DNA of 64,000 nucleotides from Desulfobacterales bacterium. Lineage in GTDB: Bacteria; Desulfobacterota; Desulfobacteria; Desulfobacterales; JARGFK01. The translations under genes were made by a program, and so were the position numbers. Location of the stretch: the NCBI GenBank assembly GCA_029211065.1, contig JARGFK010000009.1, positions 1-64,000 of the forward strand, read 5' to 3'. Below are positions 1 through 64,000 of this stretch, piece by piece. The notes beneath the pieces are model-generated. The model was not told where the DNA came from, ran no database searches, and worked only from the letters and a program-made list of their open reading frames with translations. Position 1 is the first letter of the stretch. Each line of letters opens with the position of its first letter.

Positions 1-647
1 ACCGTCCCGCAATGCGCCCATACCAGCCTAAGCTTCTTGTTGTAGTCCAGTAAGTTTTCCAGGGATCTGATCGCATCAGCCTCGGGCTCCATGTGGACAG
101 TCATCACGACATTGTATTGTACGACGATATCGCTTAATTTCTTAATGAAGGGAGAATCAGCCGGCACATTAATAGCAGGTTCATCCTTTGAAGGGATTCC
201 GTAGTACCGCAGCATCACTTCACCAACCCCCTTGAAAATACCGGTGCTGAGTTGTCTCTCGGCAAAGGAAAGCACCCGCTCATCTTGCCTATGCCAACCA
301 GGATACATGCTGCTCACAAACGGCAGAATTCTCTGCGGAGCTTGTTTGTATATCTCAGTGGTTAGCGCATCGTTCCGTCCCCTGGCCATCAAAACCATGT
401 GACTGATGCCTGCCATATCCATCAAAGAAATCACTCTATCCGCTTTCAGACCAGGAACCGTATGACCGTGCGCATCAACCCTTGCAAATTTAACGCCTTG
501 CAAGGCATTGGGGTGGGCCGGAGCTGTTGGTAATGTCTTGTTGGTTGCTACGCAGGAGGTTAAGCTGCCAAAACCGAGAGTCATTCCGGTTTTTACGCAA
601 TAGCTTAAAAATTTTCGACGATTCATAAAGCCGCCATTTTTATCCAT
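1..647 (-). CDS. Amidohydrolase-family lipoprotein, C-terminus cut by window edge
   Basis: This reading frame encodes at least 215 residues and runs off the left edge. The N-terminus has a twin-arginine-like stretch (NRRKFLS), a hydrophobic run and a lipobox (LTSC), so the protein is probably exported as a lipoprotein. The mature part begins with DAHGH, the HxH metal site typical of the amidohydrolase 2 (PF04909) TIM barrel, and later has TVHMEPEA and LVWAHCG, which fit further barrel strands with metal-binding histidines. ATG codons at 647 and 626 are both possible; 626 would place the twin arginines at residues 3-4. The substrate cannot be inferred. Downstream genes lie outside the window. 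Confidence 0.7.
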   Translation of the reverse strand, partial: MDKNGGFMNRRKFLSYCVKTGMTLGFGSLTSCVATNKTLPTAPAHPNALQGVKFARVDAHGHTVPGLKADRVISLMDMAGISHMVLMARGRNDALTTEIYKQAPQRILPFVSSMYPGWHRQDERVLSFAERQLSTGIFKGVGEVMLRYYGIPSKDEPAINVPADSPFIKKLSDIVVQYNVVMTVHMEPEADAIRSLENLLDYNKKLRLVWAHCGT

Positions 648-877
648 TTCATAATTGATATTTCCTTTTGACCGTTAAGTGCTCAAGTGGAATTGATAAG
701 TAGAGCTTTACTTAAACAGCGCCTGAGGCCCGAGCACTCCTTGCCATAAACCGCCACACTACTTTTCATCTGAATAATTTCGGACTACATTAGACAAACC
801 TCGAATCTGAATTTTCTCACTCACCGCTCGGTTTACTGACCGGTATCTGAGCATACAGCACTTAGTCCATATCGTTA

Positions 878-2209
878 CTACTTGATGTAACCCCACTCCT
901 TCAGCCGCTGATACGCATATTGCGCCAGTTTCCCCTGCCGGACCTGGTTCAGATATCGGATGTAGGCCTTCGCAGCCGGATCGATTTTCTGCATGCCTTC
1001 CAGGGAAAGACCCTTGAAGAACACCGTGTTGGGATTTCCCGGAAGAAGCCGCTCGTAGGTAGAAAAATCCTCATGGGCGGCTTCGTATTTTTTTGTGCGG
1101 ATCTTGGCAATGCCGCTGATATGACAGCCTTGGGCCTCATCGGGATAGACCTGCCTGGCCCTGTCCGCATAGCGCTCCGCCTCGCCGTCTTTCTTCTGGA
1201 CCAGCTGGCACTTGGCCATCAGCAGCAAGCCTGTGTAATCGTCAGGAACCTGGACAAGGGCCTGCTTGAACAGTTCTTCGGCCTGACTGTAAGCTTCCCT
1301 GCCCATGGCCGCTTCACCCTCCTGCATCGTTTTAAGGGCGGCTTTGATTTTTCTAAGATCGGCGGTAGCGTCCATGTATCGCTCTCGAAACAATGGCTGG
1401 CCGCTGTACTGCCGGTAATCGTCGGTGGCCTGGCTCACCGATGTCTGGTAGCGTTCAGCGCTCATGGGATGGGTGGCAAAGAGAAGATCCGTGGCACCGG
1501 ACTTGTGCCGGCTCATGCTGTTGAGCATCTCCATGAGGCCCACCATGCCCTGGGGACCGTAGCCGGACCTGGCCATGTATTCCATGCCCAGGCTGTCTGC
1601 CTGGCGTTCGTTGTCCCGGCTGTATGAGGCCAGCAGGGCGCCCGAGCCCAGCTGACCGAGCTGCCCGGCAATCTTGCCGGCGCCTGATCCCAGGGCCGCA
1701 CCGGTCAGGATGGAAAGTCCGCCTGCGGCCATGCCGGCCAGCGCGGCCTTTGACATGATTTCCGCGGTATGCCTGGCATTGACGTGGCCCAGTTCATGCC
1801 CCAGCAGGGCCGCCAGCTCCGCCTCATTATCAAGCTCCAGCAGGATTCCCCGGGTGCAGGCGATGCTGCCGCCGGGAAACGCGTAAGCGTTTACATAATT
1901 GGCGTTGACGCAGTGAAAGTTGTAAGGCATATGGCTGCGGTGGGTGTTGGCGGCAATCCGCTTGCCGGTGGCCTGGATGTAGTCCTGCAAGCCTCGGTCC
2001 CGGACGGTCCCGTAATCCGAAGAAAGCTGGTGCGGCGACTGCTGCCGGTCGACCGCTATCTCCTGCTGTTCATCCACGATCATGAACTGGGATTTTCCCG
2101 TGACCGGGTTGACGGCACACCCCGCGGTCAGCCCGGCAGCGGCCATGCCGGTCATAATCAGAAATTCACGGCGGCTCAGTCCGTTGATCACTCTTCTGGA
2201 AACACGCAT
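878..2209 (-). CDS. M48 family metalloprotease with C-terminal TPR region (BepA-like), Tat/lipoprotein signal
   Basis: The product is a zinc metallopeptidase probably acting in the periplasm on outer-membrane proteins, by analogy with BepA/YfgC. The N-terminus has SRREFL followed by a hydrophobic stretch and the lipobox LTAGC. The catalytic motif HELGH lies near residue 138 and a downstream NERQAD supplies the third ligand. Roughly the last 150 residues look like tetratricopeptide repeats. The reading frame opens at a TTG at 2251, but the ATG at 2209 gives a protein starting just before the signal sequence (443 residues) and is preferred. It is the last gene of a minus-strand run from the lipid kinase downward, although 60 bases separate it from the ORF6N remnant. 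Confidence 0.85.
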   Translation of the reverse strand: MRVSRRVINGLSRREFLIMTGMAAAGLTAGCAVNPVTGKSQFMIVDEQQEIAVDRQQSPHQLSSDYGTVRDRGLQDYIQATGKRIAANTHRSHMPYNFHCVNANYVNAYAFPGGSIACTRGILLELDNEAELAALLGHELGHVNARHTAEIMSKAALAGMAAGGLSILTGAALGSGAGKIAGQLGQLGSGALLASYSRDNERQADSLGMEYMARSGYGPQGMVGLMEMLNSMSRHKSGATDLLFATHPMSAERYQTSVSQATDDYRQYSGQPLFRERYMDATADLRKIKAALKTMQEGEAAMGREAYSQAEELFKQALVQVPDDYTGLLLMAKCQLVQKKDGEAERYADRARQVYPDEAQGCHISGIAKIRTKKYEAAHEDFSTYERLLPGNPNTVFFKGLSLEGMQKIDPAAKAYIRYLNQVRQGKLAQYAYQRLKEWGYIK

Positions 2210-2272
2210 ATGTCCACTATCGATTAAGATCCAAAATTCGATGAGTTTCAAGTAATTGCCCGATGACTTCGA

Positions 2273-2512
2273 TTAACGAAGCACACGCAAACTTGAGGTC
2301 ACAATTTGTGACCTCAAGTTTGCGAACTCATCCCTCCCAAGTTCAAACATAAAATCTTCAGGAAAACGATCAATATTTCTCTTGACAGCCTGCTTTAACA
2401 CCTTGGTTTCAACTCCATAACGTTCTGACAGATCCCTATCCAGCATGATCTTTTGGCCGCGTATGAGATATATTTTACTTGTAATCCGCGCAACCGGAAC
2501 TTCCGTACTCAT
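2273..2512 (-). pseudogene. ORF6N-domain protein, truncated
   Basis: The 79 residues match the start of the ORF6N domain found in phage antirepressors and chromosomal relatives: IYLIRGQKIMLDRDLSERYG, then RNIDRFPEDFMFEL. Family members normally continue past LRSQIVTSS into a conserved segment with YAFTEQGVAML, giving about 170 or more residues. Here the frame ends seven codons after TSS, within and just after a long palindrome (2286-2324). I therefore call it a broken gene, though a short protein could still be made. The ATG at 2512 has GAGGAG upstream. No phage genes surround it, so it looks like an isolated accessory gene. Confidence 0.6.
2286..2324. repeat. Perfect 19-bp inverted repeat inside ORF6N remnant
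   Basis: The arms 2286-2304 and 2306-2324 are exact reverse complements around a single T. They overlap the codons for NLRSQIVTSS, whose natural codon usage is already nearly palindromic, and extend into the aberrant 3' end of the reading frame. A fold-back templated mutation could have created the extension and truncated the gene. Confidence 0.9.
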
Positions 2513-2539
2513 GACAAGAGCTGCTCCTCATTTTAAAAA

Positions 2540-3256
2540 TCATATGACTTCATCAATCTCTTCCGCAATCCGCCGAGCGGCTTCCCGCGGGTCGTCTGCG
2601 TTGCGAATGGGACGACCGATAACCAGGTAATCGGCGCCGTCCTTGACGGCCTGGGCCGGAGTGGTGATTCGTTTCTGATCATCTTTGCCTGCGTCCCAGA
2701 GTGGCCTGATCCCCGGGGTGACGGCAACAAAATCCTTGCCGAATTTCGCTTTCACGGATTTTACTTCAAGGCCGGAGCAGACGATTCCGGTGCAGCCGGC
2801 GGCCTTGGCCATTGACGCCCGTTTCATGACAAGGGCGGACAGATCGCCGGCATACTCCGGGCTGAAACCGGCCGCCTGGATGTCTTTAGCGGAAACGCTG
2901 GTCAGAACCGTAACGCCGAGAACACCGACGCTCCGGCCTGCGGCATCAACCGCCGCCTGCAGCATTGCCGGCGACTCGCCGCAGTGAACCGTTGCAAACT
3001 GAACGCCCAGGTCTGCAATGACCTTCATGGCGCCCGCAACCGTTGCCGGAATGTCGTGAAGTTTCAAATCCAAAAAAATTCCCGCAGGACCGCACGCTTG
3101 AATCAGTTTTACGATTTCAGGCCCGGAACGGACAAACAGCTCCAATCCGACTTTAAACATGCCCACATCATCCGCCAGCAGTTCAACGTACTTCCGAGCT
3201 TCAGCCGCTGTGGGAACGTCCAGGGGGAAAATAATATAGTCTTTTGAGGGTTTCAT
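2540..3256 (-). CDS. pyrF: Orotidine-5'-phosphate decarboxylase
   Basis: This cytoplasmic enzyme converts OMP to UMP, the last step of de novo pyrimidine synthesis. The catalytic signature DLKLHDIPATV (Lys and Asp of the DxKxxDI motif) is near residue 63. VTPGIRP and a C-terminal VIGRPI, which bind the phosphate, are also present. The length of 238 residues is typical of the short bacterial form. The upstream in-frame extension is ignored because the ATG at 3256 is preceded by AAAAGGATG at good spacing. The gene follows rfbB on the same strand, separated by a heptamer repeat tract; no other pyr gene is nearby. Confidence 0.95.
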   Translation of the reverse strand: MKPSKDYIIFPLDVPTAAEARKYVELLADDVGMFKVGLELFVRSGPEIVKLIQACGPAGIFLDLKLHDIPATVAGAMKVIADLGVQFATVHCGESPAMLQAAVDAAGRSVGVLGVTVLTSVSAKDIQAAGFSPEYAGDLSALVMKRASMAKAAGCTGIVCSGLEVKSVKAKFGKDFVAVTPGIRPLWDAGKDDQKRITTPAQAVKDGADYLVIGRPIRNADDPREAARRIAEEIDEVI

Positions 3257-3293
3257 GCACATCCTTTTATGTTGGCTTGCAAAGGGTTGTGGC

Positions 3294-3328
3294 AATTCTC
3301 AATTCTCAATTGCCAATTGCCAGTTGTC
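3294..3328. repeat. Degenerate heptamer tandem repeat
   Basis: Five consecutive 7-base units (AATTCTC twice, AATTGCC twice, AGTTGTC) fill the spacer between pyrF and rfbB. It belongs to a class of differently sequenced but 7-base-phased repeats seen in several intergenic regions of this window. Confidence 0.75.
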
Positions 3329-3341
3329 AGCCTATCCCCCT

Positions 3342-4397
3342 TCAGCCTTGCCGGTAATGATCTTCCATCCACTCCCGGTAAGCGCCGCTTTTCACCCGCT
3401 CAACCCAGTCCCGTTTTTCCATGTACCAGGCAATTGTTTTGCGGATGCCGGTCTTAAACGACTCGATCGGCTCCCAGCCCAATTCCCGCTGCAGTCTTGA
3501 AAAATCGATGGCATATCGCAAATCATGACCGGGCCGGTCTTTGACAAACTGAATCAGGTCCCGGTGCGGGCGCTTGTCCGGCAGCGGTTCCATATCGTCC
3601 AAGAGATCACATATCATCCTGACGACATCGATGTTGCGCATCTCGCCGCGGCCGCCGATATTGTAGGTTTTTCCCGGCTCGCCCCTTTTCATGACTTCCC
3701 ACACCGCCCGGCAGTGGTCCTCGACATACAGCCAGTCCCTGATGTTGCGGCCGTCGCCATAGATTGGCAGGGCGCTGCCTTCTATACCATTGAGGATGAT
3801 CAGCGGAATGAGTTTTTCCGGAAACTGATAGGGGCCGTAATTGTTGGAGCAGTTCGACAGGGTTACGGGCAGGCCGTATGTTTTAAAGTAGGCCCGCACC
3901 AGATGATCGGAGGCCGCTTTGGAGGCGGAATAGGGACTGCTGGGGTCATAGGGGGTGTCTTCCCTGAAATAACCGTCAGCCCCCAGGGACCCGTAGACTT
4001 CATCCGTGCTGATATGATGAAAACGGATCAGCCGGCCTTGATGCCCCCGGGCGGCTTCCAGCAGATTAAAGGTGCCGACGATGTTGGTCTGGACAAACGC
4101 ATCCGGTGCTGCAATCGACCGGTCCACATGCGATTCTGCGGCAAAATGGCAAACCGAGTCGATTTCAAATTCACTGAAAATCTTTGCCAGAGCAGCGGCA
4201 TCGCAAATATCGACTTTTTGAAAATAATACCGGTCGGAAAACGTTTGTTCAATATCTGCCAGGTTTTCCGGATTGCCCGCATAGGTCAGCTTGTCGGCAT
4301 TGACGATGCGGCCTGAAAAGTCGGATTCCACTAACAGATATCGGATAAAATTTGCCCCGATAAAACCGGCGCCGCCTGTAACCAGCATATTTTTCAT
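3342..4397 (-). CDS. rfbB: dTDP-glucose 4,6-dehydratase
   Basis: The enzyme makes dTDP-4-keto-6-deoxyglucose, the precursor of dTDP-rhamnose and other deoxysugars for surface polysaccharide. It is an extended short-chain dehydrogenase of 351 residues with the NAD-binding TGGAGFIG at residues 7-14, the substrate and catalytic segment STDEVYG near 130, and YSASKA (Tyr/Lys) near 157. [14 protein letters not shown] and the DWLYVEDH segment are hallmarks of RfbB. The ATG at 4397 has AGGGATC upstream. No rfbA, C or D gene follows, so the rest of the pathway must be elsewhere. Confidence 0.95.
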
Positions 4398-4469
4398 AAG
4401 ATCCCTTAAAGGCGTTTATGGTAAATGCTGTTTAGACAATTCTGTTTAAATTGAAAACGCCTTGCGTGA

Positions 4470-4545
4470 CGATAGGATGCTTGGATGCTATGACGTCAAG
4501 GCGTTGCCCTTTAAGCTTCCCGGCTTCCCAGCCTCCCAGCTTTAT
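4470..4545. repeat. Octamer-phased intergenic repeat, copy 1
   Basis: The spacer upstream of rfbB holds GATGCTTG/GATGCTAT followed by GCTTCCCG, GCTTCCCA, GCCTCCCA, an 8-base periodic tract. A related tract with the same order of motifs occurs at 56228-56325. It is non-coding and its function is unknown. Confidence 0.6.
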
Positions 4546-4626
4546 CGCTTATTTTCACTTCCCCTGAACCGTTCGACTGAGCTCGCCGCAAGCCCTGGAT
4601 CTCTTGAACCATCGAATCCTTTTCTT

Positions 4627-5559
4627 TTACCTCTCGGGCGTGATCAGGTTCAGCGCACGGGGCAACAGGTCTATGACAACCGGCAGGGTCCCGGGCTGCT
4701 CGCCGTCAATATCCAGCAAGACCCGCTGGGACGACGACGCCTCTATTTTTCTGCCGGTAACGGAAAATACATTCTTCACCTGCAAAATCCGGCCGTTATA
4801 CAGCCGTGGCAGATTGAGCAGCACTTCCGGCACGCTCAGATCGCCGATGACGGTGACATGAAACAACCCGTCATCAACAGACGCATCCGGCGCAACCCAC
4901 ATCCCGCCGCCGTGGTACTGACCGTTGGAAACGGCCACATTCCATACGATGCAGGTCTGTCTAAAATGATCATCAATTTTCAGATAGACCTTTTTTTTGC
5001 CGTACTGAAATATGGATACCAAGGTTGCCCATATAAAGGATACAAAGGGGCCAAACGGTTTGGCGGTCCGGTTGACCCGCTGGTCGACCTCTCCGCCCAG
5101 GCCGAAACTGCTGATGTTATGAAAATAGCGGCAGCGGGTATTGCCGTCATGGTCTTTATAATGAAGTCTGCCGACATCGACGGCGCACACGTTGTTTGCA
5201 GCGATCACCCCCACAGCCTGTTTGATATTGCCCGGTATCTGAACCGTTTTGATAAAATCACACCCGGTCCCGTTGGGAATAAAGCCCAGTCGGACGCCGG
5301 AACGAACGCTTTCTGCGTGGGCCATGTAGCCGTTGAGCACCTCGTTGAGGGTCCCGTCCCCACCGACGCAGACCACCTGATCCGCCCCTGAAGCGATGGC
5401 CTCTTTGGCAAAACAGCCGGCATCCCCGGGACCGGTGGTAATGTAATACTCAAATGGAGCCAGGCTGCTTTTGGCCAGCACGCGGATATGCGGCCAGTTC
5501 AAACCGGTGGAGCCGTTGCCGGCATTGGGATTGACGATAAACACACGCTTTGGTGTCAC
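4627..5559 (-). CDS. Diacylglycerol kinase-family lipid kinase
   Basis: The protein belongs to the DAGK/LCB5 catalytic family, which transfers phosphate from a nucleotide to a lipid hydroxyl at the inner face of the membrane. The start FIVNPNAGNG and the nucleotide-binding VGGDGTLNEVLNG near residue 80 are diagnostic. IPNGTGCDF follows the family's GTxNDF pattern, and the C-terminal half is the beta-sandwich. A GTG at 5565 would abut the Shine-Dalgarno sequence AGGAGT, so the GTG at 5559, six bases further on, is the better start (310 residues). The true substrate (diacylglycerol, phosphatidylglycerol or sphingoid base) cannot be told from sequence. Confidence 0.88.
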   Translation of the reverse strand: MTPKRVFIVNPNAGNGSTGLNWPHIRVLAKSSLAPFEYYITTGPGDAGCFAKEAIASGADQVVCVGGDGTLNEVLNGYMAHAESVRSGVRLGFIPNGTGCDFIKTVQIPGNIKQAVGVIAANNVCAVDVGRLHYKDHDGNTRCRYFHNISSFGLGGEVDQRVNRTAKPFGPFVSFIWATLVSIFQYGKKKVYLKIDDHFRQTCIVWNVAVSNGQYHGGGMWVAPDASVDDGLFHVTVIGDLSVPEVLLNLPRLYNGRILQVKNVFSVTGRKIEASSSQRVLLDIDGEQPGTLPVVIDLLPRALNLITPER

Positions 5560-5801
5560 GGCCACACTCCTGGTTGACAGTCGTTATCCCCGAGCCGCAC
5601 TGCTTGCCGGAGGCGCTAATTTCGTAAGCTTTTCGCTGTTCAAAAATGCGGTTGCTGCCGACGCACTCTTTATGTCTGTGGTGAATCATTAAAAAATACG
5701 TTATGATATTTACGAAACAGAGGACTTAATTCATCATATAGACCAAAATCGGCATCCGATAAAGCATTTTTTCAATTCCCCTGCTAGCGTTAAAAAAAAT
5801 A

Positions 5802-5830
5802 TTGAAATAATTAGCTTTAAATTGTATTAG
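5802..5830 (+). promoter_or_regulatory. Possible sigma-70 promoter of selA
   Basis: TTGAAA at 5802-5807 and TATTAG at 5825-5830 are separated by 17 bases and lie about 70 bases before the selA start in an AT-rich region. It is only a consensus match. Confidence 0.3.
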
Positions 5831-5902
5831 TTTCAAATAAAGGATTTTTCGGAAGTCTTTACCCGGTGATCGGAACCCACTATTTTTACCCCGGAATGAT
5901 TT

Positions 5903-7330
5903 ATGGCAAAAACTGACACAATGCATTCCCGCCTGCGGATGCTTCCCGGCGTCGACCACCTTCTTGAAATTTCCAAAGAAGACCCATTCTTTCAGACCCT
6001 TCCGAAATCTGTTCTGGTCCGCGCCATCCGCACCGTCATTGAAATGCTTCGGGCGGAAATTCTTTCCGGCAAAGCCGATGACCCTGAAAAAGCCCTCAGC
6101 GAACCTTCGATCCTGGCAACCGTCAAGACCGCCGCCCGTGCGCTCATGGCCCCGAAGCTGGCCCCTGTCATTAATGCAACCGGAGTGGTGATCCATACCA
6201 ATCTGGGCCGTTCCGTCCTCTGTGATAAAGCCCTTGAGCAGCTGACAGACATCGCCGGCGGATACTCCAATCTGGAGTTTGATCTTAAAACCGGAAAACG
6301 GGGCTCGCGCTATTCCAGCGTGGAAGACATTCTCTGCGAACTCTCCGGCGCGGAAGCCGCCCTGGTTGTCAACAACAATGCCGGCGCTGTCTTCCTGGCG
6401 CTGGACACCATTGCCAAGGATAAACAGGTCCTGATATCCAGAGGAGAACTCGTTGAAATCGGCGGATCATTCCGCATTCCGGATGTCATGGCCAAAAGCG
6501 GTGCGATCCTGAAAGAAGTGGGCACCACCAACCGGACCCATCCCGAAGACTATGAAGGTTCCATTGGAAGCCATACCGGCCTGCTGCTGAAGGTCCATAA
6601 AAGCAACTACAGCGTCGAGGGGTTTACCGCGGAAGTTTCGCTGAAAGAGCTGGTGGCGCTCGGGCAAAAGTATCAGATTGCGGTGATGGAAGATCTCGGC
6701 AGCGGGACCTTTATTGATTTCTCCCGCTACGGACTGATAAAGGAACCCACCGTTCAGGACTCCGTCAGAACCGGTGCGGACGTGGTCACGTTCAGCGGCG
6801 ACAAGCTTCTGGGGGGACCCCAGGCCGGCATTATTGTCGGCCGCAAAGAAATGCTGGACCGCATCAAAAAAACCCCCCTCGCCCGGGCCCTGCGGATCGA
6901 CAAGCTGACGCTGGCGGCGCTGGAGGCGACCCTGTCGTTATACCGGGATGAACCCCGGGCAATGGCATCCATCCCGACCCTGCGGATGATGACGCTGCCC
7001 ATCGATGTGATCCGGAAAAAAGCCAATAAACTCCGAAGACGGCTCATGGCGCTGAAATCTCCGGACCTGCAGGTTAAGTCCCTGCAGCTGGATTCCCGGG
7101 TCGGGGGCGGTGCGCTGCCGCTTCTGAAACTTCCCAGTTTCTGTTTGGGCGTCACGGTGCAGGGGATGCCCGCCAACGGCATCGACGACTACTTGCGGCA
7201 GTCTAAACCCGCCGTCATCGGCCGGATTGAAGATGATTTTTTTATCATGGACCTGCGCACCGTCCGGGACAGCGAGATTCCGGTCATTGCTGCCGCATTC
7301 AAAGGCCTACTGGAAAGGACGGCCCCATGA
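5903..7330 (+). CDS. selA: L-seryl-tRNA(Sec) selenium transferase
   Basis: SelA is a PLP enzyme that converts Ser-tRNA(Sec) to Sec-tRNA(Sec) using selenophosphate. The 475 residues show the diagnostic NATGVVIHTNLGRS near residue 93, NNNAGAVFL, and the PLP-lysine region FSGDKLLGGPQAG near 296. The ATG at 5903 is preceded by a weak GGAA. The stop overlaps the start of the next gene (ATGA), so the TPR protein is co-translated. The gene implies that the organism makes selenoproteins, but selB, selD and tRNA-Sec are not in the window and no reading frame here shows an obvious in-frame selenocysteine TGA. Confidence 0.95.
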   Translation: MAKTDTMHSRLRMLPGVDHLLEISKEDPFFQTLPKSVLVRAIRTVIEMLRAEILSGKADDPEKALSEPSILATVKTAARALMAPKLAPVINATGVVIHTNLGRSVLCDKALEQLTDIAGGYSNLEFDLKTGKRGSRYSSVEDILCELSGAEAALVVNNNAGAVFLALDTIAKDKQVLISRGELVEIGGSFRIPDVMAKSGAILKEVGTTNRTHPEDYEGSIGSHTGLLLKVHKSNYSVEGFTAEVSLKELVALGQKYQIAVMEDLGSGTFIDFSRYGLIKEPTVQDSVRTGADVVTFSGDKLLGGPQAGIIVGRKEMLDRIKKTPLARALRIDKLTLAALEATLSLYRDEPRAMASIPTLRMMTLPIDVIRKKANKLRRRLMALKSPDLQVKSLQLDSRVGGGALPLLKLPSFCLGVTVQGMPANGIDDYLRQSKPAVIGRIEDDFFIMDLRTVRDSEIPVIAAAFKGLLERTAP

Positions 7331-8664
7331 CCAAGCAGCAGGAACTTATTCGCAGACGCGCTTCAACCCGGCAATTTTTACTATCCCGAACAGACCCCGA
7401 GGCCAAACCCAAACCGACCTTCAAGGCTGCCGCCGTCACTCCGGATCCTTTACTGGAAGCCTACCCCCAGGCTCTCAGCAACCGCAAATTTCTGAACCAT
7501 GCCATGGCCGAACTCTATATGTGCCAAAAGTTCAGCGCCCTGGTCATGCGCATCGATAATTTTCGCAGCAATCCGTCCGAAACCCGGCTGACGACGGACT
7601 GTCTGTTGGCCGCGGCTGAAATCATCGACACCTTTTGTAAAACCGCAAACGGGTTGTGGGGCCGCTTAAAGTCAGATGAACTTGGGTGCTTCTTTCCGGA
7701 AAAAACCGCTCTGTTTTCTTTGAAGACAGCCAAGAAAATCCGCAAAGCACTTACCGCTCACTGCCGGGAAACCGTTTCCATCGGAATCGCGGCTTACCCG
7801 ACCATCACCTTTTCCAAGCGCCAGGTGCTTGAAAACGCCTACAAGGCCCTTGACCATGCCGCTTTTTTCGGCCCCGGCAGCTGCGTCTCCTTTGATGCCG
7901 TCAGCTTGAACATCAGCGGCGATAAGCGTTACCATGAAGGCGACATCCCCGGCGCCATTGAAGAATTTAAGCTGGCCCTGCTGCTGGACCCGGCCAATGT
8001 AAATGTCCACAACAGTCTGGGCGTTTGTTACGGCCTCCAGGGATCTTTTGAAAAAGCCCTGGAAACATTTTCAACCGCCATTCAGCTGGATGCCGGCGAA
8101 GCCATGTCCGTCTATAACGCCGGTCTGGTCCACATGCTGTCCGGCCAACAGGAAAAGGCGCTGACGCGCTTTCTCGAAGCGCTGAACATTTCAAAAGACG
8201 TGTTTGAAATCCTGTTTCAAACCGGCCGGCTATACCTGGAGATGGGCGACTTTGAAAACGCCCGGCGCTATCTTGAAAAAGCAGCCGACCGCCATCCGAC
8301 CGCCGGATCGGTTTATCGTTACCTCGGCGACTGTTATGTGGCCGGCGCCATGCCCGCCAAGGCGGCCGACGCCTACCGCAAGGCCATCAAACTGAATCCC
8401 AATGACGCAGCTGCGCTTTCCGCCCTGGGAGACCTGTTTGGGGTGATGGGCGAAAATGCGGAGATTGCCATCATGTTCTGCCGGCAAAGCATCGAAATCT
8501 CCCCCGACAACGGCCTCTTCCGCCACCGTTTGGGAACGCTTTATCTAGATCAAAATATGCTGGAACCGGCCTTAAATGAATTTAAAAAGGCCGTAAAGCT
8601 CGGCCATGATTCCACTCAATTCATAGACAAGATCCGGGACCGCTTGATGGCAAAGGCCTCTTAA
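7327..8664 (+). CDS. Degenerate GGDEF-like domain plus tetratricopeptide repeats
   Basis: The 445-residue protein has two parts. Residues about 60-195 resemble a nucleotide-cyclase (GGDEF) fold: LVMRIDNF near 74, RLKSDELGCFFP where the GGDEF loop should be, and SIGIAAYP near 155. The active-site loop reads SDELG, so diguanylate cyclase activity is doubtful. Residues about 205-440 are six or so TPR units (for example HNSLGVCYGLQGSFEKAL), a protein-binding scaffold. No signal peptide or membrane segment is visible. Its start overlaps the selA stop by four bases, which suggests coupled translation, but a role in selenocysteine metabolism is only a guess. Confidence 0.75.
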   Translation: MTKQQELIRRRASTRQFLLSRTDPEAKPKPTFKAAAVTPDPLLEAYPQALSNRKFLNHAMAELYMCQKFSALVMRIDNFRSNPSETRLTTDCLLAAAEIIDTFCKTANGLWGRLKSDELGCFFPEKTALFSLKTAKKIRKALTAHCRETVSIGIAAYPTITFSKRQVLENAYKALDHAAFFGPGSCVSFDAVSLNISGDKRYHEGDIPGAIEEFKLALLLDPANVNVHNSLGVCYGLQGSFEKALETFSTAIQLDAGEAMSVYNAGLVHMLSGQQEKALTRFLEALNISKDVFEILFQTGRLYLEMGDFENARRYLEKAADRHPTAGSVYRYLGDCYVAGAMPAKAADAYRKAIKLNPNDAAALSALGDLFGVMGENAEIAIMFCRQSIEISPDNGLFRHRLGTLYLDQNMLEPALNEFKKAVKLGHDSTQFIDKIRDRLMAKAS

Positions 8665-8704
8665 TGGTTACAGCATGATTAGAAGAAAAGGACACGCCTG
8701 ATTT

Positions 8705-9280
8705 ATGAAAGACATCATTCTGGAGGCGCTCTCAGACAGCATCCGGGTCAAGGAAGCGTTCATCACCGGCCATCTCGACCGGATCATTCAGGCTGCTGAA
8801 ATGGTGGCGACCGCCATCGTTTCAGGCCATAAACTGCTTGTTTTTGGAAACGGCGGCAGCGCCGCCGACGCTCAGCATATCGCTGCGGAATTCATCAACC
8901 GCTTCCGGATCGAACGGCAGCCGCTGGCCGCCCTGGCCCTGACAACGGACACATCCATCATCACCAGCATCGCCAACGACTACCATTTTGACGAAATATT
9001 TGAAAAGCAGCTCCGGGCCCTGGGGAAAAAGGGGGACATCGCCTTAGGGATCAGCACCAGCGGCAATTCCCGCAATGTCATCCGGGCTGCTGCCGCCGCA
9101 AAAGAAATCGGACTCCTGACCGTCGGCCTGACCGGACCGGGCGGCAAATTGTCCGAGATGGTCGACTTAAATTTTGCGGTTGAATCCCGGATAACCGCCC
9201 GAATTCAGGAAGCCCACATTATGCTGGGGCATCTACTGTGCGAACTGGTGGACCGGATTCTTTTTCTGGAAAAATTTTAG
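8705..9280 (+). CDS. gmhA: D-sedoheptulose-7-phosphate isomerase (SIS domain)
   Basis: GmhA isomerises sedoheptulose 7-phosphate to D-glycero-D-manno-heptose 7-phosphate, the first step of ADP-heptose synthesis for the LPS core. The 191-residue SIS-domain protein has the hallmark FGNGGSAADAQHIAAEF near residue 49, ALTTDTSIITSIANDY, and the phosphate loop STSGNS near 119. The C-terminal EAHIMLGHLLCELVD segment is conserved in the family. It starts 40 bases after the TPR gene and ends one base before the next gene. Its presence supports a Gram-negative envelope with heptose-containing LPS. Confidence 0.93.
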   Translation: MKDIILEALSDSIRVKEAFITGHLDRIIQAAEMVATAIVSGHKLLVFGNGGSAADAQHIAAEFINRFRIERQPLAALALTTDTSIITSIANDYHFDEIFEKQLRALGKKGDIALGISTSGNSRNVIRAAAAAKEIGLLTVGLTGPGGKLSEMVDLNFAVESRITARIQEAHIMLGHLLCELVDRILFLEKF

Positions 9281-9281
9281 C

Positions 9282-10232
9282 ATGAAAAAGCCCATCAAAC
9301 CCATCGACCTGAATCACATCAAAACGCGCCCGCTTTCGGACCGTAAGAGCCTGGTTAAGGTCAATGACGCTGCCAGGCCCTGGCAAAAAGGGTCGTCATT
9401 TACAAATTTTCTCGATTCCCTGCCGAACATCCTGGCCGGCGACCATGTTCGCAAGGTGATTGCGGCAATGGCCGCCGCCGCTGAAAATGAGAAGGTCGTC
9501 ATCCTGGGAATGGGGGCCCACGTCATAAAGGTCGGGCTTAATCCGGTGGTGGTGAATTTGATGGAACGCGGCATTGTGTCGGCCGTTGCCATGAACGGCG
9601 CCGGAATTATCCATGACTTTGAGCTGGCCCTGACGGGCCAGACATCCGAAGACGTGTCTGCCTCTTTGCAGGACGGCGCTTTCGGCATGGCCGATGAAAC
9701 CGGCGTTTTCTTATGCGAGGCCATTCAATATGCCGGCCAGCAGCAGATCGGAATCGGTGAAGCTGTGGGCAGGTCCATCATCGGCAACAAACTCCCCTTT
9801 AGCGATAAAAGCATCCTGGCCGCCGGCGCCCGTTTGGGCATTCCGGTTACCGTGCATGTCGCCATCGGAACCGACATTATCCACATGCACCCGCAATTTG
9901 ACCCGGCCGCCGCCGGGGAAGCCTCCCACCGGGATTTTCGCACCTTTGCCGGCTTGGTGGCCGATCTCGAGGGCGGCGTTTACCTGAATGTCGGCTCGGC
10001 TGTCATCTTACCGGAAATTTTTCTCAAAGCCGTCAGCCTGGCCCGCAACCTGGGACACCGCTTGGACAGCTTTACCACCGTCAACATGGACTTTATCGCT
10101 CACTATCGCCCCCTGACCAATGTGGTCAAACGGCCCACCGCCGGGGGAGGCCAGGGATTTAACCTCATCGGGCACCACGAAATCCTGCTGCCCCTTATCG
10201 CCGCCGGTGTGATCGAAAAATTGGAAAGATAA
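9282..10232 (+). CDS. Conserved protein, possibly deoxyhypusine-synthase-like fold
   Basis: I do not firmly recognise this 316-residue cytoplasmic protein. It has a Rossmann-like VVILGMGAHVIKVGLNPV near residue 72, then MNGAGIIHDFELALTG near 104. That resembles, in position and chemistry, the TTAGGIEED region of deoxyhypusine synthase and its bacterial relatives. GGVYLNVGSAVILPEIF and VVKRPTAGGGQGFNLIGHHE follow. The call of a DHS-like fold is an inference. It begins one base after gmhA, so the two are surely co-transcribed, and a link with sugar-phosphate or LPS metabolism is possible. No signal peptide or membrane helix is seen. Confidence 0.55.
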   Translation: MKKPIKPIDLNHIKTRPLSDRKSLVKVNDAARPWQKGSSFTNFLDSLPNILAGDHVRKVIAAMAAAAENEKVVILGMGAHVIKVGLNPVVVNLMERGIVSAVAMNGAGIIHDFELALTGQTSEDVSASLQDGAFGMADETGVFLCEAIQYAGQQQIGIGEAVGRSIIGNKLPFSDKSILAAGARLGIPVTVHVAIGTDIIHMHPQFDPAAAGEASHRDFRTFAGLVADLEGGVYLNVGSAVILPEIFLKAVSLARNLGHRLDSFTTVNMDFIAHYRPLTNVVKRPTAGGGQGFNLIGHHEILLPLIAAGVIEKLER

Positions 10233-10307
10233 TCGCGCCTATTACAACTATTCTTAAGTATCGTAATGTATTATTTTTAATTTCACCACCCATTCGCTGC
10301 ACTCATT

Positions 10308-10532
10308 CGAGACACGGAGATTACGGAGGAACTTTTATTTTTGCCCATCGGGAGACCCCGGTTAAACTGTAAGGTTTAACTGGGCAGGCGGCGACGGGCA
10401 AAAAATCATCTCCTTAATTATCGCTGCATAAGCTGATAACGTACATAGGGTGTATATTTTGTCTGAACCGGTATCTCCCGTTCAGACAAATGGATTCATT
10501 TCTCCGTGTCCTCCGTGCCTCCGTGGTGAATC
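10308..10532. repeat. Nested inverted-repeat element / candidate structured RNA
   Basis: The 363-base spacer between convergent genes has no coding frame but is highly structured. CACGGAG-type repeats at 10311-10330 are inverted relative to TCCGTG repeats at 10502-10526. Inside lie a hairpin with arms TTTTTGCCC (10338-10346) and GGGCAAAAA (10396-10404) enclosing an 11-bp stem (10357-10367 with 10374-10384), and a second hairpin GTCTGAAC/GTTCAGAC (10461-10468, 10480-10487). Bases 10349-10363 can instead pair with 10466-10480 (13 of 15 positions). It may be a mobile intergenic element or an RNA; no known riboswitch family was recognised. Confidence 0.5.
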
Positions 10533-10595
10533 ATCTGAATAATATTAGAAGCTATTTAATTTGCCGCCCTCTGGACTCCGGCCCTCGCCCCTCAG

Positions 10596-11807
10596 CTAAT
10601 CATGTTCTTCCTTTTTTCTCCGCCGCGGCAGGGACTCCTTGGCCGCAAACATCAGCAAGAAGGCCGCCAGCAGATGCAGCGGTGCAAAAAACAGAAAGGA
10701 GATGGCGGCGCCATAGAGGTTCGCGATGACGCCCCCCAGGAGCGGACCGGTGAATGCACCGACTTCCCCGATGGTCCGACGCATGGCCTGCAATTGGGCC
10801 CGGGTGCGGTAAGGGACGATGTCGTAGGTATAGGTCGTCATGGAGCCGAGCGCCATGCCGTTGGCGATTCCCAGCATGGCCGCCAGGACCATCAGCCCCG
10901 ACGGTCCGGTTACCAGCGGATAGGCCGCAAAAGCGATCCCGGAGAGCAGGGCCGGCGGAACGGTCGCCCATTTGCGGCCGAACTTGTCCGAAATCACCCC
11001 CGCCGGAACGATCATGCCGAATGTGATGGCGCCGATGACAAAAAAGATAAAACCGACATGGGTCGCGCTGTAGCCCAGTTCATCGACCACATAGATGGGG
11101 AGCATGCTGCTGAGCACTTCGGAGCGCAGCATGGCGCCGAAGGTGGCAAGGATTAAAACAAGATAGGTTCCACGAAAATAACGCTCGATTTGATCGAGCC
11201 GGGCAAAATTAAAAACCTCCCGACGGGAAACGGCCGCGCGCTCATGGGTCTCCTGGACCGTTGCTGAAATAGCCAGAACCACCGCCGCCATGGCGGCAAA
11301 TATTAAAAACAGGCTCCGAAACCCCCAGGTGTCCAGAATAATGCCGCCGATGGCCGGCCCCAGCGCCGTTCCCGAGGCATGGATGCCGAACAGGGCGCTC
11401 ATCTGGCGGCCGCGCTGGTCCACCTTTACCAGGTCGATGGCCGCCAGTTCCCGACCAAGCCGCCACAGGGTCAGGCCCACGCCCCAGCAGCACTGGGAAA
11501 GCAGAATGATCCAGAAGGACGGTGCAAAGGCTGTCGCCACCGTGCTGATAACAGCGATAGCGGCCCCAATCATCATACCCATGCGAAAACCGGTCCGGTC
11601 CAGCAGCATGCCCGAAGGGATCATCGATACGGCCCGCCCCAGCACCTGGGCGGTCACCACCTGGGCCGCCAGCCCCATGGAAACCCCGAATGTCCGACCC
11701 AAGAGAGGCACCGCCGGAACGATCATCCCGATCCCCAGGGCCATGATCAAGGACGGAAGGTATATTTGGAAAACAGCCTGCCGGGCTTGTCTGGAGAGTA
11801 TCTGCAT
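10596..11807 (-). CDS. MFS transporter
   Basis: The 403-residue protein has about 12 hydrophobic segments and belongs to the major facilitator superfamily, a proton-coupled inner-membrane carrier. The loop between helices 2 and 3 reads GMLLDRTGFRMGM, a version of the GxLaDrxGrkxxl motif, and its second-half counterpart is GVISDKFGRKW. The gene starts one base after the isochorismatase-type gene, so it is the last cistron of the ubiD operon. It may move the substrate or product of that pathway. Its specificity is unknown; drug-efflux type sequences look similar. Confidence 0.85.
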   Translation of the reverse strand: MQILSRQARQAVFQIYLPSLIMALGIGMIVPAVPLLGRTFGVSMGLAAQVVTAQVLGRAVSMIPSGMLLDRTGFRMGMMIGAAIAVISTVATAFAPSFWIILLSQCCWGVGLTLWRLGRELAAIDLVKVDQRGRQMSALFGIHASGTALGPAIGGIILDTWGFRSLFLIFAAMAAVVLAISATVQETHERAAVSRREVFNFARLDQIERYFRGTYLVLILATFGAMLRSEVLSSMLPIYVVDELGYSATHVGFIFFVIGAITFGMIVPAGVISDKFGRKWATVPPALLSGIAFAAYPLVTGPSGLMVLAAMLGIANGMALGSMTTYTYDIVPYRTRAQLQAMRRTIGEVGAFTGPLLGGVIANLYGAAISFLFFAPLHLLAAFLLMFAAKESLPRRRKKEEHD

Positions 11808-11808
11808 G

Positions 11809-12504
11809 TCAGTTCAGAATGGTTTCACTCAGATGTGCCTTGACTTCCTGAAGGTGCATGACATCGGCATATTTATGATGCAGATCAAACAGGTTGACCT
11901 TATGGGAAAGTAGGCTGCGGTCAAAACAGCATTCTTCCACCACAACCGCATGAAAGCCGTATGAATAGGCATCCACCACGCTGGCCCGCACACATCCGCT
12001 GGTGCTTTCACCGCAGACGATAACGCTGTCCACTCCGAGCCGGGTCAGATAGGCAATCAATGGTGTGCCGAAAAAGGCGCTGGCACGCTCTTTCCGGATA
12101 ATGAGATCCTGCGGCCGTGGACTGAATTCCGCCTTGATTTCATATGCCCGGGGACTAAGTTTGCGGGCCTTTCGATGGGTGGCATGCACAGCTGTGTTTT
12201 GAGTTTTTTTGCGGATGTCATTGGTGGTGTAGATGACCGGGATGTTTTTAGAACGGACCAGGGCCAGCAGGTCCTGAATGGGCTGGATGGCATCCCAGGC
12301 GAAACTGCCGCATGAACTTGGATGGGTCTTTACGGCCTCATGAACCGGCAGCGGACCGCCCTCAAATACCAGATTGTATAAATCGATGGCCAGCAAGATC
12401 GGTTTAGAACCGATATAGGTCTTTCTTTTGTAGGCGCTGTAGATATCCAGAATCTCCGGATCGACAATATCTTTCCAGCAGTGGTCTTCAAATGCATCGG
12501 TCAT
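11809..12504 (-). CDS. Isochorismatase-type cysteine hydrolase
   Basis: This family hydrolyses amides or enol ethers (nicotinamide, N-carbamoylsarcosine, maleamate, isochorismate). The Asp-Lys-Cys triad is visible: the Asp in LAIDLYN, the Lys in IIRKERASAFFGT, and the Cys in GESTSGCVRAS, with 231 residues in total. The KERASAFFGT segment resembles N-carbamoylsarcosine amidase and its relatives. The frame opens at 12564, but the ATG at 12504 has GAGGAAG five bases upstream and is preferred. Being between a zinc-ribbon/UbiD pair and an MFS carrier, it probably serves the same catabolic route. An aromatic or heterocyclic amide is a reasonable guess, not a demonstration. Confidence 0.85.
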   Translation of the reverse strand: MTDAFEDHCWKDIVDPEILDIYSAYKRKTYIGSKPILLAIDLYNLVFEGGPLPVHEAVKTHPSSCGSFAWDAIQPIQDLLALVRSKNIPVIYTTNDIRKKTQNTAVHATHRKARKLSPRAYEIKAEFSPRPQDLIIRKERASAFFGTPLIAYLTRLGVDSVIVCGESTSGCVRASVVDAYSYGFHAVVVEECCFDRSLLSHKVNLFDLHHKYADVMHLQEVKAHLSETILN

Positions 12505-12584
12505 GTTTCTTCCTCGATACGAGGCCGTTGAAAAATACCCCTTCTGCCGATTGAGACGGAACATGATTTTGACAGATGCCTATA

Positions 12585-12740
12585 TCAGTCGCTGTCGATC
12601 ACGTCCCTGGCCTCTTTGTCCAGGAACCTTTCGCTGCAAAAGGGGCACATGAGCTTGCGCGGCTGGAACCGGAAATCATCCTTGGCGGCATAGAATTTTC
12701 GGTCGCATTTAGGGCACACCACCCAGAAAATTTTAGCCAT
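12585..12740 (-). CDS. Zinc-ribbon microprotein of the ubiD operon (51 aa)
   Basis: The short frame begins MAKIFWVVCPKCDRKF and contains a second CPFC about 22 residues later, a compact four-Cys zinc ribbon, and ends in an acidic tail. It lies 14 bases downstream of the ubiD stop and before the hydrolase gene. Known hydroxyarylic acid decarboxylases of the VdcBCD type have a UbiD-like large subunit (C) and a small Cys-rich subunit (D). By analogy this protein may be an accessory subunit of the neighbouring UbiD enzyme, but its sequence is not clearly VdcD. Confidence 0.65.
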   Translation of the reverse strand: MAKIFWVVCPKCDRKFYAAKDDFRFQPRKLMCPFCSERFLDKEARDVIDSD

Positions 12741-12754
12741 AATCGTCCCCTTTC

Positions 12755-14152
12755 TCAGCCTATAAAATCTTTGAGGTCGATCCGGTCCATCACGTCGGCC
12801 GGAATATTGATCCTTTCGGAAAACGGCCGGTTGACCGGCCGGGTCGCGTCAATGATCATTTTGCCGCCCACGGCATGTTTGACCGCGGAAGGATCCAGGG
12901 CCCCGCCCCGTGCGTTCTTGATGATATTGATATCCAGGTCCGGCTGCACCCGGGTCGCCATGGCCCACAGCACGTCGCGTTCATTAAAGGGATCGACGTC
13001 ATCATCCACCACGATCACGTGTTTGAGTTCGTCATGATGGGGAAAAGCCGCCATACCGGCAACGATTCCTTCGCCGTCAACCCGCTGATGCAGTGAAATA
13101 TAGGCATGGAAGCGGCAGCAGCCTGAAATCGGAAAATGAACCGCTTTGACGCCCGGCACCGCCCGTTTGATCTCCTCGTATATGCCGGCCTCCTTGGGAA
13201 TGCCGCCTAAAATAGCCGTATCCGCATGCCCCACTAAAATGTTCAGGTAGATGGGGTCCCTGCGGTGGGTGACGGCCGTTATTTTAACCGACGGCGACCA
13301 GCGCTGGGGGCCATAGTAACCGGTAAATTCACCGAACGGCCCTTCTGCATCCCGCTGGTTGGGCAGTATTTCACCCTCGACAATGACTTCCGCATCGGCC
13401 GGCACCAGCAGCCGTTCTCCGTAAGTTTCTGAAGGGACCAGCCGCAGCGGTTCGCCGATGACGCCGCCGATGGTCTCATACTCATCGACCTCCATGGAAC
13501 TGATGGCCTCGGAACCCAGATAAAATCCGGGATGATGACCCGGCACGTGGGCGATCGGCAGGGGCTTGCCTTGTTCCTGGGCGCGCATGTAATAATTCCA
13601 TAAATGCCGCGGCGACATCCAGATGCGCGACTCCGTTTTGCCGGCCACGATCATGCGATGGTGGGATGAATTGTAATTTTTGCCGGTATCGGGGTCCGCC
13701 GCAACCACCGCATCCGGAAGATAGGGATAGCCGTCCATCTCATGATGCGTCACCACCGGCAGGTCCCTGAGGTCGACATCAGCGCCTGTAATGACCACTT
13801 CCTTAACCGGCGCAGCACTCTTGTCGATCACCACCGGCTTTTGCGGCTGCAGGCATCTTTCGGCAAATTTGAAACTGGTCTCCATGCGCCACTGTTCCCG
13901 GTCCAGGCCCAGCGCAACGGCGCAATACTGGCGCATGGCAAAAATGTTGGTGGCGACTTTGAAACCGCTTTTCCGGCCTTTTACATTTTTCACATTTTCA
14001 AAAATCAGAAATGGAAAACGGCCTTCATTCTCAAGTTTTTGCTGGATGGCCGTTATCTCGAATTTGGGATCGACTTCATTTTTAACCACAATGACTTCAT
14101 CGGGCATTTCCTTCTGAAGCTTTTTAATAAAAGATCTCAGATCCGCAGCCAT
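12755..14152 (-). CDS. UbiD-family (de)carboxylase
   Basis: The 465-residue protein belongs to the UbiD family, prenylated-FMN enzymes that reversibly decarboxylate aromatic or alpha,beta-unsaturated acids. Typical segments are ENVKN near residue 40, the glycine-rich HVPGHHPGFYLG, EGPFGEFTGYYGP with the catalytic Glu region, and VVDDDVDPFNERDVLWA metal-binding acids. The frame opens at a TTG at 14173, but the ATG at 14152 follows GGGAGGGCAAGG and is preferred. It heads a four-gene operon with a good promoter at 14227-14255. No UbiX flavin prenyltransferase is adjacent. The substrate could be a phenolic acid in aromatic degradation. Confidence 0.9.
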   Translation of the reverse strand: MAADLRSFIKKLQKEMPDEVIVVKNEVDPKFEITAIQQKLENEGRFPFLIFENVKNVKGRKSGFKVATNIFAMRQYCAVALGLDREQWRMETSFKFAERCLQPQKPVVIDKSAAPVKEVVITGADVDLRDLPVVTHHEMDGYPYLPDAVVAADPDTGKNYNSSHHRMIVAGKTESRIWMSPRHLWNYYMRAQEQGKPLPIAHVPGHHPGFYLGSEAISSMEVDEYETIGGVIGEPLRLVPSETYGERLLVPADAEVIVEGEILPNQRDAEGPFGEFTGYYGPQRWSPSVKITAVTHRRDPIYLNILVGHADTAILGGIPKEAGIYEEIKRAVPGVKAVHFPISGCCRFHAYISLHQRVDGEGIVAGMAAFPHHDELKHVIVVDDDVDPFNERDVLWAMATRVQPDLDINIIKNARGGALDPSAVKHAVGGKMIIDATRPVNRPFSERINIPADVMDRIDLKDFIG

Positions 14153-14226
14153 ACCTTGCCCTCCCTTTTTCAAAGAAATACTTACGCGTCAAACCCATTG
14201 AAATTTCGTTAAAATACGGCTTGCTG

Positions 14227-14255
14227 ACTATAAAAAAGCAGATGGAAGGTGTCAA
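14227..14255 (-). promoter_or_regulatory. Sigma-70-type promoter for the ubiD operon
   Basis: Read on the minus strand, TTGACA (14255-14250) and TATAGT (14232-14227) are separated by 17 bases, about 75 bases before the ubiD start. This is close to consensus. Confidence 0.55.
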
Positions 14256-14517
14256 GCCCAAAGAAATTATTGAAAATCACCGCCTATTTAACTGGAAAAT
14301 CCTTTTCGGCCTTACGTTTCCGTTGAACCGAGCGCCCATATCCTTTTCGGGAATACGCCGCCGGCAAATTGATTTGTTTTGGTGGAATATAGTTCCGATG
14401 AACGCTTGACTTCAAACCAAAAACATAAGAGTATGGCCATTGATTTTATGAATAGTATACCTATTTTTAATTCAACCCATAAAGGTTAAAAATAGTTTTG
14501 AACAGGGGGAATATTGA
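14256..14517. other. Divergent intergenic region ubiD / fmdB-like
   Basis: With the ubiD promoter this forms a 365-base divergent spacer. On the plus strand a weak promoter-like pair TTGACT (14406-14411) and GAGTAT (14429-14434) precedes the FmdB-like gene. The 62-codon frame at 14221-14409 has no start signal or recognisable sequence and is not called as a gene. Confidence 0.4.
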
Positions 14518-14748
14518 ATGCCGATCTATGAGTTTCGTTGTAAAAAATGCAACCGGGAGTTTGAATATCTGGTTTTTGGCAGCGACAAACCTGTCTGCCC
14601 GTGCTGTAAGAGCAAGAACGTCGGAAAACTGATGTCTGCATGCGGGTTTGTCAGTAAGGGCGGCAGCGGGGAAACCATGCGCTCATCCGCATCCGCATCC
14701 TCCTGTGGCGGCTGTTCGGCCGGCAGTTGTGCGGGATGCGGGCACTGA
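14518..14748 (+). CDS. FmdB-family zinc-ribbon protein
   Basis: The 76-residue protein begins MPIYEFRCKKCNREFEYL and has the second Cys pair CPCC, the putative regulatory FmdB zinc ribbon. The tail is unusually Cys/Gly rich (CGGCSAGSCAGCGH), giving extra metal-binding potential. The function of the family is unsettled; it was named from a formamidase operon regulator in Methylophilus. The ATG at 14518 has AGGGGGAA upstream. Its stop overlaps the hemC start (TGATG), so it is the first gene of the tetrapyrrole operon and may act there as a small metal or regulatory protein. Confidence 0.88.
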   Translation: MPIYEFRCKKCNREFEYLVFGSDKPVCPCCKSKNVGKLMSACGFVSKGGSGETMRSSASASSCGGCSAGSCAGCGH

Positions 14749-15695
14749 TGCCGGCAACCGTTAAAATAGGAACCAGGGGCAGCCAACTCGCACTCTGGCA
14801 GGCCCACTGGGTGCGGTCCGCCATCCAGAGGATGAATCCTTCCCTTTTGATTGAAATTGTTACGATCAAAACCAAGGGGGATAAAATTCTGGACACGCCG
14901 CTTGCCTTGGTAGGCGGCAAGGGGCTTTTTGTAAAAGAAATTGAAGAAGCGCTCAGCGACGGGCGCATCGATCTCGCGGTTCACAGTTTAAAGGACATGC
15001 CGGCAGACATCCCGGCGGGGTTATGCATCGGCCCGATTCCAAAGCGGGAGAGCCCCCAGGACGCTCTGATATCCAAATCCGGCCTGCCGCTGGCACAGTT
15101 GCGAAACGGCGCCCGCATCGGGACCAGCAGCCTCCGGCGCGCCGCCCAGTTGCTCCACCGGAGACCGGATATTATCATCCTGCCGTTAAGGGGCAACCTC
15201 GACACCCGTATCCGCAAGCTTGAAACTGAAGATATCGACGCCATTGTCCTGGCGGCTGCCGGCCTCAGGCGACTCAACCTTGAGAATAAAATAACCGAAT
15301 ACCTGGATGACGCGGTAATGCTCCCCGCCGTCGGCCAGGGCGCTTTGTGCATTGAACTCAGAAAAGACGACGCCCGCACCGCCGCGGCTGTTGCAGGCCT
15401 CAACCACCCGGCAACCCAAACGGTCGTGAGGGGGGAACGGGCTTTTTTAAATCGCCTGGAAGGCGGCTGCCAGGTCCCCATTGCCGCCCATGGCGCCATA
15501 AAAAACAACGACTTTACCCTCCAGGGTCTGGTTGCCAATCTGGATGGGACCACTATTATCCGGGATAGATTATCAGGCCCCGCAGCAGAATCTGAAAAAA
15601 TCGGCACTACCCTGGCCGAACGCCTGCTGTCCATGGGCGCCAAAAAAATATTGGATGAACTGAAAGCGAATGAACAAGCACCAACCCAAAGGTAA
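14748..15695 (+). CDS. hemC: Hydroxymethylbilane synthase (porphobilinogen deaminase)
   Basis: HemC polymerises four porphobilinogens into hydroxymethylbilane on a dipyrromethane cofactor. The 315-residue protein has KIGTRGSQLALWQ at the start and GKGLFVKEIEEAL near 60. HSLKDMP near 85 carries the catalytic aspartate. GTSSLRRAAQL is also seen, and the cofactor-bearing Cys is in RLEGGCQVPIAAH near 240. The frame opens earlier, but the ATG at 14748 overlapping the FmdB-like stop starts right at the conserved domain. The 3' end overlaps the next gene by 26 bases. Confidence 0.95.
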   Translation: MPATVKIGTRGSQLALWQAHWVRSAIQRMNPSLLIEIVTIKTKGDKILDTPLALVGGKGLFVKEIEEALSDGRIDLAVHSLKDMPADIPAGLCIGPIPKRESPQDALISKSGLPLAQLRNGARIGTSSLRRAAQLLHRRPDIIILPLRGNLDTRIRKLETEDIDAIVLAAAGLRRLNLENKITEYLDDAVMLPAVGQGALCIELRKDDARTAAAVAGLNHPATQTVVRGERAFLNRLEGGCQVPIAAHGAIKNNDFTLQGLVANLDGTTIIRDRLSGPAAESEKIGTTLAERLLSMGAKKILDELKANEQAPTQR

Positions 15696-17199
15696 AGTTT
15701 ACCTCGTCGGCGCCGGTCCGGGTCACCCGGATTTAATTACCCTACGGGGCAAGGATTGTATTCAAAGGGCGGATGTTATCATCTACGATTATCTTGCATC
15801 GCCCGCCCTGCTCAAGCATGCCTCTGAAAAAGCCGAATTGATCTATGTCGGCAAGAAAGAGGGGCACCACACTTTGCCACAGCCGGAAATCAATGATCTG
15901 ATCATCAGCAAGGCCCGGCAGGGACTTACCGTAGTCCGTCTGAAAGGCGGCGATCCCTTTATTTTCGGCCGCGGCGGTGAGGAAGCGGAAGCCCTCGTCA
16001 AGGAGAACATCCCTTTTGAAGTGGTTCCGGGAGTGACCTCCGCCATTGCGGCGCCGGCTTATGCCGGCATCCCCCTTACCCACCGGGATTTCACATCCAC
16101 CCTGGCCTTTGTCACCGGGCATGAGAAAACGGCTAAGAGAAAATCGAACATCAATTGGAAAGCGCTTGCCAAGGGCATCGGCACCATCGTCTTTTTCATG
16201 GGGGTAAAAAATCTGCCGAATATCACTCAAAAGCTGATGGCGCATGGCATGCCCGCCGACACCCCGGTGGGATTGATCCGCTGGGGCACCACACCCCAAC
16301 AGATGACGGTTACCGGCACCCTGGCCACCATCGTTGAACGGGTCAAAGCCGCCGGCCTGAAAGCCCCGGCGATTACAGTCGTCGGCCGGGTGGTACAGTT
16401 GCGGGAAACATTGAAGTGGGTTGAAACCCGACCCCTGCTGGGGAAAAAAATCGTGGTCACCCGCGCCCGCGAGCAGGCCAGCGACCTGGTAAAAGAGCTC
16501 TCTGAACTGGGCGCGGACTGCCTGGAATACCCCACCATCAAAGTCGCCGCGCCCGATGACCGGGCCCTTTTGGACAGCGCCATCGAAAATCTTTCCGCTT
16601 ACGACTGGCTGGTCTTTACCAGTGTGAACGCAGTGGATTTTTTCTTCAAACGCCTGTTTGAAAAAAACAAGGATGTGCGCGCCCTCGGCCGCCTGCAGAC
16701 CGCAACCATCGGCCCTGCAACGGAGGGGCGGCTATTTAGTTTCGGCATCAAAAGCGACATCGTTCCCCAGGACTACCGGGCCGAATCCGTGGTGGCCGCT
16801 TTTGCCGCTATCGACGTCAAAAACAAAAAGATGCTGCTGCCCCGCGCCAAAGAAGCCAGGCCGGTCCTGCCCGCTGAACTGGAAAAGATGGGGGCTGTTG
16901 TGGACGACATCCCGGTCTATTGCACCCTTGCGGTCAGCGACAATGCCGAAAGACTCATCCAACTGCTTGAGGATAAGGAAGTCGACCTGATTACGTTTAC
17001 CAGTTCCTCAACGGCCAAAAATTTCAAGTCGCTCTTACCGCAGGAAAAGTTTAAATCGCTTTTAAAGGATGTCGCCGTCGCCAGCATCGGGCCGATAACT
17101 TCCGAAACCGCTCAAAAGCTGGGATTCAAAGTTCACATTACCGCCGAAGACTACACCATCCCCGGACTGTGCCAGGCCATTCAGGAATATTTCACTTAA
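15670..17199 (+). CDS. cobA-hemD: Fused uroporphyrinogen-III C-methyltransferase / uroporphyrinogen-III synthase
   Basis: The 509-residue fusion has an N-terminal SUMT domain (about 1-245) with VYLVGAGPGHPDLITLRG, RLKGGDPFIFGRGGEEAE and VVPGVTSAIAAPAYAGIPLTHR. It also has a C-terminal HemD domain (about 255-505) with KIVVTRAREQASDL, FTSVNAV and LITFTSSSTAKNF. It therefore cyclises hydroxymethylbilane to uroporphyrinogen III and methylates it to precorrin-2, the branch point to siroheme, cobalamin and, in many sulfate reducers, heme by the siroheme-dependent route. Overlap with hemC implies coupled translation. The same fusion is common in Gram-positive and deltaproteobacterial genomes. Confidence 0.95.
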   Translation: MNKHQPKGKVYLVGAGPGHPDLITLRGKDCIQRADVIIYDYLASPALLKHASEKAELIYVGKKEGHHTLPQPEINDLIISKARQGLTVVRLKGGDPFIFGRGGEEAEALVKENIPFEVVPGVTSAIAAPAYAGIPLTHRDFTSTLAFVTGHEKTAKRKSNINWKALAKGIGTIVFFMGVKNLPNITQKLMAHGMPADTPVGLIRWGTTPQQMTVTGTLATIVERVKAAGLKAPAITVVGRVVQLRETLKWVETRPLLGKKIVVTRAREQASDLVKELSELGADCLEYPTIKVAAPDDRALLDSAIENLSAYDWLVFTSVNAVDFFFKRLFEKNKDVRALGRLQTATIGPATEGRLFSFGIKSDIVPQDYRAESVVAAFAAIDVKNKKMLLPRAKEARPVLPAELEKMGAVVDDIPVYCTLAVSDNAERLIQLLEDKEVDLITFTSSSTAKNFKSLLPQEKFKSLLKDVAVASIGPITSETAQKLGFKVHITAEDYTIPGLCQAIQEYFT

Positions 17200-17270
17200 G
17201 CTGATAAAATATAGCTCTCCTCCTCCCTCCTGACGATAACAGGGTATCCAGTCGTAGACGAATAAAAAAG

Positions 17271-17300
17271 TTGCCTAAATATGCATTAATGGACTATATT
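17271..17300 (+). promoter_or_regulatory. Possible promoter of the DUF433/DUF5615 pair
   Basis: TTGCCT (17271-17276) and TATATT (17295-17300) with an 18-base spacer lie about 80 bases before the antitoxin start. It is a consensus match only. Confidence 0.3.
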
Positions 17301-17380
17301 ACAGCTCAAAAAGATTATTTTTATGGTTGCAGAATCATGCGCCGATCTAATGAGCAAAAAAAACATATAGGAGTATTATT

Positions 17381-17617
17381 ATGATTGAAGGTATTTCAGT
17401 CGATCCTAAAACTTGTCACGGGCAAGCCTGCATCAAGGGCACAAGGATTCCTGTTTATCAGATTATCCGAATGCTGGCCAACGGTGATAAAATGGAAGAA
17501 CTCCTTAAAGAGTATCCTTCCCTTAAGGTTGAAGACATCTACGCTTGCCTGGATTACGCAGCATCGCTTGCTGAAGAACAGATTACCCCTATTGAAATGT
17601 TTGAAAATGCCTTATGA
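17381..17617 (+). CDS. DUF433 antitoxin
   Basis: The 78-residue protein matches DUF433 (PF04255), a small helix-turn-helix-like antitoxin: VDPKTCHGQACIKGTRIPVY, then EEYPSLK-like KEYPSLKVEDIYACLDYAA. The Gly-Thr-Arg-Ile-Pro-Val core is highly conserved. It is expected to bind its own promoter and neutralise the downstream DUF5615 protein. The ATG follows AGGAG at good spacing. Its last codons overlap the toxin start (ATGA), typical of a type II toxin-antitoxin operon. Confidence 0.88.
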   Translation: MIEGISVDPKTCHGQACIKGTRIPVYQIIRMLANGDKMEELLKEYPSLKVEDIYACLDYAASLAEEQITPIEMFENAL

Positions 17618-17970
17618 GGATTTTTGCGGACGAAAACATCCCGCTAATGACGATAAATGAGCTGCGTCAGAAGGGGCATGAGGTTATTGATATTCGTGGC
17701 ACTGACGATCAGGGTTTAGATGATGAAGCGCTATGGCAAAGAGTTCAAATGCAAAAGTGCGTCTTGATTACGACTGACAAAGGCTTTTCAATTCATAGGG
17801 ATGAAGCTCACCACGGAATTTTGATAATACGTCTTAAGCAACCTACCCTGTTAAAAATCCACCAGCGTGTCATGCAGGCAATCTCAAGATATTCGGAAAA
17901 AGACTGGTCGAGTCTGATGGTTGTTATGCGGGATACTGTTCAAAGCAGCTGGAAGCCTCGCAACACATGA
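17614..17970 (+). CDS. DUF5615 PIN-like toxin
   Basis: The 118-residue protein begins MRIFADENIP and has ADENIP, DIRGTDDQGLDDEALW and LITTDKGF, the acidic residues of the DUF5615 (Mut7-C/VapC-like PIN) fold. It is probably a ribonuclease toxin paired with the overlapping DUF433 antitoxin. No experimental target is known to me for this subgroup. Codon usage looks slightly more AT-rich than the neighbouring tetrapyrrole genes, fitting an acquired module. Confidence 0.85.
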   Translation: MRIFADENIPLMTINELRQKGHEVIDIRGTDDQGLDDEALWQRVQMQKCVLITTDKGFSIHRDEAHHGILIIRLKQPTLLKIHQRVMQAISRYSEKDWSSLMVVMRDTVQSSWKPRNT

Positions 17971-18018
17971 TGCTTATTCCCGCCGAAGTTAGCAATCTCT
18001 AATCCGCAAATCCTTATT

Positions 18019-18174
18019 CTAATCTTGCTTCATCTGACTTGACGCCCTTTTTCCCCCGGTAATCCAGCAGACAAAAAATCCGGACAGAAGCACGCATGTC
18101 AGAACCAGCAACCCCAGCGGTTTGCGTGACAGGGCATAAGATATGGAGCTGTAAAGCATAAAAACACAACTCAC
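18019..18174 (-). CDS. Small hydrophobic open frame, possible gene remnant
   Basis: In the otherwise empty 300-base spacer a minus-strand frame ending at TAG (18021-18019) encodes two hydrophobic stretches (IFCVSCVFMLYSSIS and LGLLVLTCVLLSGFFVCW), then a short polar tail. Starts could be GTG at 18174 (51 residues) or ATG at 18159 (46 residues), neither with a clear ribosome site. The frame stays open upstream to about 18210. It could be a small membrane protein or the 3' end of a decayed gene. The rest of the spacer shows only homopolymer runs of T and G near 18245-18260. Confidence 0.3.
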   Translation of the reverse strand: MSCVFMLYSSISYALSRKPLGLLVLTCVLLSGFFVCWITGGKRASSQMKQD

Positions 18175-18270
18175 ACAAAAGATGCCTGTAGTGAAGGGAT
18201 GGCCGGTGACCTTATTCTAAAAAATCAAAGCACTATTTTTTTAATGCTTTTTTTTGGGGGGGGTGAAAGA

Positions 18271-19164
18271 TTATAAATCAAACGGGGTGAGGCTTTCAAA
18301 TCCGTCCGGGGTCACGTGGAGGGTCTGCTCGAACTGGGCCGAGAGCGATCCGTCCTTTGTCACCGCCGTCCATTTGTCGGCTAAAATAATCAGTTCTTTT
18401 TTGCCCAGATTGATCATGGGCTCGATGGTAAACACCATGCCGGGCACCAGGACGATGCCCGTGCCCTTTTCGCCGTAATGAAGGACCTGGGGCGGTTCAT
18501 GAAAGTCAAAACCGATCCCATGCCCCACAAACTCTCTGACCACGGAACAGCCCCGGCTTTCGGCATGCTGCTGAATGGCCCAGCCGACATCGCCCAGGGT
18601 GCTGCCCGGCTTGACTTGGGACATGCCGATTTTTAGGCAATCCCGGGCTACTTCGACGATTTTCAGTGCATCCGGACCGGGCGTGCCCACAATATAAGTT
18701 TTGCTGGCGTCGGCATAGTATCCGCCCATGATCGGCGTGACATCAACATTGATGATGTCCCCGGATTTTAAGCTATAGCCGCCCGGGATGCCGTGACAGA
18801 TCACCTCATTGACCGAAGTGCAGACACTCTTTGGAAAGCCCTTATAGTTCAGCGGGGCTGGTATGGCGCCGTTTTTAATGGTGATCTCATGCACCAGGGT
18901 GTTGATGTCCTCGGTGGTCAGGCCGGGCCTTAATTCGGCTTCCACCCGTTCCAGGGTCTCGACAACCAGTCTGCCGGCCTTTCGAATCGCTTCGATGTCG
19001 GCCGGCTCCTTCAGGCGAATTTGATACTTTTGTTCATAGGTTTCCTTGATATTATTTTCCTCAACCCCCGGTTTATTCAAACAGCATTTTTTATGTTTTA
19101 AGCCGCTCCCGCAGGGGCATGGATCGTTTCGGCCCACTTTTAATTTGCCAATGATGGATATCAT
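18271..19164 (-). CDS. map: Methionine aminopeptidase with N-terminal SEC-C zinc motif
   Basis: The 297-residue protein removes N-terminal methionine from nascent proteins. Residues 8-30 form a SEC-C type motif ([17 protein letters not shown]). The remainder is a type I MetAP with metal ligands in [18 protein letters not shown] (two Asp), [13 protein letters not shown] (His), FTIEPMI (Glu) and the late [10 protein letters not shown] (Glu). The SEC-C extension occurs in several bacterial MetAPs and probably aids ribosome or cofactor binding. It stands alone, convergent with the small frame before it and divergent from the acyl-CoA dehydrogenase. Confidence 0.95.
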
Positions 19165-19369
19165 TTTCAGTCCGTTCCTGTCAGCTGTCGGTTTTCAGCG
19201 CGTCAATTGTAAATTCCTGAATTTTACATAACAGAACCCCTTTAACAAATCAATTAACCCGGTGTAATTAAAAAGCGGGGTCCGGTCAGTCGTTTTTTTA
19301 AAATTGATTTTTAACGTTTTTTAAGTTAGTTGTAAAAGACAGGAACGACTACAAACCGGAGAGAAGCTT

Positions 19370-20518
19370 TTGGATTTCAATCCAACGATGAAACACAATG
19401 TGGTGCGCAAAACGGTCCGCAAGTTTGCCGAATCCGAGCTGGGACCCATCGCCCATGAAATCGACCGTGATGCGCGGTTTCCCCTTGAAGTCATCGAAAA
19501 GATGCAGCCGCTCAATTTTTTCGGGCTGCAGATTTCAAAAAAATATGGCGGCGCCGGGCTGGACACCACCAGTTATGCCATTACCATCGAGGAGATTTCG
19601 CGTGTATGTGCGGGAGTCGGACTCTGCGTAACGGTCCACAACAGTGTGGGCGCTTTTCCCATTGAACGCTTCGGCACCCCCCGGCAGAAAGAGCGTTTCC
19701 TGCCCCCTCTGGCCGGCGGTGAACACATCGGCGCCTTCTGCCTGACGGAAGCAAACGCCGGATCCGATGCCAGCGGTGTTGAAACCACGGCCGTCAAAGA
19801 AGGCGATGAATACGTGATCAACGGCACCAAAATCTTTGTCACAAACGGCGGAGTATGCGGAACCGCCCTGATTTTCGCCGTCACCGACCCGGAAAATCCG
19901 CGACGGGCCGCCAGCGTTTTCATTGTGGAAAAAGGGACACCCGGGTTTTCCGTGGGCGAAATTGAAGACCTCTGCGGCATGCGCTCCAACCCGGTCTCTT
20001 CCCTTTTTTTTGAGGACTGCCGGATCCCATCCGAAAATCATCTGGGCCGGGAGGGGGATGGATTAAAGATCGGCCTGACAGCCCTGGACACCGGCCGGAT
20101 CGGAATCGCCGCCCAGGCCCTGGGCATTGCCCAGGCTGCTTTCGAGGCATCGGTCAAGTACTCCCAGGAACGGCAGCAGTTCAAAAAGCCGCTGTCTTCA
20201 TTTCAAACCATTCAAAATTATCTGGCGGACATGGCCACAGAGATTGACGCCGCCCGGCTGCTGTTGTATCGGGCCTGCGCCCTTAAAGACGCAGCCAAGC
20301 CCTTTGGCGCCGAAGCCGCCATGGCCAAACTTTATTGCAGCACGACGGCGACGCGCATTACCAACCTGGCGGTTCAGATTCACGGCGGCTATGGATACAG
20401 CAAGGAATACGACGTGGAGCGTTATTTCAGGGACGCCAAGGTCACCGAAATTTATGAGGGCACCAGCGAAGTTCAGCGGATGGTCATTTCCCGCGCAGTG
20501 CTCAGCAAACTGACGTAA
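19370..20518 (+). CDS. Acyl-CoA dehydrogenase
   Basis: The 382-residue FAD enzyme oxidises an acyl-CoA to the enoyl-CoA and passes electrons to ETF. The family signatures are present: FCLTEANAGSDASG near residue 125, the FAD/substrate loop, RQQFKKPLSSFQTIQNYLADM near 270, and IHGGYGYSKEYDVERYFRDAK followed by the catalytic-base region TEIYEGTSEVQ near 365. The start is probably the TTG at 19370, eight bases after GGAG. It is followed after five bases by etfBA, so this is a self-contained dehydrogenase-ETF unit. Chain-length specificity (short versus branched chain) is not determinable here. Confidence 0.93.
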   Translation: MDFNPTMKHNVVRKTVRKFAESELGPIAHEIDRDARFPLEVIEKMQPLNFFGLQISKKYGGAGLDTTSYAITIEEISRVCAGVGLCVTVHNSVGAFPIERFGTPRQKERFLPPLAGGEHIGAFCLTEANAGSDASGVETTAVKEGDEYVINGTKIFVTNGGVCGTALIFAVTDPENPRRAASVFIVEKGTPGFSVGEIEDLCGMRSNPVSSLFFEDCRIPSENHLGREGDGLKIGLTALDTGRIGIAAQALGIAQAAFEASVKYSQERQQFKKPLSSFQTIQNYLADMATEIDAARLLLYRACALKDAAKPFGAEAAMAKLYCSTTATRITNLAVQIHGGYGYSKEYDVERYFRDAKVTEIYEGTSEVQRMVISRAVLSKLT

Positions 20519-20523
20519 ACGAT

Positions 20524-21345
20524 ATGATCAAACTGATTGTCTGCATCAAACAGGTCCCGATGGTATCGGAATTGCCGTGGGACGCGCACACCGGAACCCT
20601 GAAACGGGACATGGCTGAAGGGATGATGAATCCGGCCTGCAGCCATGCCCTGGAGGCGGCCCTGCAGATCAAGGAAAAACACGGCGGGCACATCACCGCT
20701 CTGACCATGGGCCCTCCCATGGCCGAAGAGGTTTTGCGGGAAGCCATTGCGCTGGGGGCTGACCGCGGCATCCTCCTGACCGATCCCCGCATGGCCGGCG
20801 CCGACACCTTTGCGACCTCCTATATTCTTGCCCGGGCCATCGAAAAAATGTGCCCCGGCTTCGATCTTATCTTTTGCGGCTGTCATACCAGCGACAGCGA
20901 AACCGCCCAGGTCGGCCCCCAACTCAGTGAAGAGCTGAATGTTCCCGGCGCCGCATATGTCGAAAAACTGGATTTAACCGACCGAATCCTGCGCATCCGG
21001 CGATTGTCCGACAATTTTTTAGAAACCCTTGAATTCGATTTGCCCGGACTCATCACCCTGACAACCCAGCATTACGAACCGCGCTATTTACCGCTGTCCG
21101 GCATGCAGCAGGCCTTTGAACACGGAGAAGTCGTTACCGTGCATGCGGCTGATCTCGGCCTCGACGCAAAATTTACGAGCCGGGAAAATTCCCCTACCCG
21201 GATTTTAGATGTTTTCTCACCGGTCGCACAAAACAAAAACATTGTCATAACAGGCGTCCCCAAAAAAATCGTCGAAAAACTATTTGAAAAATTTGAAGAC
21301 AAAATCGGCGGCGCCATCGGGAAAGATCTTAAAAAAACAGTATGA
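20524..21345 (+). CDS. etfB: Electron transfer flavoprotein beta subunit
   Basis: The 273-residue subunit begins KLIVCIKQVPMVSELPWD and contains NPACSHALEAAL, ALTMGPPMAEEVLREAIALGAD, and FCGCHTSDSETAQVGPQLSE, which together bind AMP and interact with the dehydrogenase. Combined with EtfA it accepts electrons from the upstream acyl-CoA dehydrogenase. The stop overlaps the etfA start (ATGATGG). Confidence 0.93.
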   Translation: MIKLIVCIKQVPMVSELPWDAHTGTLKRDMAEGMMNPACSHALEAALQIKEKHGGHITALTMGPPMAEEVLREAIALGADRGILLTDPRMAGADTFATSYILARAIEKMCPGFDLIFCGCHTSDSETAQVGPQLSEELNVPGAAYVEKLDLTDRILRIRRLSDNFLETLEFDLPGLITLTTQHYEPRYLPLSGMQQAFEHGEVVTVHAADLGLDAKFTSRENSPTRILDVFSPVAQNKNIVITGVPKKIVEKLFEKFEDKIGGAIGKDLKKTV

Positions 21346-22343
21346 TGGACGCAAAACGCAACATATGGGTGTTCGGTGATTACCGCAATTATTTTCAAAA
21401 CCGGGTCACCCTGCAGCTTTTATCCCGCGCTGTTGATCTCGCACCAAAGATTGATGCCAGTGTCGGAGCGGTGGTGCTCGGCAGCAACATTAATGAATAT
21501 GTAAATGAATATATCGCCCACGGCGCCCAAAAAGTTTACTCGATCGAACACCCTGCCCTGGCCAATTACAGCATCGAGACATACACCACTTTAATTGAAA
21601 GGCTGGCACGAAAATACAGGCCCGATATTTTTCTGGTGGGGGCCACCTCTTTCGGCCGGGAGCTGGCGCCACGGTTGGCCAAACGGCTTAGAACCGGCCT
21701 GACGGCCGACTGCATCCGGCTGGATATCAATGCGGACGGCTTTCTGGAGCAGACCGCGCCTTCATTCGGCGGCAATCTACTGGCAAAAATCGTGACCCCC
21801 GTTAGCCGCCCCCAGATGGCAACCGTCCGCCCGGGTTCGTTTCAGGAAATACCTCACGACAGCACCCGCCAGGGAATGGTCATTTGCGAACCCATGCCCC
21901 CAAAACTTCCCAGAGAACGCATGCGTCTGATAGACTATGAACGCAAACCCCTGCGCGGCCAGAGAATCGAAGAAGCCAGCGTGGTGGTGTGTGGCGGCCG
22001 GGGGATGGGCAGCAAAAATAAATTCAAGAAACTGTTCGAGCTGGCGCAGCTGCTGGGAGGGGAAGTCGGCGCTACCCGGCCCGTTGTCTATTCCGGCTGG
22101 GCCGAACCCGACGCCCTGGTCGGCCAGGCCGGCAAACAAATTAAACCGCAGGTTCTTTTTTCTTTCGGCATCAGCGGCGCCATTCAGCATACCGCCGGCT
22201 TCAACAACGCCGGCCTGGTCATCGCCGTCAACAAAAACCCCAATGCGACCATGATGAAAATAGCCGATGTCGCCATCGTGGCGGACGCCAATCAGTTCTG
22301 TTCCATTCTGATCAAGGAACTGAAAAAAAGAATCCGCAGCTAA
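21342..22343 (+). CDS. etfA: Electron transfer flavoprotein alpha subunit
   Basis: The 333-residue subunit carries the FAD domain in its C-terminal half: SVVVCGGRGMGSKNKFKKL near residue 210, YSGWAEPDALVGQAGKQIKP, FSFGISGAIQHTAG and VAVNKNPNATMMKIADVAIVAD-like segments. No extra ferredoxin domain is present, so this is the ordinary soluble alpha subunit. It ends the acyl-CoA dehydrogenase-etfBA operon; an MscS channel gene follows after 12 bases and may be co-transcribed. Confidence 0.94.
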   Translation: MMDAKRNIWVFGDYRNYFQNRVTLQLLSRAVDLAPKIDASVGAVVLGSNINEYVNEYIAHGAQKVYSIEHPALANYSIETYTTLIERLARKYRPDIFLVGATSFGRELAPRLAKRLRTGLTADCIRLDINADGFLEQTAPSFGGNLLAKIVTPVSRPQMATVRPGSFQEIPHDSTRQGMVICEPMPPKLPRERMRLIDYERKPLRGQRIEEASVVVCGGRGMGSKNKFKKLFELAQLLGGEVGATRPVVYSGWAEPDALVGQAGKQIKPQVLFSFGISGAIQHTAGFNNAGLVIAVNKNPNATMMKIADVAIVADANQFCSILIKELKKRIRS

Positions 22344-22355
22344 GGAATAACCGCT

Positions 22356-23180
22356 ATGGAAAATATGCTCCAAACAATCTGGAAGGTGCTGGCCGCCTAT
22401 GGGCTGAAGGTCTTTGCCGCCCTGGTGATCTTGATCCTGGGTCGTTGGCTGGCCCAATTTATCAAAAGCGTCATCAAAAAAGTAATGCTGAAAAGGGGGG
22501 TTGAACCGACCCTGATTTCCTTTACGGCGGATCTGGCTTATTTTACGCTGCTGGTATTTGTCGTGATCGCCGCCCTCGGCCAGCTCGGCATTCAAACCAC
22601 CTCTTTTATCGCGGTGATCGGGGCGGCCGGTCTGGCCATTGGTCTCGCCCTGCAGGGATCTCTGGCAAACTTTGCTTCCGGCTTTCTGATGATTCTGTTT
22701 CGCCCCTTCAAGGTCGGCGATTATATCGAAGGCGCCGGCGGCGGCGGAACCGTTGAAAAAATGAAAATTTTCTCCACCCAGCTGTTGACCCCGGACAATA
22801 AAACCATCATCATCCCCAACTCCAAGTTGACCTCTGACAATATCATCAACTATTCCACCACGGGTACCCGGCGGATCGACCTGGTGTTTGGCATCGGCTA
22901 CCAGGACGATATCGACAAGGCCAAAAAAATAATAGCGGATGTCTTGGCGGCAGACGAACGGATTCTGAAGGATCCGCCACCCAAAATTGCCTTGTTGGAG
23001 CTGGCGGACAGCAGCGTCAATTTTGCGGTTCGTCCCTGGGTTAAGTCGCAGGATTATTGGAATGTCCGTTTTGACCTTGTCGAAACCATCAAAAAGCAGT
23101 TTGATAAAAACAGCATTACCATTCCGTTTCCCCAGAGAGATGTGCATGTCTACAAGCAGAGCCTTGACTCCGGCGAATAA
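22356..23180 (+). CDS. Small-conductance mechanosensitive channel (MscS family)
   Basis: The 274-residue protein has three N-terminal membrane helices (about 15-35, 55-80, 85-110). The pore-lining third helix carries GAAGLAIGLALQGSLANFASG, followed by ILFRPFKVGDYIEG of the beta domain and a cytoplasmic cage. It releases solutes on hypo-osmotic shock. The length is close to E. coli MscS (286). RBS AAGGAATAA precedes the ATG. It follows etfA closely, but no functional link is obvious. Confidence 0.92.
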   Translation: MENMLQTIWKVLAAYGLKVFAALVILILGRWLAQFIKSVIKKVMLKRGVEPTLISFTADLAYFTLLVFVVIAALGQLGIQTTSFIAVIGAAGLAIGLALQGSLANFASGFLMILFRPFKVGDYIEGAGGGGTVEKMKIFSTQLLTPDNKTIIIPNSKLTSDNIINYSTTGTRRIDLVFGIGYQDDIDKAKKIIADVLAADERILKDPPPKIALLELADSSVNFAVRPWVKSQDYWNVRFDLVETIKKQFDKNSITIPFPQRDVHVYKQSLDSGE

Positions 23181-23280
23181 ATCCCCATATTGTCGGTGTG
23201 ATTCAGTACATATTTTTATAAATACGCGGATTTGTTTCGGTAAAATGGATTATAGACTTTAACGGACTATCTTAAAGAAA

Positions 23281-23320
23281 TCCCCTGTTCCCCCCTTTGA
23301 AAAAGGGGGTGCAGGGGGGA
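23281..23320. repeat. G/C-run palindrome (CCCCCTTT / AAAGGGGG)
   Basis: An inner stem of CCCCCTTT (23291-23298) with AAAGGGGG (23302-23309) is nested in an outer CCCCTG/CAGGGG pair. Such elements recur between genes in many bacteria. It may also terminate transcription from mscS, although no strong T tract follows. Confidence 0.6.
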
Positions 23321-23345
23321 TTTAAATAAGGAATTTTTTTGATTT

Positions 23346-24215
23346 ATGCATTACGAAGGTAATATCATTCGGCCTCCCAGCGAGGCCAACAGTATTCTGC
23401 TGCAGGTGACCGTCGGCTGCTCCCGCAACAAGTGCACCTTTTGCGGCACTTACCAGGGGGAACGCTTTCGCATCAAGCCGGATGAGGTTGTTACGGCGGA
23501 CATCGCCTTTGCCGCCCAGCATTGCCGGCGCCAGCGGCGGGTTTTTCTCTGTGACGGCGACGCCCTGATTATCCCCCAGAAAAGACTGCTGGATATTCTG
23601 GCCGGGATCGAAAAAGAGCTCCCCTGGGTCACCCGGGTGGGGGCTTATGCCAATGTCAAAAGCCTTAAGATGAAGACCATAGAAGAGTTAAAGGCGTTAA
23701 AAGCAAGCGGGCTCGGCATCGTCTATCTGGGCATGGAGACCGGAGATGACGTAACCCTCAAAAATATCAATAAGGGCACAACCGCCGCAGAGATGATCCC
23801 GATGGGGCGAAAGGCCATGGAAGCCGGACTTAAACTCTCTATTACCGTTTTATTGGGAATTGCCGGACGGGAACGCTCCCACATCCACGCCCGGGAAACC
23901 GGCCGGGTCCTGTCCGAAATCGATCCGGACTATGTCGGCGCCTTGAGCCTGATGCTGATTCCCGGTACGCCCCTCTACGCAGATCATGAGGCCGGCAAGT
24001 TTCCCCTGTTGACACCGGACGAACTGCTGGAAGAACTCAAGGTCATGATCGCCCGTACAAACCTTTCAAAGGGTCTTTTCCACGCCAACCATGCATCCAA
24101 CTACCTGCCCATCAAGGCCAGGATGCCCCGGGATAAAGAATCCACCTTAAAGCTCATCGATGAAGCCCTGGCCGGCCGGGTCTCCCTCAAGCCGGAATGG
24201 CTGCGGGCGCTGTAA
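23346..24215 (+). CDS. Radical SAM protein
   Basis: The 289-residue enzyme has the cluster motif GCSRNKCTFCG (CxxxCxxC) near residue 28, FLCDGDALIIP near 75, and GLGIVYLGMETGDD for SAM binding. This places it in the Elp3/MiaB-NifB radical SAM group. The reaction is unknown; it lacks an obvious B12-binding or auxiliary-cluster domain. The ATG at 23346 follows AAGGAA. It converges on the lytic transglycosylase gene with only nine bases between the stops. Confidence 0.9.
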   Translation: MHYEGNIIRPPSEANSILLQVTVGCSRNKCTFCGTYQGERFRIKPDEVVTADIAFAAQHCRRQRRVFLCDGDALIIPQKRLLDILAGIEKELPWVTRVGAYANVKSLKMKTIEELKALKASGLGIVYLGMETGDDVTLKNINKGTTAAEMIPMGRKAMEAGLKLSITVLLGIAGRERSHIHARETGRVLSEIDPDYVGALSLMLIPGTPLYADHEAGKFPLLTPDELLEELKVMIARTNLSKGLFHANHASNYLPIKARMPRDKESTLKLIDEALAGRVSLKPEWLRAL

Positions 24216-24224
24216 CGGAAGTGT

Positions 24225-25376
24225 TTATCCGGATATCCCTTCGTCTTCCCCGGTTTCAGTTTCATCAATTTTTGTTTCTTCTGAGTAAATAATAAGACGC
24301 TGCCCCGGATAAATCGGACGTTTCAGATCGATACGATTCCAAATAATGAGGGCTGCCAGCGGTACATCAAATTTATCCGCAATGGAAGAAAGATTGTCTC
24401 CCCTGCTGACAACATATACCTTATCCTTCCGTGCCGTAATGTATTTGGCCACCAGCTCCGCATACCGGTTCTGAAACCCTTCGGAAGCGCCTTTGGGAAT
24501 CAGGATTTTATGGGTCCCTTCTCCCAGGTAGTGCCCCCGTATCTCCGGGTTCAGGTCTTTAATGGCCTTAAAATGGGTATTTGCGGACTGGGCGACAATA
24601 CGAATGGGCGTTTCCTGCCGGCAGTCCACCTGAACCTGATCGTATGAAAGCGGGGGATAATAGTCATCGTCGTTCAGCCTAAAGCCGTACTTCTCCGGGT
24701 TCAACAATATCAGTTTGACCGAAAGGATACGAAAAACATACCGCTGGGTTTCAAGGGGAAGGTAAAGCTGGTAATAGTTATTCGTATCCTGCTCCAGTAT
24801 TTCGGCCATGAGGCCCTCTTCTCCCATGTTATATGCGGCAGCAGCCAGTTCCCATGAGCCGAACTTCAGGTAAAGTTCATTTAAATAGCGAATGGCCGCC
24901 GCAGTCGAAGAGAATAGGTTTCGCCGTTCATCCACATACGCATCGATTCTCAGGCCGTAATTGCGACCGGTATCGGCCATAAATTGCCAGAAACCCATGG
25001 CGCCTTTGCTGGAACCTGCATGCGGGCGCAAGGCGCTCTCTGCGAATGCAATGTATTTGATATCATCCGGCAGGCCGTTTTCTTTCAATATCTGTTCAAT
25101 ATGGGGCAGATAACGCCGGGATCGTTTCAGCCAGAGAATCACCTGTGGGCGATCCCACAGGGTCAACAGCAATTCCTTTTCAAAGCGTTCCCGGACTTCA
25201 TCATTTTCGACCGGGACTTTTCCGCCGCAAAACTCGAGCGCCGGATCCAGCCTCAGCGACGAAACCAGCGAAGGAATATCAGACAATTCATTGGAAACGG
25301 CATCGCCGGCAAATAAACCCGGCGCCGATAGCGCAAACACCAGTAAAACAAACCGAACCATAACAGTCGCTTTCAT
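24225..25376 (-). CDS. Lytic murein transglycosylase with LysM domain (MltD-like)
   Basis: The 383-residue exported protein has an N-terminal hydrophobic signal (about 6-23). It then has an SLT (goose-lysozyme-like) domain with YIAFAESALRPHAGSSKGAMGFWQ-type residues, where the Glu of AESAL is catalytic, followed by ELAAAAYNMGE. A LysM near residues 325-365 (YVVSRGDNLSSIADKF) binds peptidoglycan. It cleaves glycan strands with formation of anhydromuramic acid. Compared with E. coli MltD (452 residues, two LysM) it has one LysM and a short tail. Confidence 0.92.
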   Translation of the reverse strand: MKATVMVRFVLLVFALSAPGLFAGDAVSNELSDIPSLVSSLRLDPALEFCGGKVPVENDEVRERFEKELLLTLWDRPQVILWLKRSRRYLPHIEQILKENGLPDDIKYIAFAESALRPHAGSSKGAMGFWQFMADTGRNYGLRIDAYVDERRNLFSSTAAAIRYLNELYLKFGSWELAAAAYNMGEEGLMAEILEQDTNNYYQLYLPLETQRYVFRILSVKLILLNPEKYGFRLNDDDYYPPLSYDQVQVDCRQETPIRIVAQSANTHFKAIKDLNPEIRGHYLGEGTHKILIPKGASEGFQNRYAELVAKYITARKDKVYVVSRGDNLSSIADKFDVPLAALIIWNRIDLKRPIYPGQRLIIYSEETKIDETETGEDEGISG

Positions 25377-25542
25377 GATTTCACCTGAATTGAGCTTATT
25401 CCAAAGCTCTCAATCATATATAGTTTTTGTCACTATAACCCCAAAAATGGATCTGGCTTAACCCTGGGGGGAACAACTCCCTGATGCAGCAAAAAAACAA
25501 TGTTTCGTAAATTTGCCGTAATTTCAATTTATTGTCGCGTAG

Positions 25543-26343
25543 TTAGCGCCAGGCTTCCTTTAAATACGCCAGACTGGGCCAGAGATCCGCCTCCCTGTGG
25601 GGTTCCAGGGTCACCACCAGGGGACGGCTGCAATGGGTTTTCAGGAATTGGAAAAGGGTTGACAGGTCATTATTACCCTTTCCCAGGGCCAGATGACTGT
25701 CCCGGCTCCCGTTATTATCGTGCAGGTGGACCTGCCCCAGAAAGGGACCGAGCGCCTGCAGCCAATTTTCCAGGGTACTCCGGCTGAAGGCATGCTGATG
25801 CCCGATATCCAGGCAAAACCTTACCCCCTGGTGTTGGAGGCGTTCAAACAAGGTCCGCATCTCCGCCGGCCCCTGTTCATATACATTTTCTATCATTAAC
25901 ACAGCACCGGCGCTACGGACGTCGGCAGCCAGCCACTCCCAGATTTCCAGGCTGTTTTGGAGCCACTCCGCTTGCATATGCCCATAGCGTTTAGGGTCAT
26001 AGCCGCCATGGCAGACAATTGTTTTCGGCCTGAAAACAGGGACCAGTTCCAGCACCTGTTTGAAGCGCTGCCGGGTCAACGCCCTTACGGCCGGGTCCGG
26101 CGATCCCGGCGCCAGATCCATGAAAGGGGCATGAAAGGTTGTGGTCAGTCCATTTTTTTGCAGCCGGGAAGCGATCTTGCCGAAATCGGCAAGGGAATAG
26201 GTATCAAGGCTGCGGGCGTCAAAGCCGATCTCGGGATTCAGCCGGTAATTGAGAAATCGATCCAGGTAATCTTTGTAAAGCATACCAAACGGTATGTTCA
26301 CCTGAACGTTCCGAATTTGTTCCGCCATATTGATTGTTTCCAT
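25543..26343 (-). CDS. Sugar phosphate isomerase/epimerase family TIM-barrel protein
   Basis: The 266-residue protein belongs to the xylose isomerase-like / AP endonuclease 2 superfamily. Metal-binding residues are recognisable: FHAPFMD near 70, CHGGYD near 111, MIENVYEQ near 150, CLDIGHQHAFS near 180, VHLHDNNGSRDSHL near 207 and TLEPH near 250. These proteins act on sugars, inositols or DNA abasic sites; the substrate here is unknown. Two ATGs at the start (26343 and 26328) are possible. It is a single gene facing away from the M16 protease. Confidence 0.87.
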   Translation of the reverse strand: METINMAEQIRNVQVNIPFGMLYKDYLDRFLNYRLNPEIGFDARSLDTYSLADFGKIASRLQKNGLTTTFHAPFMDLAPGSPDPAVRALTRQRFKQVLELVPVFRPKTIVCHGGYDPKRYGHMQAEWLQNSLEIWEWLAADVRSAGAVLMIENVYEQGPAEMRTLFERLQHQGVRFCLDIGHQHAFSRSTLENWLQALGPFLGQVHLHDNNGSRDSHLALGKGNNDLSTLFQFLKTHCSRPLVVTLEPHREADLWPSLAYLKEAWR

Positions 26344-26425
26344 AGTAGCGTTTTCCCAGTCTCCGGGATTGACCTTTTTTCATCCATCGGTCTTGGGACA
26401 AAAAATGTTCGAGCTTTTAATGAAC

Positions 26426-26449
26426 TACCCCGCAGCAAGCTGCGGGGTA
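26426..26449. repeat. REP-like palindrome, copy 1
   Basis: Arms TACCCCGCAGC and GCTGCGGGGTA are exact reverse complements around AA. A shorter copy (CGCAGC-AA-GCTGCG) lies at 26598-26611, followed by GAATTAACCC. It has the form of extragenic palindromes mobilised by REP-associated transposases, but no such gene is in the window. Confidence 0.7.
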
Positions 26450-26463
26450 TCAAGAATTAAGAA

Positions 26464-26551
26464 GCCAGAATTCAGGAGACAGAATAAAAAACCATAGAAA
26501 CGGCTTTCTTATCAGCCTTATTCTTCTGGATTCTGACTCCTGGCTCCTGAA
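26464..26551. repeat. Inverted heptamer-phased repeat
   Basis: Units GCCAGAA, TTCAGGA, GACAGAA (26464-26484) face inverted units TTCTGGA, TTCTGAC, TCCTGGC, TCCTGAA (26524-26551). The 7-base phase is exact in both arms. It occupies most of the 427-base spacer before the M16 protease, together with the REP-like palindromes; no gene is present there. Confidence 0.7.
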
Positions 26552-26770
26552 CACTTTAAAGCACATGACACATTCAGCGGCATGATAGTTTGCAATACGC
26601 AGCAAGCTGCGGAGAATTAACCCTAAGAGAGATTAAAGCAATTGGTGCAGTCGTCAACTTGCCAATGGGTCATTTCACGATTATATTATCCTAACATATT
26701 TTTTAAACCCTGTTGTTGCCGGGCAAAATCATCTATGCACCCGCGTCTTCACGGGAAGAGAGGGAACACC

Positions 26771-29700
26771 ATGCGTTTATTCAGGTATATTGTTGTCGGT
26801 TTCGCGATACTGCTGGTCTTTAGCGGTATCTCCCCTGCAAAGGCCTCGGTTTCAGAAATACAAATCGAGGTTAAGGAATTCACCCTTGAAAACGGCATGC
26901 AGTTTTTAATCGTTGAAAGACCCGCCACACCCCAAGTCGCCATCCGTTTGGCAATCCGGGCGGGATCGGCCCTTGAATCCGCCGGTAAAACCGGCATCGC
27001 CCACCTGCTGGAACACATGATGTTCAAGGGCACTAAAAATTTCGGCACGCTGGACTATCAAAAAGACCAGGAATTGCAGGAGCGCATCGAAGCGGCCTAT
27101 CAGATAGTATTACGGGAACGGCAAAAGCGCAACCCGGATCTCAATTTGATTACGCAAAAACTCGCTGAGATGGACTCGCTACGCATGGAAGTGAAAAAAA
27201 TATTTGTTCCCCAGGCCTTTTCCGCCCAACTCGGTAAAAACGGAGCGGTCAATGTAAACGCCTTTACCACCAAAGATCAAACCCAGTATATCATGTCGGT
27301 TCCATCGGACATGATCGAACAGTGGTTCTCAATGGCCAGCGAACAGCTCTTTGAGCCCTCCTGGCGGGAATTTTATGTTGAAAAGGAAGTGGTCCAACGG
27401 GAGTGGGCTTTTCGATACATCAACAACCCCAACGGCGCCGCCTGGCTCGATCTCGAGGCCACAGCTTATCATGCCCACCCTTACCGCAATCCGGTCATCG
27501 GCTGGAAGGCGGACATGGAGAAATACAGCACCCGGGACGCCATGGCATTTCACAGCACCTATTATAATCCCGCCAATGCCGTCGCTGTCTTGGTGGGCGA
27601 TATCACCTTAGCGGATGCCAAACGCCTGGCGCAAATTTATTTTGAAAGATATCCCACCGGCATCCGGGCGCCGGAAACGGTAACCGCGGATCCCCCCCAG
27701 GAGGGCCCGCGCAAAAGTATCCGATTTCTCAAAGGCGCCCGATCCCCCCTGGTCCGCATCGGCTTCCATGCCGCACGCATGGGAACCGATGATTTTTACG
27801 CCCTCGATGCCATGACCATGATTTTAGGCCAGGGCCTCAGCGCCCGCATGAACCAGAATATCGTCAACCGGGGGGTGGCCGTTGAAGCCTGGGCCGCCAA
27901 CCCGGATAATCGCTACGGCGGCATGGTGGTCCTGGGCGGATCCCCCAACGAACCCGAGGGGCTGTCGTCTCTTACGGACGAAGCCAAACGACAGGCGTAT
28001 CTAAAGGCCTGTGAAGAACTTGAAGTCCTGCTTCTGGCGGAAATTGAAAAGATAAAGACGGAACCGGTCAGCCGGCGGGAATTGGATCGCATTATAAAGC
28101 TCAACAGGCGGGAATTTCTGGACCGATTAAGCAGCAACGAAAGTTTGGCAGGCACGCTGGCTTCATTTGAAGTAGAGGTCGGCTGGCGTTATCTTACCAC
28201 CTACCTTGACAAAATTTCAGAAATTACGCCGGCAGATATCCAGCAGGAAGCCCGAAAATATATCCACAGCGAAAACCAAACCAGTATCTACGTCCTTCCC
28301 GGCGGGGATCCCGATCAGGCGCCGGCGGAATACGCAGAGATGCGATCACTGGGAAGCGCTGCTGCATCCGGGGTTGCGCCGGCCCGTTCATCTGAAAACC
28401 ACTCCCGCTATCCCACTCCGGCCGGCTGGAAACATCCCCTTTCGTTTGAGCGTCATCCTGAGAAAATAAAATATCCGCCGGCCGAAACCACAACGGTTGA
28501 AGGGGCCAAGATCTTTTACCTGCCGGATCATGAGCTGCCCCTGGTCAACCTGACCCTTTTGATCAAGGCCGGTGAAGTGGATATTGCGGACAGCACATTC
28601 GGTCTGGATGATTTGATCAACCAAAGCATCGTCCGGGGCGGGACCGAAGCCTATTCGCCCGCAGAGCTGGCACTGATCCTGGATGAAAATGCAATCCGCA
28701 TATCCGTATCGGTCCGCCAGGAAGATACCGTTGTGAATCTCTCAGTGATGAAACCGGACTGGCAAAAAGGGGTGTCGATCCTGGCCGAGATTCTGGCACG
28801 CCCGCGTTTTGACGCGGATATCCTCAACGCCTTTAAGCAAAGGACGCTGATGGGGCTGGCCCGACAGAGCGAAAACGCCCGGGCGGTCTCCCAGCGGGAA
28901 GGCACGATCTGGCATTTCAAGGGGCATCGCTATGGACGGGACCCGCTCATGGCGCTGAAAACCATCCCGGCCATCACCAGAGCGGACCTGAAAAATTTTA
29001 TTCATGATTACTTTGTGCCTGCAAACATGACCGCGGCCGTTTCCGGCGACATCACCAAGGCGGAAGCCGTCGCCGGCCTGGAAGCTCTTTTCCGGGAGCT
29101 ACCCCGGACAAAAGCACCCCTGCGCAACATAGGCGAACCCACGGATACCCCGCCGACCCTGACCCTTATCCATAAACCCGGTCAGGTACAATCCCAGGTC
29201 AACCTGACCCTTTCCAGCATCAAGCGGTCTCATCCGGACTTTTGGAAAATGAACCTGCTGATGAGTATTTTCGGCGGGAGCGACTCCCTCATGTATACGC
29301 GCCTCAGGGACGACCTCGGCCTGGTCTATTCGGCCTATTTTTACCAGTCCTTCAAATGGCAGGCGGGTTTTTTGACAGGATATATCGGCGGCAAGAGCGA
29401 CCAGACGGGCGAAGCGATTATGGAGACCCTGGACATTATGAAATCGCTGCAAAATGAAATACCGGAACCGGATTTTAGACAAAAACGCCTGGACGCCCTA
29501 AACAGTTTTGTCTTTAACGTGGACACCCCGGCAGCCCTGGTGACGACCTATGGTAGTTACCACCTGCGCAATGAACCCCTCGACACCCTCGACCGGATTC
29601 AGGAGGCCTTTATCCATGCCGACCGGGAAGAGTTGAAGGGCCTGGCCGCGGCATTTCTGAATCCTGAAAAAATCCAGATCACCGTGGTGGCGGACAAGAC

Positions 29701-29806
29701 GACTCGGGTCAAAAAAGTCGATGGAACAGCGGTCACGCTGGAAGAGGACCTCAAGTCACTTGCCAAAACCCTGGGACTGCCATTTAGGGAAATTGAACTG
29801 CGTTAA
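26771..29806 (+). CDS. Periplasmic M16 family metalloprotease, double-domain
   Basis: The 1011-residue protein has a signal peptide (about 1-25) and two tandem M16 units. The first has the inverted zinc motif HLLEHMMFKG near residue 75 and the downstream EKEVVQREW carrying the third ligand. Between them is a charged helical insertion of some 55 residues (about 100-155). The second unit (about 580-1000) lacks HxxEH, as in processing-peptidase partners, and is structural. Such fused proteases (PqqL-like) degrade peptides in the periplasm. The ATG at 26771 with GAGAGGGAA upstream is chosen over an earlier frame start at 26642, which would put 43 unrelated residues before the signal. Confidence 0.93.
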   Translation: MRLFRYIVVGFAILLVFSGISPAKASVSEIQIEVKEFTLENGMQFLIVERPATPQVAIRLAIRAGSALESAGKTGIAHLLEHMMFKGTKNFGTLDYQKDQELQERIEAAYQIVLRERQKRNPDLNLITQKLAEMDSLRMEVKKIFVPQAFSAQLGKNGAVNVNAFTTKDQTQYIMSVPSDMIEQWFSMASEQLFEPSWREFYVEKEVVQREWAFRYINNPNGAAWLDLEATAYHAHPYRNPVIGWKADMEKYSTRDAMAFHSTYYNPANAVAVLVGDITLADAKRLAQIYFERYPTGIRAPETVTADPPQEGPRKSIRFLKGARSPLVRIGFHAARMGTDDFYALDAMTMILGQGLSARMNQNIVNRGVAVEAWAANPDNRYGGMVVLGGSPNEPEGLSSLTDEAKRQAYLKACEELEVLLLAEIEKIKTEPVSRRELDRIIKLNRREFLDRLSSNESLAGTLASFEVEVGWRYLTTYLDKISEITPADIQQEARKYIHSENQTSIYVLPGGDPDQAPAEYAEMRSLGSAAASGVAPARSSENHSRYPTPAGWKHPLSFERHPEKIKYPPAETTTVEGAKIFYLPDHELPLVNLTLLIKAGEVDIADSTFGLDDLINQSIVRGGTEAYSPAELALILDENAIRISVSVRQEDTVVNLSVMKPDWQKGVSILAEILARPRFDADILNAFKQRTLMGLARQSENARAVSQREGTIWHFKGHRYGRDPLMALKTIPAITRADLKNFIHDYFVPANMTAAVSGDITKAEAVAGLEALFRELPRTKAPLRNIGEPTDTPPTLTLIHKPGQVQSQVNLTLSSIKRSHPDFWKMNLLMSIFGGSDSLMYTRLRDDLGLVYSAYFYQSFKWQAGFLTGYIGGKSDQTGEAIMETLDIMKSLQNEIPEPDFRQKRLDALNSFVFNVDTPAALVTTYGSYHLRNEPLDTLDRIQEAFIHADREELKGLAAAFLNPEKIQITVVADKTTRVKKVDGTAVTLEEDLKSLAKTLGLPFREIELR

Positions 29807-29836
29807 ATAAAGGGGCTTCAATGTTTATCTTCAAAT

Positions 29837-30112
29837 TCAGTCGATTAAAATTTTGTCTTTAATCGTATCATATTTTTTTGCGCCGATTCCCTTCACCTTC
29901 ATGATCTCTTCTGGAGATTTGAAAGGGCCCTGTTCTTCACGGTATTGCACGATACGCTCAGCCATGGTCTTTCCAATCCCTTTAATCTGTTGAAGTTCTT
30001 TTAAAGTTGCCTTATTAATATTTATCTTTTCAGCGGATTGGGCCCAGGCCATCGAAACAAAGGTTATAAGAATTACCGTGGCGATAAAACCGATACTGAA
30101 TCTTGTTTTCAT
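29837..30112 (-). CDS. Exported ComEA-like helix-hairpin-helix protein
   Basis: The 91-residue protein has a signal peptide (IGFIATVILITFVSMAWA) and one (HhH)2 unit: ININKATLKELQQIKGIG near 35 and VKGIGAKKYDTIKDKI at the end. ComEA-type proteins bind double-stranded DNA in the periplasm during uptake. This short form, without a membrane anchor, is also found in non-competent bacteria. The ATG at 30112 follows GGAGCATTACA. It stands alone, convergent with the M16 gene. Confidence 0.88.
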   Translation of the reverse strand: MKTRFSIGFIATVILITFVSMAWAQSAEKININKATLKELQQIKGIGKTMAERIVQYREEQGPFKSPEEIMKVKGIGAKKYDTIKDKILID

Positions 30113-30355
30113 TGTAATGCTCCTTTTTTTGGATTGAAGCCCCTTTTTGTGAAACGAGCTGTAAAGCTCTTTAAATCCCTTTTCAAATTTCATGCCGAAA
30201 TAACCCACCTGTCGGCAAAAAAATATAAGAGACCCAATTATCATTGTATCCTTAAAATATTTAAATAGTTATGTCGCCCCAACAAGTGGGACCGATTTTT
30301 TTTTGGGAAAGCGCCACTTCTGGCTGTGATTCCGGAAGCACCTGAAGAAATTTCG

Positions 30356-30397
30356 ATGCACAAAAAAATGTGCAAACATGCACATTTTTTTGTGCAT
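30356..30397. repeat. Perfect 19-bp palindrome with AT-rich core
   Basis: Arms 30356-30374 and 30379-30397 are exact reverse complements (ATGCACAAAAAAATGTGCA) around AACA. Each arm is itself nearly palindromic (TGCACA/TGTGCA). It sits in the 424-base spacer before an exported hypothetical protein. It could be a bidirectional terminator or a protein-binding site; nothing else is visible in the spacer. Confidence 0.85.
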
Positions 30398-30536
30398 GCC
30401 GGATGAATTTGAAAACCGTTATAACCGTATCGGTCTAGAAATTCACCGGCAATTGCCGCCGCCCTCTCTTGGGTTGCATTTGGACGCTAAAAGATATAGA
30501 TTATAGAAAATCAAACCTAATAAACAGGTGCAGCAA

Positions 30537-31127
30537 ATGAAGGTTTTATTAAAATGTTTTTATTTTTTCCTGATTGCCATGGTAGCGGCGAGCCCGGTCG
30601 CGGCGAATGTCCTGCAAAGTGAAATCTTGGGGGTCAAATGGGGAACCGACATATCGGCGCTGAAAAACTATGTAAAATTATGGCAAAAGGATAGTGTCAG
30701 TTTCTATCTCAAACCGGGCGTCAACCATACCATCTATGAAATTCAGATTCCCGGCGTTGTTTATGGATTCTATTCAGATAAGTTTTTTGCGGCTTATGCC
30801 AAAATTGATGATCCGACTGTTTTCAGCCGGCTTAAAAGCGAGCTTACGGCCCAATACGGAAACCCCAAAATAACGCTAACCATGAAAAACGAGCAGCGCA
30901 TATTTACCTGGAAGGACGGAAACATAAGGATAAAACTAAAACACTATCAGCAGGGCGGCAAAATGAAGCTTGCCTTTTATTACATGCCGCTGTCTGAAAC
31001 CGTAAATGAAACCCAGCAGGAAGAGCTCCAGGAAAAGACCTGGACCCTTTTTCCCATCGAAACAGGCAAAACACCCAAAAACCTGAAGCCCGAAGATCTT
31101 CCCAGCATCCCCATCCTCAGGTTTTAA
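30537..31127 (+). CDS. Exported hypothetical protein
   Basis: I do not recognise this 196-residue protein. A signal peptide is clear (hydrophobic residues about 7-20, cleavage near AAN), followed by ILGVKWGTDIS and a mixed alpha/beta region with VYGFYSDKFFAAYAKI and LTAQYGNPKITLT. That pattern of W-G-T then Y-F and YGNP recalls small periplasmic proteins that compare calcium- or lipid-like ligands, but no function is claimed. The tail is Pro/Glu rich. The ATG at 30537 is preferred to a GTG nine bases upstream. No operon partners are present. Confidence 0.7.
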   Translation: MKVLLKCFYFFLIAMVAASPVAANVLQSEILGVKWGTDISALKNYVKLWQKDSVSFYLKPGVNHTIYEIQIPGVVYGFYSDKFFAAYAKIDDPTVFSRLKSELTAQYGNPKITLTMKNEQRIFTWKDGNIRIKLKHYQQGGKMKLAFYYMPLSETVNETQQEELQEKTWTLFPIETGKTPKNLKPEDLPSIPILRF

Positions 31128-31161
31128 ATTGACAGCAGGCCCACGGTGTGACATAAATTGC

Positions 31162-31310
31162 TTAGAAGCCATTTCAAAACCTCAGATCAGGCTTGAGAGC
31201 AAGGCGCAAGCCGATGAAAAAGCGCAGCATACATGTGAGTATGTGAGCATTTTGAAGAGGATTGCAACGCAGCTATCAGGCCTCAGATGGGGTTTTGAAA
31301 TGGCTTCTAA
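31162..31310. mobile_element. MITE-like element with 20-bp terminal inverted repeats
   Basis: The 149-base segment begins and ends with exact 20-bp inverted repeats (TTAGAAGCCATTTCAAAACC and its complement). The arms continue as imperfect pairing (CAGATCAGG / CCTCAGATGG). The interior has no gene. Size and structure suit a non-autonomous miniature transposable element. No transposase with these ends is in the window and no target duplication is evident. The rest of the 490-base spacer before the Liv-type binding protein shows no gene. Confidence 0.65.
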
Positions 31311-31619
31311 ACTGAAAGACAGCTCTCGAATGAAACAGATACCTTTGAAAAACACTTTTTTTAGACAGCATAAAGTGCAATTGATTTTGTTGAGAGTTCC
31401 CCAATCGTTCTTCTTGTCCATTAACAAAACATTCATAACGGATCTAAATTAGTAAATTTATCCTGAGGCCATAACCGCTCCACCTCTAAATAGTCTTTGA
31501 TGTTGGGAAATCGCTGATATTCATACTTCCTTCTCCTTTTCATGTTGGGGCCATCATGTGAAAATTACGGCTTGGCTTTTTTCTATAACCTACACCGAAC
31601 AACCAAAGGAGGAACAGAT

Positions 31620-32891
31620 ATGAAGATAAAGGAATTGAAAAGCTTGGTCGTCCTGCTGGTGGCATTTTTTATGATCTTGCCCGGGGGTCCTGCTGCGGCT
31701 GAAAAACCGATTGTTATCGGCGCACCCCTTTCAACCGCATTTCTCTATGGCTGGTCTGCTGAAAGGGGCATGAAACTGGCTGTTGACGAAATCAATGCCA
31801 AAGGGGGCGTGAAAGTCAAGGGGGCCATGCGGCCCTTCTCGGTGGAGGTGATCGATACCCGCGACCTGGAACCCGGGGTTCCCGTGAGCGACGCCCTGCT
31901 GGCAGTGGAAAAGCTGATTCTGGACAAAAAGGCCGATTTTATCATCGGGGGCCCGGTCCGGTCTGAAGCGGCCCTGGCCGCCATGTCGCTGCTGTCAAAA
32001 TACCAAAAAGTTTCCATCCTTACCACCGGTGTTCTGACCCCCGCGTACCACGCCATGGTGGAAAAAGAGTACGACAAGTTCAAATACTGTTTCCGCATTC
32101 ACGGGGAAGCCAAGAATCTCGTTGGGGAAATCTTTGCCAATTTTGATGAGCTTAAAGAACTTTATAAGTTCAACAACCTGTTTATTATCGCCCAGGATGT
32201 GTCCCACGCACGCGGCGCCGGAAACCTTGTGAAGGATATCGCCACCAAAAAAGGATGGAACGTCACCGGCCTGGAAATTTATCCCACCGGTGCCACCGAT
32301 TTTTCCATGGGGCTGCTCAAGGCCAAAAGCACCCAAGCTGAGATTATCAACATATGGATGGACATGCCCGAAAGCGCCATCCTGCTGAAACAATGGTATG
32401 ACTTGAAGATCCCGGCGCTGCCGTTCGGCTCCACCCTGGCGGCCGCCGAACAGCCCGGCTTCTGGAAAGCCACCGACGGCAAGGGCGAGTACACCCTTTG
32501 CAACGTGGTCAACGCCGGCAATGCTCCCTCCGAGGCCACCCCCTGGACCATGAAGTTCTATAACGCCTACTCCCAAAAATGGGGAGTTGAACCCGAAGGC
32601 CTGGGATCATCCAGCAGCTATATGGCGGTTTATGTGCTCAAAGACGCCATTGAGCGGGCCGGCAGCCTGGACTCCGGTAAAGTGGTTACCGAGCTGGAAA
32701 AAACCGATGTGATGGGGGTTTACGGAAGGCTGCGCTTCAACCCCAAGAGCCACCAGGTGATCCCCGCAACCGACCCCAAAGAGGGCGCGGTCGGCAGTGT
32801 CCTGCAGTGGCAGGCCGGCAAACGCGTTGTGGTTTATCCCAAGAGCATCGCCACGGGCAGCATTCAGCTGCCGCCGTGGATGAAAAAGTAG
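31620..32891 (+). CDS. ABC transporter substrate-binding protein (LivJ/K-like)
   Basis: The 423-residue periplasmic protein has a signal peptide ending near AAAEKP. It then has a type I periplasmic-binding fold: IVIGAPLSTAFLYGW, MKLAVDEINAKGG near 50, IIGGPVRSEAALAAM and GLEIYPTGATDFSMGL. It captures a branched-chain amino acid, amide or aromatic acid for the LivHMGF transporter that follows. AAGGAGGAACAG gives a strong ribosome site for the ATG at 31620. The ligand is unknown; the acyl-CoA ligase at the end of the cluster suggests an organic acid. Confidence 0.92.
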   Translation: MKIKELKSLVVLLVAFFMILPGGPAAAEKPIVIGAPLSTAFLYGWSAERGMKLAVDEINAKGGVKVKGAMRPFSVEVIDTRDLEPGVPVSDALLAVEKLILDKKADFIIGGPVRSEAALAAMSLLSKYQKVSILTTGVLTPAYHAMVEKEYDKFKYCFRIHGEAKNLVGEIFANFDELKELYKFNNLFIIAQDVSHARGAGNLVKDIATKKGWNVTGLEIYPTGATDFSMGLLKAKSTQAEIINIWMDMPESAILLKQWYDLKIPALPFGSTLAAAEQPGFWKATDGKGEYTLCNVVNAGNAPSEATPWTMKFYNAYSQKWGVEPEGLGSSSSYMAVYVLKDAIERAGSLDSGKVVTELEKTDVMGVYGRLRFNPKSHQVIPATDPKEGAVGSVLQWQAGKRVVVYPKSIATGSIQLPPWMKK

Positions 32892-32944
32892 CGATCCGGA
32901 TCCCGAGGACAAGACTTTAGTCTAAGTTCAGGGGGCATATTTTA

Positions 32945-33130
32945 CAATTGCCAATTAGCAAAGCCCGAAATCCGAATATCGAAATCCGAAACAAATATTA
33001 AATTCGAAGGCTCTAAGGCCTAAAACGAGCAATAAAGTGCGCATCTCCTAACGGCAGGATTTTTTTGGACATTAGAATTTTGGTCATTTGAGTTTGTTTC
33101 GGATTTCGGATTTCGTGCTTCTAATTTTGT
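32945..33130. repeat. Inverted heptamer-phased repeat
   Basis: Nine 7-base units in exact phase (CAATTGC, CAATTAG, CAAAGCC, CGAAATC, CGAATAT, CGAAATC, CGAAACA, AATATTA, AATTCGA) run from 32945 to 33007. An inverted set (GTTTCGG, ATTTCGG, ATTTCGT) lies at 33093-33113. The left arm has one heptamer more than the right, so copy number varies by whole units. It fills the spacer between the binding protein and the permease genes. Confidence 0.75.
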
Positions 33131-33203
33131 ATTGCGTAATATCGGCCAAGCAGCTGCACCATGGCTTTACCTTGCCGCCCAAGTATTCTATGCTGGAATT
33201 CAT

Positions 33204-34070
33204 ATGGAAATCTTGATTTACGGTACCATCAACAGTGCTGCCCTGGCGCTTTATGCCCTGGGTTTTGCCATGGTTTACGGGGTCAGCCGACTCCCCAACT
33301 TCGCCCACGGCGCCCTGTTCGTCCTGAGCGGCTTCATGACCTGGTTTTTTCTAAATTCTCTGGGGCTGAATTACCTTATCAGTATTATTCTTACCTTGAT
33401 CGCCACCGGTTTGATCGGCGCCCTTATTTATCAGTTTATCCTGATCCGCATTCGCGGGATGGAGATATCCGAAATTATGGCGACCTATGCCATGGGCCTT
33501 GCCATCCTCGAAGGCCTGAGATGGGGCGGCTTTAAAGGAATGACCTATACCCTGCCGGCTTTTATCAGCGGCAGTGTCACCATCCTGGGCGTCTCGGTGG
33601 ACTATCAGCGTCTGCTGGTGGTCGTCATCGGCGGGGCCGTGGTCGGACTGTTGTGGCTGTTTACCCACTATACCCGCATGGGGCTGTCCCTGCGGGGCAT
33701 GGCCCAGGATGAACGCGCCGCCCTGATGCTGGGGATCGATTCCGATCGCATGGCTCTGGTGGCCATGGCGTTCGGGTCCAGCCTGGCCGCGCTGGCGGCT
33801 ATCTGTCTCCTGCCGCTGGGAAATATCGTGGTGGAAGCCGGTTACAACGTCCTGATCCTGGCCATCGCCGTCTGTATCGTCGGCGGTCTCGGCAGCTGGA
33901 TGGGAGCGGTCCTGGCCGCTTTTCTGATCGGTTTCGCTCAGATTCTGACGGTGGTCTATTTAGGCGCCCATTACCAGATGGTGGTGGCGCTGCTGGCCAT
34001 CATCCTGACCCTGATTATCCGGCCATCCGGTCTTTTCGGTCGGCAGAAAGAACTGGAGGAAAGGGTATGA
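33204..34070 (+). CDS. livH: Branched-chain amino acid-type ABC transporter permease LivH
   Basis: The 288-residue inner-membrane permease has about eight helices and the family pattern INSAALALYALGFAMVYGV at the start and GSSLAALAAICLLP further on. The EAA-like segment lies around LRGMAQDERAALMLGI near 180. It forms a heterodimer with LivM. The start at the ATG 33204 (GGA eight bases upstream) matches LivH N-termini; the frame opens earlier at 33132 inside the repeat. Its stop overlaps livM (ATGA). Confidence 0.9.
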   Translation: MEILIYGTINSAALALYALGFAMVYGVSRLPNFAHGALFVLSGFMTWFFLNSLGLNYLISIILTLIATGLIGALIYQFILIRIRGMEISEIMATYAMGLAILEGLRWGGFKGMTYTLPAFISGSVTILGVSVDYQRLLVVVIGGAVVGLLWLFTHYTRMGLSLRGMAQDERAALMLGIDSDRMALVAMAFGSSLAALAAICLLPLGNIVVEAGYNVLILAIAVCIVGGLGSWMGAVLAAFLIGFAQILTVVYLGAHYQMVVALLAIILTLIIRPSGLFGRQKELEERV

Positions 34071-35086
34071 GCGTGAAAACCGGGCAACAACGCCAAGAAA
34101 GGATCGACCGCGGAATCAGAATCCGTTCGGATGGAATTTATGCCCTGATGTCCTGGCGCGAGCTGTCCTACCTCACCGTGCCCCGGCTGGCACTCATTGT
34201 CGGGATGCTGGTCCTGCCGCTGGTGCTGCCCGGCATGTACTGGCAGCGGGTCGTTTCCATTGCCTGTATCTACGCGCTGCTGGCCTTGAGCTTTGATTTC
34301 CTGGCGCACTACGTCGGCCTGGTCTGCCTGGGCGGGGCTTTTTTCGTGGGAACCGGCGGATATCTGGCCGCCATCCTGAATACATCCTTCGGCCTGCCGC
34401 CCCTGGTGACCATTCCCCTTGCCTCCATTTTAGGCGCAGCTCTATGCACCCTGCTGCTGCTCCCCTGTCTGCCGCTCAGAGGCGTTTATTTCGCCATTGT
34501 CAGCCTGATGTATCCGCTTTTTGCCATGCGCGTTATCGAGGCGCTCAATATCCTGGGCGGCACCGACGGCATCCTCGGCATCGACAGCTTTTCCAGCCGC
34601 TGGGTCGAACAGTATGCTGTAATCGGGGCAACCCTCCTTTTTCTCTTCGGAACAAGACGCCTGGTGAACATGGATATCGGCTTGGTCTTGCGCGGGGTAA
34701 AGGATAACGATCAGGCTATCCGGGCGTCGGGTATGAACATCACCCGCTACAAGACCATGGCTGTTTTTATCGCGTCGGCCATGGGGTGCATGGGCGGCGC
34801 CATCCTGGTGCATATTTACATGTGGTCCGGCATCTCCCAGTTTGCCCTTGATTTTTCGATTCTGCCCATTGCCGCCACCGTAATCGGCGGCAGCGGCACC
34901 CTGGCGGGGCCGGTTATCGGCTGTCTGATCCTGGTCCCCATATCCGAATTGCTGAGGGATTTCGGAACCCTGCGTATTGTGTTTTATGCGGTGATCCTGA
35001 TGGGGTTTATCGTTTTCCGCAGCGAGGGACTCCTGGTTTACGGCCAGCGCAAATATCATCAGTTTGAAAGGTGGACGCGGTTATGA
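34067..35086 (+). CDS. livM: Branched-chain amino acid-type ABC transporter permease LivM
   Basis: The 339-residue permease has an N-terminal cytoplasmic stretch and about nine membrane helices. LALSFDFLAHYVGLVCLGGAFF, YFAIVSLMYPLFAMRVIE and LVLRGVKDNDQAIRASGMNI (the coupling loop near 210) are typical of LivM. It pairs with LivH in the membrane. It overlaps both neighbours by four bases. Confidence 0.9.
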   Translation: MSVKTGQQRQERIDRGIRIRSDGIYALMSWRELSYLTVPRLALIVGMLVLPLVLPGMYWQRVVSIACIYALLALSFDFLAHYVGLVCLGGAFFVGTGGYLAAILNTSFGLPPLVTIPLASILGAALCTLLLLPCLPLRGVYFAIVSLMYPLFAMRVIEALNILGGTDGILGIDSFSSRWVEQYAVIGATLLFLFGTRRLVNMDIGLVLRGVKDNDQAIRASGMNITRYKTMAVFIASAMGCMGGAILVHIYMWSGISQFALDFSILPIAATVIGGSGTLAGPVIGCLILVPISELLRDFGTLRIVFYAVILMGFIVFRSEGLLVYGQRKYHQFERWTRL

Positions 35087-35877
35087 CCACGGAACCGATT
35101 CTGCAGGTCAGGGACGTAACCAAGGCTTTCGGCGGCATCCAGGCGCTCAACGGAGTAAGCTTCGACGTATACGAGGGGGATATCCTGGGCATCATCGGTC
35201 CCAACGGTTCCGGCAAAACCACGGTGGTCAACTGCATTACCGGCTTCATCAAGAAAAGCGCCGGAAAAGTTTTCTTCCGGGGCAAAGATATCAGCCGCAA
35301 ACCACCCCATAAAATCGCCGATATGGGGGTGACGCGCACATTCCAGATCATGCGCCCCTATTACAGCCTGCCGGCCTACAAGAACCTGGTGATCCCTCTG
35401 TTTTCACCGCGGGCCAAACGCACCGGCGGCTGGCGCGGCGGCGGCAGGCTGGGGGACCGCAATACCGTGGGAATTGACATCCTGGAAGAAATCGGATTTG
35501 AGCGCGATTCCTTTGTCCCCTACAAAATGGCGTCGAGTCTGCCCACCGGTTATCTTAAGCGCCTGGAGCTGGCCCGCTGTCTGGCGCTCAAGCCCGACAT
35601 CATTTTCTGCGACGAAATCTTTTCGGGTCTGAGCATGAGTGAGATCAGCAGCATGGTCCCCCTGATCGAGCGCCTGCAGATGGACGGGATCACCCTGGTG
35701 ATGATCGAACACCGCCTGCGGGAGCTATTCCGGGTGGCCAACCGGGTAATGGTCCTCAACTTCGGTGAAAAACTCATGGAAGGAACCGCCCAAGCGGTGA
35801 TGGCGGATGAAGCGGTCAAAAAGGCCTACTTCGGATCGGAAAATGTAGAGGAGCTCATGGGCAATGCTAACGGCTGA
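35083..35877 (+). CDS. livG: Liv-type ABC transporter ATP-binding protein LivG
   Basis: The 264-residue ATPase has Walker A GPNGSGKTT near residue 37, Q-loop ITGFIKK region, and Walker B DIIFCDE near 170 with the switch His in EHRLRE. The ABC signature is unusual: SLPTGYLKRLELARCLAL replaces the common LSYGQQRRLEIARAL, so the LSGGQ-like core is degenerate. The ATG at 35083 within the livM stop (ATGA) is preferred to a GTG 12 bases upstream. It works with LivF as an asymmetric ATPase pair. Confidence 0.9.
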   Translation: MTTEPILQVRDVTKAFGGIQALNGVSFDVYEGDILGIIGPNGSGKTTVVNCITGFIKKSAGKVFFRGKDISRKPPHKIADMGVTRTFQIMRPYYSLPAYKNLVIPLFSPRAKRTGGWRGGGRLGDRNTVGIDILEEIGFERDSFVPYKMASSLPTGYLKRLELARCLALKPDIIFCDEIFSGLSMSEISSMVPLIERLQMDGITLVMIEHRLRELFRVANRVMVLNFGEKLMEGTAQAVMADEAVKKAYFGSENVEELMGNANG

Positions 35878-36610
35878 AGGCCTGATGGTTTTTTACGAAA
35901 ACATGCTGGCGCTAAACAACGTCGGCATCACCTGCAGGGAAAACCAGATCGTGGGCGTATTCGGCGCCAACAGCGCCGGAAAGTCCACGCTGATGTACAC
36001 CCTTTCAGGGATCATGGAAGATATCCGCCGCAAAGCGGAAATGGCCGGCGGCGAGCGCATCACGGTCATGGGGCAGATCCGCTATCTGGGCGAGGATATC
36101 ATGGGCGTCAAACCGAGCCAGCGTGCCCGAAAGGGAATCGTCCTCTGCCCGGAGCGGCGCCGGATTTTTAACGAGAGCAGCGTCATGGAAAACTTAAGGA
36201 TCGGCGGCTACGTGGCATCGCCGGCCCAGGCCCGGGAAACGCTGGCATATGTTTTTAAAATATTCCCGGCGCTGGAAAAACTGAAAAAACGGATCGGCGG
36301 CTTTCTCAGCGGCGGTGAGCAGCAGATGCTGGCCATCGGCCGTGCCTTGATGGCGCAGCCCAAGCTGCTCCTGCTGGATGAGCCCCTGATGGGCCTCAGC
36401 CCCCTGGTTCAGGCCATGCTGGTGCGGGCCGTCAGGGAAATCCGCGACGAAACCGGGATATCCATCATCATTACCGAGCAATATGCCCGGCCGGTGCTCC
36501 CTATCATTGATTACGGTTTTATTCTGGAAAACGGAGCAGCGGTCATGGAGGGAACCCGGAAAGAACTGATGGGCAACCCTGACGTGCGTTCCGCCTATTT
36601 TGGAATCTGA
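35864..36610 (+). CDS. livF: Liv-type ABC transporter ATP-binding protein LivF
   Basis: The 248-residue ATPase has Walker A GANSAGKST near residue 38, the LivF-typical CPERRRIFNESSVMENLRIG near 95, a canonical signature FLSGGEQQMLAIGRAL near 148 and Walker B LLLLDEPLMGLSP. It overlaps livG by 14 bases. An insertion of about 15 residues (EDIRRKAEMAGGER) follows the Q-loop region. With a degenerate LivG partner, LivF probably supplies the standard signature in one of the two ATP sites. Confidence 0.92.
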   Translation: MLTAEGLMVFYENMLALNNVGITCRENQIVGVFGANSAGKSTLMYTLSGIMEDIRRKAEMAGGERITVMGQIRYLGEDIMGVKPSQRARKGIVLCPERRRIFNESSVMENLRIGGYVASPAQARETLAYVFKIFPALEKLKKRIGGFLSGGEQQMLAIGRALMAQPKLLLLDEPLMGLSPLVQAMLVRAVREIRDETGISIIITEQYARPVLPIIDYGFILENGAAVMEGTRKELMGNPDVRSAYFGI

Positions 36611-36611
36611 C

Positions 36612-36741
36612 GGGTTGCGGGTTACGCGTTACGGGTTACGAGTTAGCGAAGGCTATGGTTCAGAAATGGATTACAATGCCTCCCGGTTCACAAAGGACGG
36701 TGTCCGGTTCATTAAAATCCCTGAGCCCTGAACCCTGAAAG
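36612..36741. repeat. Heptamer-phased repeats between livF and ligase
   Basis: Five units GGGTTGC, GGGTTAC, GCGTTAC, GGGTTAC, GAGTTAG (36612-36646) are in exact 7-base phase. CTGAGCC, CTGAACC, CTGAAAG follow at 36721-36741. The two sets differ in sequence from each other and from the repeats at other loci. Confidence 0.75.
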
Positions 36742-36790
36742 CTTAGGCCGATTTAATACCGACTTGCTGGAAGGATATTATGATTGGGCC

Positions 36791-38449
36791 ATGAGTAACA
36801 GCGAACTGCAAAACGAACGGATATTTACCCGCTTTGACCGGATGAGCGAGCGCTACCCGGACCGGACGGCGCTACTCTATCTGGGCGAACGCTTTACCTT
36901 TGCCCGGCTTCGAGAGCTAAGCGACCGGTTTGCCGGCGCCCTGACCGGCATGGGCATCGGCAAGGGCGACCGGGTCATGCTTTACATTCCCAACTGCCCC
37001 CAGTGGGTCATCGCCTTTCTGGCGATTCAGAAAATCGGCGCGGTGATGGTGCCGGTTTCACCCATCTACACCTCCCATGAGATCACCTACATGATAGAAG
37101 ATGCCGGCGTTGAAACCGTCATTTGCCTCGACACCAATTACTGCTATGCCAACGAGGTCTGCTTTAACGTCGGGGTCAAACATGTCATCGTAACGAACCT
37201 GGTGGAGCTGCTCCCTTTATGGAAAAGATATCTCGGGGTTCTGCTGGATAAAATCCCCCACGGCAAGGTCGAAAAGCAGGACGGCGTTTACACGTTTAAA
37301 TCGCTTTTAAACCACCCGCCCATCCAGTCGGCGGTTGCACTGGATCCCCGCAAAGACCTGGCATACATTCTCTATACCGGCGGGACCACCGGTTTCCCCA
37401 AAGGGGTTCCCGGCAACCACATCGGGATGACCTCCTATGTCAATGACGTCACCGAAGATGTTGCCCGCGGCTACCTGAAAGAGGGCGAAGATGTCTATAT
37501 CGCCGTCAACCCCCTGTTTCACATCATGGCGCTGGGGCTGTTCATGTCGCTGGGACTGAACAAGGGCAACACCACCCTGCTGATGCCGGTTCCCCAGGTG
37601 GATGCCATTCTGGAAACGATCCAGCAGCACCGCGCCCGCTGGCTGCTGGGGGTTCCCGCCCTTTACCGCATGATTCTGGAAAACGACCGCATCGACCGGT
37701 ATGACTTGAGTTCGCTGGCCTACTGCTACTGCGGCGGGGATGTACTCCCCATGGAAGTGTTCAACCGCTGGCAGCAGCGTTTCAACATTCCGATCTATCA
37801 GGTGTACGGCTCCACCGAGATCGGTCATGTCACCTACAGCCGCATTGACCGTCCGCCCCGGCCCACCTCCATCGGGCTGCCGCTGAAAAGCCGAATATGC
37901 AAGGTGGTGGACCCGGCGACCCTGGAACCGGTTGCAGCCGGTGAGGTTGGGGAACTGCTGGTCACCTCACCCTATACCCTCAAAACCTACTGGAACAAGC
38001 CGGATGAAACCGAGCGCGCCTATGTGAACCTTGACGGCGAAACGTATTACCGCATGAGCGATTTCGTCCGCCAGGACGAGTCCGGAGAACTGGTCTATGT
38101 GGAGCGCTCCGCCGACATCATCAAACACAAAGGCTACCGGATTTCCGCTTCGGAGGTGGAAGCGGTTTTGCAGAACCATACGACCGTCATCGGCGCCTGC
38201 GTCGTTGGTGTCCCTGACCCCAAAGTCGGAGAGCGGATCAAGGCCATCGTGGTCTTGAAGGAAGATGCCCGGGGGGTGGGCGGCGCCGAGCTCATCAACT
38301 GGTGCCGCGAACGCCTGGCGCCCTATAAAGTCCCCAGCTACATCGAGTTTCGCGACATGCTGCCCAAGTCCAAAGTGGGCAAGCTGCTTCGGCGTGAAAT
38401 CCGCGACGAGGAACGCCGGCGCATCTCCAAGGAAAAAAGCACGGCGTGA
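36791..38449 (+). CDS. Acyl-CoA ligase (AMP-forming)
   Basis: The 552-residue enzyme activates a carboxylic acid with ATP and CoA. Motifs of the class I adenylate-forming family are all present: YTGGTTGFPKG near residue 195, YGSTEIGHVTYS near 337, and YRMSDFVRQDESGELVYVERS carrying the Asp and Arg of the hinge. The final GKLLRREIRDEE holds the catalytic lysine. The ATG at 36791 is used; a TTG at 36764 in frame is an alternative with no better ribosome site. Placed after livJHMGF, it probably activates the imported acid, either a fatty or an aromatic acid. Confidence 0.92.
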   Translation: MSNSELQNERIFTRFDRMSERYPDRTALLYLGERFTFARLRELSDRFAGALTGMGIGKGDRVMLYIPNCPQWVIAFLAIQKIGAVMVPVSPIYTSHEITYMIEDAGVETVICLDTNYCYANEVCFNVGVKHVIVTNLVELLPLWKRYLGVLLDKIPHGKVEKQDGVYTFKSLLNHPPIQSAVALDPRKDLAYILYTGGTTGFPKGVPGNHIGMTSYVNDVTEDVARGYLKEGEDVYIAVNPLFHIMALGLFMSLGLNKGNTTLLMPVPQVDAILETIQQHRARWLLGVPALYRMILENDRIDRYDLSSLAYCYCGGDVLPMEVFNRWQQRFNIPIYQVYGSTEIGHVTYSRIDRPPRPTSIGLPLKSRICKVVDPATLEPVAAGEVGELLVTSPYTLKTYWNKPDETERAYVNLDGETYYRMSDFVRQDESGELVYVERSADIIKHKGYRISASEVEAVLQNHTTVIGACVVGVPDPKVGERIKAIVVLKEDARGVGGAELINWCRERLAPYKVPSYIEFRDMLPKSKVGKLLRREIRDEERRRISKEKSTA

Positions 38450-38652
38450 TTCAACTGATATAAATTTTTTTGCCTGATTTGCCCCTTTGATTAACATAGC
38501 GTCCATGTATCCCGCCGGTAAAAAAATTCGTTATCCTTTTAATACCACCCCAGCGTTATTTCGCAAAGCAAAAGCCCCAAATTGTAATTCCAGCTGTTTT
38601 TATTTCTACACTAAATTTTATAACCATCTAGAATATTTGATTATAAAATATA
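38450..38652. other. AT-rich regulatory spacer upstream of rpiR-type gene
   Basis: This spacer is markedly AT-rich compared with its surroundings and has no convincing gene. A 77-codon frame at 38487-38720 is rejected because its composition is that of random AT-rich DNA. It leads into the promoter/operator at 38653-38688. Confidence 0.5.
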
Positions 38653-38688
38653 TTGACAATATTATTTCATATATGTATTTATATGAAA
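38653..38688 (+). promoter_or_regulatory. Promoter with overlapping palindromic operator for the RpiR gene
   Basis: TTGACA (38653-38658) and TATTTA (38676-38681) are 17 bases apart. The palindrome TTTCATATA-N6-TATATGAAA (38665-38688) overlaps the spacer and -10 box, and a half-site TATTTCATA follows at 38693-38701. This is what an autorepressing RpiR-type regulator would need. Confidence 0.5.
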
Positions 38689-38768
38689 AATATATTTCAT
38701 ACAGGGCTGCCAAAAAATAGCGTGCTGTCCGAATGTTTCCAAACCATTCAATAGGGTGACCGACAAGC

Positions 38769-39626
38769 ATGAAAGAAATCGAAAAAATTTTTAGCCATCT
38801 GGAGGGCAGGTTCGAAAAACTGTCACAGAACCAGAAGCTTCTGGGAAAATATATTTTGGATAATTATCAGAAAGTCGCCTTTGCAACCATCGAGCAACTT
38901 TCGGCGGAATCAGGTGTCAGCGGTGCAACCATCGTCCGGTTTGCCAAAGCCATGGGCTACAAAGGATATCCCGCATTCCAAAAGGAAATCCGACGGATTG
39001 TTCGTGCGGATTTAAAAGGAAGCGAACGGTATAATATCGACTATGAATTTCGCGCCCGGGAAAACGATCCGCTTTCAAGAACCCAGCAAAAAGAGCTTGA
39101 AAATCTTTCTCACCTCCGGGAAACGCTTGATGTGTCAGAATTCAATAAGGCGGTTGAGACGATACATCGCTCGCAGAATATTCTGGTAATTGGATCTCGC
39201 AGCACCGCTTCCCTGGCCTACCATCTCTGGTTCGGCCTCACCAAGCTTGAGTTGAATGTATCCAAGATTACGACCGTCAACTCGGAAGCATACGACCGCA
39301 TGAACAAAAGGAATCGACCGGATCTGGTCATTCTCATCGGATTTCCGCGCTATTTGAGAGAACTCAAAGAGCTTCTGGACCTCGCCAAGGAAAAGGATGT
39401 CAACACCATCATCATCAGCGACAGCCCGTTCTCGCCGTTCCGCGGAGACATCAATCTTTACTCCCCGGCGGAATCAGCTTCATTCATGGCATTTCACTGC
39501 GCCCCCCTGATTCTGATAAACGCCCTTATCGACCACGTGGGTATGCTGGATCGGGATCGAACATTAAACGCGCTGGATCGCTTTGATAAATTGGCCGCAG
39601 AAAGGAAATATTTCATAAAGGCATGA
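38769..39626 (+). CDS. RpiR-family transcriptional regulator (HTH + SIS)
   Basis: The 285-residue protein has an N-terminal HTH_6 domain (FATIEQLSAESGVSGATIVRFAKAMGYKGYPAFQKEIR, about residues 38-75). It also has a C-terminal SIS sugar-phosphate binding domain (LVIGSRSTASLAYHLWFGL near 138, IIISDSPFSPF near 217). RpiR regulators sense phosphosugars or similar anions. It sits just upstream of, and in the same direction as, the TAXI-TRAP/AtuA cluster and probably controls it and itself. Confidence 0.92.
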   Translation: MKEIEKIFSHLEGRFEKLSQNQKLLGKYILDNYQKVAFATIEQLSAESGVSGATIVRFAKAMGYKGYPAFQKEIRRIVRADLKGSERYNIDYEFRARENDPLSRTQQKELENLSHLRETLDVSEFNKAVETIHRSQNILVIGSRSTASLAYHLWFGLTKLELNVSKITTVNSEAYDRMNKRNRPDLVILIGFPRYLRELKELLDLAKEKDVNTIIISDSPFSPFRGDINLYSPAESASFMAFHCAPLILINALIDHVGMLDRDRTLNALDRFDKLAAERKYFIKA

Positions 39627-39754
39627 CCGCCTATGACACGTCCTTAAATCAGTTCTTTTTCATATTGGGGGTGTTCCGGGCAAAAGACCCACAAGGCAGG
39701 ATGGATATTAACGACGTTCATGAATAAACAAGTATGAATGCAAAGGAGGTCAAA

Positions 39755-40798
39755 ATGAAAAAAACAATTATGTTGGTTTTTGTTCTAATGACGTTTGTTC
39801 TTCAGGGTCCGGCCGGGGCGGCTGAATCCCCCTCCGCCCAGAAAGTCAACCTGTCCCTGGGCAGTGTCGGTTCCTCCTCGGGGGTTTATGCGTTTGCAAT
39901 TTCTTTGGCCGCGGTCGTTCATAAATACGATCCAAACATAATGGTGACGGCCGTGGAAGGCGGCGGCGGATATGACCATGCCAAATCCATGAAAAAAGGT
40001 ATCTTGGACTGGTCCATGAGCGGCAGCCCCGCCGTTTACGCAACAGTGCGTGCAGGTGTGGCCAATTTTCAGAAAGAGGGTCCGTGGGAACCGATCCGTC
40101 TGATGTTCATGCGAAACCTGAATGTAACCCGCATCTATGTGCGCGCCGATGTTGCCGCCAAGGAAGGAATCCGCACCTGGAAGGATTTAAGCGGAAAGAA
40201 TTTCTGCCCGGGAATCCCCGGCACCCGGGACGCTTCCCGCATCATGGATGCCAACAAGATGCTCGGAACCGGCATCAAGTTGATCCCCAGTTCTTTGGCG
40301 GATGCCACCCGGGGGACTCGCGAAGGCAAACTGGTGGGCATGGTGAAGGGAAGCCCGCACGACAGCTTTGATGCAGCCATGATGGAAAGTCACTACAGTA
40401 CCCCACTCACCGTCATCGGCTTTGCCAAAGATGAGGCTGACAAACTCCAGGCTGAAGATCCGATGAATACCTTCATGGAAACTTCGGCAGGCGCCATCCG
40501 GGAACTCCCGAATCTGCCAAGTTTATGGGAGATGAGCTCGGCCACCATGACCATCAGCAGTTCGCAAATGTCCCAGGAGACAGGTTATCGCATCGTAAAA
40601 GCCGTTTATAAGGGATGGGACGAAATCGCAGCGGCATTTCCTCCCTGCAAAGGAATCGATCCCATTGCAGATGCCTTCAAGCATACACCCGCCGGCAAGG
40701 AATTCTTTTTTCACGCCGGTGTGATCCAGTATGCCAAAGAAAAGGGAATTCAGGTTCCGGACCGTTTTATCCCGCCGGAATATAAAGACGTAAAATAA
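39755..40798 (+). CDS. TAXI-family TRAP transporter solute-binding protein
   Basis: The 347-residue periplasmic protein has a signal peptide (MLVFVLMTFVLQGPAGAAE) and TAXI hallmarks: VNLSLGSVGSSSGVYAFAIS, VTAVEGGGGYDHAKSM and ICVRAD-like IYVRADVAAKEGI. RTWKDLSGKNFCPGIPGTRD and GKLVGMVKGS-type ligand loops follow. Known members bind glutamate or other carboxylates; the ligand here is unknown. The ATG at 39755 follows the strong site AAAGGAGG. It supplies solute to the fused permease encoded next. Confidence 0.9.
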   Translation: MKKTIMLVFVLMTFVLQGPAGAAESPSAQKVNLSLGSVGSSSGVYAFAISLAAVVHKYDPNIMVTAVEGGGGYDHAKSMKKGILDWSMSGSPAVYATVRAGVANFQKEGPWEPIRLMFMRNLNVTRIYVRADVAAKEGIRTWKDLSGKNFCPGIPGTRDASRIMDANKMLGTGIKLIPSSLADATRGTREGKLVGMVKGSPHDSFDAAMMESHYSTPLTVIGFAKDEADKLQAEDPMNTFMETSAGAIRELPNLPSLWEMSSATMTISSSQMSQETGYRIVKAVYKGWDEIAAAFPPCKGIDPIADAFKHTPAGKEFFFHAGVIQYAKEKGIQVPDRFIPPEYKDVK

Positions 40799-40850
40799 CA
40801 GGGACGGGATTTTAAATCATCATAAAGTTGTTCTTCACAGGAGGTTTCCC

Positions 40851-42722
40851 ATGCCCTGGATTACCCGCGAAAGGGCGGTATACTGGACTGCTTTAGGATT
40901 CGCGATATTTCAGTTGTTCATCACCGTCAGCATATCCCTTTATGATATGCAGCTCAGGGCGCTCCATGTCCTCATGAGCCTTTCCGTTGTTTTTCTGGCG
41001 CTTCCCCTGAGTAAAAAGGCAGACAGCACCAACCGCATATCGCTCGGGTCGCTGTTGATTGTCGCTATTGTATTAACGGCCAACATCCGGATTTTTATCG
41101 ACTGGGAAAAAATAATCATGTATCCCGGCGATGCCGGCCGGATCGATCTGGTCCTCGGGGCTTTCCTGACCGTTTTTATTCTGGAAGCTTCCCGCCGGGC
41201 TACGGGCTGGGCGATACCGGTGCTGGTCTGCCTCATGTTCGTATATGTGTTTTTAGGGCCGCTGATGCCGGGGATCTGGATCCATCCGGGTTTTACGCTG
41301 GAGCACGTCCTTTCGTCCCTCTACTATTCATCGGACGGCATCTACGGCTCCTTGACCGGTACTTCGGCGACCTTTATCTCCATGTTTATTATTTTCGGGA
41401 CGCTGCTGGACGCCTCCGGCGGCGGGAAAACGTTTATCGATGTAGCCCTCCTGTTCGCGGGGCGCTTCAAAGGCGGACCGGCCAAAGTGGCTGTGGTTTC
41501 AAGCGCGCTATTCGGGATGATTTCAGGAAGCGCGGTCGCCAACGTTTCGGTGACCGGCAATTACACCATTCCCCTGATGAAGGGGCTCGGATATGATCCG
41601 AATTTCGCCGGCGGGGTGGAATCCATATCATCAACCGGGGGGGGCATTACTCCCCCGGTGATGGGCATTACGGCCTTTATCATGGCTGACCTGCTGGGAA
41701 TACCCTATTTAAAGATCATCGGCTATGCTGCCATTCCCTGCCTGCTGTTTTACATCGGGATCATCGCCGGTGTACATTTTGAAGCGACGCGCATCCGGCT
41801 GATTCCGGTCCCAGCGGATCAGATTCCGCACTGGAAAGAAGTCCTGACCTGGAATAAAATCATGCCGCTGATTGCCCCGGTATGTGTTCTGCTGGTTCTG
41901 CTGTTCAGGGGATACACGCTGATATCGGCCGGTTTCTACGCCTGCAGTACCGTGATCGTTCTTTACATAAGCTCGGATTTGACCTTGTCCGGCTTGAAGC
42001 AAAATGTTTTGAAAATATTAAAAGCCCTCTGCAACGGCGGTCTTTCCATCGCCAAAATCGCTCCCATTCTGGTGAGCGTCGGCATCTTTACCGATCTGCT
42101 TGGCCTTACCGGCGTCGCTCCCAAAATCAGCAGCTTGATACTTGAAATGGGCGGAACCAACTTGATCGGTTCTCTGCTGGTGGCAGCCCTGATCCCGCTG
42201 ATCCTGGGCGCACCCCTGCCGGTGACGGCGACTTATATCCTTTCGGCCGCCCTGATCGCACCCGCAATTGTAAAGCTCAAGATCGACGTGGTGGCCGCTC
42301 ACATGTTCCTGCTTTACTGGGCCACCCTGGCATCTGTAACCCCGCCCACCTGCACGGCCTGTGTGATCGGCGCCAATATCGGCGGCGGGAACTGGTTTAA
42401 GGTCGCGCTGGTGGGCATGCGCCTGGGGGCGGTCGCTTTTCTGATCCCGTTCTTTTTCGTTCTTAATCCCGCTCTGCTGGGACGGGGAGAGCCCATTGAT
42501 GTTATAATTTGCGCGGCAACCGGGATCATCGGGGCGATTTTTCTTGCTGCCGGTTTTTTCGGATCAAGGGACAACATCATAAAATCTGTTGTGAAAGTTG
42601 CGGCCGGCGCCCTGATGCTGGCGCCGAACTACACGCTCTCATTTCTGGGAATCGGGATGGGGGGAATTACACTGGTGTATGAAAAGATCTTTTCGGAAAA
42701 ACAACGTGCCGCTAAAGTTTAG
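40851..42722 (+). CDS. TRAP transporter permease, fused 4TM/12TM
   Basis: The 623-residue membrane protein combines the small (DctQ-like) and large (DctM-like) TRAP subunits, the form that always pairs with TAXI binding proteins. About 17-18 hydrophobic segments are visible. The large-subunit signature segments are FGMISGSAVANVSVTGNYTIP near 215 and GGITPPVMGITAFIMAD near 255. LYWATLASVTPPTC near 490 is also conserved. It imports a solute driven by a sodium or proton gradient. CAGGAGG precedes the ATG. Confidence 0.93.
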   Translation: MPWITRERAVYWTALGFAIFQLFITVSISLYDMQLRALHVLMSLSVVFLALPLSKKADSTNRISLGSLLIVAIVLTANIRIFIDWEKIIMYPGDAGRIDLVLGAFLTVFILEASRRATGWAIPVLVCLMFVYVFLGPLMPGIWIHPGFTLEHVLSSLYYSSDGIYGSLTGTSATFISMFIIFGTLLDASGGGKTFIDVALLFAGRFKGGPAKVAVVSSALFGMISGSAVANVSVTGNYTIPLMKGLGYDPNFAGGVESISSTGGGITPPVMGITAFIMADLLGIPYLKIIGYAAIPCLLFYIGIIAGVHFEATRIRLIPVPADQIPHWKEVLTWNKIMPLIAPVCVLLVLLFRGYTLISAGFYACSTVIVLYISSDLTLSGLKQNVLKILKALCNGGLSIAKIAPILVSVGIFTDLLGLTGVAPKISSLILEMGGTNLIGSLLVAALIPLILGAPLPVTATYILSAALIAPAIVKLKIDVVAAHMFLLYWATLASVTPPTCTACVIGANIGGGNWFKVALVGMRLGAVAFLIPFFFVLNPALLGRGEPIDVIICAATGIIGAIFLAAGFFGSRDNIIKSVVKVAAGALMLAPNYTLSFLGIGMGGITLVYEKIFSEKQRAAKV

Positions 42723-42792
42723 ATGTCCGGTATTGCCCCGCTTGGGTTGCCGGGAATTGAAATATTCATAAAGTAGGCTGGGAGGTCATATT

Positions 42793-44181
42793 TTGGAAAA
42801 ACATACCGTAATTTCACCGACTTCTTGTATGGGGCTGGTGGGGATCGATGAGGGCGCTTATAAGATCGCTTTAACCAGAGATCCCGATTCCATCGCCGTT
42901 GACGCAGGTTCCCTAGATCCGGGTCCCCATTATTTAGGCGCCGGGCTGCCCCACGTCGCAGAATACAAAATGAAAAACGATTGCAGAATAATGATGGAGG
43001 GGCTCTTAACCAAAAAAACGCCCATGGTGATGGGATCTGCAGGGGGTTCCGGTGGACGCCCGCACATTGAATGGCACCTGAAAAGAATGAACGAGGTGGC
43101 CAAAGAAATGGGGAAAACCTTTAAGGTGGCGGTTATTGATACGACTTTAGACAAAGAATATCTTAAAAAAAGAATCAAAAGTGAAACCATAGCGGGCTTG
43201 GACCATGGCCAGCCCCTTACGGAAGATATCGTTGACCGCTGTACGGAAATCGTCGCCCAGATCGGTGTAGAACCCATTATTAAGGCGTTAAACATGAACC
43301 CGGATATTGTTCTGGCCGGCAGGGCCTGCGACAACGCCTGTTTTGCCGCCGAGCCCGTCCGAAGGGGTTATGACAAGGGATTGGCCCTTCACCTGGGGAA
43401 AATCATTGAATGCGGATCTGCCAGCGCCATACCTTTGCCGGATTCCAAAATCATGCGGACCCCCATGCTGGCCACCCTCATCGATGATTATTTTTTGGTG
43501 GAGCCTGCCACGGACGACTGGATCAGTACGGTAAGATCCACAGCAGGCCACGAAGCGTATGAGCGCACAAATCCTTTTTACCAGCTTGAACCAGGCGGAA
43601 TCCTGGACATGCGAAAAGCCAAACTGTCTCAGCCCAATGAACGGAGTGTAAAGGTTTCCGGCAGTGTCTGGATCGATGATCCTGAATCTTACAAGGTCAA
43701 ATTGGAGGGCGCGGAAAAGCTGGGGTATCGTTCTCTATTTATTGTAGGGGCCAGAGACCCCGCTTTTATCCAGAACATTGACTGGATTATTAATTTTACC
43801 AAAACACGGGTAATCAATGAATTTGAACCCAAAGGCCTTTGCGAAGGCAAGGATTACCACATTATATTTCGCATATATGGCAAGGACGGGGTTATGGGGC
43901 CGCTGGAGCCCCAAAAAAAAATTACCTCACATGAACTGGGAATCATCATGGAGATTATTGCCCCTACCCGGGAACTGGCCCACGAAATTTGCTATTTTGG
44001 AAAATACGGCATGGTTTGGTGTAATTACCCCGGACGCATCACCATATCCGGAAATGTAGGATATGCTTTTTCTCCCAGTATAATAGATGCCGGAGAGGTC
44101 TATAAGCTTTCGGTCCATCACCTGCTGCCCATCGACCGGGACCAGGCGCTTTTTGATATTAGAATTGTGGAGGTGGGATAA
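42793..44181 (+). CDS. AtuA-like / DUF1446 family protein
   Basis: The 462-residue protein is related to the acyclic terpene utilization protein AtuA (DUF1446, PF07287): GLVGIDEGAYKIALTRDPD, DAGSLDPGPHYLGAG, GSAGGSGGRPHIEWHL and DIVLAGRACDNACFAAEPV. AtuA is needed for citronellol/geraniol catabolism in Pseudomonas but its reaction is not settled. The start is TTG at 42793, nine bases after GGGAGG. The DUF4387 gene follows after two bases; the two families are commonly adjacent or fused. Behind a TAXI-TRAP importer it probably processes the imported acid or its CoA ester. Confidence 0.85.
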   Translation: MEKHTVISPTSCMGLVGIDEGAYKIALTRDPDSIAVDAGSLDPGPHYLGAGLPHVAEYKMKNDCRIMMEGLLTKKTPMVMGSAGGSGGRPHIEWHLKRMNEVAKEMGKTFKVAVIDTTLDKEYLKKRIKSETIAGLDHGQPLTEDIVDRCTEIVAQIGVEPIIKALNMNPDIVLAGRACDNACFAAEPVRRGYDKGLALHLGKIIECGSASAIPLPDSKIMRTPMLATLIDDYFLVEPATDDWISTVRSTAGHEAYERTNPFYQLEPGGILDMRKAKLSQPNERSVKVSGSVWIDDPESYKVKLEGAEKLGYRSLFIVGARDPAFIQNIDWIINFTKTRVINEFEPKGLCEGKDYHIIFRIYGKDGVMGPLEPQKKITSHELGIIMEIIAPTRELAHEICYFGKYGMVWCNYPGRITISGNVGYAFSPSIIDAGEVYKLSVHHLLPIDRDQALFDIRIVEVG

Positions 44182-44183
44182 AA

Positions 44184-44510
44184 ATGAATCTTAGAGAAAT
44201 CGCATCTGTGATCAGAACAAAGAATGCTGGTCCTTTCTGGTTTACCGCCGATATCATGTTTGACAATACGCAGCTATACGAGGCTGTAAAAAAATCCCAG
44301 GCCATCACTCGGGAGCGGGTGGCCCAGCTTTATAACGTCGACCCGGGAAACATTTCTGAGGTCATCTATCATGACGAAGGCAGGATTATTAAGGTGAATA
44401 TTAAAAGGCCCCATGTATCCGGCGACCCGGGAGATGCGGATGTTCTTGGCATGCAGCAGCACGCCCCTCTTTTGGATATAGACATAAGCTTTCATAAACT
44501 ATTCAGGTAG
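44184..44510 (+). CDS. DUF4387 family protein
   Basis: The 108-residue protein begins MNLREIASVIRTKNAGPFWF and contains TADIMFDN and IKRPHVSGDPGDADVLGMQQHAPL, matching DUF4387 (PF14330). This small family accompanies DUF1446/AtuA-like proteins and is probably a subunit of the same enzyme. No catalytic residues are established. It is the last gene of the RpiR/TAXI-TRAP cluster. Confidence 0.87.
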   Translation: MNLREIASVIRTKNAGPFWFTADIMFDNTQLYEAVKKSQAITRERVAQLYNVDPGNISEVIYHDEGRIIKVNIKRPHVSGDPGDADVLGMQQHAPLLDIDISFHKLFR

Positions 44511-44564
44511 TTTATAATACTATGTGTCCGTAGAGCCCGGCAAAAATACCCGAAAACCCCGCCC

Positions 44565-45392
44565 TCAGTGCAGGGTCCTATTGTCGTCGTCGTCATCTTC
44601 ATCGTCCCAGAGCTCGCCGGCCATGGCCAGGGCTTCGTAAACCGCATCAACAATGTCCTCGTCGTCAGAGTCCGTAAGGGGCTGGAGAATCTCAGCCGCC
44701 GCTTCGGGACGGATCATGACCGCCGCCTCGATGGCGGCAAGCAGCAGTTCCTTTTCAGTCTGATCTGAACGGATGAGAGCCTCAATGTGCGGCCAGGCCG
44801 CATCGATTTCCCAATTGCCTGCCGCGCAGATCGCCTCATAGAGGATATCCGGATTTTTACTGCCGATCGATTCGTAGATCTGTTCATCGAATCCATCAAT
44901 GTATTGCATGCAAAAGACCGCGGTCAGTTTCCAGTCTTCTTCGTTGCTTCGATAGGCGGCGCGCACAGCCTCCTTATGCCAGTCCTCCGGTGCGCGCACC
45001 GAAGCTTCCAGGATCCGCCGGCGCACTTTCCTGGGAACGCGGGCGTCCCGGTAGAGCCGGTGAAGCGTCTCCTGGATGTTGCGGAACATGGCTTCGGTTA
45101 TGAGCACCTCATCCGGGTCGTCGAAGCCGTCCATATAAGCGTACTCAAGGGCGGGGCCCAACGAAATGACCGCCAGGCTGCGCAGGGCCTCCGGTTCGTT
45201 GCTGTTTTGCAGAATTGAAAGCAATGCCTCGGCAAGCTCATCGCTGACATCCCCGGAATCGCCTGCCAGCTCAGCAGCCAGAAGACGGTCGGACGGTTCA
45301 GCCTGATCGTTTCGTAGAACGTCAAGGATAATGCTGCCGGCCTCCTGGGGCCATTCCCATGGCGGGATCGCTTCCAAAGTCTTAAGGTCCAT
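44565..45392 (-). CDS. HEAT-repeat protein with acidic C-terminus
   Basis: The 275-residue protein consists of helical HEAT-like repeats (for example LLAAELAGDSGDVSDELAEALL, AICAAGNWEIDAAWPHIEAL, LLAAIEAAVMIRPEAAAEIL) and ends in a run of Asp/Glu (DDEDDDDD). There is no signal peptide, so it is a cytoplasmic scaffold for protein-protein contacts. Its function is unknown. It is a single gene convergent with the DUF4387 cluster. Confidence 0.8.
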   Translation of the reverse strand: MDLKTLEAIPPWEWPQEAGSIILDVLRNDQAEPSDRLLAAELAGDSGDVSDELAEALLSILQNSNEPEALRSLAVISLGPALEYAYMDGFDDPDEVLITEAMFRNIQETLHRLYRDARVPRKVRRRILEASVRAPEDWHKEAVRAAYRSNEEDWKLTAVFCMQYIDGFDEQIYESIGSKNPDILYEAICAAGNWEIDAAWPHIEALIRSDQTEKELLLAAIEAAVMIRPEAAAEILQPLTDSDDEDIVDAVYEALAMAGELWDDEDDDDDNRTLH

Positions 45393-45754
45393 TTTATTTC
45401 CTTCCTTTCATCAGAATCGGTTCCAAGGATCGTATAATATATTTTCCAGTAATAACAAGTCTGTTTTTTGTATTAACGCATCTAAAGTTAAAAATACAAA
45501 AAGTTTTACGTTTATTTATCCCTCTCCTGTTTTGCATCGAAATGGCCCCCCGTATAGAGCCCCTATTCTTTGAGCAGTTTTTCCATAGCAAATCCAGTAA
45601 CTTTAACACCTTCAGCAGTCAGTTATGGCTTATTTTCAAAAAGGGGATTTTCCCGCTTAACGCGCTGTCCCAAAGATCCCTTGTGGTTCACTCTTGACAA
45701 AAAAAACAACTGCTACATTCTATTTGTAACATTTAAAAAAGTAGAGGGAAAACC
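45393..45754. other. Divergent intergenic region with promoter-like site
   Basis: No gene is called in this 362-base spacer. A -35-like TTGACA at 45694-45699 lies about 55 bases before the MFS start, with possible -10 boxes (TACATT, TTCTAT) at 15-18 bases. On the minus strand around 45562-45620 a short frame ends in a plausible protein C-terminus (EGVKVTGFAMEKLLKE) but is preceded by a stop, so it may be the tail of a decayed gene. Confidence 0.35.
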
Positions 45755-47029
45755 ATGGCAACCCATAAAGTCATAACAACTCGCGCCGCTCGGATTTCCG
45801 GCTTCCTCGGCCTGCAGCGGACCACCATCGGCGTGCTGGGCATGGTGGTGATGGTGGGCATGGGCGAGCGCATGGCTGAACGCTTCCTGCCCATCTACAT
45901 CATGGCCCTGGGGGGCGGGGTGCTGGCCATTGGTCTTTTGCAGGCCATGGACAACCTGCTCTCGGCCCTCTATTCGTTTCCGGGGGGCTACCTGTCCGAC
46001 CGTCTGGGCACCAAGAAGTCGCTCCTCATCTTCAACCTGGTGGCCATGGCAGGCTTCACCCTGGTGATCCTGGTAACAACCTGGCAGGCGGTGCTGGCCG
46101 GGGCGGTGCTTTTTATTTCGTGGTCGGCCATATCCCTGCCGGCCACCATGAGCCTGATATACAAGGTCCTGCCCATGAATAAACGCACCATGGGCGTAAC
46201 CATGCATTCACTGGTGCGCCGCATCCCCATGGCCCTCGGTCCTTTGGTCGGCGGGCTCTTCATCGGAATATGGGGTGAACGCGACGGGGTCCGGCTTGCC
46301 TTTGGTGCCGCCCTGGTATTAACCATGGCAGCGGTGGTGCTGCAGCAACGGATGATCCAGGACGACAGGCCCGATAAGGTTTCCCCGGGCGATACCTGCA
46401 ATCTCACGCCGGAGAAAAATCCGTTGAAACTGCTGCGGCTGATGAACCCGGCCATGAAGGGGCTGCTGGCCACCGATATACTCGTCCGGTTCTGCGAGCA
46501 GATCCCCTATGCCTTTGTGGTGGTCTGGAGCATGAAGGTGATAACGGCGCCGGTATCGGCCGTACAGTTCGGCCTGCTCACCACCATCGAAATGGCCACG
46601 GCGGTAATTGTTTACATACCGGTGGCCTACATGGCCGACCGCGGCGCCAAGAAACCCTTTGTGCTCATGACCTTTGTCTTTTTCACCCTTTTTCCGGTGG
46701 CGCTCATGTTCAGCCGCTCATTTGAGTGGCTGGTCGCGGCATTTATCCTGCGGGGGCTCAAGGAGTTCGGCGAGCCCACCCGCAAGGCCCTGATCATGGA
46801 TCTGGCGCCGGACCACTGCAAGGCGGGCATGTTCGGGCTCTATTACCTGATCCGGGACATCTTCGTATCCCTCGCCGCTCTGGGCGGGGCGTTTTTATGG
46901 CAAATCAGCCCGGAAACGAACCTGATCACGGCATTCGTTTTCGGGATCATCGGCACCGTCGGGTTTGCGGTTTTCGGCCGCGATATTCCGGTGCCCGCAT
47001 ACAACAAAAAGGAGGTCCAAAATGACTGA
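45755..47029 (+). CDS. MFS transporter upstream of chrA
   Basis: The 424-residue inner-membrane carrier has about 12 helices. The MFS loop motif is GGYLSDRLGTKKSLL near residue 80, and a second-half counterpart is YMADRGAKKPF near 293. The start is the ATG at 45755 after AGAGGGAAAACC. It overlaps the following Cys-rich microprotein by eight bases and is followed by chrA, so a role in moving an inorganic anion or metal complex is possible. The sequence itself does not fix the substrate. Confidence 0.85.
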   Translation: MATHKVITTRAARISGFLGLQRTTIGVLGMVVMVGMGERMAERFLPIYIMALGGGVLAIGLLQAMDNLLSALYSFPGGYLSDRLGTKKSLLIFNLVAMAGFTLVILVTTWQAVLAGAVLFISWSAISLPATMSLIYKVLPMNKRTMGVTMHSLVRRIPMALGPLVGGLFIGIWGERDGVRLAFGAALVLTMAAVVLQQRMIQDDRPDKVSPGDTCNLTPEKNPLKLLRLMNPAMKGLLATDILVRFCEQIPYAFVVVWSMKVITAPVSAVQFGLLTTIEMATAVIVYIPVAYMADRGAKKPFVLMTFVFFTLFPVALMFSRSFEWLVAAFILRGLKEFGEPTRKALIMDLAPDHCKAGMFGLYYLIRDIFVSLAALGGAFLWQISPETNLITAFVFGIIGTVGFAVFGRDIPVPAYNKKEVQND

Positions 47030-47201
47030 CCCCAAAAAAGATAAATGGCTGGAGGTGTTCTGCCCTGAAGGCGCCTGCATGAACGAGGAAGAGCGTATCT
47101 CTCTGCCGGTGACTGAAAAAGCGGAAGAACACAGTATGTGGCTGGAGATTTTCTGTCCGCAGAACTGCTGCGAACTCATTTTTCCCACGCAATTGCCGTA
47201 A
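47022..47201 (+). CDS. Cys-rich microprotein with internal duplication (59 aa)
   Basis: The ATG at 47022 follows a strong AAGGAGGTCCAAA inside the end of the MFS gene. The protein contains two similar segments, KWLEVFCPEGAC (residues about 8-19) and MWLEIFCPQNCC (about 39-50), each with closely spaced cysteines. It reads as a duplicated metal- or oxyanion-binding motif. I know no family for it. Its strong ribosome site and position between an MFS carrier and chrA argue that it is real and serves the transport module. Confidence 0.7.
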   Translation: MTDPKKDKWLEVFCPEGACMNEEERISLPVTEKAEEHSMWLEIFCPQNCCELIFPTQLP

Positions 47202-47210
47202 CATGAAACC

Positions 47211-47243
47211 GGTTGGCCGGAATAACGATTTTTCCGGTCAACC
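47211..47243 (+). promoter_or_regulatory. mRNA hairpin between microprotein gene and chrA
   Basis: A 12-bp stem (GGTTGGCCGGAA at 47211-47222 with TTCCGGTCAACC at 47232-47243, one G-U pair) encloses a 9-base loop. No T tract follows, so it is more likely an mRNA-stabilising or attenuating structure than a terminator. Confidence 0.5.
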
Positions 47244-47314
47244 AAACGGTCAGGGTCTATCTGGAGATCTTTATATTTCGGCGAAAACGATGATTCGAAA
47301 CCAGGAGAAGATGG

Positions 47315-48631
47315 ATGACACCTCAATCTGATTCACTGCCGCCGACAACGGCCACATTCAAAGGCGCCTTAAAATTCTGGGCCAAGCTGGGCTTCATCAG
47401 CTTCGGCGGCCCGGCCGGACAAATCGCCATCATGCACCAGGAAGTGGTGGAGCGGCAGCGCTGGATCGGTGAAAATCAGTTCCTGCGGGCCTTGAACTTC
47501 TGCATGCTGCTGCCGGGCCCCGAGGCCCAGCAACTGGCCACCTACATCGGCTGGCGACTGCACGGCACATGGGGCGGCATCGCGGCCGGAGCGCTTTTCG
47601 TGATCCCCTCGATCTTCGTCATGCTGTTTTTAAGCTACCTGGCAGTGGCCCACATCAATATCCCGGCGGTGGCCGCCGCCTTCTACGGCATCCAGCCGGT
47701 GGTGGTGGCCGTGGTGGTGGAGGCGGTGCTGCGCATCGGCAAGAAGGCCCTCAAACATCGCGTACTATATGCTTTTTCCGCTTTGGCGTTTGTCGCTATC
47801 TTCTTCTTCAGGTTTCCGTTTCCCTATATTGTCGCCGCCGCCGCCCTTGGCGGTCTGCTCATGCAGCACCGGCTGCCGGAGGTCTTTTGCAAGGGCAACT
47901 TTGACGCCCAAACCCGCGAATGTCGAATTAAAACCGAACCCGCTACCGGACAGAACCACATTCGACCGTCTTTTGCCTATGTCGTCCGGGTCTTTCTCAT
48001 CTGCCTCGGCTTATGGACAATTCCGATTGGGACTTTATGGATCTGGCGAGGTTACAACGATACGTTGACGCAGATCGGTTTGTTTTTCACCAAGGCCGCC
48101 TTTGTCACCTTCGGCGGCGCATACGCAGTTCTAAGCTACATTACCGATGTGGCCGTAACCAAGGGCTGGCTTGGAATGCAGCAAATGCTCATCGGCCTGG
48201 GCCTGGCAGAGTCCACCCCCGGCCCCCTGATCATGGTGACACAGTACGTCGGCTTTCTCGGCGCCTGGAACCTGCCCGGGGATCTCACACCGCTGACCGC
48301 CGGCATTTTTGGAGCGCTGATCACCACGTATGTAACATTTCTGCCGTGCTTCTTCTTCATCTTTGCCGGCGCGCCTTACATCGAGGCCATGGCCGGCAAC
48401 CAGCGGCTCCAGGCCGCGCTGACCGGCGTCACAGCAGCAGTGGTGGGCGTTATTCTCAACCTGGCCGTATGGTTCGGCCTAAATATCATTTTTCCCAACA
48501 ACGGCATCGATTTTTTTGCCTTGATATCCGCTGTTGTCTCCCTGGCCCTGCTCCAGAAATTTCATCTGCCGATTCAATACTTGGTTCCCGCGGGTGCCGT
48601 TACCGGCGTGGTCTGGAGGCTGGTGGTTTAA
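47315..48631 (+). CDS. chrA: Chromate transporter, two-domain ChrA
   Basis: The 438-residue membrane protein has two CHR domains. The first starts FWAKLGFISFGGPAGQIAIMH and has LNFCMLLPGPEAQQLATYIG; the second has FFTKAAFVTFGGAYAVLSYI and LGLAESTPGPLIMVTQYVGF. Members expel chromate, and probably other oxyanions such as sulfate or molybdate, across the inner membrane. The ATG at 47315 follows AGGAG. Preceded by an MFS gene and a Cys-rich microprotein, it may be part of an oxyanion-handling operon. Confidence 0.95.
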   Translation: MTPQSDSLPPTTATFKGALKFWAKLGFISFGGPAGQIAIMHQEVVERQRWIGENQFLRALNFCMLLPGPEAQQLATYIGWRLHGTWGGIAAGALFVIPSIFVMLFLSYLAVAHINIPAVAAAFYGIQPVVVAVVVEAVLRIGKKALKHRVLYAFSALAFVAIFFFRFPFPYIVAAAALGGLLMQHRLPEVFCKGNFDAQTRECRIKTEPATGQNHIRPSFAYVVRVFLICLGLWTIPIGTLWIWRGYNDTLTQIGLFFTKAAFVTFGGAYAVLSYITDVAVTKGWLGMQQMLIGLGLAESTPGPLIMVTQYVGFLGAWNLPGDLTPLTAGIFGALITTYVTFLPCFFFIFAGAPYIEAMAGNQRLQAALTGVTAAVVGVILNLAVWFGLNIIFPNNGIDFFALISAVVSLALLQKFHLPIQYLVPAGAVTGVVWRLVV

Positions 48632-48657
48632 CAATTGATTAAAAAGGATAAATAACC

Positions 48658-49221
48658 ATGACAAATTCCATCGAAAGCTACACCCTTAAAGCGTCCGACA
48701 TCGACCTGTTGCGCACGTCCGGTGTTTCGGAGGATGATATCGCCCATAGCGTTAAAGTGGCGGAAAAAGCGCTGGACATCGCCGGCCGTACCAAAGTTGA
48801 TCTGGATATGGAACTGGTGGGACGCGGAGCCCTTTTCCACGATCTGGGCAAGGCTAAAACCCATGACATGGAACACGGCAAGCTTGGCGCGGAAATGGGT
48901 GCGGCCCTGGGTCTTCCCGAAACCATCACCGCGGTGATGGAAAAACACATCCGCGGCGGACTTAGCGCCGAGGAAGCGGTTGAATTAAGACTGCCGGTCA
49001 AAGATTACACTCTCCGGAGCCTGGAAGAGCGGATTATCATTTATGCCGACCGTCTCGTGGATATCATCACCGACGGTATCGTAACCCTCCGGGATGAAAC
49101 GGAAGCGGAAGACCGTTTCGAGGAGTTTTTACAGAATATTCCCAAATACGGGAAGAACGATAAGACTTTGGTTCGGTATCTGGGCTACCATCGGGAGATC
49201 CAAAGCCTGTTAAATGACTGA
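48658..49221 (+). CDS. HD-domain phosphohydrolase
   Basis: The 187-residue cytoplasmic protein has an HD metal-binding core: HSVKVAEKAL, GALFHDLGKAKTHDMEHG near residue 58-75, EKHI near 100 and IIYADRLVDI near 125. It belongs to the small HDIG-type proteins. The substrate, perhaps a nucleotide, is not known. The ATG follows AAGGATAAATAACC and starts 26 bases after chrA, so it may be co-transcribed. Confidence 0.88.
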   Translation: MTNSIESYTLKASDIDLLRTSGVSEDDIAHSVKVAEKALDIAGRTKVDLDMELVGRGALFHDLGKAKTHDMEHGKLGAEMGAALGLPETITAVMEKHIRGGLSAEEAVELRLPVKDYTLRSLEERIIIYADRLVDIITDGIVTLRDETEAEDRFEEFLQNIPKYGKNDKTLVRYLGYHREIQSLLND

Positions 49222-49420
49222 TGCAGCAGTGTCGAAAACACGGCGAGATACCCGCCGCAAAGACCCTCATAGGAGGGAACATCCTACACGCTTCCGATGA
49301 TGTAACCCCTTTTTTGTGGAACCCATCAAGATTTCCTCTCTATTGTATTCAGGCGTACTCACCTTTCCCTTCAAGACTTTTAAAGCACCCTTATTACCTT
49401 AGAAAAATAAAATACTGGCC

Positions 49421-49491
49421 TTTCGACAGGCTCAAGGCCATTCTTCACGATCAAAAACTAAGTCGAAATGGCTTGCCCTGAGCGTGTCGAA
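49421..49491. repeat. TTTCGACAGGCTCA-type extragenic palindrome
   Basis: TTTCGACAGGCTCAAGGC (49421-49438) is inverted relative to GCCCTGAGCGTGTCGAA (49475-49491). This kind of palindrome is widespread between bacterial genes. It directly abuts the tRNA-Asn remnant at 49492. The 200 bases before it, down to the HD gene, hold no gene. Confidence 0.7.
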
Positions 49492-49547
49492 TGGCTCCCC
49501 GATCCCGCCACGGCGGGATTGAACATACAGTCCCGCCTCCGGCGGGA
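49492..49547 (-). pseudogene. tRNA-Asn 3'-end remnant with two hairpin replacements
   Basis: Read on the minus strand it ends TCGGGGAGCCA like the true tRNA-Asn. The T-arm half is replaced by hairpin 49503-49518 and the anticodon side by hairpin 49531-49547 (TCCCGCC-N-GGCGGGA). Between them only TTCAA and a few bases of the tRNA T-arm survive. The upstream hairpin starts directly after the stop codon of the GIY-YIG gene. Confidence 0.7.
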
Positions 49548-49808
49548 TTAATAGCCATTCTTCTGGCCATCCAGGAAACGCCGGATCCCTCGTTTTTTGA
49601 TCTTGCGCTCGAGCCGAACCGATTCGGAACCGGTCCTCACCGGTTTGGACCACACCAGTCGCCACGGCCCCTGAAATCGTTTCGTTGTCTTCGAAAGGTC
49701 ATTTCCCGGGTCGTTGTGTTGCGCGATCCGGGTCTCCAGGTCGTGGGTCTGACCGCAATAAAAGCGACCGGAACTGTCGCTCTGCAGGATGTAGACCCAA
49801 AAGGGCAT
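49548..49808 (-). CDS. Small GIY-YIG nuclease-family protein, copy 1
   Basis: The 86-residue protein shows the GIY-YIG fold: [19 protein letters not shown] at the start (Tyr pair and YCG), LETRIAQHN with the Arg, and [15 protein letters not shown] near the end with the Glu. It is the URI-type minimal nuclease domain without a DNA-binding partner. The ORF opens 219 bases earlier, but that extension is a remnant of another gene in another frame, so the ATG at 49808 is used. Directly downstream lies a tRNA-Asn 3' remnant, exactly as for copy 2 at 52172-52456. Confidence 0.85.
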
Positions 49809-49811
49809 TGC

Positions 49812-49993
49812 AGCGGTCCCTCGAACCAGCGGAACTCGACGGTTCCCCGGTACCAGACGTTGTGCAGGTTCACCCCGTAGTAGCGGTTCGAGTCGAAGTG
49901 CTGCGGTTCGATGCAGGGCGTTGTCCTGCCGGGAACGGACGCGAAGGCCATGGCGAAGCGCGAAAGCCGCCGTTGCAGGCAGCGGATTACAAT
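49812..49993 (-). pseudogene. Amidoligase-like gene fragment
   Basis: In a frame different from that of the GIY-YIG gene, the minus strand encodes [15 protein letters not shown] followed by [14 protein letters not shown] and [13 protein letters not shown]. These resemble the C-terminal part of putative amidoligases (PF12224), where RYxGLNLH and GTxEFRxF are conserved. The frame has a stop at 49994-49996 and no start, and similarity ends where the GIY-YIG gene begins. The fragment therefore appears to be an old gene interrupted or truncated at the GIY-YIG insertion point. Confidence 0.55.
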
Positions 49994-50026
49994 CTACGAG
50001 AGCTCGCCGGGGTAGGCCTGAAGGCA

Positions 50027-50151
50027 TGTGTCAAAGTATCGACCCTTGCCAACATGTGTCGATATCTACACACAAGTGCGCCGACGAACGGCGAAGTTCT
50101 ATTGTGTTTTTTTCTTGACATTTTTACAAATATGTCGATAATTTGACACAT
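50027..50151 (+). promoter_or_regulatory. abiE promoter and inverted operator sites; leaderless start
   Basis: TTGACA (50115-50120) and GATAAT (50137-50142) with a 16-base spacer place transcription start next to the ATG at 50150, implying a leaderless or near-leaderless mRNA. A 17-base element at 50027-50043 (TGTGTCAAAGTATCGAC) recurs inverted with one change at 50134-50150, covering the -10 box and start codon. A third palindrome, TGTGTCGATATCTACACA, lies at 50055-50072. AbiEi proteins are known autorepressors that bind inverted repeats, so these are candidate operators. Confidence 0.6.
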
Positions 50152-50764
50152 GCAGATAAAGGACAGAAAACCCAACGAGCAGACAGTGCTGGAACTCGCC
50201 CGCAACTCGGGCGTGGTGAGTGCCTCTGAGGTACGGTCTCTCGGCATTCATCCCGAGTACCTGCGCCGACTCTGTGCCAAGGGTGAGCTTGTGCGGATAG
50301 AACGGGGGCTTTATCGGCTTCCAGACGCAGAGGTAACTGCTCATCATGGCTTGGTACAAGCAGCGAAGGCGATTCCCAAGGGCGTCGTGTGCCTTCTGTC
50401 AGCCCTGCGCTTTCACGAGATCGGAACGCAGGCCCCTCACGAGGTGTGGATGGCTATCAACCGCAGGGCTGCCCAACCTCGGATAAAGCACCAGAAAGTA
50501 CGTATCGTTCTTTTCTCCGGCAAGTCCCTCACGGAGGGCGTCGAAGAACACACCATCGAAGGTGTGTGGGTGAGCATCTATAATCCTGCTAAGACCGTGG
50601 CGGATTGTTTCAAGTATCGGAACAAGATCGGGCTCGATGTTGCACTCGAGGCCCTGCGCGACGTTCTGCGTGGCCGCAAATGCTCGACCGACGAACTGTG
50701 GAAGTATGCGAAGATCTGCCGGGTAACGAAAACGATGCGTCCTTACATGGAAGCGACCGTATGA
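50150..50764 (+). CDS. abiEi: Type IV toxin-antitoxin antitoxin AbiEi
   Basis: The 204-residue protein has an N-terminal winged-helix (ELARNSGVVSASEVRSLGIHPEYLRRL). It continues with GELVRIERGLYRLPDA and a C-terminal AbiEi domain with VCLLSALRFHEIGTQAPHEVWMAI and YNPAKTVADCFKYRNKIG. It represses its own operon and counters the nucleotidyltransferase toxin AbiEii. No ribosome site precedes the ATG, matching the leaderless promoter. The stop overlaps the toxin start (ATGA). AbiE cassettes give abortive-infection phage defence. Confidence 0.93.
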   Translation: MQIKDRKPNEQTVLELARNSGVVSASEVRSLGIHPEYLRRLCAKGELVRIERGLYRLPDAEVTAHHGLVQAAKAIPKGVVCLLSALRFHEIGTQAPHEVWMAINRRAAQPRIKHQKVRIVLFSGKSLTEGVEEHTIEGVWVSIYNPAKTVADCFKYRNKIGLDVALEALRDVLRGRKCSTDELWKYAKICRVTKTMRPYMEATV

Positions 50765-51678
50765 CCAAGGACAAGCCATCGAACGTCGCTGCGTCTGTTC
50801 GCCAGCGACTTCTCAACATCATCCGAGATACCGGAGATGATCCGAATCTCGTCTGGACGCGCTACGCCACGGAACGGCTCCTCTATCGCCTTTCCGTTTC
50901 GCAATACGCGGGGAATTTCATACTCAAGGGAGCCATGTTGTTCATGGTCTGGACGGGCGAAACATACAGGTCAACGATGGACATGGACTTCCTCGGCCAT
51001 GGTGACGATTCCAGCGAGCGACTGGCTGAAGTATTCCGCAAGGTCTGCGGTGTAGACGTTGAACCTGATGGTCTGGTCTTTGATGCCGACACCGTGGCGG
51101 CTGCGCCTATCCGCGATGAGCAGGAATACCAGGGGCAGCGCGTCACGCTAACCGCCTTCCTCGGCAAGGCCCGCATTCCCGGACAGGTCGACGTGGGATT
51201 CGGCGACGTAGTCACGCCCAAGGCCAAGAAGATCAGCTATCCCACGCTGCTGGATTTTCCTGCCCCGAGCATCCGTGCATGTCCGAGGGAGACGGTTATC
51301 GCCGAGAAGTTCCAGGCCATGGTCATGATAGGCATTGCCAATAGCCGGATGAAGGATTTCTATGACCTGTACGTGCTGGCCCGCGATTTCGCCTTTGGGG
51401 GCAATACCCTTGTCCGGGCAATCAAGGCGACTTTCAAGAGACGGAAGACCGAAATCCCCATTGAACCGCCGCTGGCCCTGACAGATGAGTTCGGCCGCGA
51501 CGAGGTGAAATCGGTCCAGTGGACAGCGTTTATTCGGAAGAACGGTCTCGAAGAAAGCGCACCTGAGTTTTTGGAGTTGCTCTCGCGCCTCAGGGAATTC
51601 CTGTTACCTCCCATGAAAGCAGCTTCCAAGCGTGCCCCCATTCCAACAAGCTGGGCCAAGGGAGGCCCCTGGAGTTGA
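50761..51678 (+). CDS. abiEii: Type IV toxin AbiEii nucleotidyltransferase
   Basis: The 305-residue protein has the nucleotidyltransferase fold of the AbiEii/AbiGii family: FILKGAMLFMVWTG near residue 47 followed by TMDMDFLG with the paired acidic residues near 70. Then come RETVIAEKFQAMV and NSRMKDFYDLYVLARDF (KDxxD) near 190-210. Members transfer nucleotides to tRNA or other acceptors and block growth. The ATG at 50761 overlaps the antitoxin stop; the longer frame start at 50605 lies inside abiEi and is rejected. Confidence 0.93.
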   Translation: MTKDKPSNVAASVRQRLLNIIRDTGDDPNLVWTRYATERLLYRLSVSQYAGNFILKGAMLFMVWTGETYRSTMDMDFLGHGDDSSERLAEVFRKVCGVDVEPDGLVFDADTVAAAPIRDEQEYQGQRVTLTAFLGKARIPGQVDVGFGDVVTPKAKKISYPTLLDFPAPSIRACPRETVIAEKFQAMVMIGIANSRMKDFYDLYVLARDFAFGGNTLVRAIKATFKRRKTEIPIEPPLALTDEFGRDEVKSVQWTAFIRKNGLEESAPEFLELLSRLREFLLPPMKAASKRAPIPTSWAKGGPWS

Positions 51679-51942
51679 AGTCGTGAACCCCCTGGTCCGG
51701 CTTCCGGCTGATACCTATCGGAGCATGGCGTTTGATGTCGACGCAGGGGCTTTGGGGAACCGGGCTGTTAAATTGCCGGATTCAAAAAACGGAGAATGGG
51801 AGAATCAGGAAAGGACATTTGCGAAGACCGAGTCTGAACCCCCACGGTTGCACCGCAACCCCGGGCGGAGAGCATCGAAACAGAGAATCGGGAAGGATGT
51901 GGCCGGAGGCGTAAATCGGCGTGAGTACGGCAGAAACGATGA
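51679..51942. other. Unassigned segment downstream of abiEii
   Basis: No convincing gene is present. A frame open across 51632-51979 has a low-complexity, Arg-rich product and no start. The DNA contains a small hairpin, GGTTGC-ACC-GCAACC at about 51845-51859, and many purine-rich runs. A structured RNA or intron remnant is possible but no family was recognised. Confidence 0.3.
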
Positions 51943-51977
51943 GACCCCGAGGGGATCACCCCACGGGGTCTTGTGTT
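51943..51977 (+). terminator. Hairpin terminator after abiE region
   Basis: GACCCCG (51943-51949) pairs with CGGGGTC (51964-51970), with an inner GGGG-ATCA-CCCC stem, followed by TTGTGTT. The T tract is weak. Confidence 0.5.
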
Positions 51978-51995
51978 AAATAGGAACCGCTGATT

Positions 51996-52049
51996 TCAGC
52001 AATATCGGCCGATGGCTTTGCTCTGGAGAATGTAAACCCAAAATGCCAT
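51996..52049 (-). pseudogene. GIY-YIG gene fragment, copy 3 (first 17 codons)
   Basis: The minus-strand frame from ATG at 52049 reads [17 protein letters not shown] and then stops. It aligns with the first residues of both complete GIY-YIG proteins ([32 protein letters not shown]) and breaks exactly at the YCG motif. It lies just beyond the terminator of the second tRNA remnant, as another decayed unit of the same kind. Confidence 0.65.
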
Positions 52050-52093
52050 TACAAATGCCTTTGTCGATTTTGATAAAGCTGTTTCGAAATATA

Positions 52094-52126
52094 AATGCCC
52101 GGCCGTCGGGAAAACGGCAGGGCATT
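52094..52126 (-). terminator. Terminator of the tRNA-Asn remnant 2
   Basis: AATGCCC (52094-52100) and GGGCATT (52120-52126) with an inner GCCGT/ACGGC stem form a hairpin. On the minus strand it follows the CCA end of the tRNA remnant and leads into TTATATTT. It indicates that the remnant was once a complete tRNA gene. Confidence 0.6.
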
Positions 52127-52131
52127 AAATT

Positions 52132-52206
52132 TGGCTCCCCGATCCCGCCCTGGCGGGATTGAACCTACGACCTAGTGGTTAATCCCGCCTCGGCGGGACT
52201 CTGCCG
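52132..52206 (-). pseudogene. tRNA-Asn remnant 2 with two hairpin replacements
   Basis: On the minus strand the segment reads GGCAGAG, hairpin (52183-52198), TTAACCACTAGG, the TCGTAGGTTCAA of the T-arm, hairpin (52143-52158), then TCGGGGAGCCA. Compared with the intact tRNA-Asn, one hairpin replaces CGGGTGGCTG on the 5' side of the anticodon arm and the other replaces GTCCTAC of the T-arm. The 5' quarter of the tRNA is missing and is replaced by the end of the GIY-YIG gene. Confidence 0.8.
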
Positions 52207-52456
52207 AATGGAACTCTTCCAAGAACCGTTTAATTCCACGCTTCTTAATCTTTCTTTCCAATATGGTAGATTCCCTAAGACTGTCGCACTCTTCTGTCCA
52301 GACTAATTTCCAAGGGCCCCGAAACCGTTTTGTCGTTTTCGACAAACCATAATCAGGGTCATTGTGCTGCCGCAGGCGACGTTCAACATCTCTGCTTTGG
52401 CCACAGTAATAACGTCCAGAGGATTCGCTTTGGATGATGTATACCCAGCTTTTCAT
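52172..52456 (-). CDS. Small GIY-YIG nuclease-family protein, copy 2
   Basis: The 94-residue protein ([57 protein letters not shown]) is a close relative of copy 1. Its last dozen codons (SAESRRGGINH) and stop codon are encoded by tRNA-Asn-derived sequence and the inserted hairpin, so reading frame and tRNA remnant overlap. The ATG at 52456 is three bases after the T tract of the tRNA-Asn terminator and lacks a ribosome site, so expression may be low or driven by read-through from the tRNA promoter. The Tyr, Arg and Glu positions of the nuclease appear intact. Confidence 0.85.
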   Translation of the reverse strand: MKSWVYIIQSESSGRYYCGQSRDVERRLRQHNDPDYGLSKTTKRFRGPWKLVWTEECDSLRESTILERKIKKRGIKRFLEEFHSAESRRGGINH

Positions 52457-52458
52457 AA

Positions 52459-52485
52459 TAAAAAAGGCCGGGGGAGTCCCGGCCT
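52459..52485 (-). terminator. Rho-independent terminator of tRNA-Asn
   Basis: On the minus strand GGCCGGG-ACTCC-CCCGGCC is followed by TTTTTTATT, eight to ten bases after the CCA end of tRNA-Asn. This is a textbook terminator. Confidence 0.85.
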
Positions 52486-52493
52486 GTTATTTG

Positions 52494-52569
52494 TGGCTCC
52501 CCGAGTAGGACTTGAACCTACGACCTAGTGGTTAACAGCCACCCGCTCTGCCAATTGAGCTATCGGGGA
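52494..52569 (-). tRNA. tRNA-Asn (anticodon GTT)
   Basis: The 76-base minus-strand gene has acceptor arms TCCCCGA/TCGGGGA, D-arm GCTC-AATTGGCAGA-GC, anticodon loop CTGTTAAC with GTT, and T-arm GTAGG-TTCAAGT-CCTAC. A discriminator G and encoded CCA complete it. All stems pair. It lies downstream of aspS on the same strand and is followed by its own terminator. It is the only intact tRNA found in the window and the source of the damaged copies nearby. Confidence 0.95.
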
Positions 52570-52763
52570 TCATTTTTTCAACTTTAAAAAACTATATGAG
52601 AATTAATAACTTTTAATTCCACGAGCCCAGTGGTTAATCCCGCCTTTGGCGGGACTCTGCCAATTGAGCTATCGGGGATCATTTTTTCAACTTTAAAAAA
52701 CTATATGAGAATTAATAACTTTTAATTCCACGAGCCCAGTGGTTAATCCCGCCTTTGGCGGGA
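52546..52763. repeat. Perfect 109-bp tandem duplication carrying the tRNA-Asn 5' half
   Basis: Copies at 52546-52654 and 52655-52763 are identical over all 109 bases. Each contains the 5' 24 bases of tRNA-Asn, its AT-rich upstream leader, a short CCACGAGCCCAGTGGTTAA segment with the tRNA anticodon-arm 3' side, and one TCCCGCC-TTT-GGCGGGA hairpin (52638-52654 and 52747-52763). The first copy overlaps the intact tRNA gene. Beyond the second copy another diverged 5' end (GAGCTATTAGGGAT at 52797-52810) is joined to a different hairpin, GCCCCGTCACGGGC. Confidence 0.9.
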
Positions 52764-52886
52764 CTATGCCTGACCTGCCCCGTCACGGGCGCGGTTGAGC
52801 TATTAGGGATTAAATCGAAACCTTTTTGTTAATAGAGAAAGCAACCAAAGTCAAGCAAAAATAAATGAAACAATATCAGCCGGTTC

Positions 52887-54662
52887 TTATTTGATTTTGA
52901 TGTTCAGCTCCTTTAATTGTTCGGCGGCGGCTTCCGAAGGTGCGTTGGTCAGCAGGCAGGCGGCCTTCTGGGTCTTGGGAAACGCGATGACATCCCGGAT
53001 GGAAGCCTGCCGACAGAGGAGCATTACCAGCCGGTCGAATCCGAAAGCGATCCCGCCGTGGGGCGGCGCACCGGATTCCAGGGCCTCCAGCAGAAATCCA
53101 AATTTTTCTTCGTAAGCCTCAGGGGCCAATCCCAGGGCGGAAAACACCATTTTCTGAATATCGATCTGATGGTTGCGGATGCTCCCGCCGCCGATTTCCG
53201 AGCCGTTCAAGACCAGGTCATAGGCCCGGGAGCGGACCGCCAGGGGGTTCTCCTGCAACAGGGCATAGTCATCTTCAACAGGTGCGGTAAAGGGGTGGTG
53301 CATCGCCTGATAGCGCTTTTCGGTTTCATCGAATTCAAGCAGGGGAAACCGGGTCACCCATACAAACCGGAATTCATCCTCGTTGATCAGACCGAGCTTC
53401 CTGCCCAGGTGATTGCGCAGGTGCCCCAGGGCCTCGTTGGTAACCCTGGGCTGGTCCGCCACAAAGAACACAAGGTCTCCGGGTTCAATTTCAATGCGCC
53501 GGGTTAAGGCCGCCTTTTCCTCATCGCTGAAAAATTTGGCGAGGGGAGACTGCCAGCCGTCCTCCCGGACCTTTATCCAGGCAAGGCCCATGGCCCGGTA
53601 AACCGACACAAACGCCGTCAGGTCGTCAATCTCCTTGCGCGACAGATCGATCCTCCCTTTGGCGTTCAGGGCTTTGACGATGCCCCCTTTTTCGACAACA
53701 CTTGAAAACACTTTAAACGCCGACCCGGCCACGATATCGGAAACATCCTTTAGTTCAAGACCGAAACGGACATCGGGCTTATCCAGGCCGAAACGGCCGA
53801 CAGCTTCCCCATAGGTCAGGCGTTCAAACGGCAGGGTCAACTTCAGTCCGTGGACATCATTAAAAACCGCTGCCATCATCTCCTCGGCAACGGCCATGAC
53901 ATCGTCTTCCCCTACAAACGACATCTCCATGTCGATCTGGGTAAACTCGGGCTGACGGTCGGCCCGCAGGTCTTCGTCCCGGAAACAGCGCACAATCTGA
54001 TAATAGCGGTCATACCCCGCTATCATCAGAAGCTGCTTGAAAATCTGCGGCGATTGCGGCAGGGCATAAAATTGCCCCGGATTGACCCGGCTGGGGACCA
54101 GATAATCCCGGGCGCCCTCCGGCGTACTGCGGGTTAGAAAGGGTGTTTCTATATCCAGAAACCCGCGACCGTTTAAAAACTGCCGCACCGACATGGCAGC
54201 CTTGTGCCGCATCATCAGATTCTGTTGAAACTGATTGCGGCGAAGGTCGATGTGGCGGTATTTCAGACGCACCATTTCCGACACGTCGACAGCATCTTCA
54301 ATCAAAAACGGCGGCGTTTTGGCCTCGTTCAGCAGCTTCAGCTCCGACACCGTCACTTCGATTTCGCCGGTTTTCAGGTTGGGGTTGATCATCCCCTCCG
54401 GTCGGTTGTCCACCCGGCCCCGCACGCCGATGACAAATTCATTTCGGATGGCATGGGCCTTGGCGTGGACCTGTTCGTTTACCTCCGGGTTGAAAACCAC
54501 CTGGGTGATCCCTTCGCGGTCCCGCAGGTCGACAAAAATAACGCCGCCGTGATCCCGGCGCCGCTGAACCCAGCCCATCAGGATGACTTCCCTGCCGACA
54601 TCCGCCGCGTTCAGGGTGTTGCAGTGATGGGTCCGTCTCATATCTCCAAGTATATCTGACAA
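52887..54662 (-). CDS. aspS: Aspartyl-tRNA synthetase, probably non-discriminating
   Basis: The 591-residue class II synthetase has the OB-fold anticodon domain ([20 protein letters not shown]), motif 2 region [20 protein letters not shown] near 210, the bacterial GAD insertion (about 290-420) and motif 3 [14 protein letters not shown] near 535. The residues His in RRRDHGG and Gly in RPEGM correspond to the His31/Gly83 pair associated with AspRS that also charges tRNA-Asn. Start: TTG at 54662, eight bases after AAAGGAG, giving [13 protein letters not shown]; the ATG at 54641 is the alternative. It follows hisS on the same strand, with tRNA-Asn downstream. Confidence 0.94.
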
Positions 54663-54798
54663 ATTTTTGACTCCTTTTAAGCAGCTGTCCCTCACCGGTC
54701 TTTTTTACAAAACAAATGCCGCGTACGCAAACTGGCAAATTGTTCCCGCAAAGGGCATGAAACTGTTTTCGGCAGATCGTACCTTCCGCTTCCCGTGA

Positions 54799-56070
54799 TT
54801 ATAAAGGTTTCGACTCTCTCCGGACAATGGCGGCTATCTTTTCAACAATCCCTGCCAGCGGAAGTACGGTCTGTTCCTTGGTTGCCATATTTCGCAGGAG
54901 GATTTCGCCTTTATCCAGTTCATTCGCGCCGACGATCAACACGTAAGCCGCACCCAGGCGGTTGGCCCGCTTCATCAGACTTTTCAAGCTTTTCCCGCCC
55001 AAATCCATTTCCGTTGTGACGCCTGCCAGCCCCAGCGCACAGGACCAGTCAAACGTCACCTGCATGCTCTCTTCGCCCAGGGCAGCCACAAACACGTCCG
55101 GCTTTTTAATAAAATCGGAACGTTCCAGCCCAGCCACTTCCACCAGCCGGTCAAGCCCGATGGCAAAACCGATCGCCGGCATGTCCGGCCCGCCCAGCAG
55201 TTGAATCAGACCGTCGTAGCGCCCGCCGCCGGCAATCGCGTTCTGGGCGCCCAGTGAGTGGGTCTGGATCTCAAAAGCCGTGCGCGTGTAATAGTCAAGG
55301 CCCCGGACCAAACGGCTGTTGATGGTATAGGAAATATTGAGGCGACCGAGGGCATCCTGGACCGTTTTGAAATGGGTTTTGCAGTCGGCGCATAAAAAAT
55401 CCAGCAGGGACGGGACTCCGGTGATGGCTTCTTGGCAGGTCGGCACCTTGCAGTCCAGCACCCTTAACGGGTTGCGGTCGCTTCGCCGCAGGCAATCCGT
55501 GCAAAGCTTTTCTTTAACGCCGGACAGAAAACCGGAAAGCGCCGCTTTAAACGCCGGGCGGCAGGCCGGGCAGCCCAGTGAGTTCAGCTGGACTTCGGTA
55601 TCTTTGACCGACAGCCGCGAGAACAGCGTCACCAGCATAAAGATGAGCTGGGCGTCTATCAGGGGCGACTCCACCCCCAGGACCTCGGCATTGATTTGGT
55701 AAAACTGCCGGTAGCGCCCTTTCTGGGGCCTTTCCCGGCGGAACATGGGACCGATGGTATAAAATTTCTGAACCGGATCCTGGGCATAAAGCTTGTGCTG
55801 GACATAGGACCGGACAATGGATGCGGTCGCCTCCGGCCGCAGGGTCACCAGGTCCCCCTTGCGATCCGGAAAGGTGTACATTTCCTTTTCCACGATATCG
55901 GTGTCTTCACCGATGCTCCTGGCAAAAAGCTCGGATTTTTCCAGCAGCGGCAGCCGGATTTCACTGAAGCCATAGGCCTCAAAAAGATCCACGGTCGTCT
56001 TTTCAATATGCTGCCAGAGCTCCCCCTCGCCGGGCAGTATGTCTTTGAACCCTCTGATTAACTGAATCAT
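54799..56070 (-). CDS. hisS: Histidyl-tRNA synthetase
   Basis: The 423-residue class II enzyme has IRGFKDILPGE at the start, motif 2 YTIGPMFRRERPQKGRYRQFYQ near 110, and the histidine-specific LVRGLDYYTRTAFE near 258 with GGGRYDGLI following. The C-terminal anticodon domain starts near 330. A Cys-containing insertion (CPACRPAF, CADCKTHF, CTDCLRR) forms a zinc-binding-like patch seen in many deltaproteobacterial HisRS. The ATG at 56070 is preferred to TTG at 56076. It heads the hisS-aspS pair. Confidence 0.95.
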   Translation of the reverse strand: MIQLIRGFKDILPGEGELWQHIEKTTVDLFEAYGFSEIRLPLLEKSELFARSIGEDTDIVEKEMYTFPDRKGDLVTLRPEATASIVRSYVQHKLYAQDPVQKFYTIGPMFRRERPQKGRYRQFYQINAEVLGVESPLIDAQLIFMLVTLFSRLSVKDTEVQLNSLGCPACRPAFKAALSGFLSGVKEKLCTDCLRRSDRNPLRVLDCKVPTCQEAITGVPSLLDFLCADCKTHFKTVQDALGRLNISYTINSRLVRGLDYYTRTAFEIQTHSLGAQNAIAGGGRYDGLIQLLGGPDMPAIGFAIGLDRLVEVAGLERSDFIKKPDVFVAALGEESMQVTFDWSCALGLAGVTTEMDLGGKSLKSLMKRANRLGAAYVLIVGANELDKGEILLRNMATKEQTVLPLAGIVEKIAAIVRRESKPL

Positions 56071-56227
56071 TTTCAATGTCTTTTCGTCATAAACAGTTAC
56101 TTAAATTTAACTATGTATCCTAATAAAAACGGATTAGTCAATATTAATATTTCAGGCTCTTCTACCAATTGGGAGAAATGGTCCATGGGTTAAGGGGTCA
56201 GGGCTTAAAACGTTTTTCCTTTTTCCA

Positions 56228-56325
56228 AGATGCTTGGAGGCTATGATGCCAGGAAGATTCCTGATTCGCTTTCGCATGCGTTCCGGCTTGCCAGCATCCC
56301 GGCTTTCCAGCCTATCACTTATTTC
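56228..56325. repeat. Octamer-phased intergenic repeat, copy 2
   Basis: GATGCTTG, GAGGCTAT, GATGCCAG, GAAGATTC followed by GCTTGCCA, GCATCCCG, GCTTTCCA, GCCTATCA are in 8-base phase and match the order of motifs at 4470-4545. This is the main content of the 387-base spacer between hisS and the TRAP genes; no gene is seen there. Confidence 0.6.
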
Positions 56326-56457
56326 ACCTGAACTCTTGAACCCCCGACCTCCTGAATCCTTCCGGATTAACAACTGATCTGGAGACGATCCCATTTTATG
56401 CCTATTGGCTTTTCCGCGGATATTTGTTATCTATCACTATTGATGAAGGGGTGATAC

Positions 56458-57435
56458 ATGCTGAACAGAATACTGCTGCTGATTTTCGTTTTTGTTTGTT
56501 TATTATCTGCCGAAGCAATGGCCGCGACCCGGATTAAACTGGGGGTCGTCACCAAACCCGGCTCCGCCCAGAATATCGTTGCTGAAAAATTTAAAGAACT
56601 CGCCGAAAAACGATCCGGAGGAGGCCTCCAGGTCCAGATATTTCACTCAAGCGCCATCGGCAATGAAACCGAAATCCTGCAGCAGATCCAGATGAATACC
56701 ATCCAGATGGGCATCATTACCGACGGCCCGTTTGACACCTTCGATCCCATTGTCCGGGTCATCAATTACCCTTTCTTATTTAAGGACAACGCCCAGGCCG
56801 ATGCCATTCTGGACGGCCCCCTGGGCGCCCGGATATTAAAAAGCCTTGAAAGCTCCGGTTTTAAGGGCCTGTGTTTTTCCGAAAACGGCTTCAGAAACCT
56901 TACCAACAGCAAGCGCCCGGTCAGGGGTCCGGCGGATATTAAAGGACTAAAAATCAGGGTCATGGCGTCGGCGCTTCACAAAGCGATCTGGCAGGCGCTG
57001 GGCGCCAATCCCACCCCCATGCCGTGGCCGATTTATACCGAGCTGGAACAAGGCGTTATCGACGGCCAGGAAAACCCCCTGTGGGTCATGGAAGTCTATA
57101 AATTTTATGAGATCCAGAAATACATGACCCTGACCCGCCACGTCTATTCGTCCCATATTGACGTGGCTTCGCTCAAGTGGTGGCAAACGCTGGATTCCGC
57201 CACCCAGGGGATGATCCAACAAACCATTTACGAATCGGCCCTTTTCCAGCGGGCGGACAATCGCGCCAAGGACGGCGAGCGTCTCAGGCTCCTGAAAGAA
57301 AAAGGGATGGTGGTGGATGAAAACCCGGATGTCGGCGCTCTGCGCGCCAGGGTTTCCGGTCTAAAAGATTTGGACCTTTTCCGGTCGCCCCCTGTTCAGG
57401 CGCTTCTTTTGGAAATGCTCGGGGCTACCCGATAA
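56458..57435 (+). CDS. dctP: TRAP transporter solute-binding protein DctP
   Basis: The 325-residue periplasmic protein has a signal peptide (LLLIFVFVCLLSAEAMA) and the DctP/TeaA fold: IKLGVVTKPGSAQNIVAEKF, FKGLCFSENGFRNLTNSKRPV and IKGLKIRVMAS with the carboxylate-binding Arg. YTELEQGVIDGQENPLWV near 195 is also present. It delivers a C4-dicarboxylate, keto acid or similar organic acid to DctQM. The ATG at 56458 has GAAGGGGTG upstream. A repeat-filled spacer of 249 bases separates it from dctQ. Confidence 0.93.
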   Translation: MLNRILLLIFVFVCLLSAEAMAATRIKLGVVTKPGSAQNIVAEKFKELAEKRSGGGLQVQIFHSSAIGNETEILQQIQMNTIQMGIITDGPFDTFDPIVRVINYPFLFKDNAQADAILDGPLGARILKSLESSGFKGLCFSENGFRNLTNSKRPVRGPADIKGLKIRVMASALHKAIWQALGANPTPMPWPIYTELEQGVIDGQENPLWVMEVYKFYEIQKYMTLTRHVYSSHIDVASLKWWQTLDSATQGMIQQTIYESALFQRADNRAKDGERLRLLKEKGMVVDENPDVGALRARVSGLKDLDLFRSPPVQALLLEMLGATR

Positions 57436-57485
57436 ATATCCGATCCCAGAGGGAATTTGCTCTGTTAGAATTTCATTCACTTATT

Positions 57486-57645
57486 GAAATTCCAAATGTC
57501 AAATTCCAAATATCAAACAAATTCCAATGACCAAAATTCGAAAATTTAAACAATTTTTCGTCCTGAAAAATTTTGGTCATTGAACATTGGGATTTGAGAT
57601 TTTTTTGAAATTTGATGCTTTGATTTTGTATTTTAAAAACAAAAA
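57486..57645. repeat. Inverted heptamer-phased repeat
   Basis: Units GAAATTC, CAAATGT, CAAATTC, CAAATAT, CAAACAA, ATTCCAA, TGACCAA, AATTCGA run in exact phase from 57486. Inverted units TTGGTCA, TTGAACA, TTGGGAT, TTGAGAT follow from about 57573. It fills the spacer between dctP and dctQ. Confidence 0.75.
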
Positions 57646-57684
57646 TCCTGCAGTTAAAACAACAGGATAAAGACTCCCTCCAAA

Positions 57685-58200
57685 ATGGGTTTCCCCAAGA
57701 TGTCAGAAACTTACATGTCACCCCTTGACCGGTTGAGCACAACACTCAACGCAACCATCGAAAAATCCCTTTTCGTGATCGGTTTCAGCATGGCGGCGCT
57801 GGTGGCCGTACAGGTTTTTTTTCGCTATGTCCTGAATCATTCCCTGTTCTGGTCTGAAGAACTGGCCCGCTTTCTGCTGATCTGGCTTACCTTTCTGGGC
57901 GCTTCGGTGGCTTATCATCGCCGTGCCCACCCGGGTATCGATATGTTTTCATTGCTGCTCCCCGCCTGTCTTAAGAAATCGGCCGTCATCTGTGTCCATC
58001 TGGCTTCCATAGGCCTGTTCAGCGTAATGATCGTATACGGATGTCAATTTGCGTATTTTGTCCGGCTGCAGATTTCGCCGGCGCTGTATCTGCCGAAATG
58101 GATAATCTTCGGTATTGTTCCATTCAGCGGCGGGGTTCTCATGCTCCACGCACTGGCCCTTTTTGTAAGAGGCTTAAAAGAGGACAGCCGTGGCCGCTGA
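57685..58200 (+). CDS. dctQ: TRAP transporter small permease DctQ
   Basis: The 171-residue membrane protein has four helices (about 30-50, 63-83, 100-122, 138-160) and the DctQ pattern VFFRYVLNHSLFWSEELARFLLIWLTFLGASVAYHR. It links the binding protein to the large permease. Three ATGs (57685, 57700, 57715) could start it and none has a clear ribosome site. It overlaps dctM by 11 bases. Confidence 0.9.
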   Translation: MGFPKMSETYMSPLDRLSTTLNATIEKSLFVIGFSMAALVAVQVFFRYVLNHSLFWSEELARFLLIWLTFLGASVAYHRRAHPGIDMFSLLLPACLKKSAVICVHLASIGLFSVMIVYGCQFAYFVRLQISPALYLPKWIIFGIVPFSGGVLMLHALALFVRGLKEDSRGR

Positions 58201-59470
58201 AATCCTCATCCTATCCATGCTGTTTCTATTTGCCGTCAACACCCCCATCGCCATTGCCATCGGCGCCGCTTCGATTATCGGGATTCTGGCCCAGGGTGAT
58301 TTTTCCCTGATGATGGTCGTTCAGCGCATGGCAGGCGGTACCGATTCTTTTCATCTCCTGGCGGTACCGCTGTTTATGTTTGCAGGCGTCATCATGGAAG
58401 CCGGCGGCATCAGCAAAAGGATCATTGCGTTTGCAAACGCACTGGTGGGCTGGCTGCCGGGGGGGCTGGCTGCGGTTGCGATTGTGTCGGCGATGTTTTT
58501 TGCCGGCATCTCCGGTTCGGCCGCCGCCGATACCGCCGCGGTGGGCGCCGTCCTGATTCCGGCCATGAAAAAATCCGGCTACAAGTCCGACTTTGCCGCG
58601 GCCGTCCAGGCAGCCGGGGGCTCTATCGGCGTTATCATTCCGCCGTCCATACCGATGATTATCTTCGGCTTTTTAACCGGCGCCTCCATCAACCAGCTTT
58701 TTGCCGCCGGCATTCTGCCGGGTATCATGATCGGTATTTCCTTGATCGCCGTTACCACCCTGATTTCATCACGAAACGGCTATGCCGCCACAAACCGTTT
58801 TTCAATCCACACGGTCTGGCAAACATTTAAGCAGGCCCTGCTGGCCCTGGGGGCACCGGTCATTATCCTTGGCGGAATCCTGTTCGGTATTTTCACGGCC
58901 ACCGAATCCGCTGCCGTGGCCGTAACTTATACCCTGTTTGTCGGCCTTTTTGTTTATCGCAACATAAAAATAAAGGACCTTGCCGCTCTTTTCATTGACG
59001 GCGCCGTCACCGCTTCGATCGTCATGTTCATTATTGCCACGGCATCGGTCTTCAGCTGGCTCGCCGCCATTGAAGACATGCCCGCCCGTCTGGCCGGGTC
59101 GCTGCTGGGGATTACATCGGATCCCATCCAATTGCTGCTGCTCATCAACCTGGTCCTCCTCATCGCCGGAACATTTGTTGAAACAACCGCCGCCCTGATC
59201 CTGCTGGTTCCCATGATCACGGCCATGCTCCCCTCCCTGGGGATTAGTCTGATTCAACTCGGGGCCATTGTCGTCACCAACCTGGCCATCGGCATGCTGA
59301 CCCCGCCCCTGGGAATCTGCCTGATCGTATCCAGCGCCATTTCCAAAGACAGCATCGCTGCCGTCAGCCGGCGCATATGGCCGCTCCTGCTGGTTCTGAT
59401 CGCCAATCTGCTGCTCATCACTTTCTTCTCGCCCCTGACCATGTGGCTGGCCCGCATGGTTGCCGGATAA
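58190..59470 (+). CDS. dctM: TRAP transporter large permease DctM
   Basis: The 426-residue protein has about 12 membrane helices and DctM signatures LLAVPLFMFAGVIMEAGGIS, FAGISGSAAADTAAVGAVLIP and GGSIGVIIPPSIPMIIFG. It forms the sodium-driven import channel with DctQ. The GTG at 58190 follows AGAGGA at five bases and is used as start; the overlap with dctQ implies coupled translation. With DctP this is a complete separate-subunit TRAP system, distinct from the TAXI system at 39.7-42.7 kb. Confidence 0.94.
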   Translation: MAAEILILSMLFLFAVNTPIAIAIGAASIIGILAQGDFSLMMVVQRMAGGTDSFHLLAVPLFMFAGVIMEAGGISKRIIAFANALVGWLPGGLAAVAIVSAMFFAGISGSAAADTAAVGAVLIPAMKKSGYKSDFAAAVQAAGGSIGVIIPPSIPMIIFGFLTGASINQLFAAGILPGIMIGISLIAVTTLISSRNGYAATNRFSIHTVWQTFKQALLALGAPVIILGGILFGIFTATESAAVAVTYTLFVGLFVYRNIKIKDLAALFIDGAVTASIVMFIIATASVFSWLAAIEDMPARLAGSLLGITSDPIQLLLLINLVLLIAGTFVETTAALILLVPMITAMLPSLGISLIQLGAIVVTNLAIGMLTPPLGICLIVSSAISKDSIAAVSRRIWPLLLVLIANLLLITFFSPLTMWLARMVAG

Positions 59471-59704
59471 ATTGTTTTGAGGATTAATTGGGCGGTTCAC
59501 AAAAATATTTTCCGATTGAGTTGTTTCGTTCGGGTCATGGCTGTGAAATCCAGAACAGCGGGATCCGCCTACTGGCCCATATTTGTCTGTTCTGAAATAA
59601 CGATTTATCTATAAGAATTTACTGGTAATTATGTATAAAATATGCCCTATGATTTACAGGATTTTAAGCCATTAACCCTCATAACCTTGCAAATTATCTA
59701 TAGC

Positions 59705-60290
59705 ATGAAACCAAAAAAATTACCCCGGAAGAATCGACAAAGAGATTTGATTCGCCCTGAGCTATCAAAGATTATCGATTCCAGACATGCATTGGTCAAG
59801 TTAGCCCAGGCAGTCGAGTGGGATCGTATGGACGAACTGTTTGGCAAGACCTATTGTTTGATAACGGTCGACCCGGCGTCAGCACCCGATTGATGGTTGC
59901 CCTTCATTACTTGAAATACACCCACAACCTCACTGGCAAGGGAAAAGCGCACAAGCGTTACGAGTTTGTCTGCAAAGTCAGTGTGGCTGCCACCAGTCGC
60001 GGCGGCTGGTTCGTTGGAGCGATGGCAACCCACGGCAATCCATATGATGGATACACGCTCAAGGATGCTTAGGAGCAAATCAAACGAATTGTTCAGCGTC
60101 CGGAACAAGTGTTTGTGGATCAGGGATATCGGGGTCATGGGTACGAAGGCAACGTCCAGGTCCATGTGGATAAACACCATCGTGGCGGAACCGCAAAGAG
60201 TCTATGGCTATAGATGAAACGCAGGGCAGCCATTGAGCCAGGTATCGGTCATCTGAAAAGAGAGCAAATGAATATAATCCAGCGGTGATA
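59705..60290 (+). pseudogene. IS5-like transposase remnant
   Basis: The sequence begins MKPKKLPRKNRQRDLIRPEL, continues LVKLAQAVEWDRMDELFGKTY, then needs a frame change near 59865 to continue GRPGVSTRLMVALHYLKYTHNL. These match the N-terminal part of IS5-group transposases. After THNL an internal deletion joins directly to AHKRYEFVCKVSVAATSRGG and MATHGNPYDGYTL. A nonsense codon follows (TAG at 60070-60072), then FVDQGYRGHG and a second TAG. It is a dead element with frameshift, deletion and stops. No terminal inverted repeats were identified. The rest of the 840-base gap has no gene. Confidence 0.8.
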
Positions 60291-60310
60291 CATAAATTTG
60301 GATATATCGG

Positions 60311-61144
60311 TTATTTTTCGTGAAAAATAATTTTACATTTCAACCCCGGTGGCAGTCGCAGCTCCGGGTTCGGCAGTTCCAGTCGAACCCCAAACGTACC
60401 GCTGGCAGCGTCGATCACCCTATCTATAATGGTCACGCCAGCCGAATGGGAGCCGCCCACCGGCGCTTCCGGCTTGATCGTCGCCCGCATGCCCGGCTTG
60501 ACCCGGCTCCACATGCTGACAGGCAGAATCACTTCCACATTCAACGGATCGATTTCCGCAAGCTTGAATATCGGCTGGTTTTCAACATACTCGCCGACAT
60601 TTAAAAATCGGTCCTCTACAACCCCATCGAAAGGACTTAAAATAATTTTTCGCTGCACCACCTCCTGCGCCTGATTAAACTCCAGCTCGGCCAGCCGTTT
60701 GTTTTCCAGGGCTTCGGCCAGCTGAAGTTCAGCCAGGATTCGCTTGGTCTCCACAGTGTCCCACTCTTGCAAAGGAAGCGCATTTTTGTCATACAGACTC
60801 TTTATACGCTGCTGGTTGCGCTGGGCAAATTCAAGTTCCGCCCGTTTCGCTTTGATGCTCGCTTCAAGCTCGGCCCGCGCCCTGGCAAGCGCCATCGTTG
60901 CCTTTTCAACGCCTGACTGGAGCGTTACCAGCACCTGGCCTTTTGTTACCCGGTCCCCCCGATCAACCGTCACGGTTTCAATGATCCCCACGACAGGGCT
61001 GCCGACCTTGACCACCAGATGGGGCTCAATTAACCCCTCATACTCGATGATTTCCTGGGCTATCGGTTCGGAAACAAACAGCCCCAAAGACAGGCCCATA
61101 ATAACCCAGAGTAGCGGTACGCGAATATCTTTTAGCAAAAGCAT
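60311..61144 (-). CDS. HlyD/RND-type periplasmic adaptor protein
   Basis: The 277-residue membrane fusion protein has an N-terminal membrane anchor or signal (VPLLWVIMGLSLGLFV). Then come lipoyl halves VGSPVVGIIETVTVDRGDRVTKGQVL and ILSPFDGVVEDRFLNVGEYV around a coiled-coil hairpin (about 80-165), and a beta-barrel. Such adaptors bridge an inner-membrane exporter to the outer membrane. Shine-Dalgarno AGGAGGG abuts the ATG at 61144, so the TTG two codons later (61138) may be the actual start. It is the last gene of the operon with the SecA-like protein, 12 bases downstream of it. No RND pump or TolC gene is in view. Confidence 0.9.
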   Translation of the reverse strand: MLLLKDIRVPLLWVIMGLSLGLFVSEPIAQEIIEYEGLIEPHLVVKVGSPVVGIIETVTVDRGDRVTKGQVLVTLQSGVEKATMALARARAELEASIKAKRAELEFAQRNQQRIKSLYDKNALPLQEWDTVETKRILAELQLAEALENKRLAELEFNQAQEVVQRKIILSPFDGVVEDRFLNVGEYVENQPIFKLAEIDPLNVEVILPVSMWSRVKPGMRATIKPEAPVGGSHSAGVTIIDRVIDAASGTFGVRLELPNPELRLPPGLKCKIIFHEK

Positions 61145-61156
61145 CCCTCCTGTTTG

Positions 61157-63151
61157 TTATTCCTGACGGCCGGCAAAAGCCAGCGATTCACCAAGCTGCT
61201 CGTCCATTCTCAAAAGATCGCCGCGCATCCGTGCATGCATGCGTTCGGCCGAACGTTGGGCGCTGTATAAAAGAATTTTTCCGACAGAGCGCATCAGGAC
61301 CCCCTGCGGCCGTCTCAGGACTAAATTTGCCATAAATTGAACCCATTTAGCAATATAAACGGCGATGAGTTCATCTTCGAGCGAAGCGATGGATTCAATA
61401 CTTCCGGGATCTCCCTGACGCCCGCACCGGCCAAAAAGCTGTCGATCGATTCGCCGGGCGTCATGACGTTCGGTTGCGATCACATGAAGTCCGCCCATAT
61501 CCACCACATCCTGACCCAGCTTGATATCCGTCCCCCGCCCGGCCATATTGGTCGCCACCGTGATCCTGCCCGGCGCACCAGCCTCTGCAATGATATCAGC
61601 CTCTTCTTTATCCTGGCGGGCGTTCAACACCCGATGCGGCAAATTCACTCCTTCCAGAAGACTGCTTAAATGCTCGGAAGCTTCAACCGAACGCGTTCCA
61701 ATGAGGATGGGCCGCCCGATTTCATTCATACTTGAAACAGTCTGAACGACCGCTTTCCATTTTTGTTCGGCAGTTCGACAGAAACGATCCGGAAACCTTT
61801 TCCTGCGAATCGATCGGTTGGGGGGAATCGTCACCACCCGCAGACGATAGATGGACCATAATTCGCCGGCCACCTCCCGGGCGGTTCCCGTCATTCCGGC
61901 AACTCGGAGATAACGTCGAAAAAACCGCTGATAGCTGATTCGCGCCCGTGTTTCCTTATGCCGTGTCACCGGACAATCCTCTTTTATTTCGATCAGCTGA
62001 TGAAGACCCCGTTCCCAGGAGCGGTCGGGCATCAATCGGCCCGTGTATTCATCGATGATCTGAATTTTACCGTCCTTTATCAGGTAGTGTTTATCCTTGC
62101 TGAATAAATGCAATGCCACCAGCGCCTGCCGAACCAATTCCTGCCGCTGTTCTTCACTGGCCTGCAAGCCCACCTCCGCCCAATTCAAGTCCTGGGTCCG
62201 GGATTCGCCATGGGCACTCAACTCCACCTTACGTTCATTAACCGAAAGCATAAAGTCCTTTTTCGGGTCAAGTCCCCTGGCAAACGCCATGGCGTACTGG
62301 TAAACCTCGGGGCCATAACTGCTGTCGCCTTCCGCTGAAATAATCAGAGGGGTGCGGGCCTCATCAACAAGGACACTATCGGCTTCGTCCACAATGGCAA
62401 AATGCAACCCTCGCATGAGAAGCTGATTGATTCTGGATTTTTCGCCGTAAAGTTTTTCAAGCTTCAGTCTGACCGGTGTGGGTCTGTCCCAGAGCACAAT
62501 CCGGTCCCTGAGATAATCAAAAGTAACCTCTTTGTTGGTGCAGTAGGTAATATCACAGCGATAAGATTCCCGCTTGGCTGCGGGATCCATGCCGTGAACA
62601 ATATACCCCGCTTTGATTCCCAGGGCGCTGTAAATCGGCCGCATCCATTCAGAATCGCGTTTGGCAAGGTAATCATTAACCGTGATGATGTGAACCGGTA
62701 CACCCGCAAGCGCAGCGGTACAGGCCGGAAGTGTGGCGGTGAGGGTTTTCCCTTCCCCGGTCTCCATCTCGGCCACCATGCCATTGAGCAAAACCCAGCC
62801 GCCGAGCAGCTGAACATCAAAATGACGGTGACCGAGGGTACGATCCGCCACCTCGCGCACCAGCGCAAAGGTCAATCCCACCAGTTCCTCGGTATACCCT
62901 TCACTTCGCAATCGCTGTCTGAGCATCCGGCTCGTTTCCAGTATTTCTTTATCGCTCTTTGCCGACATCGCACTTCCATGGACAGCGGTCGCCCGGATGA
63001 TTCCACTGAAACGTTTTGCCCGGGGTCTTAGCCAGGGCGCAAAAACCCCCTCGACGGCCGCCGCCATGCGGTCCATTTTGCTTAAATCAGGTTCATCGCG
63101 TTCCGGATAAACACCTTTTATGGAATTTACATTTGTCCCGGGGCTATACAT
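61157..63151 (-). CDS. SecA paralogue lacking the C-terminal third
   Basis: The 664-residue ATPase has the SecA motor motifs: Walker A METGEGKTLTATLPA near 129, ITVNDYLAKRD near 156, DEAD-box VDEADSVLVDEARTPLIIS near 254, and the PPXD region with IDEYTGRLMPDRSWERGLHQ near 366. AGMTGTA near 419, NMAGRGTDIKLG near 535 and DRQLFGRCGRQGDPG near 569 complete the set. Housekeeping SecA has about 830-900 residues; here the helical wing, C-terminal linker and zinc-binding tail are missing or much reduced. It is sandwiched between two adaptor genes, overlapping the upstream one by eight bases. This suggests a dedicated export or membrane-assembly ATPase rather than the general translocase. Confidence 0.9.
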   Translation of the reverse strand: MYSPGTNVNSIKGVYPERDEPDLSKMDRMAAAVEGVFAPWLRPRAKRFSGIIRATAVHGSAMSAKSDKEILETSRMLRQRLRSEGYTEELVGLTFALVREVADRTLGHRHFDVQLLGGWVLLNGMVAEMETGEGKTLTATLPACTAALAGVPVHIITVNDYLAKRDSEWMRPIYSALGIKAGYIVHGMDPAAKRESYRCDITYCTNKEVTFDYLRDRIVLWDRPTPVRLKLEKLYGEKSRINQLLMRGLHFAIVDEADSVLVDEARTPLIISAEGDSSYGPEVYQYAMAFARGLDPKKDFMLSVNERKVELSAHGESRTQDLNWAEVGLQASEEQRQELVRQALVALHLFSKDKHYLIKDGKIQIIDEYTGRLMPDRSWERGLHQLIEIKEDCPVTRHKETRARISYQRFFRRYLRVAGMTGTAREVAGELWSIYRLRVVTIPPNRSIRRKRFPDRFCRTAEQKWKAVVQTVSSMNEIGRPILIGTRSVEASEHLSSLLEGVNLPHRVLNARQDKEEADIIAEAGAPGRITVATNMAGRGTDIKLGQDVVDMGGLHVIATERHDARRIDRQLFGRCGRQGDPGSIESIASLEDELIAVYIAKWVQFMANLVLRRPQGVLMRSVGKILLYSAQRSAERMHARMRGDLLRMDEQLGESLAFAGRQE

Positions 63152-64000
63152 TGAATCTCTTTAGAAAAAGTTGCCTTAATCCTCGATACCAGCGCCAGAC
63201 AATCGGCTCTTTCCCGTGCCCGAAACGGACATAAACCCGCTCTCCTACCCTGTAAAGACCTCTATAAAAGGGTAATTTAATGTCAAAGAGAAATACTTTT
63301 TGAAAAGCCTTAATGTCCAGCATCGATCGCGGGTCGATGGCAATTTCACCGCCCCCCTCCTGGCTCAGAGTCCGCCCGGGAATCTGATCCGTTGCGCCGG
63401 GCACTTCACGCTGCATCACGGCAGACAAGGTCTCATCCATTCTTCCCGGCAAACGAACCTGGATATCCGTGGTGTGTTGCCGCACAAAATCAACATCCTG
63501 CTGGAAAACAATCACACGGACCGCCAGGACGGAACGATCCAAAACATAACCGAGCAGTTCCCCCCGCCGCACAAATCTTCCGGGAAGATCCTGGGACATC
63601 GGCACGACGAAAGTCCCTCCACCGGGACTTCTAATCATCAACTCAGCCGCCCGTTCACGGGCATCTGCAAGTTTGCTTGCAATGTTATTCATTTCTTCTT
63701 TGGTGATTTCAGCTTTGACCCGTTCCGTGAAAACCTGGGTGTCGTACGTCGCCTGGATCTCACGCAGCTGAGATTCCAATACCTTGATATGAGCCGGCAG
63801 CAGCGGATCGAAGCACGCTATCAAAGCATCACCGGGTTCGACGCGGCTGCCCGGTTCGGCAACGAAACGTTCGATAAAACCATCTGTGCCCGCCCGGGCA
63901 AAGGCTTGTTCAGAAATCCACATCACCCCTTCTGCGCGAGTGCTGAGCGGAACCGGCACAAGGGTGACCAGGGCAACAAAACCCGTCAGGACTACACCCG
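63144..64000 (-). CDS. Membrane-anchored HlyD-like adaptor, N-terminus cut by window edge
   Basis: The frame is open from 63144 to the right edge (285 codons seen). The visible part starts with a membrane helix (GVVLTGFVALVTLVPVPL). A lipoyl-like half GFIERFVAEPGSRVEPGDALI near residue 45, a coiled-coil (about 75-125), and RSPGGGTFVVPMSQDLPGRFVRRGELLGYV as the second half follow, then a beta-barrel with RVYVRFGHGKEPIVWRWYRG. It resembles the C-terminal part of proteins in which an M50-peptidase-like multi-helix membrane region precedes an HlyD region; the missing N-terminus would decide this. Its TAG stop overlaps the SecA-like start (ATGTATAG). Confidence 0.75.
   Translation of the reverse strand, partial: GVVLTGFVALVTLVPVPLSTRAEGVMWISEQAFARAGTDGFIERFVAEPGSRVEPGDALIACFDPLLPAHIKVLESQLREIQATYDTQVFTERVKAEITKEEMNNIASKLADARERAAELMIRSPGGGTFVVPMSQDLPGRFVRRGELLGYVLDRSVLAVRVIVFQQDVDFVRQHTTDIQVRLPGRMDETLSAVMQREVPGATDQIPGRTLSQEGGGEIAIDPRSMLDIKAFQKVFLFDIKLPFYRGLYRVGERVYVRFGHGKEPIVWRWYRGLRQLFLKRFNV

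Follow-up and report, generated by a model that had tools for sequence, protein, structure and literature searches.

The window analysed here, a 64,000-nucleotide stretch of a contig from a Desulfobacterales bacterium, carries five co-directional genes on the plus strand (38769-44510) encoding, in this order, an RpiR regulator, a TAXI protein, a fused TRAP permease, an AtuA-like protein and a DUF4387 protein, with intergenic spacings of 2 to about 130 bp (Table 1). Family assignments rest on Pfam and NCBIfam matches above curated cut-offs wherever such cut-offs exist, and they bear out the five-gene cluster and its coordinates as given in an earlier sequence-only reading of this DNA. That reading had also described one catabolic module composed of an importer and an enzyme, a view that is retained here. 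Both features of RpiR/MurR membership (HTH_6 and SIS) are present in the regulator according to Pfam; no NCBIfam equivalog was found for it above its cut-off, and the AtuA-like and DUF4387 proteins have no NCBIfam match. The TAXI gene has a second in-frame ATG at 39734, and the start codon of the AtuA-like gene is TTG. Upstream lie a branched-chain-type ABC transporter and an acyl-CoA ligase, downstream a HEAT-repeat gene on the opposite strand, and these neighbours look like units apart from the module. The upstream block (33132-38449), in which branched-chain-type ABC permeases and ATPases are followed by the ligase, is probably a separate carboxylate uptake unit.

Table 1. Features of the RpiR-TAXI-TRAP-AtuA-DUF4387 module, with positions in the window.
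Feature	Position	Strand	Basis or remark
Palindrome TTTCATATA-N6-TATATGAAA	38665..38688		perfect 9+9 match; putative RpiR operator
Third half-site TTTCATA	38695..38701		30 bp from first half-site; role putative
RpiR/MurR-type regulator with SIS domain	38769..39626	+	HTH_6 53.8 bits, SIS 40.9 bits (Pfam)
TAXI-type TRAP solute-binding protein	39755..40798	+	NMT1_3; TIGR02122 87.7 bits, cut-off 84.35
Fused TRAP transporter permease	40851..42722	+	DctM; TIGR02123 518.9, cut-off 320.65
AtuA-like large subunit, citramalate lyase subunit A homologue	42793..44181	+	PF07287 64.4, cut-off 22.8
DUF4387 small subunit, citramalate lyase subunit B homologue	44184..44510	+	PF14330 117.8, cut-off 27

The palindrome previously noted in front of the cluster is indeed perfect. 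With up to three mismatches allowed it occurs once in the window, against 0.01 occurrences expected by chance, and its exact half-site pattern has no second copy in the whole 4.9-Mb genome. It is the probable operator of the RpiR protein, which would bind there.

A search of PDB sequences returned one match per subunit, chains A and B of 9erq, whose molecule names are 'Citramalate lyase, subunit A (cmlA)' and 'subunit B (cmlB)'; the CmlAB names and the activity label used here come from the PDB records. The AtuA-like protein matches chain A over residues 5-460 (phmmer E 6.3e-99), and the DUF4387 protein matches chain B (phmmer E 1.2e-23). The AlphaFold2 model of the large subunit (pLDDT 90) superimposes on chain A of 9evf with a Z of 47.1 and an rmsd of 2.1 over 447 residues; this Foldseek match, released on 2025-10-08, bears the title 'Citramalate lyase - ADP - pyruvate complex', and nothing except citramalate lyase was found below E 0.001 when Foldseek was run with the large-subunit model. 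Weaker structural matches over residues 310-437, by appearance a common ferredoxin-like arrangement, were set aside. DUF4387 can no longer be described, as it was earlier, as lacking an assigned activity, since an AtuA-DUF4387 complex has been deposited as citramalate lyase (9erq, 9evf), and for the citramalate-lyase branch the pair already has a known activity. The terpene label of AtuA is likewise misleading at this locus, where the protein most resembles citramalate lyase and is paired with DUF4387 instead of AtuA_ferredoxin. The PF07287 match is limited to residues 95-340 of the large subunit, and in the small subunit DUF4387 is the sole match at E 0.001, with no PF23544. Literature searches found no publication on 9ERQ, 9EVF or the CmlAB pair, including work on the methylaspartate pathway and mesaconase from 2023 onwards, no paper on DUF4387, none combining any two of TAXI TRAP, RpiR, AtuA and DUF1446, and none linking citramalate with CmlA; the accessible text of PMC12290011 and PMC8473912 does not name the pair.

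Gene context had pointed in the same direction ahead of the structures. In annotated plasmid loci of Escherichia, Salmonella and Prevotella, AtuA-DUF4387 lies within methylaspartate clusters in which no citramalate lyase gene is annotated; from this context alone it was predicted that AtuA-DUF4387 is the citramalate lyase that had been missing in glutamate fermentation, and the PDB then agreed. In the available portion of PMC4682846 it has been reported that no citramalate lyase activity was found in E. coli O157:H7 on citrate, acetate or propionate, and the fate of citramalate is called unclear; DUF1446 belongs to that same cluster. The context was surveyed across 398 genomes from the phylum to which Petroclostridium sp. 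X23 (L043, G393) belongs, 74 of which contain methylaspartate ammonia-lyase at E 1e-35 or better, in 78 places. AtuA adjoins 51 of these places and CitF five, both adjoin none, and 22 have neither; among the latter, 13 belong to genomes with DUF4387 elsewhere, four to genomes with CitF only and five to genomes with neither, while seven of the 22 lack a nearby GlmE and may lie outside the glutamate pathway. The survey thus agrees with the lyase role of the AtuA-DUF4387 family independently of the structures.

At the level of whole genomes, DUF4387 is present in 61 of the 74 genomes with methylaspartate ammonia-lyase as compared with 6 of 74 without it in the same search, and CitF, full or fragmentary, occurs in 14 of the 74, a count that includes a fragment in G606 and leaves out weak matches in G448 and G792. 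Six genomes have both, 55 DUF4387 only, eight CitF only and five neither (Fisher P 1.7e-4). When relatedness is taken into account, using a kinship tree that leaves out L187, L201 and L202, this exclusion is not significant (median P 0.25) because too few independent pairs are available: six lie on supported branches, and among these CitF changes in the opposite direction in 3.2 on average and in the same direction never. DUF4387 stands beside AtuA in 79 of the 80 AtuA loci of named genomes (the 80 best matches), the exception being L060, where the contig ends 217 bases past AtuA; the pairing is nearly obligate. Altogether, the survey supports the view that AtuA-DUF4387, and not CitDEF, cleaves citramalate in many anaerobes and enterobacteria, a step left open in 2015 by PMC4682846 in its accessible part.

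A further protein accompanies the pair in some of these clusters. It is a P-loop protein of about 310 residues with no Pfam or NCBIfam match (L064, 11705-12631, and relatives), which adjoins the pair and occurs in 35/51 methylaspartate clusters of the AtuA type, 0/5 of the CitF type and 8/22 of those with neither. Its model shows similarity over partial length to TsaE-type ATPases and to alanyl-tRNA editing domains (E 1e-4 to 8e-4).

The position of the window pair relative to this branch was determined from conservation and phylogeny. In the scan of genome contigs with a six-row AtuA alignment the 80 best matches were retained, which biases the sample from that scan towards the citramalate-lyase type. 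The window AtuA retains 48 of 49 columns that are nearly invariant across 176 rows, and 41 of 82 further (signature) columns conserved in the 103 methylaspartate-linked rows, all of which retain at least 0.93 of them; as these columns were picked on the linked rows, the test is valid only for non-linked rows, and the gap in signature counts between 0.76 and 0.90 may partly stem from the best-80 sampling. The window DUF4387 protein shows the same pattern, with 15/15 invariant and 7/15 signature columns retained. Altered positions of the large subunit cluster in motifs 11-19, 181, 215-223 and 404-411, and several of those around 11-19 and 215-223 are identical in 102 or 103 of the 103 linked rows. 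The tree was built from 105 rows, comprising every one of the 72 rows outside the methylaspartate-linked group and 33 of the 92 distinct rows within it; all 33 linked rows fall in one 66-row set (SH-aLRT 98), outside which the window AtuA forms its own branch with L031 (87% identical) and L032, within a 24-row set (support 91) that also holds TTT- and TAXI-TRAP-linked rows. The window's genome has no methylaspartate ammonia-lyase match at E 0.001 or better, and among 395 genomes of the phylum the window AtuA has no relative above 40% identity besides itself. The window pair is not in the methylaspartate-linked citramalate-lyase clade. Because the invariant columns are retained and half of the signature columns altered, it may be read as having kept the catalytic core and changed, presumably, the substrate pocket.

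Importers are found beside other members of the family as well. Of the 176 AtuA rows, 73 have no methylaspartate genes in their vicinity; six of these 73 (the window, L116-L119 and L211) have a TRAP permease at a distance of at most 9 kb and 12 have TTT transporter genes close by, so that the co-localisation of transporter and AtuA-DUF4387 pair expected by the sequence-only reading does recur in other genomes; its proposal that the substrate is a carboxylate is judged likely. RpiR, searched with one reference sequence as query, is near no other row among the 176. The TTT-linked L041, L046 and L048 and the TAXI-TRAP-linked L211 carry the full citramalate-lyase signature (at least 0.98 of the columns) with an importer adjoining and no methylaspartate genes, and importer plus lyase is therefore a recurring arrangement. 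The ligand cannot be read off for the window TAXI protein, since its matches to solved TAXI proteins are weak (best E 2.2e-13) and these relatives only distant.

Several of these loci differ in their surroundings. L211 (4678-14917) lies in a genome without methylaspartate ammonia-lyase and has TAXI, TRAP permease and MmgE/PrpD genes near an AtuA with the citramalate-lyase signature. The AtuA proteins of the TRAP-linked L116-L119 form yet another clade in the tree; one of them, L118 (2904-10555), is the second AtuA-DUF4387 pair of the window's own genome, located on contig C2 in an operon ordered GntR/UTRA, D-glutamate-cyclase-like protein (GLUCM-like_C), TAXI, TRAP permease, AtuA and DUF4387, and in L113 a gene belonging, as in L118, to cluster c130 is accompanied by an ABC importer. 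The closest relative of the window pair, L031 (536-4560), is directly preceded by a PrpR_N sigma-54 activator, and its 4.8-kb contig contains no TRAP and no RpiR, so the pair is not tied to one regulator and transporter. This contig is labelled Cyclobacteriaceae, and a binning error is possible.

Taken together, the window pair is a citramalate-lyase variant, of an enzyme kind that has been solved already, in which the branch and the substrate are new. We consider it fairly probable that the module imports its substrate for a lyase that releases acetate from a citramalate-like hydroxy acid, the lyase chemistry being predicted by extension from the solved relative. A 2-hydroxy-2-substituted succinate resembling citramalate is the probable substrate, as opposed to citramalate formed from glutamate. 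In such a scheme, the periplasmic TAXI protein would capture one small external hydroxy-carboxylate, which the fused TRAP permease would bring into the cell; the AtuA-like/DUF4387 enzyme, as a paralogue of citramalate lyase, would then cut in one step the C-C bond next to the carbinol carbon, yielding acetate and a 2-oxo acid, while substrate or product would relieve RpiR repression at the palindrome. The direction of import and the regulation of the operon are likewise presumed.

A closer analogy, in which a true citramalate lyase forms pyruvate and acetate from citramalate itself, imported from outside, would be in keeping with the closest solved relative of the pair, with the genuine-signature pairs found beside TTT and TRAP importers, and with the position of citramalate one step from central metabolites, which accounts for a single-enzyme module; the clade outside the 66-row set, the retention of only half of the signature columns and the alteration of near-invariant positions around 11-19 and 215-223 nevertheless make it unlikely. 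As only 41 of the 82 signature columns are retained, the chemistry of the window pair could also have shifted, and the ADP in 9evf suggests a nucleotide-dependent reaction, which a plain retro-aldol description would omit. This bound ADP, together with the strong departure of the window pair from residues that citramalate lyases conserve, might point to a related reaction without acetate release, in which a carboxylate is, for instance, ligated, hydrated or phosphorylated in a nucleotide-dependent manner, but the invariant core is retained in both window subunits and the accessible part of PMC4847356 tentatively makes terpene AtuA an acetate-releasing lyase too, so that such a reaction is quite improbable. 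Least credible is a terpene-type acetate lyase acting on a branched 3-hydroxyglutaryl-CoA ester supplied by the upstream AMP-binding acyl-CoA ligase (36764-38449), since, despite the membership of the large subunit in PF07287 and a Sulfitobacter plasmid with TAXI, TRAP, AtuA, AtuA_ferredoxin, carboxylase and acyl-CoA dehydrogenase in a row, about 320 bp including the operator separate the ligase from the module, which has no carboxylase or hydratase and in which the partner is DUF4387.

The preferred reading, a lyase for a citramalate-like acid, ties two families of 'unknown function' to a solved enzyme and explains the occurrence of the pair both in glutamate fermentation and beside carboxylate importers; it also singles out importer-linked clades whose binding proteins are handles for new substrates. 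A broader view is conceivable, if somewhat less than probable, in which AtuA proteins with a small ferredoxin-like partner (DUF4387 or AtuA_ferredoxin) belong to a single superfamily of lyases that consist of two subunits and release acetate from tertiary hydroxy acids; the window pair would be a new subfamily with a non-citramalate substrate and a dedicated TAXI-TRAP importer. This view is based on the shared pairing, on the tentative listing of terpene AtuA as acetate lyase (PMC4847356, available text) and on the end-to-end alignment of the DUF4387 and AtuA_ferredoxin profiles over 100 columns (single-comparison P 1.6e-4, with a profile probability of only 24%; reversed-profile controls P 0.37 and 0.39). 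If true, the window TAXI protein would lead to a nutrient and a lyase specificity not described before. Divergent AtuA proteins on Sulfitobacter, Paraburkholderia and Haladaptatus plasmids are followed by a small protein that is AtuA_ferredoxin according to Pfam. On the Sulfitobacter plasmid (L235, 790-8962), TAXI, TRAP permease, AtuA, AtuA_ferredoxin, carboxyl transferase and biotin carboxylase genes are consecutive, possibly an importer-fed version of terpene-type degradation.

Among known systems, the AtuA and AtuA_ferredoxin pair (PF07287 and PF23544) shares with the window one Pfam family for the large subunit and an adjoining gene for a small partner of 105-131 residues, but PF07287 spans just the middle of the window protein. 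TAXI-type TRAP transporters are matched by a binding protein and a fused permease that exceed the NCBIfam cut-offs (TIGR02122, TIGR02123), although the solved relatives of the former are distant. CitDEF of Clostridia shares with the solved pair the reaction implied by the latter's name, in which citramalate yields pyruvate and acetate (PMC4682846, accessible part), but consists of other subunits and replaces AtuA-DUF4387 in methylaspartate clusters, the two never being found together in the 78 places. CmlAB is homologous to both window subunits over nearly their full length, with the gene order of the annotated clusters and the invariant residues retained, whereas the window pair belongs to a separate clade with half of the signature columns altered and has an importer and RpiR in place of methylaspartate genes.

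Follow-up and report, generated by a model that had tools for sequence, protein, structure and literature searches.

Small GIY-YIG nuclease genes lodged beside tRNA genes with palindrome-bearing tRNA copies: candidate minimal homing-type elements of bacterial chromosomes

The window (the whole stretch of 64,000 nt that was analysed) carries on its minus strand a tandem array of tRNA-Asn sequences and small GIY-YIG nuclease genes. Given a nuclease copy with its own tRNA remnant (copy 1) at one end and two upstream tRNA copies at the other, the array extends over about 49492-52809. Its features are listed in the direction in which the minus strand is read.

52747-52809, minus strand: upstream tRNA copy of greater divergence (about 52764-52809); its palindrome, at 52747-52763, is that of the next copy
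52655-52678, minus strand: upstream tRNA-Asn copy, nt 1-24, 100% identical to the intact tRNA
52638-52654, minus strand: palindrome TCCCGCCAAAGGCGGGA in this upstream copy, then TTAACCAC (palindrome search)
52494-52569, minus strand: intact tRNA-Asn (GTT), by ARAGORN and Rfam RF00005 (69.9 bits)
52460-52484, minus strand: terminator-like hairpin and T-run between the tRNA-Asn and the nuclease start codon, read from the sequence
52172-52456, minus strand: GIY-YIG nuclease ORF of 94 aa (Pfam PF01541, E=2.6e-16)
52199-52205, minus strand: D-arm piece GGCAGAG of the tRNA remnant, within the 3' end of the ORF, read from the sequence
52183-52198, minus strand: palindrome TCCCGCCGAGGCGGGA, substituting tRNA nt ~25-34 (palindrome search)
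52159-52182, minus strand: tRNA remnant nt 35-58, a 24-nt block TTAACCACTAGGTCGTAGGTTCAA, 100% identical to the intact tRNA-Asn
52143-52158, minus strand: palindrome TCCCGCCAGGGCGGGA, substituting tRNA nt ~59-66 (palindrome search)
52132-52142, minus strand: tRNA 3' end of the remnant, CGGGGAGCCA, read from the sequence
51996-52049, minus strand: GIY-YIG fragment of 17 codons and a stop, by sequence reading and tblastn (residues 1-16)
49548-49808, minus strand: copy 1 GIY-YIG ORF of 86 aa (PF01541, E=5.3e-13)
49492-49547, minus strand: remnant of the tRNA at copy 1; it contains two palindromes (49531-49547, 49503-49518) and a tRNA 3' end reaching 49492

The first-pass annotation of this DNA had read the order as tRNA-Asn, terminator, GIY-YIG gene, tRNA remnant and terminator, and ARAGORN, Rfam, PF01541 and the sequence itself confirmed all of these parts. 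The intact gene at 52494-52569 is the sole full-length tRNA-Asn match in the 4.94 Mb assembly. The nuclease ATG lies 3 nt past the T-run of the first hairpin, and a second terminator-like hairpin follows the remnant end at 52132. An exact tRNA repeat about 360 bases apart had been reported; it is the block TTAACCACTAGGTCGTAGGTTCAA, 24 nt long, 100% identical and 353 bp from its counterpart in the intact tRNA-Asn. The nuclease stop codon (TAG, 52172-52174) falls inside this block, in agreement with the earlier reading that the gene ends in tRNA-derived DNA. The term tRNA 3' remnant needed amendment. The sequence is tRNA-derived and ends in CGGGGAGCCA, but it is not a plain 3' copy, since two palindromes substitute tRNA segments. 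The earlier reading had passed over the palindromes, which are the most distinctive feature. Copy 1 repeats the plan, as had been said of 49492-49808, and the third GIY-YIG fragment was also found where it had been placed. The two upstream palindrome-bearing 5' tRNA copies recur with a period of 109 bp. Between the two nuclease copies, at 50150-51678 on the plus strand, lies an AbiEi/AbiEii-type toxin-antitoxin pair (PF13338, PF08843), and the flank of the tRNA-Asn may be an insertion hot spot.

The source genome has the array plan at a third locus as well (contig C103, locus L018), here at tRNA-Asp. An upstream tRNA-Asp copy carries the palindrome TCCCGCCAGTGAAGGCGGGA where its anticodon arm would be, and directly behind the intact tRNA-Asp stands a GIY-YIG gene that has an early stop. 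Assembly artefact was rejected as a general cause, as evidenced by elements in single-contig genomes (G065, G069, G171) and on long contigs (G498, G423, G540).

Relatives of the nuclease were sought by protein search in 389 genomes of the order Desulfobacterales, 26 of which had them, and in 199 genomes of Flavobacteriaceae, 33 of which had them. A fresh validation set of 395 genomes of the phylum Desulfobacterota was searched later. We scored tRNA adjacency by ARAGORN and by BLAST to tRNA sequences, and 21 other GIY-YIG proteins from genomes of the same order served as controls. An intact tRNA gene on the same strand lay within 150 bp at 14/27 loci of the order, 20/30 of Flavobacteriaceae and 19/28 of the fresh phylum set, compared with 0/21 controls; in the first two sets, several loci without an intact tRNA are truncated by contig ends. 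When remnants were counted too and the distance was extended to 400 bp, the figures rose to 25/27, 27/30 and 27/28, compared with 3/21 controls. The stop codon lay in tRNA-derived DNA at 13/27, 11/30 and 5/28 loci, respectively. These counts answer the two questions put earlier about homologues, how often the gene lies near a tRNA gene and how often it ends in tRNA-derived codons, and the adjacency in three samples bears out the suggestion of a family of tiny tRNA-associated nuclease elements.

The family ORFs are ~80-95 aa long and almost wholly covered by PF01541, with no additional DNA-binding region beyond the catalytic domain. The GIY-YIG active-site residues Y6, Y17, G19, R27 and E67 (numbering of the window protein) are invariant, and some nuclease copies are decayed. 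The gene is free-standing beside tRNA genes. A group I intron GIY-YIG endonuclease was considered and rejected: TIGR01453 scored 22.9 bits against a cut-off of 56, and the window had no Rfam intron match. A phage or plasmid origin was likewise set aside, with no phage match, one weak plasmid match and one viral contig. By tblastn there was no match among 50,697 phage records at 1e-5, and the match to a PHROG homing endonuclease was weak and partial, covering residues 3-33 only. A literature search, without most subscription journals and bioRxiv, found no paper on these elements or on GIY-YIG enzymes with palindromes. The family of minimal tRNA-dwelling nuclease elements is apparently previously undescribed.

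The target tRNAs are Asn, Asp and Ala in Desulfobacterota, and Pro, Ala, Arg, Met, His, Val, Phe, Asn and Asp in Flavobacteriaceae. On a protein tree of 81 columns, which is weakly resolved, 18 target changes are needed for 13 groups. Two well-separated nuclease clades sit at tRNA-Asn in Desulfobacterota; clade A includes the window nuclease and has its own 10-residue motif, and clade B has the motif RERFLKSGQGREW.

Two layouts were seen. In Desulfobacterota, an intact tRNA and a terminator are followed by the nuclease, which often runs into a tRNA copy. In many Flavobacteriaceae, the nuclease comes first, and its stop codon is part of the 5' end of the intact tRNA that follows; the upstream copy at such loci can be almost the whole tRNA with one arm exchanged. 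The tRNA copy at L153 still folds like a cloverleaf, with a palindrome as its T arm. At L153, L171 and L173 the stop codon lies in the first nucleotides of the intact tRNA, so that tRNA 5' maturation would cut the stop off the nuclease mRNA. Tandem nuclease units number four in G498, three each in G423, G540 and G571, and two in several other genomes. The tRNA pieces match the intact tRNA of their own locus with a mean identity of 98.2%, and 55 of the 74 are identical to it, compared with about 71% (identity times coverage) for tRNAs of the same type and different sequence elsewhere. This far better match to the local tRNA fits recent duplication or continued conversion.

A comparison with empty sites in relatives had been proposed, and such sites were found. 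Many genomes of the order have tRNA-Asn after the gene aspS, and there is often no family nuclease behind it (L081, L084, L091, L100, L106-L109); at the same site the element is present in G000 and G027. Other GIY-YIG subfamilies stand behind tRNA-Asn at the aspS locus (L082/L150, and L083 by sequence reading), so the site looks like a hot spot for such genes. Remnants older than the GIY-YIG genes, at sites lacking them, had been named as evidence against the element idea, and one relative has a remnant without a nuclease. At L092 in G052, a palindrome-bearing tRNA-Asn copy lies upstream of the intact tRNA-Asn, and a profile search of that genome found no nuclease; tRNA remnants can thus exist alone, and at this locus gene loss and an earlier remnant look the same.

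The window-type palindrome is short and perfect, has the form TCCCGCC...GGCGGGA and substitutes part of the tRNA in broken copies. The pattern TCCCGCC(n1-8)GGCGGGA occurs in 35 places in the source genome, compared with 1 for a reversed control. Across the family, 52 of the 74 tRNA pieces have a perfect palindrome abutting an internal break, compared with 6% of random positions; the 52/74 is approximate, because a few counted pieces belong to neighbouring intact paralogues. These two comparisons indicate that the palindromes are not there by chance. The breaks fall mainly in two arms, at nt 24-30 and at 35 or 46-47 in the anticodon arm and at nt 51-58 in the T arm. The D arm has palindromes inserted into it at L171, L173 and L176, where the tRNA sequence is otherwise almost complete.

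The genome-wide counts that follow use patterns picked from positive loci and genomes that are not independent of one another. The median number of TCCCGCC palindromes was 5 in 25 nuclease-bearing genomes and 0 in 36 genomes without the nuclease (p=2.8e-9). The difference gave p=1.3e-7 by family median and p=0.007 after up to four copies per element were subtracted. Outside the element, palindromes are almost absent from several genomes that bear the nuclease, and G021 has 86 copies without a close nuclease homologue, though with other GIY-YIG genes near tRNAs. A second pattern, TCCGCC(n2-4)GGCGGA, is abundant in clade-B genomes (13-159 copies) but not in most clade-A genomes (p=0.0006; log ratio p=0.0004), and this contrast persists within the genera g41 and g86. 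TCCCGCC counts alone did not differ significantly between clades A and B (p=0.17). RAYT was rejected as the palindrome source, given that counts of the Y1 transposase (PF01797) were uncorrelated with palindrome counts. These results suggest that palindrome type tracks nuclease subfamily and that genome-wide counts track nuclease presence. Dispersed palindrome copies often lie within other repeats. One case is G000 (L007, L015, L021, L022, L030, L032, L040), where the palindrome is inside a dispersed repeat that reads TTGAAGAACCCTGCAG, palindrome, CGGGGAATGCGCTCGC and, further on, CGGTTCAA.

The closest known system is SegB of phages T4 and T6, a free-standing GIY-YIG enzyme that cuts within tRNA genes; its activity is needed for tandem tRNA-segB units, the tRNA 5' end and the 3' end of segB share microhomology, and the motif of the enzyme is RAWTSGAAC (PMC13096335). 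SegB is described there, and in the 2008 work cited therein, as a homing endonuclease of the tRNA region. The elements described here resemble it in that a GIY-YIG enzyme without intron or intein lies beside tRNA genes, in tandem units of tRNA and nuclease, with overlap or microhomology between a tRNA 5' end and the nuclease 3' end. Unlike SegB, they are chromosomal (bacterial), consist of only the ~85-residue catalytic domain, have no phage sequence match and have tRNA copies patched with palindromes. They would work like SegB, without a recognised sequence relationship to it and without an extra DNA-binding region. In our own comparison, RAWTSGAAC reads as the reverse complement of the tRNA T loop. 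The T arm is often the one exchanged for a palindrome in the Flavobacteriaceae copies, which would remove a SegB-like T-loop site. Mobile endonuclease ORFs of fungal mitochondria restore the host gene that they enter and duplicate its 3' end (PMC3630166; Allomyces atp6). There too a nuclease gene enters a host gene, keeps that gene functional and leaves a displaced duplicate end, but the hosts are mitochondrial protein genes rather than tRNA genes, and the enzymes are mostly LAGLIDADG.

Given the SegB precedent and the gene-restoring fungal ORFs, we favour, with a probability of about two in three, the reading that the element is a minimal chromosomal counterpart of SegB, a free-standing GIY-YIG element that spreads by break and repair in tRNA genes. 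Such homing is plausible in the following form. The ~85-residue nuclease would cut an unoccupied tRNA gene, and repair from an occupied copy, through the tRNA homology on both sides, would copy the nuclease gene in. In the order of events that we infer, the join would leave one complete tRNA gene, so that the host survives, and a left-over piece of the same tRNA beyond the nuclease gene. The left-over pieces and their identity to the local tRNA are directly seen. Unequal exchange or break repair between tRNA pieces could then yield the tandem arrays that are observed. The palindromes, which are seen to replace or split tRNA arms, probably remove the nuclease target and probably prevent the copy from functioning as a tRNA or serving as an exact partner in recombination. 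Homing is supported by the proximity to tRNAs in three samples, which control GIY-YIG proteins do not show, the many tRNA targets in two phyla, the close match of the tRNA pieces to the tRNA at their own locus, the empty orthologous aspS-tRNA-Asn sites, the tandem units and the conserved active site. Counting against it, the nuclease might be expected to cut the intact tRNA next to it as well, specificity would have to come from a protein without any region past the catalytic domain, some tRNA copies lack a nuclease (L092), and palindromes are unusual for homing elements.

The palindromes suggest another origin, a GIY-YIG analogue of the REP/REPIN palindromes and their RAYT transposases (PMC3686654, PMC3116915), which we consider possible but rather unlikely. 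The small tRNA-based nucleases would each act on their own palindrome family as hairpins or cruciforms and disperse it in the genome, with one hairpin exchanged for another in tRNA arms. The tRNA pieces would be sites of palindrome entry into the arms and, tRNA arms being natural hairpins, tRNA genes would be the home of the nuclease. Much as in REP/RAYT, one small gene has short palindromes at its flanks, and these also occur elsewhere in the genome and appear to differ by lineage; the enzyme, however, is GIY-YIG and not Y1/HUH, and the palindromes lie in tRNA arms at lower copy number. The excess of palindromes in nuclease-bearing genomes, the TCCGCC pattern that marks clade-B genomes also within g41 and g86, the palindromes abutting tRNA breaks and the failure of Y1 transposase counts to explain palindrome counts all favour this origin. 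It is weakened by the scarcity of palindromes outside the element in several genomes and the drop to p=0.007 on subtraction, by TCCCGCC alone not separating the clades, by G021, by the many dispersed copies inside other repeats and by the choice of patterns from positive loci.

An ordinary, vertically inherited GIY-YIG gene could stand beside tRNAs by chance, with local duplications and unrelated palindromes entering redundant copies. Such a gene is favoured by the tendency of tRNA regions to be hot spots of recombination, by tRNA targets that stay mostly the same within clades and by the decay of some nuclease copies. We judge it improbable in view of the many tRNA types in two phyla, the presence and absence of the nuclease at one orthologous site, the two separate clades at tRNA-Asn, and the junction of the gene with the tRNA, which may be on either side and places the stop codon within tRNA sequence. 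The first-pass annotation had likened the two tRNA ends to attL and attR, and a remnant of a tRNA-integrated genomic island of the integrase type would account for tRNA 3' copies with CCA downstream and for the AbiE pair between two nuclease copies. This analogy found no support, and an island is very improbable: no integrase was recognised among the ORFs examined in the partly domain-scanned window, the 360-bp segment holds the nuclease ORF only, the unit of nuclease and tRNA is found again in dozens of genomes, each time without island cargo, the nuclease can come before or after the tRNA, and palindromes and tandem units are part of the repeats.

If the break-and-repair reading is true, an element of about 360 bp with one ~85-residue gene would be among the smallest of the homing type. 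Such elements would be widespread on bacterial chromosomes and bound to tRNA genes, one of them apparently single-copy and essential. In this way, a selfish nuclease would persist next to an essential gene, of which it would leave one good copy every time. As a kind of element, free-standing homing-type endonucleases are already known; the tRNA/palindrome variant is apparently new. The apparent match between nuclease subfamily and palindrome family offers a direct, testable lead on what makes and spreads one class of short palindromes in bacteria, and this palindrome link is the part that could prove categorically new.

A further observation concerns the intact tRNA gene. At L060 (G014), the upstream tRNA copies read TTAACCACTGAG and the intact gene reads TTAACCATCTTG. 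Given this difference, the intact tRNA may be a chimera with a 3' part brought by the element.
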